Of a DNA stretch of 37,852 nt, positions 1-37,852 are shown one piece after another. The stretch covers positions 1 through 37,852 of IMG/VR virus record IMGVR_UViG_3300020578_000206, one strand, 5' to 3'. Under the pieces are notes generated by a model. It was not told the origin of the DNA and did no database searches. It saw only the letters and a list, made by a program, of their open reading frames with translations. A program made the position numbers and the translations under genes. Numbering within the stretch: the first letter of the stretch is position 1; each line of letters begins with the position of its first letter. This stretch comes from a virus.

Positions 1-113
1 GTGGTGGGGGGGGCGGGGGTGGGGGCGGGGTGGGGGGTGGGGGCGGCGGTGGCGGGGGCGGCGGTGGCGGCGGTGGCGGCGGTGGCGGTGGCGGCGGTGG
101 CGGTGCGAAGCAC
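1..113. repeat. G-rich triplet repeat tract encoding polyproline
   Basis: The plus strand is almost entirely G runs interrupted by single T or C, changing into repeated GGC/GGT triplets. On the minus strand it reads as CCG/CCA/CCC proline codons of the collar-fibre gene. The repeated runs of three or more G could form G-quadruplexes on the plus strand, and triplet tracts of this kind are prone to length change. The tract touches the window edge, so its full length is unknown and an assembly artefact at the edge is possible. Confidence 0.8.
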
Positions 114-2794
114 CCCCATGGCGCCGCTGGGTTCTGAGGGGTGGGACACTGGCAGCATAGACAGTACTCGGCGACGGTGGCGAGGCCGGGGGATGGGGTC
201 CCACATCCGTTACAACTGCCTCTAAGGGCTGGGTGGTTCCCTTCGTCTTCTCCATCCGCAAAATCCTGTAAACACGGCCCGATGGAATCACTGTAAAATT
301 GGCCGGCCAGCAGGCTACACGCACCGAGCGTGCCGGTTAACGACGCCTGAGGCAGCGGCGGAGCAGTACAGTGGAAAAACTGCTGTGAGGTCGTGCAATT
401 GCAGTTTGACCCTCCAGTTACTTCGGACCAACTGATTTGCTTTAGCCCACAGGGGCGCTGCACTGCGTCGAGAGCGGCTACTACATCCTCAAATTTTCCG
501 CATACCTGCAACCGATCTGTACAACACTTGAATCTTACTGGAGCGCAGGGAACGCCCGTGCCATCGCCACCGCCCGCGGCGCAAGCAGGACACTGCACAT
601 CCGTACAGACACCTATCTCTCCACACGCACATCTCAGCGGTGGCGGCTGGAAGAGGAATTGTAGGTCTGTATTTTCAGGTCCTGGGGTAGCAACAATCAA
701 ATCATACACTGTTGGGTTGGCAGCGCCTGTGCAAGAACCTTCAAAATACATCGTCCAAAATTGTATTCCCAAGAAACTGTTGCCTCCAATGTATCCATCC
801 GAAGGTTTTGTTTCTTGAACATCAGGAATGTCTAATGTGACTTCGTAACGATTCCAATTTGAGGTTCCATCAATAGAAATTGGAACAGGAGTAAAGTAAG
901 CATCATCCAAAATTCCTCTATTGCCTGCAAAATGCTGGCGTATACTCACATAGATTGATCCTTCATGCGTTCCTCGCGCCCAAAAACTCAAAGTAACTCG
1001 TTCATTGCTGAGAGTTCTAACATCTTCAATTCTGTTTTCCAAGTAATGATATGACTCTTGAGAGTTTTCGAGCAGCGCCCCTGGCGCTGTGACTGTGTAT
1101 GATGTAGGTCCATTAAAAGTACTGCGAGTTGCTGTCATTAAAGTTCCTTGTACCTGAGCATATGTGGTGATATAGTCAGGAAGTTCTTGAGAAACTTCAT
1201 CTGCGTTTGTAAGCGGAGGAACAACCATTGCAGCAGGATTAAAGTGTGTATGCTTTACTCCTTTTTTCAGTGCATGATAACTTCCTATGGAGCCTGGAGA
1301 AGCGGGTGGTGATAAACTAAAATCTTCAAACCAACGATCAGCAGTGTATTGAGGTTGAGCCTTGTGCAAACCCCGAGAAAACTCTTTGCCTCGTTGCCAA
1401 ACCAAGAACGAACCATTAATAATGGCATTGTCATTTAACCCAACAGGTGATATGTTTGTGCAGCAATCGTTTATAAACGATCCGCAATCCACCGTATTTG
1501 TTTTGATGGCAAATATCACATTCACAGAACTAGCGCGTGTATCAACTGTTGCGCTGTATCCTGTTCCGCTGGCTATATCTCCACCTTCGTCTAGAGTTGC
1601 TGTGTTTGATCCTGAGTAATCGCCCAGATCAGACTGTCTGAGGGGAGAGCCTTGAAAAACTGCCGAGGGATCAGCACCTCGTACAGTACGATTTCGTAGA
1701 TTCGGAACAAAAAACTGATCATCCAGGCCTGGAATGCCAGGTGCGCGAACCTTCACATTCAACGGAACGCCTGGTTGATATGGTCCTGTCATACCATCCA
1801 TTCGCACATCAGTATCAATGATGACCCTGAGTCGATTTTCATCAATGATATCATCAATTTGGGCAGGAACTTCTGCAATGCTAGTAAGGTTTGACTCCAA
1901 GCGAAGAAGCAGAGGTTTTTGAATTATGGCCGCGCTAACATCAATATCTTCGCCAGAGAAGTCAAGAATACAATATCCAGTTATACCAGTAAAAGAATCT
2001 GCTTGTGGTGGATTTGTTTCTAGCGTTAGTGTTGCAGGAACACGAACGCTGCCTGCAATTGCTTCTGAAAGGTATGGGTATTGTGCGGTGGTACACAGTC
2101 TTCCATCGGCTGCAATCCATGAATCGGGAATGTTGTTTTCAAGGAATGCACCAATTGCACCCACCTTCTGAATATCTTGAATGTATGCCCATTCTTCGGG
2201 GATGTTGTCTAGTTTGGAACCAATGTAGTTCACCACTACAGCGCGAGTGTGATCCAAGGCAATCAGCATTGGTTTCACAACCGAAGATATCATGTGGCCA
2301 CCAAACTCTAATGGACTTTTACAAATGAGTTTTCCGTCTTCACCTTCAAACGGACTCAGATAATAGACACCACCTGGCGTGTATGCTTGTGGAACACTTG
2401 CTGTGCCTGTGAGCAGAGCGTATTGATTGTAGTCAATATCTTGGTTGTCAGGAATGGTGATCTCACCACGAAACACAACGCTGAAAAAGTGACGCGGATC
2501 ATTACAGTTTTCTTCGGTTTGTGTGCGATGATCAAACGCATATGAAGGCAAAGCGCGTCTGGCATAATCTGCGGTAGAAGCACTATTGTTGGTGCCCCGA
2601 TATCCGCTGTGACTCACAATGGCAAGGCCTTCTGCGTTATCCAAGGTATCTGCACTTGCCAAAACCCACAGCCCTGTGATCTTATCAACCCGTACCACAT
2701 CTCCAAACAGGAATGTGTGATCCCGTTGATAAATCTTGGTGCGGCGATATGCTCTACCGTCCCAGTATGCTCTGTGAAATGCGCTTACGCCCAT
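1..2794 (-). CDS. Tail-collar fibre protein with Cys-rich, polyproline C-terminus (3' end off window)
   Basis: The minus strand is open from an ATG at 2794 to the left edge (931 codons, no stop), so the gene is 3'-partial. A GAGG precedes the ATG by 8 nt. Residues about 210-226 read as the start of a phage tail collar domain (GAIGAFLENNIPDSWIAADG), and residues about 359-371 supply its second half (FFVPNLRNRTVRG), with an insertion of about 130 residues between. A segment near residue 458 (NGSFLVWQRG, then ADRW) resembles fibre domains of other marine phages. Residues about 718-890 contain roughly 22 cysteines. From about residue 894 the protein is almost pure proline. Tail collar domains occur in T4 gp12-type short fibres and other adhesins, so a host-binding role is inferred. 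The last 700 bp are clearly more GC-rich than the rest. Confidence 0.88.
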   Translation of the reverse strand, partial: MGVSAFHRAYWDGRAYRRTKIYQRDHTFLFGDVVRVDKITGLWVLASADTLDNAEGLAIVSHSGYRGTNNSASTADYARRALPSYAFDHRTQTEENCNDPRHFFSVVFRGEITIPDNQDIDYNQYALLTGTASVPQAYTPGGVYYLSPFEGEDGKLICKSPLEFGGHMISSVVKPMLIALDHTRAVVVNYIGSKLDNIPEEWAYIQDIQKVGAIGAFLENNIPDSWIAADGRLCTTAQYPYLSEAIAGSVRVPATLTLETNPPQADSFTGITGYCILDFSGEDIDVSAAIIQKPLLLRLESNLTSIAEVPAQIDDIIDENRLRVIIDTDVRMDGMTGPYQPGVPLNVKVRAPGIPGLDDQFFVPNLRNRTVRGADPSAVFQGSPLRQSDLGDYSGSNTATLDEGGDIASGTGYSATVDTRASSVNVIFAIKTNTVDCGSFINDCCTNISPVGLNDNAIINGSFLVWQRGKEFSRGLHKAQPQYTADRWFEDFSLSPPASPGSIGSYHALKKGVKHTHFNPAAMVVPPLTNADEVSQELPDYITTYAQVQGTLMTATRSTFNGPTSYTVTAPGALLENSQESYHYLENRIEDVRTLSNERVTLSFWARGTHEGSIYVSIRQHFAGNRGILDDAYFTPVPISIDGTSNWNRYEVTLDIPDVQETKPSDGYIGGNSFLGIQFWTMYFEGSCTGAANPTVYDLIVATPGPENTDLQFLFQPPPLRCACGEIGVCTDVQCPACAAGGGDGTGVPCAPVRFKCCTDRLQVCGKFEDVVAALDAVQRPCGLKQISWSEVTGGSNCNCTTSQQFFHCTAPPLPQASLTGTLGACSLLAGQFYSDSIGPCLQDFADGEDEGNHPALRGSCNGCGTPSPGLATVAEYCLCCQCPTPQNPAAPWGCFAPPPPPPPPPPPPPPPPPPPPPPPPTPPPPPPPPP

Positions 2795-2833
2795 GGCAGA
2801 AACCTCACTCTATGTAGATTAGATACCTGCCTG

Positions 2834-5800
2834 TTAGAAAGTGGAAAGCGCAACTCTACGCCAGTCGTTAGTAGCAATACAAACATAGAGATGATTAGCG
2901 TCAAATCTAACTTCACCAGCAATGCCAGGATCGTTCGGTGCGATGGGCGGTAAAGTGTTCGGCAATCTGCTTGAAGTGTTCTCCCACATGGAAGTAGTAC
3001 CGTTCCACACAAGAATCTGGCCACCTGTTACAGCATTTGCGCCGGTAACAGGAGCATCCACATCACGCAGATCATCTAGTCTTTGTACAGGATTCTCTTG
3101 GAAATAGTCTCCGTTCACCACACCTTCGTAGTTGGTGACAAGCAACTGCGACTGATTCACTGCCAGAGCAACTGGCTTTCTGATGTGTCCTACTTCAAGT
3201 GGTTCACAATCCACAAGTGTTCCGCCTGTGATGGGATTCAGGAAGTATACGGATCCAGTTGTGATGGATGAAAGACCGCACATTCCTGTGGTCCAGTCAA
3301 TCAGATTGCCAACAGCGATTAGCCATCCTTCGGATGCTGTTGAGCCTCCGCCGATATCACAATCATTCCCTCCACCAGTTATCTGTTGCACTACAATTCC
3401 AAGAACTTCTGCGTTATCACGGGTGTCTGCTCTTGCCAAGAACAGCGCACCGTTTGCAGAGATACCAACCACATCTCCAACTTTAAAGTCTGTATGCTCG
3501 TTGGAGTTGACAGCGCCCGTGACAGGCACAAAGATTCGATCTTGCTGAGTATGTTCCAACACACCAAATTCATTGGTAACAACAACACTATTTGGTCTAA
3601 CTCCACCTGTAATACTGAACTGCGGAGAGCAAGTAATGTTATGGATATAGATGCCACCGCACGGCAAAATGCTCAAAGCAGGCACATGACCGTTTGTTTC
3701 TGTGACTCCCACGGGAACATATGCAAAGTGTAAGAGTCCATTGTCACTACCAGTCAAGCAATGATTGCCTGTGATTAGGGAGACATCCATGTACTGATTT
3801 ACATTCCAATAATCCTTAGTTCCCCCTGAGTTATCAGGGTAATTTGTGGTTCCGTTCGCTATGTTGAACGGAGTAAGCACATGGAATCGAGTATCTACTG
3901 CTAGATTCTGATTCAGAGTCCATGCATCATTGCTGTTTGCCCACAGAATAGATTTGTTTCCATCTGTGGAATTAAGAATGATACCACCACCATTAATTTC
4001 AATATCATTGCCCGCTTGTCCTGCGATTTGGGTGATGGTGAAGTGTACTCCGCTTCGTGAGGTATATGCAGCGCCTACTTTAAATGGTACATCGTTGTAT
4101 ACGCGAACCTTTACGGTTGCTGTGTTACCTGTGATGTTGATGTTGCTGATGGACAGAATAGTGGCACGAGAGTATTCAGTTCCAGTTAGTTCAGGAACTT
4201 GCCCGCCGCCAGGATCATCTATGTGGATGCGGTCTTGCCCACCACCATCTGTGTCTGCCTCATTATATCCAGGACCACGATTCAGATAGTCGCCGGTTAC
4301 AAAACCATACGGCTCGCTTTCGTATTCTCCAACAGGGTTTGGATTAGGCTCTGTTCTTGAATAGGTGCTATACACCGTATGCTTTTGAATAACCAGTTCG
4401 CCTGTGAGTCCACTATAAGTGTTGCCTGGGGTTGTACCATCTGTTTCTTGTTCTCCAATCTCGTAATAGTACGAGTCACCATCAGGATCATGACTCATGC
4501 CTGCAATGAGTTGTGCAGTAGTTCCAGTTAGCAGTTCAATATTAAACTCAAGGAAAGGACTAGCAGCCAGTTCAAGCGCCTTGTCATCAATCGTGAGTTT
4601 GGTTGCGTTGATCTCCATGGCAGGAGATTCAAATGCAATCTTGCCAGTGAATCTGTGATCGCCGGCAATGATGTGGGGCAGCATATTTTCTGCCTTGACT
4701 TTGAAGATGCTGGCCGGTGTATTATGTGGATCAATACCTCTGCGCGATGGATTTCCGTTGTCATCTTCAAAGCGTTCAAACACAAACAAGTCAGTTTCTT
4801 TAACTTGATTTCTAGACTTTCGATCCTCGAATGGATCAAGTGATCCTGTGACTTCAACCTCGGGCAAGCCAAAGATGTCTAGCACAATTTTACCACTAGC
4901 ACACTCTTGTGGTAGACCATCTTCAGGTGAAGTGGGTGGGTAAATACGAAGACCAGGACCCACATCTGCTTCTAGATAAAGAATTCCGTTGGTTGCATGA
5001 GTTAGTTCTTTTAAACCACCCAACGGTTTCACATCATAGATGCGAAGCGGATCAACTGCTGCAATGATATTATTGGTTGCGGTGTACCATTCATAGAATG
5101 TGTCGCTCAGAGACAGAGGAGACAATGGAACTTCCCACGGTCTTTGGTGAGGAACACACTCTTCATTTTGGAGGCATTCAAAATCATCCAAAGCACCGAG
5201 GATAACAATCTTTCCGCCTCGAATTTCATCTTCGGGGTTTTCCGTATAGTGTCGGTAGTACAGAACATCAGGCGCACAAGCAGGAATTCTGAAGGCTAGA
5301 TTGGGGCAGATAGAGCCTGTGCAAGGGCATGGGCAATTTAACTCGTCTGGAAGACTGTAGAGTAAAATTCTGACCTCATTAGAATTCTCGGTAGGTGTAC
5401 TGCCATTACGATAAACCAAATTACCGTCAGTTGGTTCATTTCCTGTTACCGAATACAGAATTCCTTGGTCGATAACACCGTCTTTACTTGTGGTAATGAC
5501 AATGGGATATGCATAATTGGACTTGTCTTGTTGGCGGAACACAATCCACTGGCCACGGAAAGCATAAATGGTGGGAGCAAACCCACACATACCTGTTAAA
5601 TGATTTGCATTATCATAGAAGTCGGCGCCTGTAAGCACCGCAGGCCATCTCATATAGAAAGAATCTTCTAGTTGAGTGCCAGATGATGCGGTGTCCTTGC
5701 GGACAAACACATCAATCACAAATCCGTTACTATTAGTTCCTGTAGTTGTTGCATACGGCGCAATGTTGTCTAGTACACCAACTCCAGTTAATCCCTGGCT

Positions 5801-5908
5801 GACATCACAAATACACAAATCCGTTTCCACGGGCGGAGGCGGAGGCGGCGGCGCCGGTGGAAACGGCGGATCACACTCTTCTGATCCTGTTATGGGTGGG
5901 CATGCCAT
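2834..5908 (-). CDS. Large tail-fibre-like structural protein (1024 aa)
   Basis: The long open frame begins at ATG 5908 and lies between the Pro-Thr repeat genes and the collar-fibre gene. The N-terminus is Cys/Pro-rich (seven consecutive prolines near residue 20, then CIC). The body is Gly/Thr/Asn-rich, like beta-structured fibres. A segment near residues 800-850 (FKVGDVVGISANGALFLARA) and the C-terminal end (LYVCIATNDWRRVALSTF) match my recollection of fibre ends in marine phages; I cannot verify this here. I counted 24 Thr-Gly dipeptides, about 20 after I, L, V or F. No strong Shine-Dalgarno precedes the start (GAAAGATAA only), so translation may be weak or coupled. The role as virion fibre is inferred from context and composition; the receptor is unknown. 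Confidence 0.85.
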   Translation of the reverse strand: MACPPITGSEECDPPFPPAPPPPPPPVETDLCICDVSQGLTGVGVLDNIAPYATTTGTNSNGFVIDVFVRKDTASSGTQLEDSFYMRWPAVLTGADFYDNANHLTGMCGFAPTIYAFRGQWIVFRQQDKSNYAYPIVITTSKDGVIDQGILYSVTGNEPTDGNLVYRNGSTPTENSNEVRILLYSLPDELNCPCPCTGSICPNLAFRIPACAPDVLYYRHYTENPEDEIRGGKIVILGALDDFECLQNEECVPHQRPWEVPLSPLSLSDTFYEWYTATNNIIAAVDPLRIYDVKPLGGLKELTHATNGILYLEADVGPGLRIYPPTSPEDGLPQECASGKIVLDIFGLPEVEVTGSLDPFEDRKSRNQVKETDLFVFERFEDDNGNPSRRGIDPHNTPASIFKVKAENMLPHIIAGDHRFTGKIAFESPAMEINATKLTIDDKALELAASPFLEFNIELLTGTTAQLIAGMSHDPDGDSYYYEIGEQETDGTTPGNTYSGLTGELVIQKHTVYSTYSRTEPNPNPVGEYESEPYGFVTGDYLNRGPGYNEADTDGGGQDRIHIDDPGGGQVPELTGTEYSRATILSISNINITGNTATVKVRVYNDVPFKVGAAYTSRSGVHFTITQIAGQAGNDIEINGGGIILNSTDGNKSILWANSNDAWTLNQNLAVDTRFHVLTPFNIANGTTNYPDNSGGTKDYWNVNQYMDVSLITGNHCLTGSDNGLLHFAYVPVGVTETNGHVPALSILPCGGIYIHNITCSPQFSITGGVRPNSVVVTNEFGVLEHTQQDRIFVPVTGAVNSNEHTDFKVGDVVGISANGALFLARADTRDNAEVLGIVVQQITGGGNDCDIGGGSTASEGWLIAVGNLIDWTTGMCGLSSITTGSVYFLNPITGGTLVDCEPLEVGHIRKPVALAVNQSQLLVTNYEGVVNGDYFQENPVQRLDDLRDVDAPVTGANAVTGGQILVWNGTTSMWENTSSRLPNTLPPIAPNDPGIAGEVRFDANHLYVCIATNDWRRVALSTF

Positions 5909-5948
5909 TTGTAGAATTATCTTTCAGTTAGAGTTACGGTCATCCTTC

Positions 5949-6008
5949 TTAGTTGACGGGACCCGGCATGCCGGGTCCGCCGCCACAACTGATGCTCACA
6001 TAGTTCAT
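5949..6008 (-). CDS. Possible 19-residue coupled micro-ORF, Gly/Pro-rich
   Basis: An ATG overlaps the stop of the upstream Pro-Thr repeat gene (ATGA) and opens 19 codons ending in [11 protein letters not shown], followed by TAA. The GPGMPGP stretch looks collagen-like. There is no independent ribosome-binding site, so any translation would be by coupling. It could equally be a remnant of a longer C-terminus in another frame, or simply untranslated spacer containing a palindrome. Nothing beyond the open frame and the overlap supports it. Confidence 0.25.
5959..5978. repeat. Perfect 20-bp GC-rich palindrome
   Basis: GGACCCGGCA is followed directly by its reverse complement TGCCGGGTCC. It lies in the 96-bp gap between the Pro-Thr repeat gene and the large fibre gene and could form a very stable short hairpin or bind a dimeric protein. 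No T-run follows on the minus strand, so it is not a standard intrinsic terminator. It could be a processing or attenuation site, or a by-product of the GPGMPGP codons of the micro-ORF. Confidence 0.7.
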
Positions 6009-6727
6009 GATGCCGGTGATGGAGTTGGTGTTGGTGTCACCGGCATGGTTGGTGTCGGTGTTGGTGTCACCGTCTTGGTTACAGTCTGCGTTGGTGTATT
6101 TGTTACAGTCTGCGTTGGTGTATTTGTTGGAGTTGGGGATGCAGTTATAGTTTGTGACGGTGTTTGAGATTGGGTTGGTGTTTGGGTCACCGGCATGGTT
6201 GGTGTCGGTGTTGGTGTCACCGTCTTGGTTACAGTTGGTGTCTGCGTTGGCGTCTGCGTTGCAGTCTTGGTCGGAGTTGGGGATAGAGTTACTGCTGGCG
6301 TCGCCGTCTTGGTTGGTGTCGGTGTTGGTGTTACCGTCTTGGTTGGTGTCGGTGTTGGTGTTACCGTCTTGGTTGGTGTCGGTGTTTGCATCACCGTACG
6401 GGTTGGTGTCGGTGTTGGTGTTACCGTCTTGGTTTGTGTCGGTGTTGGAGTTGATGATCGTGTTGGGGTTGGTGTTGGGGTTGGTGTTCGAGTGGCAGAG
6501 GCGGGCGGTGTCGGCGAAGGTGGCGGCGGCGCCGTGGATGCAGATGGACTTGGTGATGGTGTTAATACGCAGTCAGGATTAATTCTAGCGAGAAGATTTT
6601 CAATCGCTTGAAGTCTAGTTTCAGCAGCACTGAGTTTTGCCCCATTGCCCTTTAAACTTGAAAATGCTGGTCTGAGGTTTGGTAACAGTGGGTGGTCGCT
6701 GGGGCTGGGGTTATTCAGGCTAGACAT
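6005..6727 (-). CDS. Pro-Thr repeat tail protein (240 aa)
   Basis: ATG 6727 is preceded by AAAGGA at good spacing. Residues 1-55 include a short amphipathic helix ([14 protein letters not shown]) followed by a single Cys. Residues about 56-240 are a low-complexity stalk of TPTPTPT units mixed with [11 protein letters not shown] and SPS segments. No catalytic motif is visible. It sits in the tail module next to a paralogous repeat gene, so a virion fibre or decoration role is inferred. The Thr/Ser/Pro composition resembles O-glycosylated stalks, and a glycosyltransferase gene lies elsewhere in the window, but no direct link is shown. Identical DNA repeats make the length likely to vary between relatives. 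Confidence 0.85.
6029..6480. repeat. Direct repeats coding Pro-Thr units
   Basis: A 30-bp unit (on the plus strand, GTCTTGGTTGGTGTCGGTGT plus TGGTGTTACC) occurs in tandem around 6308-6370. A stretch of about 50 bp is identical at 6036-6085 and 6186-6235, and its first 38 bp recur at 6810-6847 inside the neighbouring gene. The shared segments offer substrates for recombination within and between the two repeat genes. Confidence 0.8.
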
Positions 6728-6742
6728 AGGTAATTCCTTTAA

Positions 6743-7336
6743 TTAGTTGGATGCGGATGGAGTTATGGTCGGAGTTGGGGATAGAGTTACTGTTGGCGTT
6801 GGAGTCTGTGTCACCGGCATGGTTGGTGTCGGTGTTGGTGTCACCGTACGGGTTGGTGTCTGTGTTGGTGTCTTGGTCGGAGTTACAAACTCATTAGGAA
6901 ACCGTGATGGTGTCACGCTTGGTGTTGGTGTATGGGATTTTGTTGGTGTAACTGTTGGTGTGACTGTTCTAGTGATTGTAGGAGTTGGAGTAATGGAACA
7001 TAGTGGATAGCAGTTCACCAGTCTGGCAACTGTTGCTTCCAATGCAGCAATTCTGTTTGTTAGTGCTTTAATTGTTTCAACAGAATTTCTCTTTTCTGCT
7101 TTCGCGTGTCTTTTATCTGCCATTGCGAGAGACTTAGTAATATCCGCAGTCCTTTGCATACCAAAACCACCATCAGTTCTTGTATATTCCTTAGTAATCT
7201 GTTCGGTGCGCTTCTGCTCAGTAGCAACGAAAGAATTTGTAACATCTAGGTAAACAAGATCACCATTAGGACCAGTAACAACAATAGTACTCGTACTCGC
7301 TGTATTGCTTGGTCTATTTTTGTACGGATTACTCAT
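6743..7336 (-). CDS. Coiled-coil plus Pro-Thr repeat tail protein (197 aa)
   Basis: The start ATG 7336 lies one base after the stop of the giant upstream gene, so translation is probably coupled. Residues about 1-60 are polar. Residues about 62-107 are Lys/Arg/Glu/Ala-rich with a heptad-like stretch (IKALTNRIAALEATVARL), suggesting a coiled coil. It ends in CYPLC, after which residues about 115-197 are TPTPT-type repeats. The layout (helix, Cys, Pro-Thr stalk) parallels the next gene, and both end in similar repeats, so they look like diverged duplicates. The function is unknown; a tail-associated structural role is inferred from position. Confidence 0.85.
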   Translation of the reverse strand: MSNPYKNRPSNTASTSTIVVTGPNGDLVYLDVTNSFVATEQKRTEQITKEYTRTDGGFGMQRTADITKSLAMADKRHAKAEKRNSVETIKALTNRIAALEATVARLVNCYPLCSITPTPTITRTVTPTVTPTKSHTPTPSVTPSRFPNEFVTPTKTPTQTPTRTVTPTPTPTMPVTQTPTPTVTLSPTPTITPSASN

Positions 7337-7337
7337 G

Positions 7338-10300
7338 TTACACCACTGCTATTACTCTGAGGTCTTTAACTTTAGGCACGATTACTCCGTTGTTGCTGTA
7401 CATCATAATCTTGATGGAGTATCTAGTAAATGGAACAGCGAATTGTTGTTCTGCTTTGCTGTATCCTGTGTTTGTGGGCGAAGTAGGATAGAATTTTTCA
7501 GGTATAGCGAATGAATACTCAGTAAAAGTACCTTCATCTGTTGCAACCTGAGTTGCTTGCAGCGGATTCACATCCATACGCATCCAGTTAAGATCCTCAA
7601 ATGGAACATCTGAATCTGCGGTTTGAACTTTTGCCCAAACTTCAATTGCAGTTTTGATTTCTGTAGGAGGACTGGTTGCGTAGAAGAAGTTTGGAAGATT
7701 TGCAGTAAGATAAACTTTCAGATCATCACATTCCAAGCCAGGATTTAGATCAACTCGGCGTGAGATATATCTGGCAACTGGATGAGCAGGATCGTCAATA
7801 TCGTATATTGGTCTTGCAGAGTGTTCTAGTTCCCAAGATGGAGGATCGGCAGGACCAACTATATTGTCGATCAAAATGGCGCTGAGTCTTTCCGAATCTA
7901 TAGTCGGAGACACACTTGCATCTGTATTGGTAACCAGTATTTTCAGTTTGCTGTTTGCATTCAACTTGAACGCAACTGGTCTTGGTGCAAAGTTTTCATT
8001 CAGAGGAATATCAAACTCCTGCGTGCCGCCGGTGCTATTAGGTAGTACAAGTTTTGCGGTAACTGTGCTATCGTCAAACTTTAGTTGTTGACTCACAATC
8101 TTCATTGCATCCACTTCAAAATCATCATCGTTATCATTAAATCCATATTGCCCCACCACAGGTTTGAATTCAATACTAAGCGGATCATCTGTTGGAGTGG
8201 CAAACTTACAAGTATTGATGGCAAACATCAGGTCTGCATTTTGATCCGCAGACCAAGTACTTGCATTTTGCGATTTAAAGAATACCCCTGCATATGGTTG
8301 CTGAGTAATTCGAGTTCCTTCAGTACCAAGTGCAACCTCTCCCATTTCTGCGATATAGCACTCGTACTCGGCGCTGTTGCTCATGACAACAATGGAATAC
8401 TCGCCTGGAATCAAATAAACAGGAGTAGAAAATTTGAAACGAGTATATGTTTTATCGTTGTTTACTGAAGGAATCTGGCTGGAGTCTAATCCGTTTGCAA
8501 GGTTAACTTCATCGGCGTTCTTAAATACTTCTGCAAACGGCAGAATCATGGACGAGTGAGGATATCCATTTACTGTTGGTCTGATTTGTACACGAACTGG
8601 TGGGGCAGAGTTTCCACTTGGAGCATTCTTAAAGAACAAATCTATGCTATGCACCCACACTCCCTTTGGACTTTTGGTAAAATCAACTAAGAATGTTTGA
8701 GCAAGTGGATCGCTCCATGTAGTTGTCGTTTGTTCGGACACACTATTCTGCACTCTAGTAACCACATCACGAACTACACGCTCGTCTGTGACACTTTCGC
8801 GGCGAATAATGGGAACGCGAGTAGATACAATGGTGTTCTCTTTAGTTTGCAGCATTCCTTGTGCAAAGTAACTTGCATCCGCAGAAGTATTGCTTTGAGG
8901 CAAGTTATTCGTTGCACTATCAGTGAGCCTGAACTGCCGCTCGCCTGTTTTGAACACTCCTCCTGGCAGATTGAATACTACTTCCACTTCACCGGCAAGG
9001 TTGGTCTTGATTGGATTACTGGGTGTAACTGGTTGACCATTAAACTCACAGTACTTGTTCACAGAAGTATTGTCAAAGAATGCGTGAAGAATTGTATTTG
9101 GTTTCAAAGATATGCCGGTAATTACAATTCTTCTGGCGCGAATAAACGGAACCACACTCACATCTACAACTCTATCTCCAAGTTCTCGGGTAACTCGTTG
9201 TGGTGTGACTATAGTCCTGATACCTTCGCGGGTTTGTCTATTTTCGATAGTTTCTGTCACAAGACTTGATTGTGTTGTTCTTGTTGTGGTATCAGTCCTT
9301 CGACCTGCCCGCTGAATTCTTGTTTCTACTCGTGGCGCTCCTATTGCCTCGGTAGTGCTGGCACGAACACCAGTCCATGTGGTTTCCCAATCATTCCATT
9401 GAGTACCGAAGGCATCTCGCATTCCTGCCCATGCGTCATTTTCGCCTTCCAAGTTAATGGTAACTGCTGGCCGGGTTCTAGTATCAACCCATGTGTCACT
9501 GCTTGGCTCAAGAGATGCGCTTCCTAACCAACTCACAATATCAAATGGGTTTACACTAATTGCTCTGCTTGCAACAGGTTGTACAATGTATTGATTTGGA
9601 GCATCCTCGTCATAGAAGAGAGTGATCACACCATCTGGCGAAATCTTGAAGTCTGTATTTGTATTTGGTGGTATTGGCTCAAATTCAATATGACGAGTTC
9701 TGAATCGTGGGCGCAAGTGTCCGTTTTCAAAGTCCATAGAGCAAGAATAATATGGACTAAACACATCTCCAACTCCATGTCCCTTGAAGTTGTCAACAAA
9801 GATGCCGTTCTTGATGCGCTCTGCTCCACCCAATGCAGGATCAGGAATAGACAATTCTGCTGCTTCTTTTTCTAGCAGACTAAGTGTGGTATAGTATTCT
9901 ACTCGCTCGATGCGCTTTTCTAATTTAGCAATATCGTTCATGGTAAAGCGTTTGTTGTCAATGTAATCCACTACAACAGTTTCAGGACCAAATGTGTATT
10001 GCGGAAGCACTAAAGTGTACAGAGACATAGACTCAGGCACATCTTTTGGAGATGCAGGGTGCATAGAAGGATTGCCTGGAAAAATCTTCAATTCACGAGT
10101 TTTCAGCAGAACTAATTTATCTCTACGGGGAATGTAAAAATCGTATGTTATTGAAGGCCGAGAGTTATTGATTCCAAGCGCAGGTAGAACTGTTTCTGAT
10201 TCTCCACGCGCGGCGCGAACAACAAATGCTTCGTTGTTTTCTTGAATCAATGAATTATCCCGTAGAGGACAATCTTCATCCAATGCGTTTGGACGATTTG

Positions 10301-13300
10301 CTTCAGTTGCTGTAAAATCATTCATGTCTGCTAGTGCTGTTGCAACTCTAGCCGGAGTAGAATTTTCTCTTGATGGTCTGTAGTCTAAGCAGTTACGAAG
10401 TTCAAATGAATATCCAAAAGTTGGACTGATGTGCAGAGGAATATCTTCGTAACGAACAAAGAATGGATGGTGATCGTTATGCTCGTATGAGGTTAAGGTG
10501 AATGGGCCGCTACCACTATGCTTGAAAAATTTCAATCGAACAAACAGAGTATAGTCAAGATTTCCACCTTTGTTTTTAAACATACCAGTTTGTTGTTTGA
10601 GAGTTTTCAAAGAACTTTTGGTAATTACAATTTTGGAATGATCGTAAAAGTTGTCATTTATTCCGTTAACAAGTCTAAAGTACTTGGTGATATCTCGTTT
10701 ACCAGTTGGTGCAGTGCTATCCCATGCAATAACTTCATCAACTGATATTACATCAGAGATTCCAAGATTTGTAATATACTCTTCTGGCAGAGAAGGACTC
10801 TGGAACGAGTTGGTATTGTTTGTTCCACCGTCATCGTCACCTTCCCACAAATCCCATCCGTTCTCTCCTGAAGGATTAAAGTTTACGATCCATGGATCGT
10901 CTGTATCGGCTGATGGGTCAAACTGAAAAATTCCATCCCAATTTTGCAGAGGAACCATGAAGTATCCATCTTCATTAAAGTATTTGTTCCATATTCCATC
11001 AGGGCCATCATCATATTCAGAAATAACAGATGCAGTTTTCTTTCTGAAATTGGTGGTATCACCATCTTGCGCTTGGGCAGAAACTATAATTTCCGCGTGA
11101 AATGGTTTGCCTAAGATGTCAAGTGTATCAGCCGGCGACTCGTACATAATGTACATGACTGTTTTGTCCCCATTCACCACTGCTGTGATTAGAGAACTAG
11201 GACCGGGTTCACTAACAGAAAATACTTTATTGGTTTGGGCGTTGAATAGTAAAATATTTTCGGGATCATCTACTTCAAAGTAACTTGCAGTAGGAGTTCC
11301 CAATGCTGCGCGGAGAGCATTTTGTAACCCTTCACTAGCAGGAGTAGAGGCCTTGAAAGTGTAAAGAGTTTTTTCAGATGTTTCTTGGATATTTGCTGCG
11401 ATACCAACTCCATTGCCCGATAGGTTTGTCAGAATGAATAGATTACTGCCATACGATTTCCATTCTAAACTGCTATTTTCTACAAATCCTGGACCTGAAC
11501 CAGTTGTACTACTGTTGAGTTTTTTAGTGAATGATTTTTTGCAATCGTACTTGACTGTAGCAAAATCTTTGATTTCCTTCAGAGAAGACAAAGAAGGCAG
11601 ATCGAAAAGTGCAAGATTTGCCTTTGGAGCAAATAGCACGGTGTCATAGTATACGATGGTGTTTCCACCGTCTTCCACCTCGGTTTTTTCAGTTCCACCA
11701 GTGAGAGAGATATCAAATAATTCTACAGTTCCTGTTATCGCATTATTGCCTGTTAATAGTGTATTCTTATAGCGGAAACGAATATGATCAAAGTCTGCAA
11801 AATAAGAATCGCCTGTGATCTGAACATCACACAAATGCACATTTACTCCGTTTTCGTTCGGTGTTACTCCGCGAATACGAGCCGTGCCTACAAGGGTTTT
11901 TTCATCATTGTCCACCGTGCCCGAAGGAGCCAACTCATTCCACAACTCTACTTTTGGATGAGAACTCCATGAAGGAAGTCGTAAGTCGTTCGGTGCGGTG
12001 CTATCGCCTGTGGGTAGTTTGCATACCACATAATTTCCAAGACTCAACTTGACTTGTTCGCCCTTGACTTGTTCTGCTGTTCTTGCCTTGTCAAGTGGAA
12101 TAAACTTGGTGTTTTGATTCTCAAACTCGTATCCATAGATGTATGCCTTACCAGTACCAACACCAACTACCAGTTTGCTTTTGGCTTCTTCGATGGCAGT
12201 TATCACCTCATTAGAGGTTGGGTCTGCCGCAGATGGCCCCCACTCAGGATACAGTCGCCCAAGCGTGTACTTGCCAGCAAATCGAGGATCTATAAACTGA
12301 CCAATATGAGGAAACTTTGCAAGATAGTTTTGAGGAGGTTGGCCATCCTGCGACAGAACCACTCGGTCTACACCATCAGCGAGCGTATACAGTTCATCAA
12401 CCACATCTTCTGTGATTGGAATCTGAGACTTCAAGAAAAAACGGTTGGTGGAGTTGTTTAACTTTGTGTACGACTCCGAAACCATGATGTCTCCCTCTGC
12501 GGGAGTTCCAAATATCATGTGTAGCAAAGTGGTGCCGTAACCTTCTGCACGGAAATCTACCTCTCCCTGGCGAGCAAGGAATGTGTCTGCATCGGACACA
12601 ATACCTTTCCACGCAAGAAGGGGGGAGTTAGGGTCATTTCCCACCTCTCTGTATCCATACACACTGAGATTGGCTGGGAATCCTTCTGGAACTTCAGCGG
12701 TTCCTGTCAGGCGTCTTACCGAATATGGTGTATCGTTTGAGTTGCCTACAATCTCTCTTGGAGTTGAACGAAGCAGACAAGTTCTTTCGTTATTGAAGTA
12801 CTCTTCAATGTCGATCTGAAACGGTTTAACTGTATAAGATCCTGATTCATCGTAGGTTCTTCGTGCAAGAGTTTCTTCCAAATCACTATAGATCGGATAC
12901 TTGACCGAGTAACGAATTGTTCCATCAACTACGCGAGTAAGTTCTACAAAGTTAGTAGTTTTGTATTGGTCAGGATCAGAAAGCGTGTCTTGATTGGTGA
13001 ATATCAGTTGATCCAGTATAAGATCAACTTTATAGCGATCTGAGCCAGGTGCTGCATAGTTGTATGATCCGTATGCAGGATCAAGCAAAGTTTTGTCTGC
13101 ATCTGCATCAATTACTTCACGCTTGATGGTGAAACCAACTCTAGATGACGGGAACTGGAACAGTCTGACTCCGACTAAATCTCCTTCTTCAACAAGTACC
13201 CAGCCGTCTCCAGTGAGATTATTATTTACAGGAATTTCGCCTGGAGAAGATACCCATTCTGTTTCCACAGCAGTATCGTCTGGATTAGGATCAGCACCAA

Positions 13301-14057
13301 GCACCGTAGTTCGGAGTCTTGACTTTCTCTTTAGCGCAATTGTTTGCGCTGATGCCATGATGAATGCTCCATCAATGTAATAGATACCATCCTGATTAGA
13401 CACCAAGGTGGCTTTTCCAAAGGTAGCGATTTTATCTTGAACATAAGGTTCAGTTTTGATCTGGCATCGAATATCAGTTAATTCTTCTGTGCCCTCGACA
13501 ACTGTAACCACCGAAAGAACTGTAGGGGCGCCTGTGATTGTTTCGTACAGATCTTTCAGATTGGTAATGTTCTTCTGTTCCCCTGTGGCCGGATGCACAA
13601 TCTCCGCCGAGTTTTGATATTCCACAAACAGCACATGGTATGGGTCTGCGGCATTATCTGTTTCTTCTGCTTCTACATGAAGAACCTTCATGCGAAGTTG
13701 AGGAGTGGATGTGTTAGGAACAACCATATTGACTATGGTTTTGCCTATAAATTGTGAAGGTATAACTTTTATTTGACCCGGCGTTCCATCGGGGGTGGGG
13801 GAGGTGATTGAGGTTTCAATACGGATGAAATCACAACTCACAGCACCCAACTGTCCATCAACAACTGGACTTCCATCTTTAAAGATGTGATTGGCAAATC
13901 TGCTGATTTGCTTTTGCAAGACCGTTTGTAGTTGTGTTAGTTCACGGGCCTGCAATGCATAGCCAGGTTTGAACAGCATTTTAATGAATTTCTTGCTGTC
14001 CTGATAATCGTCATAATATGGGAAGCCTGCGAATTGTGTGGGTTCGATCTCTGCCAT
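7338..14057 (-). CDS. Giant DUF4815-like baseplate/tail protein (2239 aa)
   Basis: This single open frame of 6.7 kb has AAAGGA upstream of ATG 14057. The N-terminus carries a motif set I recognise from DUF4815-type phage structural proteins: KPGYALQARELTQLQTVLQK, then FANHIFKDGSPVVDG (residues about 31-67). The central part is acidic and beta-rich. A region near residues 1450-1490 (IAKLEKRIERVEYYTTLSLL) is a probable coiled coil. The remainder looks like repeated beta domains. In T4-like phages such proteins follow gp8 in the baseplate operon, and here it lies directly downstream of gp8. It may link the baseplate periphery to the fibres, the place of T4 gp10. That role is inferred; there is no enzymatic signature. 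Confidence 0.92.
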   Translation of the reverse strand: MAEIEPTQFAGFPYYDDYQDSKKFIKMLFKPGYALQARELTQLQTVLQKQISRFANHIFKDGSPVVDGQLGAVSCDFIRIETSITSPTPDGTPGQIKVIPSQFIGKTIVNMVVPNTSTPQLRMKVLHVEAEETDNAADPYHVLFVEYQNSAEIVHPATGEQKNITNLKDLYETITGAPTVLSVVTVVEGTEELTDIRCQIKTEPYVQDKIATFGKATLVSNQDGIYYIDGAFIMASAQTIALKRKSRLRTTVLGADPNPDDTAVETEWVSSPGEIPVNNNLTGDGWVLVEEGDLVGVRLFQFPSSRVGFTIKREVIDADADKTLLDPAYGSYNYAAPGSDRYKVDLILDQLIFTNQDTLSDPDQYKTTNFVELTRVVDGTIRYSVKYPIYSDLEETLARRTYDESGSYTVKPFQIDIEEYFNNERTCLLRSTPREIVGNSNDTPYSVRRLTGTAEVPEGFPANLSVYGYREVGNDPNSPLLAWKGIVSDADTFLARQGEVDFRAEGYGTTLLHMIFGTPAEGDIMVSESYTKLNNSTNRFFLKSQIPITEDVVDELYTLADGVDRVVLSQDGQPPQNYLAKFPHIGQFIDPRFAGKYTLGRLYPEWGPSAADPTSNEVITAIEEAKSKLVVGVGTGKAYIYGYEFENQNTKFIPLDKARTAEQVKGEQVKLSLGNYVVCKLPTGDSTAPNDLRLPSWSSHPKVELWNELAPSGTVDNDEKTLVGTARIRGVTPNENGVNVHLCDVQITGDSYFADFDHIRFRYKNTLLTGNNAITGTVELFDISLTGGTEKTEVEDGGNTIVYYDTVLFAPKANLALFDLPSLSSLKEIKDFATVKYDCKKSFTKKLNSSTTGSGPGFVENSSLEWKSYGSNLFILTNLSGNGVGIAANIQETSEKTLYTFKASTPASEGLQNALRAALGTPTASYFEVDDPENILLFNAQTNKVFSVSEPGPSSLITAVVNGDKTVMYIMYESPADTLDILGKPFHAEIIVSAQAQDGDTTNFRKKTASVISEYDDGPDGIWNKYFNEDGYFMVPLQNWDGIFQFDPSADTDDPWIVNFNPSGENGWDLWEGDDDGGTNNTNSFQSPSLPEEYITNLGISDVISVDEVIAWDSTAPTGKRDITKYFRLVNGINDNFYDHSKIVITKSSLKTLKQQTGMFKNKGGNLDYTLFVRLKFFKHSGSGPFTLTSYEHNDHHPFFVRYEDIPLHISPTFGYSFELRNCLDYRPSRENSTPARVATALADMNDFTATEANRPNALDEDCPLRDNSLIQENNEAFVVRAARGESETVLPALGINNSRPSITYDFYIPRRDKLVLLKTRELKIFPGNPSMHPASPKDVPESMSLYTLVLPQYTFGPETVVVDYIDNKRFTMNDIAKLEKRIERVEYYTTLSLLEKEAAELSIPDPALGGAERIKNGIFVDNFKGHGVGDVFSPYYSCSMDFENGHLRPRFRTRHIEFEPIPPNTNTDFKISPDGVITLFYDEDAPNQYIVQPVASRAISVNPFDIVSWLGSASLEPSSDTWVDTRTRPAVTINLEGENDAWAGMRDAFGTQWNDWETTWTGVRASTTEAIGAPRVETRIQRAGRRTDTTTRTTQSSLVTETIENRQTREGIRTIVTPQRVTRELGDRVVDVSVVPFIRARRIVITGISLKPNTILHAFFDNTSVNKYCEFNGQPVTPSNPIKTNLAGEVEVVFNLPGGVFKTGERQFRLTDSATNNLPQSNTSADASYFAQGMLQTKENTIVSTRVPIIRRESVTDERVVRDVVTRVQNSVSEQTTTTWSDPLAQTFLVDFTKSPKGVWVHSIDLFFKNAPSGNSAPPVRVQIRPTVNGYPHSSMILPFAEVFKNADEVNLANGLDSSQIPSVNNDKTYTRFKFSTPVYLIPGEYSIVVMSNSAEYECYIAEMGEVALGTEGTRITQQPYAGVFFKSQNASTWSADQNADLMFAINTCKFATPTDDPLSIEFKPVVGQYGFNDNDDDFEVDAMKIVSQQLKFDDSTVTAKLVLPNSTGGTQEFDIPLNENFAPRPVAFKLNANSKLKILVTNTDASVSPTIDSERLSAILIDNIVGPADPPSWELEHSARPIYDIDDPAHPVARYISRRVDLNPGLECDDLKVYLTANLPNFFYATSPPTEIKTAIEVWAKVQTADSDVPFEDLNWMRMDVNPLQATQVATDEGTFTEYSFAIPEKFYPTSPTNTGYSKAEQQFAVPFTRYSIKIMMYSNNGVIVPKVKDLRVIAVV

Positions 14058-14067
14058 TCTTAGTCCT

Positions 14068-16602
14068 TTAGAACCGTAGAATCAACTTGAACTCTTCAAG
14101 CCGCTCAGGGTTGCGAGTTATTGCCCTAACATTGTCTATGTATACTATTTCGCCACTATTGATCTGAAGATCTGGACCTGTGGCATCTGCGCGAGTTATT
14201 GTAGAATCAGGTGAAATAGGAATCTCGTCTACAGTCAGGATAAAAATTGGTTGTCCATTTTCATCGCTTCCAAATCCAAGCAGAATGCCTTCTTTTTCAT
14301 CATTCAACGGATTAAATGATCTGTTCCAACCTCTGAGCGAAGTCAGTTCCAAGTACACCCTTTGCTCGTCGGTGGTCTGCGTGATGACATAGTTCACCAC
14401 AGAAGCAATGCCTATTTTTTTGTATTCTGCATTTGTGGTTCCTTCAGTTCCTGTGACCAGTTCCAGTACATCTATGGTGCTGTCCAATGAAAGATTAGAA
14501 ACTCCATCAGCATTAACCAAACTTGGAGTGTTGTTCAAAACTTTGGCATTTATCTTGTATGTTTGACTGTAATTGGCGCGTAAGCCACCAAGTGTTTCTG
14601 GCTGAAGATCGCCACCCACAATGCCAATATTTGTTTCTTTCACTCCTCCGCTACTGATATTGCTTCCGCTCCAAACTCCTGAGAATGGATTTACTTCTGA
14701 AACTTGTACCAACCGCTCACCGTCCACATAGTCTCCAAGAGCATTCACCGTGGCGCGCCGAAATTTACCATTCACATTGATTAGAGACAGGTATCCAACT
14801 TTTCCATCTGCTCCAGCATCCCAGTCAACAATTCTGGCAGTTGCCAACGATTCTATACCAATCACAAATTTACCGGCATCAAACGACTCGGGAGTGTACC
14901 CTAATGTGGGAATAAAGTTGTCTTCGGGTTGAAAGTACTTGTAAGATGGCCCGATATTTTCTCCTTCATTGTTGAATCCTTCAATAGGCTTATTGGGATT
15001 ATTTTCAAACACGCTCTCATTTAGTGGCTCAATGTAAAGAAATCCTGTTGGATCCCCTCCTGTGAGTGATGTACAGCAGTTCTCTGAAGAGATAGCAACA
15101 GGGGGTATCCATTTGACAACTCTTCCGCTTGCTCCGTTATTTGCTTGCTTTACCAATTGACCGTGAATAAAGTCTCCTTGGCCTGGATTATAGGCGTGTC
15201 TATCAGTGGTTCCTGTAACCCCAAATTTAATCTTGACTATAATAGTTTCTGGTTTTGTTATTCTTAGTTTGTATACATCCAAACTTTCACCACGACCTGC
15301 AAATTCTGTTCCCCCACTCAACTTTGGGTTTTTTAGTAGTCCAAATTGTCGGAAGTTATTGATTTTTGGCAAGTCTCCTGCGATTCCTGCACGGGTAGAG
15401 CAGAATACCATTATTTCGGATGTACCTAATTCAGTTACAGCATCGGCGCCGTGTCCGTTTTTCGGAGAGATGATTGCTCTAGCAACGGGAGGATGATCTG
15501 CTGGACCTATGATTACGGCTGCATTGGTATATTTTTTACCTGTTCGTAAAACTTCTAAACGCTCAATCTGATATGTGTTGTCGCAATCATTTCCTGTTAT
15601 TGATTCCATTTTGCAAAGTAGTTGGCATCCAATTCCATCTCCATATACCTTTGCTGTCGGAACAATATGAAATTGAGTTCTATTGTCAGTAGATGCAGAA
15701 ATTGGACTAACAAGAGGTTCTTTCAAAGTGAGTCCTAGCAGTCCTGCATATGGAGTTAAGGGTAATCCCCATTCTGCATTTGTAATCTCGTGTATCTGCC
15801 CCGATCCCAATCCGCTATTGAAATAGATGCTGTATCCAGGCAAAGTAGTTTCTACCTCTGAACCAACATTTAGTCTCGCGCCAATAACCCACACTTTAGT
15901 ATCTCCTATGTTTCCTGGCACGGCTACTGCTTGGTCGGATTCGATGTTTGTGTATGGAAATGAGTCTTTGACAGAAGACAGAATTACATGGTTAATTGCT
16001 CCGTCTATTGCAGATTGCTGCACAGCAAGTTGCAGCGATCTCACATTGCTTAGTCCTCCTTCAAAGTTAAAACCATCTTCGATAAACTCTACTGGAATCT
16101 TTGTGTCTGTGGAAAACTTGTAGTAAAGATCATCAGGAATCTGATACATGAACTTCCACTGGTATCCATCGTCTGTACAATGGATATTTGTGGATGTTGA
16201 AGTTGGTTGACAAGTAGATGGTGTTTCGTTATTGTTTGATATGCATTTGTAAACTTTATTTTCGGATGTAGTAATATAGAACTGCTTTGGATTGTATGGG
16301 TTTACCAAATCTACTGTATCATCATATTCGACATACACTGTGTTTCCCTGCCATTGATTTCTTGGAATCACTAAAGATACATCACTTCTTCCGATACGAA
16401 CGGCGCCCATCATGTCAATCCATGCGTCTAAATCTTCACGAACGCAGTCTACTGTTAAATTGGGACGATTTTCCTTCGGCCATTTGGAGTTCTTTCCGAA
16501 AAACAGAAAGAATTTGGAAGTTGACAGCGGTTCAAACTCTTCCAAGAATGATTTTGCTATACTGGAGCGTAACTTGTTGCGAATGCGTGTTTCAAATGCC
16601 AT
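14068..16602 (-). CDS. 8: Baseplate wedge protein gp8-like (844 aa)
   Basis: ATG 16602 follows AGAGG. Residues 1-160 resemble the gp8 wedge family of T4-like phages: a basic N-terminus (TRIRNKLRSSIAKSFLEEF), the segment KFFLFFGKNSKWP (residues about 30-42), and DDGYQWKFMYQI at residues 144-155, which is the clearest family signature. At 844 residues it is much longer than T4 gp8 (334). The extra C-terminal two thirds contain several beta-rich, Gly/Asn-rich segments and Cys pairs (for example CCTSL). It lies between the gp7-position gene and the giant DUF4815-like gene, the expected order of a baseplate wedge operon. Confidence 0.88.
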   Translation of the reverse strand: MAFETRIRNKLRSSIAKSFLEEFEPLSTSKFFLFFGKNSKWPKENRPNLTVDCVREDLDAWIDMMGAVRIGRSDVSLVIPRNQWQGNTVYVEYDDTVDLVNPYNPKQFYITTSENKVYKCISNNNETPSTCQPTSTSTNIHCTDDGYQWKFMYQIPDDLYYKFSTDTKIPVEFIEDGFNFEGGLSNVRSLQLAVQQSAIDGAINHVILSSVKDSFPYTNIESDQAVAVPGNIGDTKVWVIGARLNVGSEVETTLPGYSIYFNSGLGSGQIHEITNAEWGLPLTPYAGLLGLTLKEPLVSPISASTDNRTQFHIVPTAKVYGDGIGCQLLCKMESITGNDCDNTYQIERLEVLRTGKKYTNAAVIIGPADHPPVARAIISPKNGHGADAVTELGTSEIMVFCSTRAGIAGDLPKINNFRQFGLLKNPKLSGGTEFAGRGESLDVYKLRITKPETIIVKIKFGVTGTTDRHAYNPGQGDFIHGQLVKQANNGASGRVVKWIPPVAISSENCCTSLTGGDPTGFLYIEPLNESVFENNPNKPIEGFNNEGENIGPSYKYFQPEDNFIPTLGYTPESFDAGKFVIGIESLATARIVDWDAGADGKVGYLSLINVNGKFRRATVNALGDYVDGERLVQVSEVNPFSGVWSGSNISSGGVKETNIGIVGGDLQPETLGGLRANYSQTYKINAKVLNNTPSLVNADGVSNLSLDSTIDVLELVTGTEGTTNAEYKKIGIASVVNYVITQTTDEQRVYLELTSLRGWNRSFNPLNDEKEGILLGFGSDENGQPIFILTVDEIPISPDSTITRADATGPDLQINSGEIVYIDNVRAITRNPERLEEFKLILRF

Positions 16603-16617
16603 TGAGTTTACCTCTGT

Positions 16618-18588
16618 TTATGTAGGTCTAAATTCTGCTGTTTCATCGGGGTTGTCAATTTGACCCTGCCTGTGTGGGGAGAAGAGTGATTCTTGCTCAC
16701 TCAAGTTCTTCCTCCCCGCAGCAAATGGGTTTACTCCCTCATATGTCTGTTCATGTGGAGAAAAGTTATCAATTTCAAATCCATCAAACTTGTTTATGCC
16801 TGGAATAAAAGAATGATAGTAACGATCATCCATCATATGAAAGAAGTCGTTGATTTTAATGTATGAAAATCTATTCAAAGTACGCTCTCCATCTGCATCA
16901 AATATGCAGGTTGGTATGAATGAGTATCCTCTGCTGTTGGGATGGCTATAAACAATCCAATAAGATTGAGCCAAACAGCATCCAGGACCAGTTCCAGTAC
17001 ACAACTCCCATATTTCATGGGTTGCTTGTAGTTCTTCTGTGCCTGTACATCCTCCCGTGATATTATTGGTGTTTACTTTAATGTGGTCGGCAGTGCTGTG
17101 GTCGGCATCTAGGCACCAAATGTTGTGTATCCCCTGTATGAGGCCTTCAGACAAAGGACTTCCGCCTGGATCGTGGCCAGTGTCGCCCCATTCAATCGCA
17201 GTACCCAACAATGGGTTGTACCCGTCAGGATACAAGTCAATACCTTGGCTGTTATTTCTTAGATTCTCATATGTCTTGAATCGATATGGTGTGTAATGCC
17301 CAATAACAGGATCTTCAAATGTAACGATAAAATTCTTGTCATCAAGTCGATATCCTGTGGTTCTATAAAGATACTGCTGTGCGAATACAGCCATTCCTGA
17401 TGGATGAATCAACTTTCTAATGGTATCAATCCAACGATTGAATGATTCATCAGTTTTTACAACATATGAGAAGTCTTGGTAAAAGTAATTGTCTTGCAAT
17501 TTCTTTTTGGAAGACATATGACCGTCATCGTTGCTGTAGAATCCATAGTCTTCAACAACGGCGCCAAAAGTAGGAGCCACCTTGGTTCCTCTTCCGCCAA
17601 GAGAAATAATCTTGGCTTCCCAATCAGATGGGTTATAGTTTACTCCACCATCCACTACTCGCATTCGCTTCACAGGACCCCTGGCATCACTTTCACCAGT
17701 TTTAACATAGTAAGGACTCTTCAGATAATCAATCTCGCTGACCTGTCCAAATCCACCAATACCTTCAGGAACTCCAAAAGAGTTTTTGGGAGTTAGTAGA
17801 ATTCGATCCCCGATTCTATACAATTTCCACGATTGACTCGATTGACCACCAGTTACTGATGGGGGGTGTTCACCAGTTTCACAGATATAAAATCCTGTAA
17901 GAATCGTGTATACAGTTTCAACAATAGGTGGTAAAGAAGAAGATGTAATCTGTACTGAAGTATTTGGAGAGAACTCTCCAAATGGATTAGTTATGGTGTA
18001 TTCAGTAACTTCGTGTCCATTTTGTGAATACTGAATAATGTTCTTGATATTTGCGTATGCTTTCAGAATGCCTGCACTATCTCTTTGAGAGAGCGTTCCA
18101 CCGTTATATTGGTGAAGTTTGCGACCATTATTTGATGTGGTTTTGATTTTGTAGAGAGTGTTCCACTTTCCATCAGACAACCGAAGAATGTCTATCTTTG
18201 GGTAGTACAACTCAGCATAAGTGTTGAACAATACGAGAAACAAAAACTTATATGATTTTTCTGTTCCTTTTGCTTTGTAAAACGCTCTAATATGCTTCAT
18301 CAGTTTGCGTTCATCTAGGAGTACCCCTGTACTTTGATCGAACGCTAGTTGTTTGGGGAAATGCTTCAGATACTCTTCCTTGAAAAGCGCAACAAACGAA
18401 TCCAAACTGTTGTCGATGTCTCTTTGATCTAACAATGCCAGAGGAGAAAGTCTTCTTCCTTCTTCGTTGGTTTGTAACCACTCGAAATAGGCTTCCATGA
18501 ATGCAACAAACATGGGGTGATCCGCAGAGACAAACTCTGGAATTTGCCCGGCAACAAAGGTGTGTAGTTTGTTGTCGTATCCTTGCAT
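16618..18588 (-). CDS. Baseplate wedge protein at gp7 position (656 aa)
   Basis: The frame starts at ATG 18588 with only a weak GAG upstream, 9 bp after the gp6 stop. The N-terminal 130 residues are helical (ADHPMFVAFMEAYFEWLQTN; IRAFYKAKGTEKSYKFLFLV), a pattern I know from structural proteins between gp6 and gp8 in T4-like cyanophages. A later segment, NYFYQDFSYVVKTDESFNRW followed by KLIHPSGMAVFAQQ, also belongs to that family. The C-terminal 200 residues are Cys-containing and less familiar. Gene order makes it the likely functional counterpart of gp7, but direct similarity to T4 gp7 cannot be claimed from reading. Confidence 0.85.
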   Translation of the reverse strand: MQGYDNKLHTFVAGQIPEFVSADHPMFVAFMEAYFEWLQTNEEGRRLSPLALLDQRDIDNSLDSFVALFKEEYLKHFPKQLAFDQSTGVLLDERKLMKHIRAFYKAKGTEKSYKFLFLVLFNTYAELYYPKIDILRLSDGKWNTLYKIKTTSNNGRKLHQYNGGTLSQRDSAGILKAYANIKNIIQYSQNGHEVTEYTITNPFGEFSPNTSVQITSSSLPPIVETVYTILTGFYICETGEHPPSVTGGQSSQSWKLYRIGDRILLTPKNSFGVPEGIGGFGQVSEIDYLKSPYYVKTGESDARGPVKRMRVVDGGVNYNPSDWEAKIISLGGRGTKVAPTFGAVVEDYGFYSNDDGHMSSKKKLQDNYFYQDFSYVVKTDESFNRWIDTIRKLIHPSGMAVFAQQYLYRTTGYRLDDKNFIVTFEDPVIGHYTPYRFKTYENLRNNSQGIDLYPDGYNPLLGTAIEWGDTGHDPGGSPLSEGLIQGIHNIWCLDADHSTADHIKVNTNNITGGCTGTEELQATHEIWELCTGTGPGCCLAQSYWIVYSHPNSRGYSFIPTCIFDADGERTLNRFSYIKINDFFHMMDDRYYHSFIPGINKFDGFEIDNFSPHEQTYEGVNPFAAGRKNLSEQESLFSPHRQGQIDNPDETAEFRPT

Positions 18589-18597
18589 ATTTTTATC

Positions 18598-20697
18598 TCA
18601 ACACTTGGGATAGCCCTTAGGCTTTGGAGCCGATTCTTCTGGTTTTGCGGCGTTCTTTTCTTCTGTTGCCGGTGCAGAGGTTGGTGTAGGATCTGCTTGA
18701 AACCTAGATTGATTTCTTGCCGAACTTGGAGATTTTAGTCTTCCCTCGGTGGACAGTTTCACATCTACAAAGTTTGATAGCGGATCCTCATTATCCAAAA
18801 CTAACAACTGATTTTTGTCTGCAACAATCTCTGCAAAGTTTCTTGGTTGACCTCCAATCTTCAGAACAGGATTTGCGCCAGCAAGTCCTGCAATGTTAAG
18901 CGAAGGCAGATCGACTTGACCTGTTTTATAGTTGGTGGTTCCTGCTTTTTCTTTTAGAACTCTGAATGGTTTCTCAGGCACGGAAGATGGGTTTGTGGTG
19001 ATTCTAGCAGCAGCGGTAGTAGCGGCAGTACCCTCTGTTGTTTGAGAGCCAGGAAGCGGGTCATATGTGATAACATCCACCTGGCCTGCACCATCATCGC
19101 GCAGATAGGCTAAAGAATATGGATCCAAAAATGATGCCTTTGCAGGATCAAAGTGTAAGAATCCGTTTGTAGTAATCGTTAGCGGTTCAATCTCATTTGA
19201 GAAGGTTATGTTATAGTTTGCATCTACCCCGTAGTTTGGAGAGATTCGTTTCTCCAATAAAATTACTGTTCCGCTGGCTTCTACGCTAGTGTCCGATGAG
19301 TCAATGTTAGAAGAAAGCCTAGATGCTAGTAAATTTCCACCAAACTTGCCAAGGTTTCCGTTTACATACGAGGTGATTGAATTCTTGACAACTTGTTTGA
19401 CTTCATTTGGAGTTTTAGTTGTCTTTGTAGGATTCATCTTTACAGTAGTTTCAAACTTCAAGTAGGTGTAGTCAGGATCAACAATCTCAGGTGTGACTCC
19501 AACAATGTTGAACTTTTTCAGAATGCCGGTCTTAATTGCTTCTTTCTCTTGATTGGTGAGACTTGTTCCGTTTGTTGGTTTAATGGAAATGAAAACTTTA
19601 CCGTAAATGGGTGGAGTATTGTCTTCTCCACCCCACACATAGATGCTATTTGCGAATGGATAGTCTCTGGCAAGCATGAAACTATAGTCTTCTACTGTTA
19701 CTGCACGATCTTGTGCTTGGAATCCTCGTGGAGCATAGTACTTAATTGACTCAATACCTTCGCGTTCTGCACCACCAAGAGCAGGATCAATAACATCTAC
19801 TATTCCGTCGGCATCAAAACTCTCTAAACTAAAGGAGGACGGCAACGATTCTGTATCAGTTGCTCCGATTCCGTTTGGTTCTGTTGGATCGGCAGAAGTC
19901 ACCAAATACTCTAGCACCACAATGTTACCGTTCTGTAGTCCTTTACCAACAATATCATCTCCAAAGTACACTTCATACTTGGTGTTCTCTGTTTCCTGTA
20001 CAAAGTAAACTTTGCTTGTTTGACTCAGTTGCAAAGGATCAGAAACTAGAGTCCAGTATTCGTCATATCCGCTGATGTTTGTTGATGATGTTTGAACTCT
20101 AACTTTGAGAGTACTGAGATCGATGTTTGTTTCAGGAATAACAAATCGCTGAGATGGTGAGTTGGTTCGATCCACAATAAATGTGGATATTGCCGGTCTA
20201 CCTTCTACGATGGTTACTTCGGGTATCCAGTATGATAAGATGTTTCCACTGTCCGCACTATACTCTTTTGGCTCAAACTTATAGGTGTCAATGGTTCTGA
20301 AAGCGAAACTTTTCCCACCTGCATTTGCCAAGAATAGGCTGTATCTGGGCAAGAACTCCTCTGTAATTCCGCCGTCTGCATTTGCTTCTACAGTAACAGA
20401 AACTTGAGCGCGGGCACCTCTGTTGGATGTTGGTGTGTATCCGAGCAACTTGGAATGAGACACCACCGAATCGCGCACGGTTGCTGTATCCAAGAACATT
20501 TCGTTGGCAACCATGTTGCTGTAGTAGTTAATGTAGTGAGTGTTGTAAGCAAGTAAATCCAACAGAACACTCAACCCCGATCCCTCGAAATTGTAGTCTT
20601 TAAATTTGTCCTGAGACTTTAGAAATTGCTTCAGATTGTTTTTGATCTCGTAGAACTCTAGTCCGTCTACTGCGATCTTGTTGGTTGCGTCTGCCAT
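18598..20697 (-). CDS. 6: Baseplate wedge protein gp6 (baseplate J-like, 699 aa)
   Basis: The start overlaps the gp25 stop (TAATG), so translation is probably coupled. The N-terminus matches the gp6/baseplate-J family: LEFYEIKNNLKQFLKSQ, DYNFEGSGLSVLLDLLAYNT, then MVANEMFLDTATVRDSV and SHSKLLGYTP (residues about 13-92). The middle contains EGIESIKYYAPRGFQAQDRA and VTVEDYSFMLARDYPF, the J-like core. gp6 forms the iris ring joining wedges in T4. The last 40 residues (about 660-699) are a Pro/Ala/Lys/Glu-rich tail ending in Cys that looks disordered. Length is close to T4 gp6 (660). Confidence 0.95.
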   Translation of the reverse strand: MADATNKIAVDGLEFYEIKNNLKQFLKSQDKFKDYNFEGSGLSVLLDLLAYNTHYINYYSNMVANEMFLDTATVRDSVVSHSKLLGYTPTSNRGARAQVSVTVEANADGGITEEFLPRYSLFLANAGGKSFAFRTIDTYKFEPKEYSADSGNILSYWIPEVTIVEGRPAISTFIVDRTNSPSQRFVIPETNIDLSTLKVRVQTSSTNISGYDEYWTLVSDPLQLSQTSKVYFVQETENTKYEVYFGDDIVGKGLQNGNIVVLEYLVTSADPTEPNGIGATDTESLPSSFSLESFDADGIVDVIDPALGGAEREGIESIKYYAPRGFQAQDRAVTVEDYSFMLARDYPFANSIYVWGGEDNTPPIYGKVFISIKPTNGTSLTNQEKEAIKTGILKKFNIVGVTPEIVDPDYTYLKFETTVKMNPTKTTKTPNEVKQVVKNSITSYVNGNLGKFGGNLLASRLSSNIDSSDTSVEASGTVILLEKRISPNYGVDANYNITFSNEIEPLTITTNGFLHFDPAKASFLDPYSLAYLRDDGAGQVDVITYDPLPGSQTTEGTAATTAAARITTNPSSVPEKPFRVLKEKAGTTNYKTGQVDLPSLNIAGLAGANPVLKIGGQPRNFAEIVADKNQLLVLDNEDPLSNFVDVKLSTEGRLKSPSSARNQSRFQADPTPTSAPATEEKNAAKPEESAPKPKGYPKC

Positions 20698-21092
20698 TAG
20701 CGAAGCCTCTCTAGGTAGAACTGAGTTTCAGACACCTTTGATGTGTTTCTGATCTGAAAACGAATGGTCACGCTGAACCTGTTGTGGTCAGGATCACTTT
20801 CGACAATCACATCTTGAAGCACTACACGGGGTTCATATGACAATACAGCATCACGAATACCCTTTTCCAATCGAATCACAGTTAAGTCTGTGAGCGGTTC
20901 AAACAGCAGCGCCGTAACATTGCCCTTGAACTCGGGCATAAAGGGTCTTTCGTATGTATTTGTCAGGATGATATTTTTAAGAGAGCGTTTAATTGCAGAT
21001 TCATCCTGCAACACATTAACATCCTTTGTGAGAGGATTCTTGGCAAAATTCAGATCAATGTCTGTGAACTTGTTTTGCTGAACTTTTGCCAT
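20697..21092 (-). CDS. 25: Baseplate wedge protein gp25 (131 aa)
   Basis: CAGGAG lies 5 nt upstream of ATG 21092. The sequence follows the gp25/GPW family: FTDIDLNFAKNPLTKDVNVL, then ESAIKRSLKNIILTN and TYERPFMPEFKGNVTALLFE, and a C-terminal beta region (RFSVTIRFQIRN). The length equals that of T4 gp25 (132). gp25 forms part of the wedge core with gp6 and helps nucleate sheath assembly. It precedes and overlaps gp6, as in T4-like marine phages. Confidence 0.95.
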   Translation of the reverse strand: MAKVQQNKFTDIDLNFAKNPLTKDVNVLQDESAIKRSLKNIILTNTYERPFMPEFKGNVTALLFEPLTDLTVIRLEKGIRDAVLSYEPRVVLQDVIVESDPDHNRFSVTIRFQIRNTSKVSETQFYLERLR

Positions 21093-21156
21093 GTGTTCTC
21101 CTGCTTCATGTATGTATTAGCCAGAACACTATGTACTCTATGAGATGTTGGGATTC

Positions 21157-22524
21157 TTATCCTTCGCCACTCTCTGAACCTGTGGATGAAGAATACCACT
21201 GAGAGTCAATTGGAATTACTTGATCGGGACCACCAGTTGAATTCTCGGCAAAAAATCCACCGTCAACCGTTTTATCAACAGGGGGAGTAGGGGCAGGGAC
21301 TTTAATCAAGTCGGATAAACCATACCCAAGTGTCATGGTTCTTTGATCCAACTCTGCTAATTTTGACTGAATTAGTAAAGCAGTTGCTGCATCTATGGGT
21401 GGTGGGCTGGATGGGCCGGTTGGAAACTCAAACCCCGCTAGAACCAAATCATCCTCGACTGGCTTAAAGAACATCTCTTTCTCGGTGATTTGTGAGTCGT
21501 ATGCTCTTTGTTTGCCAGATTCTGTTTCTGATTCACTGGTTTGTTCTTGGGCACTCTCTTCCTTGTCACGCTCTATATTAATCGCAGTAATTGCATCTCT
21601 GAGATTATCGCTACCCGTAAATTCTTCTAGCATGGCACGCATGATGCAGTTTCCGCGACCATCCCCTCGCACCATGGAAGCAACAAACTGTCCAACTGTG
21701 AATCTTTGCACATATGCCTGAGCAAGATTAAATTGTGAAAGATCGGTGTCAACAATGAAGTTCAGGTACTCAATAAATCCTGCCAGTTGAGACAGGATCA
21801 GATCTAGTTTTACAAAGAACTCCTCGATATTACCTCCAAGTAACGCAGCAATGTCATCAAGGGTAAACGGCACTTGACTTGCAATTAAATTTAACATTTG
21901 ACGCAAAGCAAATCCAATTGAGTCAGGAACACATAGTAAATTGTTCATCTGTTCAAGAATGATTGGGCCTTGAAGAGTGGAATTAAAGAATCTAGTAAAG
22001 TTGTCTTGATCTGTACCTTCCATCTGCTGTCTGGCAGAGTCATAAGCACTTGCAATGCCCATTGTGCTTTGAAGCGTAGAAGGATCACCAACTCCACTTT
22101 GTTTGTCGGTGTGGGATTTAAAATCTGTTGCGTCTGTTGCTTGATTTCGTAACTTGTCTGAAAAAGTTTCGGTAGAGGGGGCAGATTCTGGACCAAACTG
22201 TAGTGTTCTTAGTTTGGCGAGTAATCCACCGCCGGGGTCGGCGCCCATCAATCTTTGAAAGAAGTGTTGTTGATCTGGCGTAGCACCTTCCGCCCCACCA
22301 TTATACGCCCATGGTGGAATAGTCTTCACTAAAGTTTCCAAGTCTTGGGTGCAAAGAATCCATTGCAGGGCACCTAATGCAGATGCGTTCTCGAATATCT
22401 GCCCCTTCATTACCTTGTCTATAAGCAATTTAGTTGAATTAGCAAGTCTATCAGCATTTGGGGTACATTTACCAATTGCTCGGTTTGCTATATCTTTACT
22501 TCTTTGAATTGCATCGTTAGACAT
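21157..22524 (-). CDS. Unrecognised baseplate-region protein (455 aa)
   Basis: Not recognised. It starts at ATG 22524 with GGGGTGA upstream, 3 bp after the PAAR gene. Residues about 1-60 and 175-310 are predicted helical (for example FALRQMLNLIASQV; EEFFVKLDLILSQLAGFIEY). Residues about 320-345 are Glu/Ser/Gln-rich and look disordered. The C-terminus is Pro/Gly/Ser-rich. No signal peptide, catalytic motif or clear transmembrane segment is evident. Its place between the tail tip and gp25 suggests a hub or wedge component, or an assembly factor, specific to this phage group. Confidence 0.8.
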   Translation of the reverse strand: MSNDAIQRSKDIANRAIGKCTPNADRLANSTKLLIDKVMKGQIFENASALGALQWILCTQDLETLVKTIPPWAYNGGAEGATPDQQHFFQRLMGADPGGGLLAKLRTLQFGPESAPSTETFSDKLRNQATDATDFKSHTDKQSGVGDPSTLQSTMGIASAYDSARQQMEGTDQDNFTRFFNSTLQGPIILEQMNNLLCVPDSIGFALRQMLNLIASQVPFTLDDIAALLGGNIEEFFVKLDLILSQLAGFIEYLNFIVDTDLSQFNLAQAYVQRFTVGQFVASMVRGDGRGNCIMRAMLEEFTGSDNLRDAITAINIERDKEESAQEQTSESETESGKQRAYDSQITEKEMFFKPVEDDLVLAGFEFPTGPSSPPPIDAATALLIQSKLAELDQRTMTLGYGLSDLIKVPAPTPPVDKTVDGGFFAENSTGGPDQVIPIDSQWYSSSTGSESGEG

Positions 22525-22527
22525 AAA

Positions 22528-22812
22528 TCACCCCGAAAAAACATTTGCGCTGCCCGTTTTATTGCGCGATCCACATGATACACCATCTCCAATACGAGCA
22601 ATCGCCATTCCGTTTGCAAAAACAGTTGGCGATCCTGTTTCTTGGTTTGCTCCGTGACAAACAACGCAGCAATGACTTTGCCATGGATCTCCTACGCGAT
22701 GCACTCCTAAACTATTGACAAACACATTGCTTGACGCGCCTGCATTTGGCCGAGATGGAAAGCATCCGTGTCCTGTGCATAAGTCTCCGAGTCTGTGTAC
22801 TGGCATTCCCAT
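22528..22812 (-). CDS. PAAR-like tail spike tip protein (94 aa)
   Basis: This short protein has the PAAR layout: MPVHRLGDLCTGHGC at the start, then VFVNSLGVHRVGDPW, VFANGMAIARIGDGVSC and GSANVF. PAAR proteins cap the central spike (T4 gp5.4) and bind a metal with His/Cys ligands; here His15, Cys17, His47, Cys48 and Cys49 are candidates. It follows the gp5-like hub gene by one base and has no strong Shine-Dalgarno of its own, so coupled translation is likely. The length is typical of phage PAAR proteins. Confidence 0.93.
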   Translation of the reverse strand: MGMPVHRLGDLCTGHGCFPSRPNAGASSNVFVNSLGVHRVGDPWQSHCCVVCHGANQETGSPTVFANGMAIARIGDGVSCGSRNKTGSANVFSG

Positions 22813-22813
22813 G

Positions 22814-24235
22814 TTAGTTCAGTTGGATAGTTGCGCCGCGAATGATGGTGTCTGCTTTGCTCACGAAACGATGATACTGGCCAGACTTCAACGCGGTGTA
22901 AAGTCCAGTTTTCATGTCTCTGAATCCTCCGCAGGACTCTAGAATATTCTTTGCTGCTTCCAAAATGTAAGTCTTGTTGGTCTTGATGTGGGTATTATCG
23001 CCAGAATGTGAGAAGCGTTTCTTGCCGATTCTCTCAGTCATGTTTCCTGTGACATCTAGCGTGTAGTTTCCGTTCACATATGCGTTATAGTCTCCTTCGT
23101 GCAGGGTGAGATTAACACTGCCCCGCATGACTTCCACATTCACATTGGCACCTTGCCCCACCTGTACATCAAAGTTTTTGCCAGATTCTTGATCCGTATT
23201 TTGCAGGATACGAAGAGCCTTGTCAATGGTGACATATGTGTTACCGTCAATCTGCACATGGTTGTCTTTCAGGATTACTGTATAGTTGTCGCGCACGATG
23301 CGTTCGACTTTGCTTCCGTCAGGAAATATCTCATAGTGAGTTCCGCTTCGGTGATACTCTGTGATGCGCTCTGCTCCAGGCGTATCATCACACTCCCATG
23401 TGTGCCCCGATTCAGACTCCCGTACATGGTTATACGGGTACTTTGCCGCATATTCAGATCTTCGTTCATCCCATTCAGGACCGTCGGGACTCTTGGTTCT
23501 CACAGAACCACCAACCGCAGGATCGGCAGCAGGAACACTCTTTTTGCGGGACGGTTCTAGCGCAGTAGGAATCTTTCTTTTGGCCGTTCTGCGCTTTAAC
23601 CCGATGATAGTTTCGTCTATCATCTTTCCTGTGCATTCATCACTTCCTGCACTTCCTGTAATTCCTGTGCATCTCTCTCGATCCTTTTTTTCGCAATCGC
23701 CTCTTGCAAGACGGTTTGTATCTTGTTCGTCTAGCCGTGATCTGTGCGGTCCCCCTCCAGTATGTTTCGGATAGGTTTTACCTTCCGGCATATTCTGTAG
23801 AATTGCTCCTTGACCATCCACGGGGTACTGTTGAATTTTAAACTCGTCCCTCGGAATTAACTTCAAGTCTTTGCTTATACGAGGATCGTTGAATCCCTTT
23901 TCTTTGTTTGCTTTCTCTTCGGGTATACCACCAATACTTCCAAAGATCACAGGTTCTTGAGAGTTTGCGCCATCTCGAAAGAATCCAACTACCCATGATC
24001 CAGGCACTAGTCCAGTTGGTGATTGCCCTATACCGCTGATTGCTGCACTTGTAATGGGTTGAATGGGATACGCCCACGGAAGTTTATCTGTTGGGATATC
24101 TTTTTTATCACTTGTATGAAACCCAAGAATGCGAACTCTGCACCGACCAAGTTTCAGCGGATCAAGATTGTCTTCTACAACTCCTTGCCACCAAATGAAC
24201 GAATGTCCAACAAAGTCACGGTGCAGAATATCCAT
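22814..24235 (-). CDS. 5: gp5-like baseplate hub / spike protein without lysozyme domain (473 aa)
   Basis: AGGAG precedes ATG 24235 (8-9 nt). Residues about 15-105 form a gp5/VgrG-type OB-fold (FIWWQGVVEDNLDPLKLGRC, RVRILGFHT, LVPGSWVVGFFRDG, PVIFGSIGG). Residues about 115-265 are a charged linker. Residues about 290-473 are beta-helix-like with repeated V/I-x-G-N units (QIDGNTYVTID, YVNGNYTLDVTGNMTERIGK), as in the T4 spike prism. In T4 gp5 a lysozyme domain sits between OB-fold and spike; here that segment is a short low-complexity linker with no recognisable lysozyme catalytic motif. The following PAAR gene supports the spike assignment. Confidence 0.9.
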   Translation of the reverse strand: MDILHRDFVGHSFIWWQGVVEDNLDPLKLGRCRVRILGFHTSDKKDIPTDKLPWAYPIQPITSAAISGIGQSPTGLVPGSWVVGFFRDGANSQEPVIFGSIGGIPEEKANKEKGFNDPRISKDLKLIPRDEFKIQQYPVDGQGAILQNMPEGKTYPKHTGGGPHRSRLDEQDTNRLARGDCEKKDRERCTGITGSAGSDECTGKMIDETIIGLKRRTAKRKIPTALEPSRKKSVPAADPAVGGSVRTKSPDGPEWDERRSEYAAKYPYNHVRESESGHTWECDDTPGAERITEYHRSGTHYEIFPDGSKVERIVRDNYTVILKDNHVQIDGNTYVTIDKALRILQNTDQESGKNFDVQVGQGANVNVEVMRGSVNLTLHEGDYNAYVNGNYTLDVTGNMTERIGKKRFSHSGDNTHIKTNKTYILEAAKNILESCGGFRDMKTGLYTALKSGQYHRFVSKADTIIRGATIQLN

Positions 24236-24552
24236 TATGATTTGCTCCTAGACTGACCACGCTTAATGTAACTCATCTCACCTGTGGTGGGGTTGTGTAC
24301 AATGATATGCCTGCCTGGAGTTTTGTACGAATAGTCTCTGATGGCATTTCCTGTGGGAGTTTCCAAGTCCACAAATCGTTTCCATCTGGCCTGTGGTGTC
24401 TTTGCACCGCGAATACATTTGTAGAATGTGTCAGAGTCTACATCAAACACCTGGCATCCTGCAAAGGTTCCTTGCACAACAGGTGGGCCATCTTGCTGAA
24501 CTCCTTGGATATTGTTGGCACCAAGACTATTTACTGGAGTTTCTTCGCTCAT
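24235..24552 (-). CDS. Conserved phage protein of unknown function (105 aa)
   Basis: AGAGGA precedes ATG 24552, and the stop overlaps the gp5 start (TAATG). The N-terminal 35 residues are polar and Gln/Gly/Pro-rich. The rest contains FDVDSDTFYKCIRGAKTPQA, RWKRFVDLE and NPTTGEMSYIKRG, which I recall from short proteins next to the hub gene in T4-like marine phages. No catalytic motif is visible. Coupling to the hub suggests a baseplate assembly or structural role. Confidence 0.8.
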   Translation of the reverse strand: MSEETPVNSLGANNIQGVQQDGPPVVQGTFAGCQVFDVDSDTFYKCIRGAKTPQARWKRFVDLETPTGNAIRDYSYKTPGRHIIVHNPTTGEMSYIKRGQSRSKS

Positions 24553-24568
24553 GGTTGTTCCTCTCTGA

Positions 24569-24973
24569 TTATGTAGATCGTGATGCTCTGAGAATACCTA
24601 CGATTTCCTGATTGAGTGGTATTTGTATCAGATCGGCCTCAGGTATTTGCCTGGGGAGAGTACCAATATACACCATGAATGTTTTGATCTCAGGATATAA
24701 CTCAGATTCTACTTTAAAAAACAGGAGCCGTGCGGCTCCTATTACACCAAACACATTGCTGAGTACAATGAAATGATTTACCAGTAGTTGCTCTCGGATT
24801 TCTCCAGTTTTCTTGTATCGTCTAAGCAGTCGCTTGATATACTTGATTCGACTCAGATCTTCCACAAACTCATGCATACCGACACACGATGGGTTAGTAT
24901 AAACCCTCATAGCGTATTGCATGAAATTGGAATCGTTCAATAGAGCAACTTCCATAGCAAACCCGCATGGCAC
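24569..24973 (-). CDS. Conserved helical phage protein (134 aa)
   Basis: The body (EFVEDLSRIKYIKRLLRRYK, REQLLVNHFIVLSNVFGVIG, AARLLFFKVE) matches a small helical family seen in T4-like marine phages; the function is unknown. The start is uncertain. GTG at 24973 has AAAGG six bases upstream, within the end of the previous gene, whereas ATG at 24955 has only a weak GGG. The longer form adds six residues. The hydrophobic segment VNHFIVLSNVFGVIGAARLL could be buried rather than transmembrane. It lies between a small Gln/Ala-rich gene and the hub cluster. Confidence 0.8.
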   Translation of the reverse strand: MPCGFAMEVALLNDSNFMQYAMRVYTNPSCVGMHEFVEDLSRIKYIKRLLRRYKKTGEIREQLLVNHFIVLSNVFGVIGAARLLFFKVESELYPEIKTFMVYIGTLPRQIPEADLIQIPLNQEIVGILRASRST

Positions 24974-24975
24974 TA

Positions 24976-25245
24976 TTAGCCTTTGCGTACTTGTCTTTCA
25001 AAGTTCAAAAGATCTTGGTTGCTGTATACTGTTCCAGACTTTTGAGCAGCGGCAGATACCGTGGTCTTCAGAATGGAAATTGCCTCATCAGATGTCTTTG
25101 CAGCAGCGACTTGCGTTCTAGTAGTTTCGACTGCTGCTTGCAGTTCAGCAGGCAACGGATTTGGTTGATTTGCTTGCATCTGCTGTAGAATCTGAGAGAT
25201 ATCTTTGGTTAACTGATCTTGATTTGAAAATGGTGTAGGGTTCAT
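24976..25245 (-). CDS. Small Gln/Ala-rich hypothetical protein (89 aa)
   Basis: AAAGGA lies 5 nt before ATG 25245. The protein is helical and rich in Gln, Ala and Ser (DQLTKDISQILQQMQANQ; LQAAVETTRTQVAAAKTSDE) with a basic end (FERQVRKG). No known domain is recognised. It is 11 bp downstream of the nucleotidyltransferase gene and ends 3 bp before the next GTG start, so it is probably co-transcribed. A scaffold, chaperone or coiled-coil adaptor is possible, with no firm evidence. Confidence 0.75.
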   Translation of the reverse strand: MNPTPFSNQDQLTKDISQILQQMQANQPNPLPAELQAAVETTRTQVAAAKTSDEAISILKTTVSAAAQKSGTVYSNQDLLNFERQVRKG

Positions 25246-25256
25246 GCTGTCCTTTC

Positions 25257-26597
25257 TTACGGTGCAGGTCCACTCAATAACAATGCTGAGATTTCGGTTG
25301 GTAATCCACTCTGTATGGTAGAGTAGTTCTTACATAGATTTAGTTGCGCTTCTTTCCAATCTGATTCTTTACCTGTTTCTGCTGCTTTCAGGAATAGATT
25401 TGCAAACTCAAGATATGGTTTGTAGAACCTCACCATATGATTGTCTCTAATTGATTCCTCTGCGTGGTTCTTTCCGAATTTCAAATTTTTAACCATCGGA
25501 TCGACATACTTCCTGGCTTGCAAAAGTCTCATGGGAAGGGTACGCTTGCTGCACGGTACAGATGCAATGTAGTTGATGCTTGCCATCACTCCAGTAGCCA
25601 CCACTTCTTTCAGAGATTGTAGTTGCAGCATCCACGGTTTAATCAGAGACTTTGATTCGGCGAATAAAGTCGCAGACTCTTCATACAAACTATCATCTGC
25701 TCGTTCAGTATCGTCACTTCTACGAGCCTTGACTCGTCTACTAACAATAGTTCGCAGTTGTCCTTTTAGCGCATTCCATGAGCCAGGATACATGGAAAGC
25801 ATGGTTTCCAATGTTCCGTATCCTCCCTCAGTACTATTTCCGGCAGAATCAGTTTCTACTGCGTAATAGATGTTATCTTGTTCATCTAGCCAGAACTGTA
25901 CAAGTGATCCATATGGAGTTTCGATGTGTCCAACTTCTACAAGACTTTCTGGCGTATGTTCCACGCTTTCTTTTACGCTCATTCCTCTGCGTAATTCTTT
26001 GAACAGAGACTGTGCATCTGACTTGGAAACTCCATCGGGAATGCCGCTCATGAATGCTTTCAGATTGTTTTCAGAGGCAGCACCGCGCATCTTGCTTGCA
26101 GACATACCTACAACGCCTTCGGCATCGGGATCGCGCTCACCGGCGCTAACCACTTCAAACTCGAATGAGTATCGCTTATCAGGATCTTTGTGTGTGAGAT
26201 ATGGTTTGATTACTTTACGCATCTCTTCCACACGATCTCCACCCACAACCATGATGACCTTTTTGACTCCTTCAGAATCAAACTTGGTCATTGCATCAAA
26301 CATGGTGTTGACTCCTGCATCATCTACAACCTTTACTTTGTCACCAAAGAATTTGCGTAACCACTTGATCTTTACGCCAGAATTTAGCGGATTCTTTTTC
26401 GGATCGTTGGTGCGAGAAGGATACAGGAGTGCAACTCCTCCTGCTTTAGACGCTGTGCTTTCTAGAGCGTCCACTAGTTTTTGATGCCCAGAGGTAGGGG
26501 GCTGAAAACGACCGAAAGTGAATACGACAGTTTTGCCCTTCAACGCTTCGTTGAGGGTGTTCCTGTCGCTCTTATCCTTCCAATCGCTGTATTTCAT
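25257..26597 (-). CDS. HIGH-type nucleotidyltransferase-like protein (446 aa)
   Basis: Residues 22-171 form a nucleotidyltransferase (cytidylyltransferase/adenylyltransferase) fold. VVFTFGRFQPPTSGH gives the T/HxGH nucleotide-binding motif at residues 35-38, and GMSASKMR at 164-171 corresponds to the family's ISSTxxR motif. VIMVVGGDRVEEM lies between them. Similar domains transfer AMP or CMP to small acceptors (NadM, CoaD, TagD types); the substrate here is unknown. Residues about 215-285 are a small beta region and 310-446 a helical domain I do not recognise. The N-terminal stretch before the core contains TLNEA, a possible L-x-E prohead-protease site. The ATG is preceded directly by an extended Shine-Dalgarno complementary to 15 nt of the 16S rRNA tail. 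Confidence 0.9.
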   Translation of the reverse strand: MKYSDWKDKSDRNTLNEALKGKTVVFTFGRFQPPTSGHQKLVDALESTASKAGGVALLYPSRTNDPKKNPLNSGVKIKWLRKFFGDKVKVVDDAGVNTMFDAMTKFDSEGVKKVIMVVGGDRVEEMRKVIKPYLTHKDPDKRYSFEFEVVSAGERDPDAEGVVGMSASKMRGAASENNLKAFMSGIPDGVSKSDAQSLFKELRRGMSVKESVEHTPESLVEVGHIETPYGSLVQFWLDEQDNIYYAVETDSAGNSTEGGYGTLETMLSMYPGSWNALKGQLRTIVSRRVKARRSDDTERADDSLYEESATLFAESKSLIKPWMLQLQSLKEVVATGVMASINYIASVPCSKRTLPMRLLQARKYVDPMVKNLKFGKNHAEESIRDNHMVRFYKPYLEFANLFLKAAETGKESDWKEAQLNLCKNYSTIQSGLPTEISALLLSGPAP

Positions 26598-26612
26598 GGC
26601 TGGATCACCTCC
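26598..26612 (-). promoter_or_regulatory. Extended Shine-Dalgarno complementary to 15 nt of 16S rRNA 3' end
   Basis: On the minus strand GGAGGTGATCCAGCC abuts the ATG at 26597. Its complement, GGCTGGATCACCTCC, equals the conserved 3' end of 16S rRNA in many bacteria. Ordinary sites in this window pair over 4-7 nt. The GGAGG core is 10 nt from the ATG, at the long end of the normal range. Confidence 0.85.
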
Positions 26613-26643
26613 GTGCCCCCTACCTTATAAGGCAGTCAAATGA

Positions 26644-26766
26644 TTACTTGTTCCAAGGTAACTTCTTGGAAACCCAATCCCATAATGGTTTGCCAATAAA
26701 TGCACCGGCAACAAATACCAATACGGTGTAAAAAACTGTACCTAACGCGCTATGAATTGCTTCCAT
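26644..26766 (-). CDS. Tiny single-span membrane protein (40 aa)
   Basis: This short frame starts at ATG 26766 with AAAGGAGA 6-7 nt upstream and ends TAA. The sequence begins MEAIHSALGTVFYTVLVFVA and continues GAFIGKPLWDWVSKKLPWNK. Residues about 7-25 form one hydrophobic span, and the C-terminus is aromatic and basic, suggesting N-out/C-in insertion. It sits between the ligase-like gene and the nucleotidyltransferase gene. A holin or superinfection-exclusion peptide is conceivable, but nothing in the sequence decides this. Confidence 0.75.
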   Translation of the reverse strand: MEAIHSALGTVFYTVLVFVAGAFIGKPLWDWVSKKLPWNK

Positions 26767-26808
26767 ATAAAAATCTCCTTTCTGAGATGTTATATCTATG
26801 CCTAATCA

Positions 26809-27957
26809 CTACCAGTTCTTCACGGCAGTAAAGTTCTGGCGTGAGAACTCTAGACGGTCTACCAGTTTGTAGACCCCTTTTGCAGCAACTGCTACAAATC
26901 CTTCAGGATTCGCAACTCGGAATCCACTATCTGTTGGGTAGAACGCACCAATGGTTTTGACTTGACTCATCTTTGCCACTATTACATTCTTGGCAACTGC
27001 GATGCGTTTGTGTAGATCGAACGCTTTCTTTAGACCAGTTGCGTTAGAGCGAATGCGCTGCGCTAATGCTTGATCTGGCTTGGGTTGTCCCAATACAAAC
27101 TTGATGAGCGCAGGAACTGATCCTTGATCCACTCCTGCACGAATGCTACTATTGAAATACCTAGTAACCACATCTTTTATAGCAGAGTCTTTCTGAATGG
27201 TTTGAAGCGCAACAGTAACATCCTTGTCTGCCTTAAAAGTCAGAATATCTGCCAGCAGTTTTTCTAACTGTTTGGTTTCGGTTGCAGTCATGGTTGCAAC
27301 TCCCGTTGCATCTACAAACGATGCATCTTCAATCCATGCTTTAGAATTGCCTCTCAGATTAGAGATATTTGGATTGAAGGATGCGCTGAGAGACTGAAAG
27401 TTTGTTCCCTTATACACCGTATGAAACACGATTCCGATTTGTGCTTTGGTGATACGCTTTCCAAGATCACTCTTAGTGGGAACTGCATACATGATAGTAT
27501 TGGGTTGAAAGGTATAGTAGTTCTCTCCATCAATGTTCTGCGTCTTTATGTCGCCTGGAGTGAACATTAAGTCGCCCTGTAGAATACCTTGAATTCCTGC
27601 ACCTTTCAGAGCATCGAACGCAGCGTGTAGTTTAGCAGCAACACCTGATCCTCCGTGATTGGTGTCAATATCTGCGTGTGAGTAGTTTACTTTTGGTGTT
27701 TTGTTGAATATACTTTTGGTTGCCACAAAAAACTTTTTGGTCTGCGGGTCTTCTCCACAAATCACAGCAGGCGCACCATCCCATTTCACAGAAACAAATG
27801 CACCACCTTTGGCATCTCCTCGCAAAGTCTTGATCACATCATTCACCACAGAAACAGCAAGATCAATACCCCTGATCCCACTCAGGAAGATTGCGTCTTC
27901 CAAGTGTTCTAAGTGGGTGTTTTTAGATTCTGAAATGAACGATAGAAATGATTTCAT
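26809..27957 (-). CDS. Nucleotidyltransferase/ligase-like protein with capsid-targeting leader (382 aa)
   Basis: The start overlaps the upstream stop (ATGA). The first residues, MKSFLSFISES, match the T4 capsid-targeting consensus (MKTYQEFIAEA in internal protein III), with a predicted prohead-protease site after Glu10. The body carries motifs in the order of covalent nucleotidyltransferases (DNA/RNA ligases, capping enzymes): KWDG at 58-61 (motif I, Lys58 as candidate nucleophile), QGDLMF at 127-132, IGIVFH at 174-179, EGFV at 352-355 and YKLVDR at 363-368 (motifs IV and V). The family is known to me only as a phage domain of unknown function (DUF6267-like). Ligase-like chemistry is an inference from motif spacing; catalysis, substrate and fold are unproven. 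Confidence 0.88.
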   Translation of the reverse strand: MKSFLSFISESKNTHLEHLEDAIFLSGIRGIDLAVSVVNDVIKTLRGDAKGGAFVSVKWDGAPAVICGEDPQTKKFFVATKSIFNKTPKVNYSHADIDTNHGGSGVAAKLHAAFDALKGAGIQGILQGDLMFTPGDIKTQNIDGENYYTFQPNTIMYAVPTKSDLGKRITKAQIGIVFHTVYKGTNFQSLSASFNPNISNLRGNSKAWIEDASFVDATGVATMTATETKQLEKLLADILTFKADKDVTVALQTIQKDSAIKDVVTRYFNSSIRAGVDQGSVPALIKFVLGQPKPDQALAQRIRSNATGLKKAFDLHKRIAVAKNVIVAKMSQVKTIGAFYPTDSGFRVANPEGFVAVAAKGVYKLVDRLEFSRQNFTAVKNW

Positions 27958-28514
27958 ATAGGTATTTCAGCGCGTGTAAGAGCAAGAATCTTTGTAATCT
28001 GATCTTGAATCTTGTTCTCTCTGTTGGGCCAGTGGATATATTCCTTTTGAGGATTCTTCTTCAGATTGTAAAGCAGGGGCATGATTAGTTGCTCTATTGC
28101 ACTCATTTTAGATTTGTACGCCGCTGTCAACTGACCTTTGCGTTCTTCCACTTCATCAATAACTGCACGAATGTCAGCAGACTGTCCGCTCAAAGCAGCA
28201 TACAACTCTTGATTTTGTAGTTGAAGCATCTCATCAAGTTTGCGCTCTAGTCTTTCAATATCGGTTACCGCGGCAGGAAACCCATCACCCTCTTCTCCAG
28301 TTAATCTATCGAGAATTGCTCTTATATTTGCGTCAATGCTGTCTAGGCGATCATCAACTGCGGCAGAAACCTGATCTGCAACTTGTTGTGTGGTTTGCTG
28401 TGTAGTTTGCTGTATGATTTGTTGCGATGCATTGTAGGTATCGGCATCAACTGCGGTGAAGCCAAAATCATTCATTGACGCATAATCTTCAGGATTGTTT
28501 GGTGATACGGGCAT
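27954..28514 (-). CDS. Coiled-coil phage protein (186 aa)
   Basis: ATG 28514 immediately follows the upstream TAA, with AGAGGAAA upstream. Residues about 30-60 are Gln/Thr-rich (IIQQTTQQTTQQVADQVS). Residues about 80-135 are an extended coiled coil (IERLERKLDEMLQLQNQELY). The C-terminal part, PLLYNLKKNPQKEYIHWPNR then ENKIQDQITKILALT, is a conserved signature I recall from T4-like marine phages, where the protein is unnamed. A structural or regulatory adaptor role is possible. It is translationally coupled to the ligase-like gene through the ATGA overlap. Confidence 0.85.
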   Translation of the reverse strand: MPVSPNNPEDYASMNDFGFTAVDADTYNASQQIIQQTTQQTTQQVADQVSAAVDDRLDSIDANIRAILDRLTGEEGDGFPAAVTDIERLERKLDEMLQLQNQELYAALSGQSADIRAVIDEVEERKGQLTAAYKSKMSAIEQLIMPLLYNLKKNPQKEYIHWPNRENKIQDQITKILALTRAEIPI

Positions 28515-29168
28515 TTATAGTTTCCTCTTTAGTGTGTTGAATAAGTATCTAGCCAATTCATGAGATGCTTCAATATCGCTGCGATAGTGGAGCGCAGACG
28601 CCATAAGTGCAGTGTCAGTTTCTTGTGAAAGTTGGTGTAGATCATCCTCAAGTTTAACAAATCGTTCTCCTAAATACAATGCCAAGAATGCAACCTGTGT
28701 ACTCCGTGTACTTGGGTACGATGGGGTAGAGTCTCGGTGCTTGTATGTATCTGGCAGAGAGATATTGTAATGCTCCGCGAGTGCGCGAGGGCGAAGTCTA
28801 CAATACTCGTACTGTAACGCTAAACACCCTGTACGGACATCGTGGAGAACAGAACCCATACGCTTGCGGGAAGGATCGGGGAGATAAAGATTGTTTTCAT
28901 TCAGTAATGATTGCACAATTTCCAGTATTGGCAACTCAACAAGGCCTGAACTAAATCCAGGCTTTGCATTTTTGGCTAACTCTTCCAGTTCATACTTGGT
29001 TTGTTTACTACTATTTTTTGGAGGAGTATCTACAAACAGATCACTCACATCTATTTCAAATTTGGATATGCCTTCTTCTAAACGGTGTATCACCGCCTTT
29101 GGGGCAGCATTACCCCGCAAAGCATCTAATTCTTGTGCAGACAACAGATGGTGTTTAAAAGATCGCAT
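28515..29168 (-). CDS. Degenerate PAP2/acid-phosphatase-like protein (217 aa)
   Basis: The C-terminal half carries a pattern of the PAP2 phosphatase/haloperoxidase superfamily: RLRP at 124-127 (motif 1 end), SYPSTRSTQ at 150-158 where PSGH is expected (motif 2), and ALHYRSDIEAS at 192-202 (motif 3, His194 and Asp198 as HxxxD). The motif 1 Lys is Gln119, and the motif 2 Gly-His is Thr-Arg, so activity is doubtful unless the family uses a variant site. The N-terminal 100 residues are unrecognised. Only a weak GGCG precedes ATG 29168. It may act on lipid or nucleotide phosphates, or be a non-catalytic binding derivative. Confidence 0.82.
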   Translation of the reverse strand: MRSFKHHLLSAQELDALRGNAAPKAVIHRLEEGISKFEIDVSDLFVDTPPKNSSKQTKYELEELAKNAKPGFSSGLVELPILEIVQSLLNENNLYLPDPSRKRMGSVLHDVRTGCLALQYEYCRLRPRALAEHYNISLPDTYKHRDSTPSYPSTRSTQVAFLALYLGERFVKLEDDLHQLSQETDTALMASALHYRSDIEASHELARYLFNTLKRKL

Positions 29169-29205
29169 AGTTCGCCAATATGTAGCGAACCATGTATTCC
29201 TGAAA

Positions 29206-29277
29206 TGCAGGCCAGGGGAATCGACCCCTACTGTACGGATTTTAAGTCCGCTGCCTCTGCCGTTGGGCTACGCCTGC
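29206..29277 (-). tRNA. tRNA-Leu(TAA), aberrant
   Basis: The acceptor stem is GCAGGCG/GGCCTGC (six pairs plus a G-G), the D arm is weak (GCC/GGC), and the anticodon arm is GCGGA-CTTAAAA-TCCGT, giving anticodon TAA. The variable loop has only five bases instead of a long leucine arm. The T loop (AGGGG-TCGATT-CCCCT) has six bases rather than seven. CCA is not encoded. The odd T loop may reflect decay or an unusual tRNA. Confidence 0.75.
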
Positions 29278-29291
29278 GACAAAATCACCAG

Positions 29292-29573
29292 TTATTCGGA
29301 TTCCCCGTATCCAGTTTTAAAGGGGACTAGTCCGTATCTTTTTTCAATTTGTGCTTGAATAAGTTCAAACGATTCTATCGTATCACAAACCAATTCCATT
29401 TCGCAGAATGCAACAATGTAATCATATTCTCCAAAAGTCTTGGTGTCTATTTTTATTTCGCTTTCTAGTTTCGTGACACGGCAATCTTCGTATTCTCTAG
29501 CAACATCTTCGATCAAAAACCCATCTACGCGATCTACATCTTCTTCAAAGAAATATTTAATGCTGTAAGCCAT
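29292..29573 (-). CDS. Small acidic hypothetical protein (93 aa)
   Basis: ATG 29573 is chosen because GGAG lies six bases upstream, right after the tRNA-Glu 3' end; an in-frame TTG 12 bp earlier lies at the tRNA end. The protein is acidic (YFFEEDVDRVDGFLIEDVAR) and alternates beta- and helix-like stretches (IVAFCEMELVCDTIESFELI). It ends in VPFKTGYGESE. No domain is recognised. It is wedged between two tRNA genes and probably shares their transcript. Confidence 0.78.
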   Translation of the reverse strand: MAYSIKYFFEEDVDRVDGFLIEDVAREYEDCRVTKLESEIKIDTKTFGEYDYIVAFCEMELVCDTIESFELIQAQIEKRYGLVPFKTGYGESE

Positions 29574-29585
29574 GATTAACTCCAA

Positions 29586-29657
29586 TGAGCCTGAGGGGAA
29601 TCGAACCCCTGTTCAGAGATTGAAAGTCTCTTGTCCTGACCCCTAGACGACAGGCCC
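29586..29657 (-). tRNA. tRNA-Glu(TTC)
   Basis: Acceptor GGGCCTG/CAGGCTC (one G-T pair), anticodon arm AGAGA-CTTTCAA-TCTCT (anticodon TTC) and T arm AGGGG-TTCGATT-CCCCT are all canonical. The discriminator is A and CCA is not encoded. TTGGAG follows the 3' end directly and provides the ribosome-binding site of the next gene. Confidence 0.93.
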
Positions 29658-29661
29658 TGTA

Positions 29662-30567
29662 TCACGAATGTAGCAATTGATACTTGCGTTGGTATGCTTG
29701 CAGCGCAAGTTCCTTTGCTTTCGCTTCAATCATAACATCATAATCGCGTGAATGCAAATCATTTGGAATCGGATCGAAGATATAGTCAGAATGCGCTTGT
29801 GGTTTCTTGCCTTCGGCAGATTCTGAGTAATGAATCTTTGGCACTTGATCTGTGGGCCAAGTCTCAAACGCCATGTCTGCTGCGTCATGCAGAGACTCGC
29901 GGTTACAGAATCTGTGATGGTGAACATCAAGCACTAGACGAACTTTGTTACCGATACCATACTCTACTAGATCGCTGATGCTCCACATTGATGCTTTGTC
30001 ATCGTTTTCAATGGTGATATGTTTGCGTTCCCAATCTGTCAGCAGAGTGTTTAGATTGTTGATGAATCGCTTCGCGGTTTCTCGCTTGTCTCCGTACACA
30101 CCACCCATATGGAAATTGATAACAAAATCATCTGTGGGTAGACACAACATTTTACCAAGCATTGCGTGCATTTCGATAGTCTTTACAGATTTGATAACTG
30201 TGAGGTTGTCAGGACTAGCAAGACAAGTATAGGGGCCTGGATGACATGAAAGGCGAATACCATTATCTGCTGCAATCTTGCCTGCAACAGCAATGTTTGC
30301 TGCAATCAGCGGCCAATTCTTTAGATCTTCAAACTTGTAGTACTGCTTGGGATGATCCATGAACGGAAACAGACCGCTACCAATACGGAAAAACTTGATT
30401 TCATTGTCTGCATTCCATTGCATGATGGTAATAAGATCTTGCGAGTTTTTCAGAACAAGATCGTCTACTCGCTCTAGAGTAAACCTGGCTTCACGCAAGG
30501 TACGGTCGGTGAGAACCTTGTTGCCGAGTGTCATGTTTTTACAAGCGTAACCAAGATGTCGGATCAT
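29662..30567 (-). CDS. uvsE: UV damage endonuclease UvsE/UVDE (301 aa)
   Basis: The full TIM-barrel signature is present: HLGYAC at 4-9, KFFRIGSGLFPF at 58-69, IRLSCHPGPYTCLASP at 104-119 (His109), INFHMGGVYGDK at 150-161 (His153), ITIENDDK at 184-191 (Glu187) and LVLDVHHHRF at 211-220 (Asp214, His216, His217). These are the metal-binding positions of UVDE enzymes, which nick DNA 5' to UV photoproducts and start alternative excision repair. The length (301) fits bacterial UvsE. The ribosome-binding site is weak. It is preceded by the Cys-rich basic protein gene and followed by tRNA-Glu four bases after its stop. A role in repairing sunlight damage to the phage genome is likely. Confidence 0.95.
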   Translation of the reverse strand: MIRHLGYACKNMTLGNKVLTDRTLREARFTLERVDDLVLKNSQDLITIMQWNADNEIKFFRIGSGLFPFMDHPKQYYKFEDLKNWPLIAANIAVAGKIAADNGIRLSCHPGPYTCLASPDNLTVIKSVKTIEMHAMLGKMLCLPTDDFVINFHMGGVYGDKRETAKRFINNLNTLLTDWERKHITIENDDKASMWSISDLVEYGIGNKVRLVLDVHHHRFCNRESLHDAADMAFETWPTDQVPKIHYSESAEGKKPQAHSDYIFDPIPNDLHSRDYDVMIEAKAKELALQAYQRKYQLLHS

Positions 30568-30610
30568 GTGATAAGTCTACCACCGATCTCAACAGATGCA
30601 AGCCAATTTT

Positions 30611-32023
30611 TCAGTATTTACAGTCAGAGTCGCCTTTGCCGCCAGGACAACTCTTGGTGCTGCCACCTTTGCCTGCCCATAGATCTTTGCACGCCCAATA
30701 CTGTGCGCTGAGTTTATCTTTGGCCTGATCGCAGTTATGCCGAGCGCGGAATGATTCTCTGGCTTTGGCGCTGTAGTTGTGCCCATATCCGTCTGCACCA
30801 TAGTGTACAATCTTTTCCTCTCCATTTTGACATCCTTTTACCATGCGCTTCTTGCCTGGACGAGTGCTTGATCTTGGCTTGTTGCATGGCATTGATTCTT
30901 TATCCACCTGATCTGCTTCAGCAACAAACTTAGAGAATCGTTTGCCGGTAAATGATTCTTTACTGTCTGCTTTTCTCCAACCACCACCATGCTCTTTGTA
31001 CCATTTCGCGGCCCATCCATTCGCGTATGCGCTTGGATATACACGGAACTTGGACTTTGCAAGCGATTTCGCCTTTGACCAAAGTGCAGGATCAGTTGGT
31101 TCGTTCTCTTCATGCATATCCACAGAAATTTCAGAAACAGATTCACTTGACACATCCTCAACAACAGTTAGTTTTTTGTCTCTATTACCCTTCACGCTGA
31201 AGGTGAGGTAGTCTGTGATGGCTTCGTTGTGATCCTCTTCCTTACGCGACATCCACAAGTCTGACCAGTCTGTAACCTTGCCGGTTTTGTCGGCTTTGAA
31301 AATCATGGTTTCACCTGAAATTGTTGAGTACGACACAATGTAGTGATAAAATCCATGACGGTACAGGGTTTGAAATGCGCTTTCGCCTGGTGTGGTTGAG
31401 ATCTTCATGGTCTTGATTAGATGAATTTTGCCTTCTGATTTTTGTACTTCATCTAGCACACCGCCTGCGCCTGCTTCTTTTGTTTGTTCAGTTACCCACT
31501 TGGTTAACTTATACTTGTTGCCAGTCTTGCCCTTCATTTGCACAATCTCAGCACTTTCCTCCCACCACTCCAATGCATTGGCGATGAGTTTGCCAAGAGT
31601 AATCTTGGGAACCAATTGAAACTTTGCTCCCGCAGCCTTAGTGATATCCATGAGATCAATACCAGTTTTGGACGCTTTGGTAACTACATCAAGCACATAG
31701 TTTCTGAGTTCTTTGCTTGCGGTGAATGAGGCTTCTTCGATATCTTTGTGGGAGGTCATGTGTGGTTTCTTGTCCTTCCTGCGTTTCTTTTCTGCACGGC
31801 GTTTCTGACGAACAGCAGACGCTTTCTCACCTTTGCTCATCTCTCCCGAGGTTTCAGGTGTATCTGAACTCACTCGCTTAGATGGCCGACATTTAGGGTA
31901 TGCGCCATGCTTTTTACTTGCTGCTTCTCGTCCGCATGGAGGGTGTTTGCCATCAACTTTCTTAGAGATGTCAACCCACTTCTCCTTGAACCAGCGGTCG
32001 AGATTTTCATTTATGTTAGTCAT
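30611..32023 (-). CDS. Basic Cys-containing phage protein with KWVDISKK and HYG-type motifs (470 aa)
   Basis: ATG 32023 is preferred: AAGG lies 10 nt upstream, whereas ATG 32032 has it only one base away. Residues about 5-50 contain ENLDRWFKEKWVDISKKVDG, then HPPCGRE and YPKCRPSK, a putative Zn-binding motif found in many marine phages. Residues about 65-90 are strongly basic (SAVRQKRRAEKKRRKDKK). Residues about 330-360 (KFRVYPSAYANGWAAKWYKE) and the C-terminus (MPCNKPRSSTRPGKKRMVKG; HYGADGYGHNYSAKARESFR; SAQYWACKDLW) are modules also known from large eukaryotic viruses. The function is unknown; nucleic-acid binding or virion location is plausible. Confidence 0.88.
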   Translation of the reverse strand: MTNINENLDRWFKEKWVDISKKVDGKHPPCGREAASKKHGAYPKCRPSKRVSSDTPETSGEMSKGEKASAVRQKRRAEKKRRKDKKPHMTSHKDIEEASFTASKELRNYVLDVVTKASKTGIDLMDITKAAGAKFQLVPKITLGKLIANALEWWEESAEIVQMKGKTGNKYKLTKWVTEQTKEAGAGGVLDEVQKSEGKIHLIKTMKISTTPGESAFQTLYRHGFYHYIVSYSTISGETMIFKADKTGKVTDWSDLWMSRKEEDHNEAITDYLTFSVKGNRDKKLTVVEDVSSESVSEISVDMHEENEPTDPALWSKAKSLAKSKFRVYPSAYANGWAAKWYKEHGGGWRKADSKESFTGKRFSKFVAEADQVDKESMPCNKPRSSTRPGKKRMVKGCQNGEEKIVHYGADGYGHNYSAKARESFRARHNCDQAKDKLSAQYWACKDLWAGKGGSTKSCPGGKGDSDCKY

Positions 32024-32042
32024 GTGCTTCATACCTTGAAAA

Positions 32043-32061
32043 TATGTATACTCAATACATA
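32043..32061. promoter_or_regulatory. Inverted repeat in the only divergent promoter region
   Basis: TATGTAT and ATACATA flank a five-base spacer, centred in the gap of about 54 bp between the minus-strand basic protein gene and the lone plus-strand gene. Both arms contain -10-like TATACT/TATGTAT sequences. It could be a bidirectional promoter or a dimer-binding operator. No clear -35 box at normal spacing is visible. Confidence 0.45.
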
Positions 32062-32077
32062 CTACGAGGAGATTTAT

Positions 32078-32989
32078 ATGGCACAGGTTACAGTTAAGGA
32101 TGTGTCGATGCTCGTTACCTACCTGAAAGGACTTGGGTATAAGGTGAACAAGATTTCAAGCAAGAAAGTGGTGATTCTAACTGAAGAGAATCGTGTGGAT
32201 GTGCTTGAAGCAGTTGCCAAAAAGAGCGGAGGAAAGTACGACCGTACCCCTCTCTCAGAGTCAAGTGTTGGTCGGGTTACGATTGGACAGTTTGCCATAT
32301 TGGTCAAGCCCGCCAGCAAGCAGGGAGGTGGATCAGCAGGACTAGGAAATGAAGATATGCTAGTAAACACCATTAACACGATGTGTAAAACAGGACCTAT
32401 CAATGTAGTGTTCAGGGAATCTTCCACCAAAAAGTACACGGTTAGGGGATGTGTGAAAGCAAGATCAGCAGGACGAGACACCGCAGGCCGAAAGAAAGCA
32501 GATGTGGTTCTGATCGACAGCAAAGGAATCGAGTTTCCAATATCAGTAAAGAAAGATGATGCTGAAATGTGGGAGTCAGCAGACACATACTATGCAGACG
32601 ATGCTCTCAAGGCAATCAACAAGGCATTGAAAAGCAAGAAGACACAACTGATTCCGCATGGAGGATATTTTACCATCGAACCAAACATTGCGGTGAAGGC
32701 AACCATAGAAGAAACAAGAGATGTAGTGTTTGGGTCAGATATTGCAAAACAACACGGAGCCATCATCACCAAGACATACTCCAAGAGTTCGTTTGTAGCA
32801 AAGGGAGATACCCTAACAATTAGTGTAACTGACATCATTACCAAGATGGCAGATGTAACAGGAGAAAAGCGGGTGTACTTTTTGATCAGAAACGATAAGA
32901 CTCGCAAGAGTCTCAAACAGTATCCAGGCCTGCGTATTCTTGCAGTTTACGAGAAACGCATCAACACCAATGTTGTGGTGATTCGATAA
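32078..32989 (+). CDS. PD-(D/E)xK nuclease-like protein, only plus-strand gene (303 aa)
   Basis: ATG 32078 follows GAGGAGA at good spacing; the open frame extends further upstream without support. Residues 1-65 form a small alpha/beta region. The central part has a restriction-endonuclease-like layout: helix GNEDMLVNTINTM (Glu92), KKADVVLID (Asp142), then FPISVKKD (Ser156-x-Lys158), where many members have E/Q/S-x-K. WESADTYYADDALKAINKAL follows. Residues 210-303 are a beta-rich C-terminal domain. Similar proteins occur in T4-like marine phages without known function. A nuclease or DNA-binding role is inferred from motif order only. Strand and its own promoter region suggest separate, possibly early, expression. 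Confidence 0.88.
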   Translation: MAQVTVKDVSMLVTYLKGLGYKVNKISSKKVVILTEENRVDVLEAVAKKSGGKYDRTPLSESSVGRVTIGQFAILVKPASKQGGGSAGLGNEDMLVNTINTMCKTGPINVVFRESSTKKYTVRGCVKARSAGRDTAGRKKADVVLIDSKGIEFPISVKKDDAEMWESADTYYADDALKAINKALKSKKTQLIPHGGYFTIEPNIAVKATIEETRDVVFGSDIAKQHGAIITKTYSKSSFVAKGDTLTISVTDIITKMADVTGEKRVYFLIRNDKTRKSLKQYPGLRILAVYEKRINTNVVVIR

Positions 32990-33030
32990 AAGAAACAACT
33001 GAGTTGTTCTGCTACAGGATTCTAGCCTAA

Positions 33031-33101
33031 TTCTTTCGCTTGGACTTGAACCAAGACAAGGAGAATCAAAATCTCCTGTGCTACCATTACACTACGAAAG
33101 A
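33031..33101 (-). tRNA. tRNA-Gln(TTG)
   Basis: Acceptor TCTTTCG/CGAAAGA pairs perfectly. The D arm is GTG/CAC, the anticodon arm is GGAGA-TTTTGAT-TCTCC (anticodon TTG), and the T arm is CTTGG-TTCAAGT-CCAAG. Discriminator A; CCA is not encoded. It lies downstream of the 49-residue basic protein gene and faces the plus-strand gene tail to tail. Confidence 0.93.
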
Positions 33102-33106
33102 ATACA

Positions 33107-33256
33107 TTATACTCTGAATACAGGAATTAGGCCTGTTCGTTGCCAGCGATCTCGGGTCTTTGCTTTGGCATCTTTACGAGATTCTACTGCCACTACTCGT
33201 CTGCGTTCCTTGGCCTTCTTGTGCTTACGCCTAACTGCTTTCATTTTACTGTTCAT
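33107..33256 (-). CDS. Small, very basic protein (49 aa)
   Basis: ATG 33256 has AAAGGAGA upstream at 6 nt; a longer in-frame start would run through the tRNA-like element and is rejected. The sequence MNSKMKAVRRKHKKAKERRR followed by VVAVESRKDAKAKTRDRWQR is nearly half Lys/Arg and likely binds nucleic acid. It sits between the tRNA-like element and tRNA-Gln in the same orientation. No family is recognised; a DNA-condensing or ribosome-associated peptide is conceivable. Confidence 0.75.
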   Translation of the reverse strand: MNSKMKAVRRKHKKAKERRRVVAVESRKDAKAKTRDRWQRTGLIPVFRV

Positions 33257-33273
33257 ACTTATCTCCTTTTGAG

Positions 33274-33345
33274 TACGCCGTACAGGTGCTGCCCCTGTGC
33301 TTAGACGGGTATAAGCCGTCCTGAGATGCTGACCTCCCACGGCGC
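33274..33345 (-). tRNA. tRNA-like element, Ile(TAT) anticodon, non-canonical loops
   Basis: A 72-nt cloverleaf can be drawn: acceptor GCGCCGT/ACGGCGT (seven pairs with one G-T), D stem GAG/CTC, anticodon arm GACGG-CTTATAC-CCGTC (anticodon TAT, T33 and A37 present), T stem ACAGG/CCTGT. The D loop (GTCAGCAT) lacks the GG pair and the T loop (GGCAGCA) lacks TTC, so normal elbow contacts are missing. It may be a decayed tRNA-Ile, an unusual tRNA, or a tRNA mimic. Confidence 0.5.
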
Positions 33346-33368
33346 AAGAAAGCAGGTCTTTATGTGTC

Positions 33369-33427
33369 CTCTCTCATACAGACCCGCAAAGACTCTGAGA
33401 GAGTAATTCGTCATAGACGAAAATTAC
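33369..33427 (-). other. Two adjacent hairpins between small gene and tRNA-like element
   Basis: CTCTCTCA (33369-33376) pairs with TGAGAGAG (33396-33403). GTAATTCGTC (33403-33412) pairs with GACG..AATTAC (33416-33427) with a two-base bulge. They follow the stop of the 55-residue membrane protein gene on the minus strand. No T-run follows, so they are more likely RNA-processing or stabilising structures than terminators. Confidence 0.5.
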
Positions 33428-33591
33428 TGAGCGACTTGTGGTGTCACACTCTGAGCAAAGTTCAGAACGAACTTCACACCCTTCACAAAGAAGGGGAGCG
33501 TGGCAACAAGTAGATACCAATGCCAGAGGTTCTTGTAACAAAATCCACAAGCGGTCTTAACTGGGCAAGCATTTGTCTTGGTGTCAGCCAT
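33424..33591 (-). CDS. Small Cys-rich membrane protein (55 aa)
   Basis: ATG 33591 has AAAGGAG upstream at 6 nt; upstream in-frame starts lack support. Residues 1-21 are polar with four cysteines (MADTKTNACPVKTACGFCYK; the Cys positions are 9, 15 and 18, with none in the span). Residues about 22-45 form one hydrophobic, aromatic span (LWHWYLLVATLPFFVKGVKF). The C-terminus is polar. A cysteine-containing head before a single span could bind a metal or form disulfides. The function is unknown; a host membrane modifier or lysis accessory is possible. Confidence 0.75.
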   Translation of the reverse strand: MADTKTNACPVKTACGFCYKNLWHWYLLVATLPFFVKGVKFVLNFAQSVTPQVAQ

Positions 33592-33610
33592 TATGTACTC
33601 CTTTCTAAAA

Positions 33611-33943
33611 TCAATCCATCCGTGGTTGCGGTACTCCATCGTTGCTGAAGGTATACACACACTTTTTGTGTGTGACATGACCTTTGCTGTCCATGATGTA
33701 GTAGTTTGATTTCTGTCGATCTTCGTCATTACCTAATCGATAGTTGATTTGATCCACCTTGTATGTAATGGTTGGTGGCTCAGGTAGTTTATCAGTTGCA
33801 CTCAATCGGTCAATACTCAGAATGGAAAGTTCTGCTACAGATTCTGCCCGACCTTTCAAAAGGTCTTGTATGACATCTGCCCCAATTCGCTTGGCAGTTT
33901 CAAGATCGTGGTCTAGTGGAATGTCGATGTGTAGTCTGTACAA
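33611..33943 (-). CDS. Small hypothetical protein with TTG start (110 aa)
   Basis: The start is TTG 33943, with AAAAGGA about five bases upstream, just after the tRNA-Gly 3' end. The protein has an N-terminal beta strand (YRLHIDIPL), a helix (ETAKRIGADVIQDLLKG), then beta strands (SNYYIMDSKGHVTHKKCVYT). The N-terminal part superficially resembles ferredoxin-like small phage proteins. No motif identifies a function. The next gene (55-residue membrane protein) begins 19 bp downstream. Confidence 0.75.
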   Translation of the reverse strand: MYRLHIDIPLDHDLETAKRIGADVIQDLLKGRAESVAELSILSIDRLSATDKLPEPPTITYKVDQINYRLGNDEDRQKSNYYIMDSKGHVTHKKCVYTFSNDGVPQPRMD

Positions 33944-33959
33944 TGTATTCCTTTTCTAA

Positions 33960-34031
33960 AGCGGGAGAAGGGACTCGAACCCTCAACATTTGGCATGGAA
34001 GGCCAACACTCTGCCATTGAGTTACACCCGC
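33960..34031 (-). tRNA. tRNA-Gly(TCC)
   Basis: Acceptor GCGGGTG/CTCCCGC (one T-T mismatch), anticodon arm TTGGC-CTTCCAT-GCCAA (anticodon TCC) and T arm GAGGG-TTCGAGT-CCCTT are present. The discriminator is T and CCA is not encoded. It is three bases downstream of tRNA-Ala. Confidence 0.92.
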
Positions 34032-34034
34032 GAA

Positions 34035-34107
34035 TGGACCGAAGGAGAATCGAACCCCTAACCTCTGCCTTGCAAAGGCAGCGTTCTACCAGTTGAACTA
34101 TCGGCCC
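34035..34107 (-). tRNA. tRNA-Ala(TGC), overlaps glycosyltransferase stop
   Basis: Acceptor GGGCCGA/TCGGTCC, anticodon arm CTGCC-TTTGCAA-GGCAG (anticodon TGC) and T arm AGGGG-TTCGATT-CTCCT are canonical, although the classical alanine G-T identity pair at position 3-70 is present as G3-T70. Discriminator A; CCA is not encoded. Its first ten bases overlap the end of the glycosyltransferase gene: T8-A9-G10 is that gene's TAG stop. Confidence 0.93.
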
Positions 34108-34838
34108 GATTGAATTCTTCTGTTCACTTCATTCCTGATTTTCGCAGAACCATCTCGTCCCTCTTGGGTCGCTGTAATTCTTCGCCACGCTGAGTCTGCA
34201 TTCTTGTTATTGTGAAAGTAAGAAAGTCCTGATACGCACTTGATCTTGTTTCCTAGAGCCACCCAAGCGTAGTTCAGAGCATGAACCTCGGCTGCCCATA
34301 GTTTCTTGGGATCAAGACCTAGAGTATGAAATCGTTCGCATACATCAATGTAAGTGCGCCGATGAAAGAAGTAGTTGCCGGTGTTCAGAAACACATCACG
34401 AATTGGTTTAACTTTGTGTAGCGTAGAGAACATTTCTGACAACGAAGACATGGTGCTACCTCCGATGGGAGTGAAGTCGAATGGCCCAACTTTCTCGGGA
34501 CAATAGACTGTCTTCTCGTCCCACGGAATCTCCCGTTCGAGAGTTTCAATGTAGTCTTTGCCCATGAAGTTGTCGGAGTCACACAGCACAATCCAATTGT
34601 TGTTGCAGTTTCTAACAGTTCTCAGTTTGTTGAAGAACAGTCCATAGTTCTCTTGGTTCTGAATCAAGCGAACCTTGCTGATGTGGTTGGTTTGCGCGAT
34701 AAGCGACTGAACCACTTCGGATCTAGACGCATCATCACAGATCACAATTTCAGATACCACAGCGGTGTCTGCGTGAGTATTCACCAGTTTCATAACTGTT
34801 TCTACTCGGTTATAGTTTGGAATGGCAAATGAAATCAT
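34098..34838 (-). CDS. Family-2 glycosyltransferase (246 aa)
   Basis: ATG 34838 is chosen because TTGGAG lies six bases upstream, directly after the tRNA-Arg 3' end; the TTG at 34850 is part of that site. The GT-A fold signature is clear: MISFAIPNYNRVETVMKLV at the start, IVICDDAS (Asp35-Asp36) and WIVLCDSDNFMG with the DxD-type DSD at residues 87-89. The C-terminal half (TGNYFFHRRTYIDVCERFHT; SYFHNNKNADSAWRR) fits an acceptor-binding region. GT2 enzymes transfer sugars from nucleotide donors; the substrate could be phage tail protein, phage DNA base or host envelope. The stop lies within tRNA-Ala. Confidence 0.92.
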   Translation of the reverse strand: MISFAIPNYNRVETVMKLVNTHADTAVVSEIVICDDASRSEVVQSLIAQTNHISKVRLIQNQENYGLFFNKLRTVRNCNNNWIVLCDSDNFMGKDYIETLEREIPWDEKTVYCPEKVGPFDFTPIGGSTMSSLSEMFSTLHKVKPIRDVFLNTGNYFFHRRTYIDVCERFHTLGLDPKKLWAAEVHALNYAWVALGNKIKCVSGLSYFHNNKNADSAWRRITATQEGRDGSAKIRNEVNRRIQSGR

Positions 34839-34850
34839 GGTATTCTCCAA

Positions 34851-34924
34851 CGCACCTGGCAGGACTTGAACCTGCGACTTGTTGCTTAGAAGGCAACTAC
34901 TCTATCCAACTGAGTTACAGGTGC
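34851..34924 (-). tRNA. tRNA-Arg(TCT)
   Basis: Acceptor GCACCTG/CAGGTGC pairs perfectly. The anticodon arm is GTTGC-CTTCTAA-GCAAC (anticodon TCT), and the T arm CAGG-TTCAAGT-CCTG is canonical. Discriminator G; CCA is not encoded. The next gene's TTGGAG site begins directly after the discriminator base. Confidence 0.94.
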
Positions 34925-34943
34925 TTTCGCACAAGTATATCAC

Positions 34944-35270
34944 TCAGAGAGAGAGTTTCAAGCCTGCTTCGTTGGAAGTTGATAGATTTCTTTCAGGTAC
35001 AATCAGTTTGCTACCAAAGATACTGTTGTACTGATTCCACAAATCATCTAGTGGAGTTCCTTGATACAGAACTTCCGAAGTAGCAATAGAAATGCCATCC
35101 TCTTGCGCTTCTTTGGTGACAAATGCCCAAGGTGCAATACCGATTTGATTCTGTGCAGTTGGTAGCAGAATGCATGGCTTCTTCAGCAGAATATGTGAGG
35201 CGCCATCAGGAACGACGCCAGCAATCAGTTCTTCGCCTGTTTTTAACTTCACGATGCGTATATTACTCAT
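34944..35270 (-). CDS. Conserved small phage beta-protein (108 aa)
   Basis: ATG 35270 overlaps the stop of the 47-residue gene (ATGA), which explains the start choice over an in-frame GTG 39 bp upstream. The sequence, SNIRIVKLKTGEELIAGVVP, then LLKKPCILLPT, IGIAPWAFVT and DDLWNQYNSIFGSKLIVPER, matches a small conserved family of T4-like marine phages with an Sm-like beta-barrel appearance. The function is unknown; a nucleic-acid-binding or regulatory role is possible. It is the last gene before tRNA-Arg, 19 bp away. Confidence 0.85.
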   Translation of the reverse strand: MSNIRIVKLKTGEELIAGVVPDGASHILLKKPCILLPTAQNQIGIAPWAFVTKEAQEDGISIATSEVLYQGTPLDDLWNQYNSIFGSKLIVPERNLSTSNEAGLKLSL

Positions 35271-35410
35271 TTCGATTTCTTCACTTTCTTGGTTGTAAGT
35301 TTCTTGCACTTTGGTTTGTTACCAAAGATTGCATCCCAATTCTTTGCCCACTTCTTTTGATCTACTGGGCGATAAGTGTCACCCTTGCCCGCTCTGTGCT
35401 TGCCCGCCAT
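35267..35410 (-). CDS. Small basic protein nested across two genes (47 aa)
   Basis: ATG 35410 has CAGGAGG upstream, located inside the end of the preceding gene, and an ATG directly before it gives a one-residue-longer alternative. The product begins MAGKHRAGKGDTYRPVDQKK, contains WAKNWDAIFGNKPKC and ends in a lysine-rich tail. Its start lies 32 bp inside the 65-residue gene and its stop overlaps the 108-residue gene, forming a coupled trio. It is probably nucleic-acid binding by charge alone. Confidence 0.75.
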   Translation of the reverse strand: MAGKHRAGKGDTYRPVDQKKWAKNWDAIFGNKPKCKKLTTKKVKKSK

Positions 35411-35576
35411 CATCTACCTCCTGTGTCACTAGATTTGCTGCAATCTCTTGCTTCTTTACATTCACTAGGTCCCGTGCCTTTGTGTATAGGGCATCGTGGA
35501 CATGATCCCTTGCCGCAGCAAAGTCTCTTTGATGAATGTTTTGAATCGCCGCCTGTAATGGGTTCTGATCGCTCAT
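35379..35576 (-). CDS. Small helical protein, possibly prohead-core-like (65 aa)
   Basis: ATG 35576 has GGAG six bases upstream. The sequence has a helical pattern (QNPLQAAIQNIHQRDFAAAR, then DHVHDALYTKARDLVNVKKQ). It resembles small proteins (LQ.I...DF..A...ALY.K....L..KK.E.A..L) that I recall near head genes in T4-like phages, so a scaffold-type role is a weak inference. A longer overlapping frame starting at 35610 lacks this pattern and is treated as spurious. Confidence 0.75.
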   Translation of the reverse strand: MSDQNPLQAAIQNIHQRDFAAARDHVHDALYTKARDLVNVKKQEIAANLVTQEVDDGGQAQSGQG

Positions 35577-35579
35577 GGT

Positions 35580-36164
35580 TCACTCCATTTCCTCGTAAAT
35601 CACATTCCACTTGGGTTGAACGCCCTTAGGGGCGTAGGCGTGTTGTAGAAATCCCCACACCTCTTTCTCTTCCATGCGAAACAAGAACTTCTTGCCTCGG
35701 TCGCGGCCTTTGAGCAACGACGAGAAGAAGTCTTTCATGGCTTCTTGTGCCAGCACGATGTTCTCTTTCCCTGATCCAAACTTGAAATTGGATAGCGTCT
35801 TGCCGATACCTGCTGACTCGTTTGTGCCAATCAGAGAGAACTCACTAGCATCCTTGAAGATGATGCTGTGTTGGTTGTACTTTTTGCCTAGTTCAATGAT
35901 CTGCTTGCGAGAGATGCTCGGAATGAACAGGCTAGGTTCAATCGAGAATCCTTGGTCGCCCTTGTAACCACCGCGCATCTCAATGAACCCAAGGCCCATC
36001 TTGCGTACTTCGCCCTTCATCTCCATGTATAACCTATTGTTGTCTTCTGCCGAGTTGTCGGAGCGGAATGCACTCACCACACCAAATGCCCGGCCTGGTT
36101 CTTCGATGTGCTGATAGATACGAGAGATGCTGCTTTCTGCAATAAGGGTTCTGTATGATTTCAT
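35580..36164 (-). CDS. DUF3293-like protein with capsid-targeting leader (194 aa)
   Basis: The start overlaps the upstream stop (ATGA). The first eleven residues, MKSYRTLIAES, follow the T4 capsid-targeting sequence (MKTYQEFIAEA), with an I-x-E prohead-protease site at Glu10. Residues about 26-108 match the DUF3293 pattern: FGVVSAFRSD, NNRLYMEMKGEVRKMGLGF, GGYKGDQGFSIEPSLFIP and QIIELGKKYNQHSIIFKD. The C-terminal 60 residues (FLFRMEEKEVWGFLQHAYAP) are unrecognised. DUF3293 function is unknown. The leader suggests that the mature protein is carried in the head and injected with the DNA. Confidence 0.85.
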   Translation of the reverse strand: MKSYRTLIAESSISRIYQHIEEPGRAFGVVSAFRSDNSAEDNNRLYMEMKGEVRKMGLGFIEMRGGYKGDQGFSIEPSLFIPSISRKQIIELGKKYNQHSIIFKDASEFSLIGTNESAGIGKTLSNFKFGSGKENIVLAQEAMKDFFSSLLKGRDRGKKFLFRMEEKEVWGFLQHAYAPKGVQPKWNVIYEEME

Positions 36165-36457
36165 TGTGGGCGTTTCTTTTTTGCTAAACCTCGTTTGCGA
36201 TCCTGATACTCTCGTTCTTCCATGAAGATTTTTTGTGCTGCTTCGTCATACTCCATCCATGTTTCAAGCAATCTATTGTAGCAATCTTCTTTACTTAGTT
36301 TACCCTGTTCCACCAAATTGTAAAGCAGAGTTGTTCGCATTAGGTAATCTTTTAAGTTGGCATACAATAGTTCACGCTCAACGGGGTCCAGATTTGAGTC
36401 TGCATCTGACATGATGATGCCCCCTTTCTGCGTCGAGGATGATCTACACTTCACCAT
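36161..36457 (-). CDS. Small helical hypothetical protein with two plausible starts (98 or 83 aa)
   Basis: Two in-frame starts are both supported: ATG 36457 with GGAGG at 7 nt, and ATG 36412 (MSDADSNLDPVEREL) with AAGGGGG about 6-7 nt upstream. The first 15 residues of the long form (MVKCRSSSTQKGGII) look unlike the acidic-helical rest (ELLYANLKDYLMRTTLLYNL, EEREYQDRKRGLAKKKRPQ). A late-promoter-like ATAAATA overlaps the upstream start. Transcription from it would produce mRNA using only the second start. The function is unknown. Confidence 0.8.
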   Translation of the reverse strand: MVKCRSSSTQKGGIIMSDADSNLDPVERELLYANLKDYLMRTTLLYNLVEQGKLSKEDCYNRLLETWMEYDEAAQKIFMEEREYQDRKRGLAKKKRPQ

Positions 36458-36463
36458 ATTTAT
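36457..36463 (-). promoter_or_regulatory. T4-late-like promoter ATAAATA
   Basis: CATAAATATG on the minus strand contains ATAAATA, seven of eight bases of the T4 late promoter box TATAAATA. T4-like phages use such boxes without a -35 element, recruited by gp55 and gp33. It overlaps the first start codon of the downstream gene, and initiation about 10-12 bp downstream would leave only the second start. No second exact copy was noticed in the window. Confidence 0.35.
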
Positions 36464-36472
36464 GCCTCCGCT

Positions 36473-36703
36473 TCAGAGTAGTTCTCTAACAATCCATGAC
36501 TGATGGACTGTTAGATTTCCAAATGTGAAAACTGGAGAAAGGTAATGAGTCTCCTCGTTGAAAGTTGGCGTGGCATCTACAGTTACCTGATAAAATTCTG
36601 CTCTCTTGGGGTTGCTGTTTGCTTCCAAGCCTGCAATCCAATCGTCAGTCAATTCCAAAACTTCTACCACTTGTCCGTCGTGTACACGGGCGTATGCACT
36701 CAT
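36473..36703 (-). CDS. Small hypothetical protein (76 aa)
   Basis: AAGGAGA lies about 5-6 nt before ATG 36703, which overlaps the stop of the LamG-like gene (ATGA). The sequence (MSAYARVHDGQVVEVLELTD; FYQVTVDATPTFNEETHYLS) ends in FTFGNLTVHQSWIVRELL. It resembles short phage tail-associated proteins by composition only. No domain is recognised. Coupling to the LamG-like gene suggests a shared structural role. Confidence 0.78.
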   Translation of the reverse strand: MSAYARVHDGQVVEVLELTDDWIAGLEANSNPKRAEFYQVTVDATPTFNEETHYLSPVFTFGNLTVHQSWIVRELL

Positions 36704-37425
36704 CCGTATCTCCTTGTGTGATCAGTATAAGACGCCCCCGTTACTCCAGCAAAGTTGTAAAAAGTAAGTGGGATGTTTCCTGTTTCCTCTGGAACAGAAC
36801 TGCCACTGCCTCGCACCAGTGGCGAGTAAAACATCAGAGACTCAGGTCTAACAGTCTTGGGTTTGGCTCCTTTGGAAAGCGCAACAATTTCGTCTGTTGT
36901 AAGCACAGCATTCCATATTGCTGCTTCTGCCATACGCACAAGTTGCCCTGATGCATTGTGTCCATTACCCTGAAGACTGCCAACATCGTAGTTTAAGTTT
37001 ACCGAAAGGTCGGATGTGTTTGATGGGTTGCTGAATGAAGTGGTGTTAGTGCCAGTGAATCCTCCGTTCAAGTACACTACCCTGCTTGCAGTTTCAAAAA
37101 CTCCTGCTGCGTGAACCCAAGAGTTTGTTGACCATCCTGCACCCGCTCCTGTTGCGCTTTGCGCCCTTGCTGGTGAACCATCGAAAACTACTGCTTCAAC
37201 TCGTCGGCTTGTTGTTGTGGCGTTACTTAACATACTCAAAGACATTTCAAAGAATTCTTCTGTATCGTTGTCTATACAAATAAAGGACAACAGGGGTTCT
37301 CTGCCTGTTGTTCGATTTGAGTAAAACCAAATACTCATTGTTACAGGGAAACTTGGGGCTTGAGGGGGCGTGCCTGATGCTACATGAGCCGTATTAGCAG
37401 AAGCACTACCAAACCGAATGCTCAC
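36700..37425 (-). CDS. LamG/concanavalin-like phage protein (241 aa)
   Basis: The start is GTG 37425, overlapping the upstream TGA (GTGA), with GGAG six bases upstream. The protein has a jelly-roll lectin pattern: PSFPVTMSIWFYSNRT, NSWVHAAGVFETASRVVYLN and a C-terminal AEAAIWNAVLTTDEIVALSK, typical of LamG-like domains. Such domains often bind carbohydrate and occur in phage head or tail decorations. The last 50 residues (VRPESLMFYSPLVRGSG) follow the usual domain end. It forms a coupled group with the truncated structural gene upstream. The ligand is unknown. Confidence 0.88.
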   Translation of the reverse strand: MSIRFGSASANTAHVASGTPPQAPSFPVTMSIWFYSNRTTGREPLLSFICIDNDTEEFFEMSLSMLSNATTTSRRVEAVVFDGSPARAQSATGAGAGWSTNSWVHAAGVFETASRVVYLNGGFTGTNTTSFSNPSNTSDLSVNLNYDVGSLQGNGHNASGQLVRMAEAAIWNAVLTTDEIVALSKGAKPKTVRPESLMFYSPLVRGSGSSVPEETGNIPLTFYNFAGVTGASYTDHTRRYG

Positions 37426-37852
37426 GATGCACTCCGTACTTCCACAGCAATTAGTTCTGCGTCACCGCTCATGGTGTCGTTTGATGTGTCGCTTTGTTCA
37501 CGATAAATTTTCAGACGGAAAAAGTCTCCCGCAGCCAAACCGTCTATGTTTGTTACTGTGAGTTCTGTGGTGTTTGGTGTGCCGGATGTAGCATTTGTCG
37601 TGGTGTTGCCCTCAGTTGCAGTGTCAAACGAATCAGAGTCGCAATCAGTATTCAGATTCATAAACTGCGCTCCCCAACGCACAGCACCGCTTGTTGCGCT
37701 TGTAGCCATCCAACGAATGCGTACCGTTAGTCCGCTGCCCAAACTTGCACCTTCGGGAATCACTCCAACAAATATGGCACTTTCGTCTGCGCTGGAGTCT
37801 GCAAAATCCAAAACCATGATGGAGTTTCGGGTGTCTATTGTGGCAAAGTTTG
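37422..37852 (-). CDS. Structural protein, 5' end off window
   Basis: The frame is open past the right edge: residues NFATIDTRNSI precede the first visible Met at 37817, so that Met is probably internal and the gene is 5'-partial. The visible part (MVLDFADSSADESAIFVGVI, TVRIRWMATSATSGAVRWGA, GLAAGDFFRLKIYRE) is a beta-rich pattern common in marine phage structural proteins. At least 142 residues are present. It overlaps the LamG-like gene by four bases. Head or tail location cannot be decided from this window. Confidence 0.82.
   Translation of the reverse strand, partial: NFATIDTRNSIMVLDFADSSADESAIFVGVIPEGASLGSGLTVRIRWMATSATSGAVRWGAQFMNLNTDCDSDSFDTATEGNTTTNATSGTPNTTELTVTNIDGLAAGDFFRLKIYREQSDTSNDTMSGDAELIAVEVRSAS

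Follow-up and report, generated by a model that had tools for sequence, protein, structure and literature searches.

A predicted SAM lyase behind a putative capsid-targeting leader: a probable injected head protein of a T4-like phage

The window analyzed here, 37,852 bases long, is a fragment of an IMG/VR virus. The best matches of its gp6-like protein are the baseplate wedge proteins of Methylophilales phage Melnitz and the pelagiphages Mosig and HTVC008M, and we therefore regard the window phage as T4-like. The gene under study (Table 1) opens with an ATG codon and its product has the N-terminus MKSYRTLIAESSISRIYQHIEEPGR, in which the leader MKSYRTLIAE is followed by SSISRI. A first-pass annotation had given the product of this reading frame a DUF3293-like domain, and this assignment holds: the PF11697 (DUF3293) profile matches with an E-value of 2.3e-7 and 31.8 bits, passing the Pfam cut-off of 25. 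The start of the gene overlaps by four bases (ATGA) with the gene on its 5' side, an arrangement that is kept in the relatives L001-L005. The sole copy of ATAAATA in the window resembles the core of a T4 late promoter. It is on the coding strand, some 45 bases ahead of the start codon that the upstream gene probably uses, and L002-L005 have xTAAATA in the corresponding position despite differing surrounding sequence. The exact late promoter TATAAATA was searched for and not found. The one ATAAATA site gives a weak hint that the lyase may be expressed late, as packaging would require.

Table 1 Features of the lyase gene and of related elements in the window.
Feature	Position	Strand	Remark
SAM lyase-family (DUF3293/PF23780) protein with predicted capsid-targeting leader	35580..36164	-	194 aa
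Predicted capsid-targeting leader MKSYRTLIAE, codons 1-10	36135..36164	-	predicted prohead-protease cut after E10
E10-S-S-x-x-R15 junction	36120..36137	-	from alignments of relatives
Enzyme core, residues 27-128	35781..36086	-	ferredoxin/PII-like fold; matches T3 SAM lyase and Svi3-3
G65-x-Y67	35964..35972	-	counterparts of Svi3-3 G56 and Y58, by alignment
E76	35937..35939	-	counterpart of Svi3-3 catalytic glutamate E69, by alignment
Q98	35871..35873	-	counterpart of Svi3-3 Q104; next residue H99 against E105 in Svi3-3
C-terminal extension, residues 129-194	35583..35780	-	subfamily-specific; low-confidence model
Gene 5' of the lyase gene	36161..36412	-	start MSDADSNLDP after AGAAAGGGGG; kept in L001-L005
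ATAAATA, T4-late-promoter-like core, 5' of the two-gene unit	36457..36463	-	suggestive only
DUF6267 protein with leader MKSFLSFISES	26809..27957	-	second leader-bearing protein of the window

In the capsid-targeting sequence of T4, targeting depends mainly on residues 4 and 7 and processing on residues 8 and 10, with a cut after L/I-x-E (PMC9026906). The window leader has Y4 and L7 at the targeting positions and I8 and E10 at the processing positions. The processing motif IAE↓S (the arrow marks the putative cut) is present in the window and in L001-L005, and hydrophobic-x-E↓SS is found in most relatives. When the starts of all ORFs of at least 50 aa in the six frames were scanned for the motif.[KR][ST][FY]..[FYLI][ILVM].E, it was found to open 2 of the 191 window ORFs, namely the lyase gene and the gene at 26809-27957, while shuffling the N-termini of 34 genes gave 0.0005 matches per set and two matches in none of 2000 sets. 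Judged from these counts the lyase leader is not a chance likeness, and the earlier observation that two differing window proteins carry a common leader stands. The second protein had been called ligase-like, for which we found no match; it is a DUF6267 protein (PF19782, E 1e-96). The lyase leader had also been described as even closer to the T4 consensus than that of its partner, which is untrue at the key targeting positions 4 and 7, because the lyase has Y4 and L7 there and the DUF6267 protein F4 and F7.

The DUF3293-like domain had been thought to be without an assigned role. This has to be revised, as PF23780, a profile search of PDB sequences, the predicted fold and the active-site residues all place it in the phage SAM lyase family. 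The PF23780 (S-AdoMet_lyase) profile matches the window protein with an E-value of 2.8e-7 and 31.0 bits, passing the cut-off of 28, and relatives score better than the window protein itself (39.8 to 70.1 bits), with E-values for distant relatives of 5.7e-19 (the marine virus AG-345-L05), 2.3e-19 (S-CREM2) and 4.8e-18 (CP220). Single-sequence searches of the PDB with the lyase were uninformative. A profile built from eight relatives gave T3 SAM lyase (E 0.015) and Svi3-3 (E 0.041) as its top two matches, both weak, with residues G56, Y58, E69 and Q104 of Svi3-3 in register in the alignment.

An AlphaFold2 model was made from 17 window and IMG/VR sequences. It has a mean pLDDT of 61 and is confident for the core only, with values of about 71-88 over the greater part of residues 21-60 and 81-130, a dip near 61-80 and about 35 for residues 1-10; over residues 1-14 there is no confident structure. 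Foldseek searches with this model placed T3 SAM lyase and Svi3-3 at ranks 1 to 4 (E 8.5e-5 to 8.8e-4), and VIA gave Z-scores of 10.5 and 10.0 for T3 SAM lyase against about 7-8 for unrelated ferredoxin folds, the best match having an rmsd of 2.9 over 110 residues.

According to Guo et al. the strictly conserved residues of Svi3-3 are G56, E69 and Q104 (PMC7877911). Their counterparts G65, E76 and Q98 are aligned with Svi3-3 and are invariant among the relatives aligned. Svi3-3 Tyr58 pairs with Glu105, which is not strictly required, the E105Q variant being reduced only threefold in activity (PMC7877911); the window protein keeps the tyrosine (Y67) but has a histidine (H99) at the place of Glu105. 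The window protein thus has the profile match, the PII/ferredoxin-like fold and the G/Y/E/Q residues in common with the phage SAM lyases (T3 gp0.3 SAMase and Svi3-3; PF23780), and differs from them by the leader, which none of the five sampled T7-like lyases has, by the C-terminal extension, and by H99 in place of the acidic (E/D) neighbour of the conserved glutamine. Cleavage of SAM by T3 SAM lyase and Svi3-3 has been shown experimentally by others. Most likely the window gene encodes a SAM-destroying enzyme of this family, with SAM cleavage predicted from sequence and model. No relatives of the window protein were found in a scan of genome contigs or in plasmids, and DUF3293 is not mentioned in the literature searched. 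In PHROGs (phrog_2226) and in several GenBank records, proteins of the SAM lyase family bear the label “SAM-dependent methyltransferase” and are probably misnamed.

A packaged enzyme of this fold could instead act as an anti-CRISPR by cleaving SAM-AMP, which certain type III CRISPR systems use as their messenger and for which one phage lyase is already known. The SAM-AMP lyases belong to the same superfamily and have the same fold and catalytic Glu and Gln, but the threonine that contacts the adenine four positions after the glutamine (Thr112 in SAM-AMP lyase) is an isoleucine, I102, in the window protein, as in SAM lyase (PMC12255297). The fold and profile matches were to T3 SAM lyase and Svi3-3, from libraries that may lack SAM-AMP lyase structures, and together with I102 they make SAM-AMP a very improbable substrate compared with SAM.

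A similar leader, either N-terminal or internal, was found in relatives from T4-like phages that infect cyanobacteria, Campylobacter, Alishewanella and Microcystis, and the arrangement of leader and lyase is seen in CP220, Slickus01, P-TIM68, S-N03, S-CREM2 and Mel-JY01. The leader and junction read MKTFKEFLEE↓SSLSRI in AG-345-L05, MKTFNEFCSQLDE↓SSLSRI in L107, MKDFDSFLEEFDRDQESLEE↓SSLSRL in S-CREM2, MKNFEEFKEQAQEELEE↓SSLSRL in S-N03, MQFKQYILGE↓SSLSRI in Microcystis phage Mel-JY01, MKFKDYIK...KFNE↓SSLARL in CP220 and MNFVQLLESEINALSE↓SSLSRI in Slickus01. Across relatives both ends of the stretch before the enzyme are fixed, while its middle varies in length. E10, S11, S12 and R15 are invariant in alignments A2 and A4, which cover cyano-, Campylobacter- and Alishewanella-type relatives, and in one cyanophage subgroup the ESSxxR-type junction is replaced by GNxTxR. 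In S-WAM1, S-SZBM1 and P-RSM6 the lyase forms the C-terminal end of a longer polypeptide, and the leader element is internal and directly precedes the lyase domain (SFKEFLEE↓GNRTGR, TYREFIAE↓GNRTAR and TWQEFLDE↓GNRTSR, respectively). The ESSxxR junction is also kept in L201, L249 and L252 despite about 50 extra residues between it and the MKSF.DF start, and this conservation points to a separate role for the junction.

The leader counts from a first scan with the cyanophage relative were biased because MKTFKEFL was among the search patterns, and the scan was repeated without a leader pattern. This leader-blind scan gave 80 loci, one of which is cut off by the end of its contig. All of the remaining 79, which are not independent and are mostly marine cyanophage-like, reach a start codon and begin with MK[TS][FY]..F or MKSF.DF; the leader stands directly before ESSL[SA]R in 74 of them and is separated from it by a longer stretch in 5. 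The first scan had matched at least 434 cyanophage-type loci in IMG/VR, and the leader-lyase arrangement is therefore common in the sea. Since no bacterial DUF3293 relatives were found, T7-like lyases served as the leaderless control: none of the five has a leader, and their sequences begin directly at the enzyme.

It might be argued that the lyase is made during infection and is never packaged, its N-terminus either belonging to the enzyme or resembling a leader by chance. T3 lyase, the product of an early gene, is made inside the cell in this way. Within the small clade of the window, moreover, L002 has the leader MKSHKTVIAES with a histidine at position 4, and in L004 and L005 the leader is shortened to MKMTIAES and has lost the targeting half, so that packaging may vary even among these close relatives. 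The fused lyase S-SZBM1_194 is likewise absent from the 30 listed virion proteins of its phage (PMC9146016). Against this reading, the stretch is wholly missing from the T7-like lyases, varies in length between two conserved ends and has no confident structure in the model over residues 1-14, and the S-CREM2 relative was detected in virions (see below). On balance we consider an unpackaged lyase unlikely and take the leader as a putative signal for the head.

The relative in question is S-CREM2 gp6, for which 19 unique peptides were found in CsCl-purified virions (PMC10665884). Its authors proposed that gp6 enters the host and protects the phage DNA from restriction, and they cautioned that carry-over in the virion purification is possible (PMC10665884). 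This virion-associated SAM hydrolase has both leader and lyase in common with the window protein and differs in being 414 aa long with a long C-terminal region; a targeting leader is not mentioned in the available text (PMC10665884). In the S-CREM2 proteome the strict leader pattern is present in 4 of the 52 virion-detected proteins (the SAM lyase gp6, gp13, the kinase gp14 and the cytidylyltransferase gp154) and in none of the 167 others (Fisher p 0.003), and looser patterns gave p 0.003 and 0.015, values that are optimistic because the pattern was shaped after the proteins had been viewed.

A leader of this kind would be removed by a prohead protease. The gp21-type protease (PF03420) was not found in the 37.9-kb window fragment, which is uninformative because the fragment is a tail-module one, nor in eleven further short relatives. 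All four long IMG/VR leader-lyase records tested contain PF03420, although in one of them (G002) the matching frame holds an internal TGA, and S-CREM2 has it as gp143. It also occurs in a related 58-kb record that has no lyase and whose gp6-like protein shares 66% identity with that of the window. The recurrent leaders, the finding of the relative in S-CREM2 virions and the protease in the long leader-lyase records all support, by way of relatives, what the first-pass annotation had proposed, and no other interpretation of the window protein is as well supported as that of an injected head protein carrying a capsid-targeting leader. With the T4 internal proteins (IPI, IPII, IPIII and Alt) it would share the short leader, hydrophobic residues at positions 4 and 7, I8, E10 and the L/I-x-E↓ cut (PMC9026906), whereas the cargo would be a SAM-degrading enzyme in place of a direct nuclease inhibitor (IPI) or an ADP-ribosyltransferase (Alt).

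The family, the fold, the active-site residues, the recurrence of the leader and the coexistence with a prohead protease in relatives were computed here, and from them we infer a sequence of four steps for the window protein. The leader MKSYRTLIAE would bind to the prohead core like the capsid-targeting sequences of the T4 internal proteins. A gp21-type prohead protease would then cut after E10 (L/I-x-E↓) and leave the enzyme with the DNA. The enzyme would enter the cell along with the DNA, where the trimer would reform and convert SAM to methylthioadenosine and homoserine lactone. The resulting drop in SAM would disable SAM-dependent defences such as restriction-modification and BREX before the phage genes are expressed. 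We consider it probable that the lyase is loaded into the head like the T4 internal proteins and, once injected, depletes SAM in this manner. The SAM pool amounts to about 1e5 molecules per cell. At the turnover of Svi3-3, about 9.5 SAM per second at 25 C (PMC7877911), the 40 to 360 copies per head reported for T4 Alt and the internal proteins (PMC9026906) would use one such pool in about 30 to 260 s without resynthesis; by this arithmetic, which is not a measurement, the injected enzyme could be of consequence within the first minutes.

A packaged enzyme could also serve metabolism and not defence evasion, either by supplying homoserine lactone or methylthioadenosine or by lowering host methylation. 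In S-CREM2 (L010 gp8) and S-N03 (L079) a gene for a DNA adenine methylase is found a short distance upstream of the lyase gene, which would fit such a role and is in itself an odd pairing of a SAM user beside a SAM destroyer. Known phage SAM lyases, on the other hand, counter restriction and BREX (literature cited in PMC12255297), and early delivery by the virion suits defence better, so that we regard a metabolic role as rather improbable and keep to depletion of SAM against host defences.

Each of the two parts, targeting leader and SAM lyase, is known, while their recurrent union is undescribed in the literature searched. We lean towards regarding it as a recurrent cassette in T4-like phages of unrelated hosts, which would be carried in the virion and remove the cofactor of many defences before phage gene expression, unlike the leaderless T7-like lyases. 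T3 defeats restriction and BREX by SAM cleavage with a protein that first has to be made in the cell. If packaged, the lyase would act at once, and all SAM-dependent defences would be weakened by a single enzyme. Injected enzymes of T4-like phages may also be recognizable in sequence by the leader, as the strict matches in S-CREM2 all belong to the virion proteome, a kinase and a cytidylyltransferase included.

Some further proteins deserve mention. In S-CREM2 (L010) gp12 (7704-10313), annotated as a CRISPR-associated endonuclease (Cas9/Csn1), was detected in virions, and together with the sequence RFASFMAEAA near residues 18-27 this suggests that it may be head-targeted cargo. The S-CREM2 cytidylyltransferase, which has a leader and is listed there among the virion proteins, is 35% identical over 195 residues to a cytidylyltransferase-like protein of the window (25257-26597, minus strand) that has no clear leader; the gene for the latter and the DUF6267 gene are separate, and both products match parts of the 764-residue phrog_455. 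The window also encodes a DUF5872 protein (30611-32032, minus strand) similar to the PHROG “minor head protein and DNA pilot”, in which an internal KRFSKFVAEA at residues 366-373 (30914-30937) resembles a capsid-targeting sequence with its cut site, like those of the fused cyanophage proteins. Two adjoining genes at 6005-7336 on the minus strand have long threonine-proline repeats (TPTPTPT), and the protein encoded at 2-2794, where the record begins, has a long run of prolines at its end, at the record's edge.
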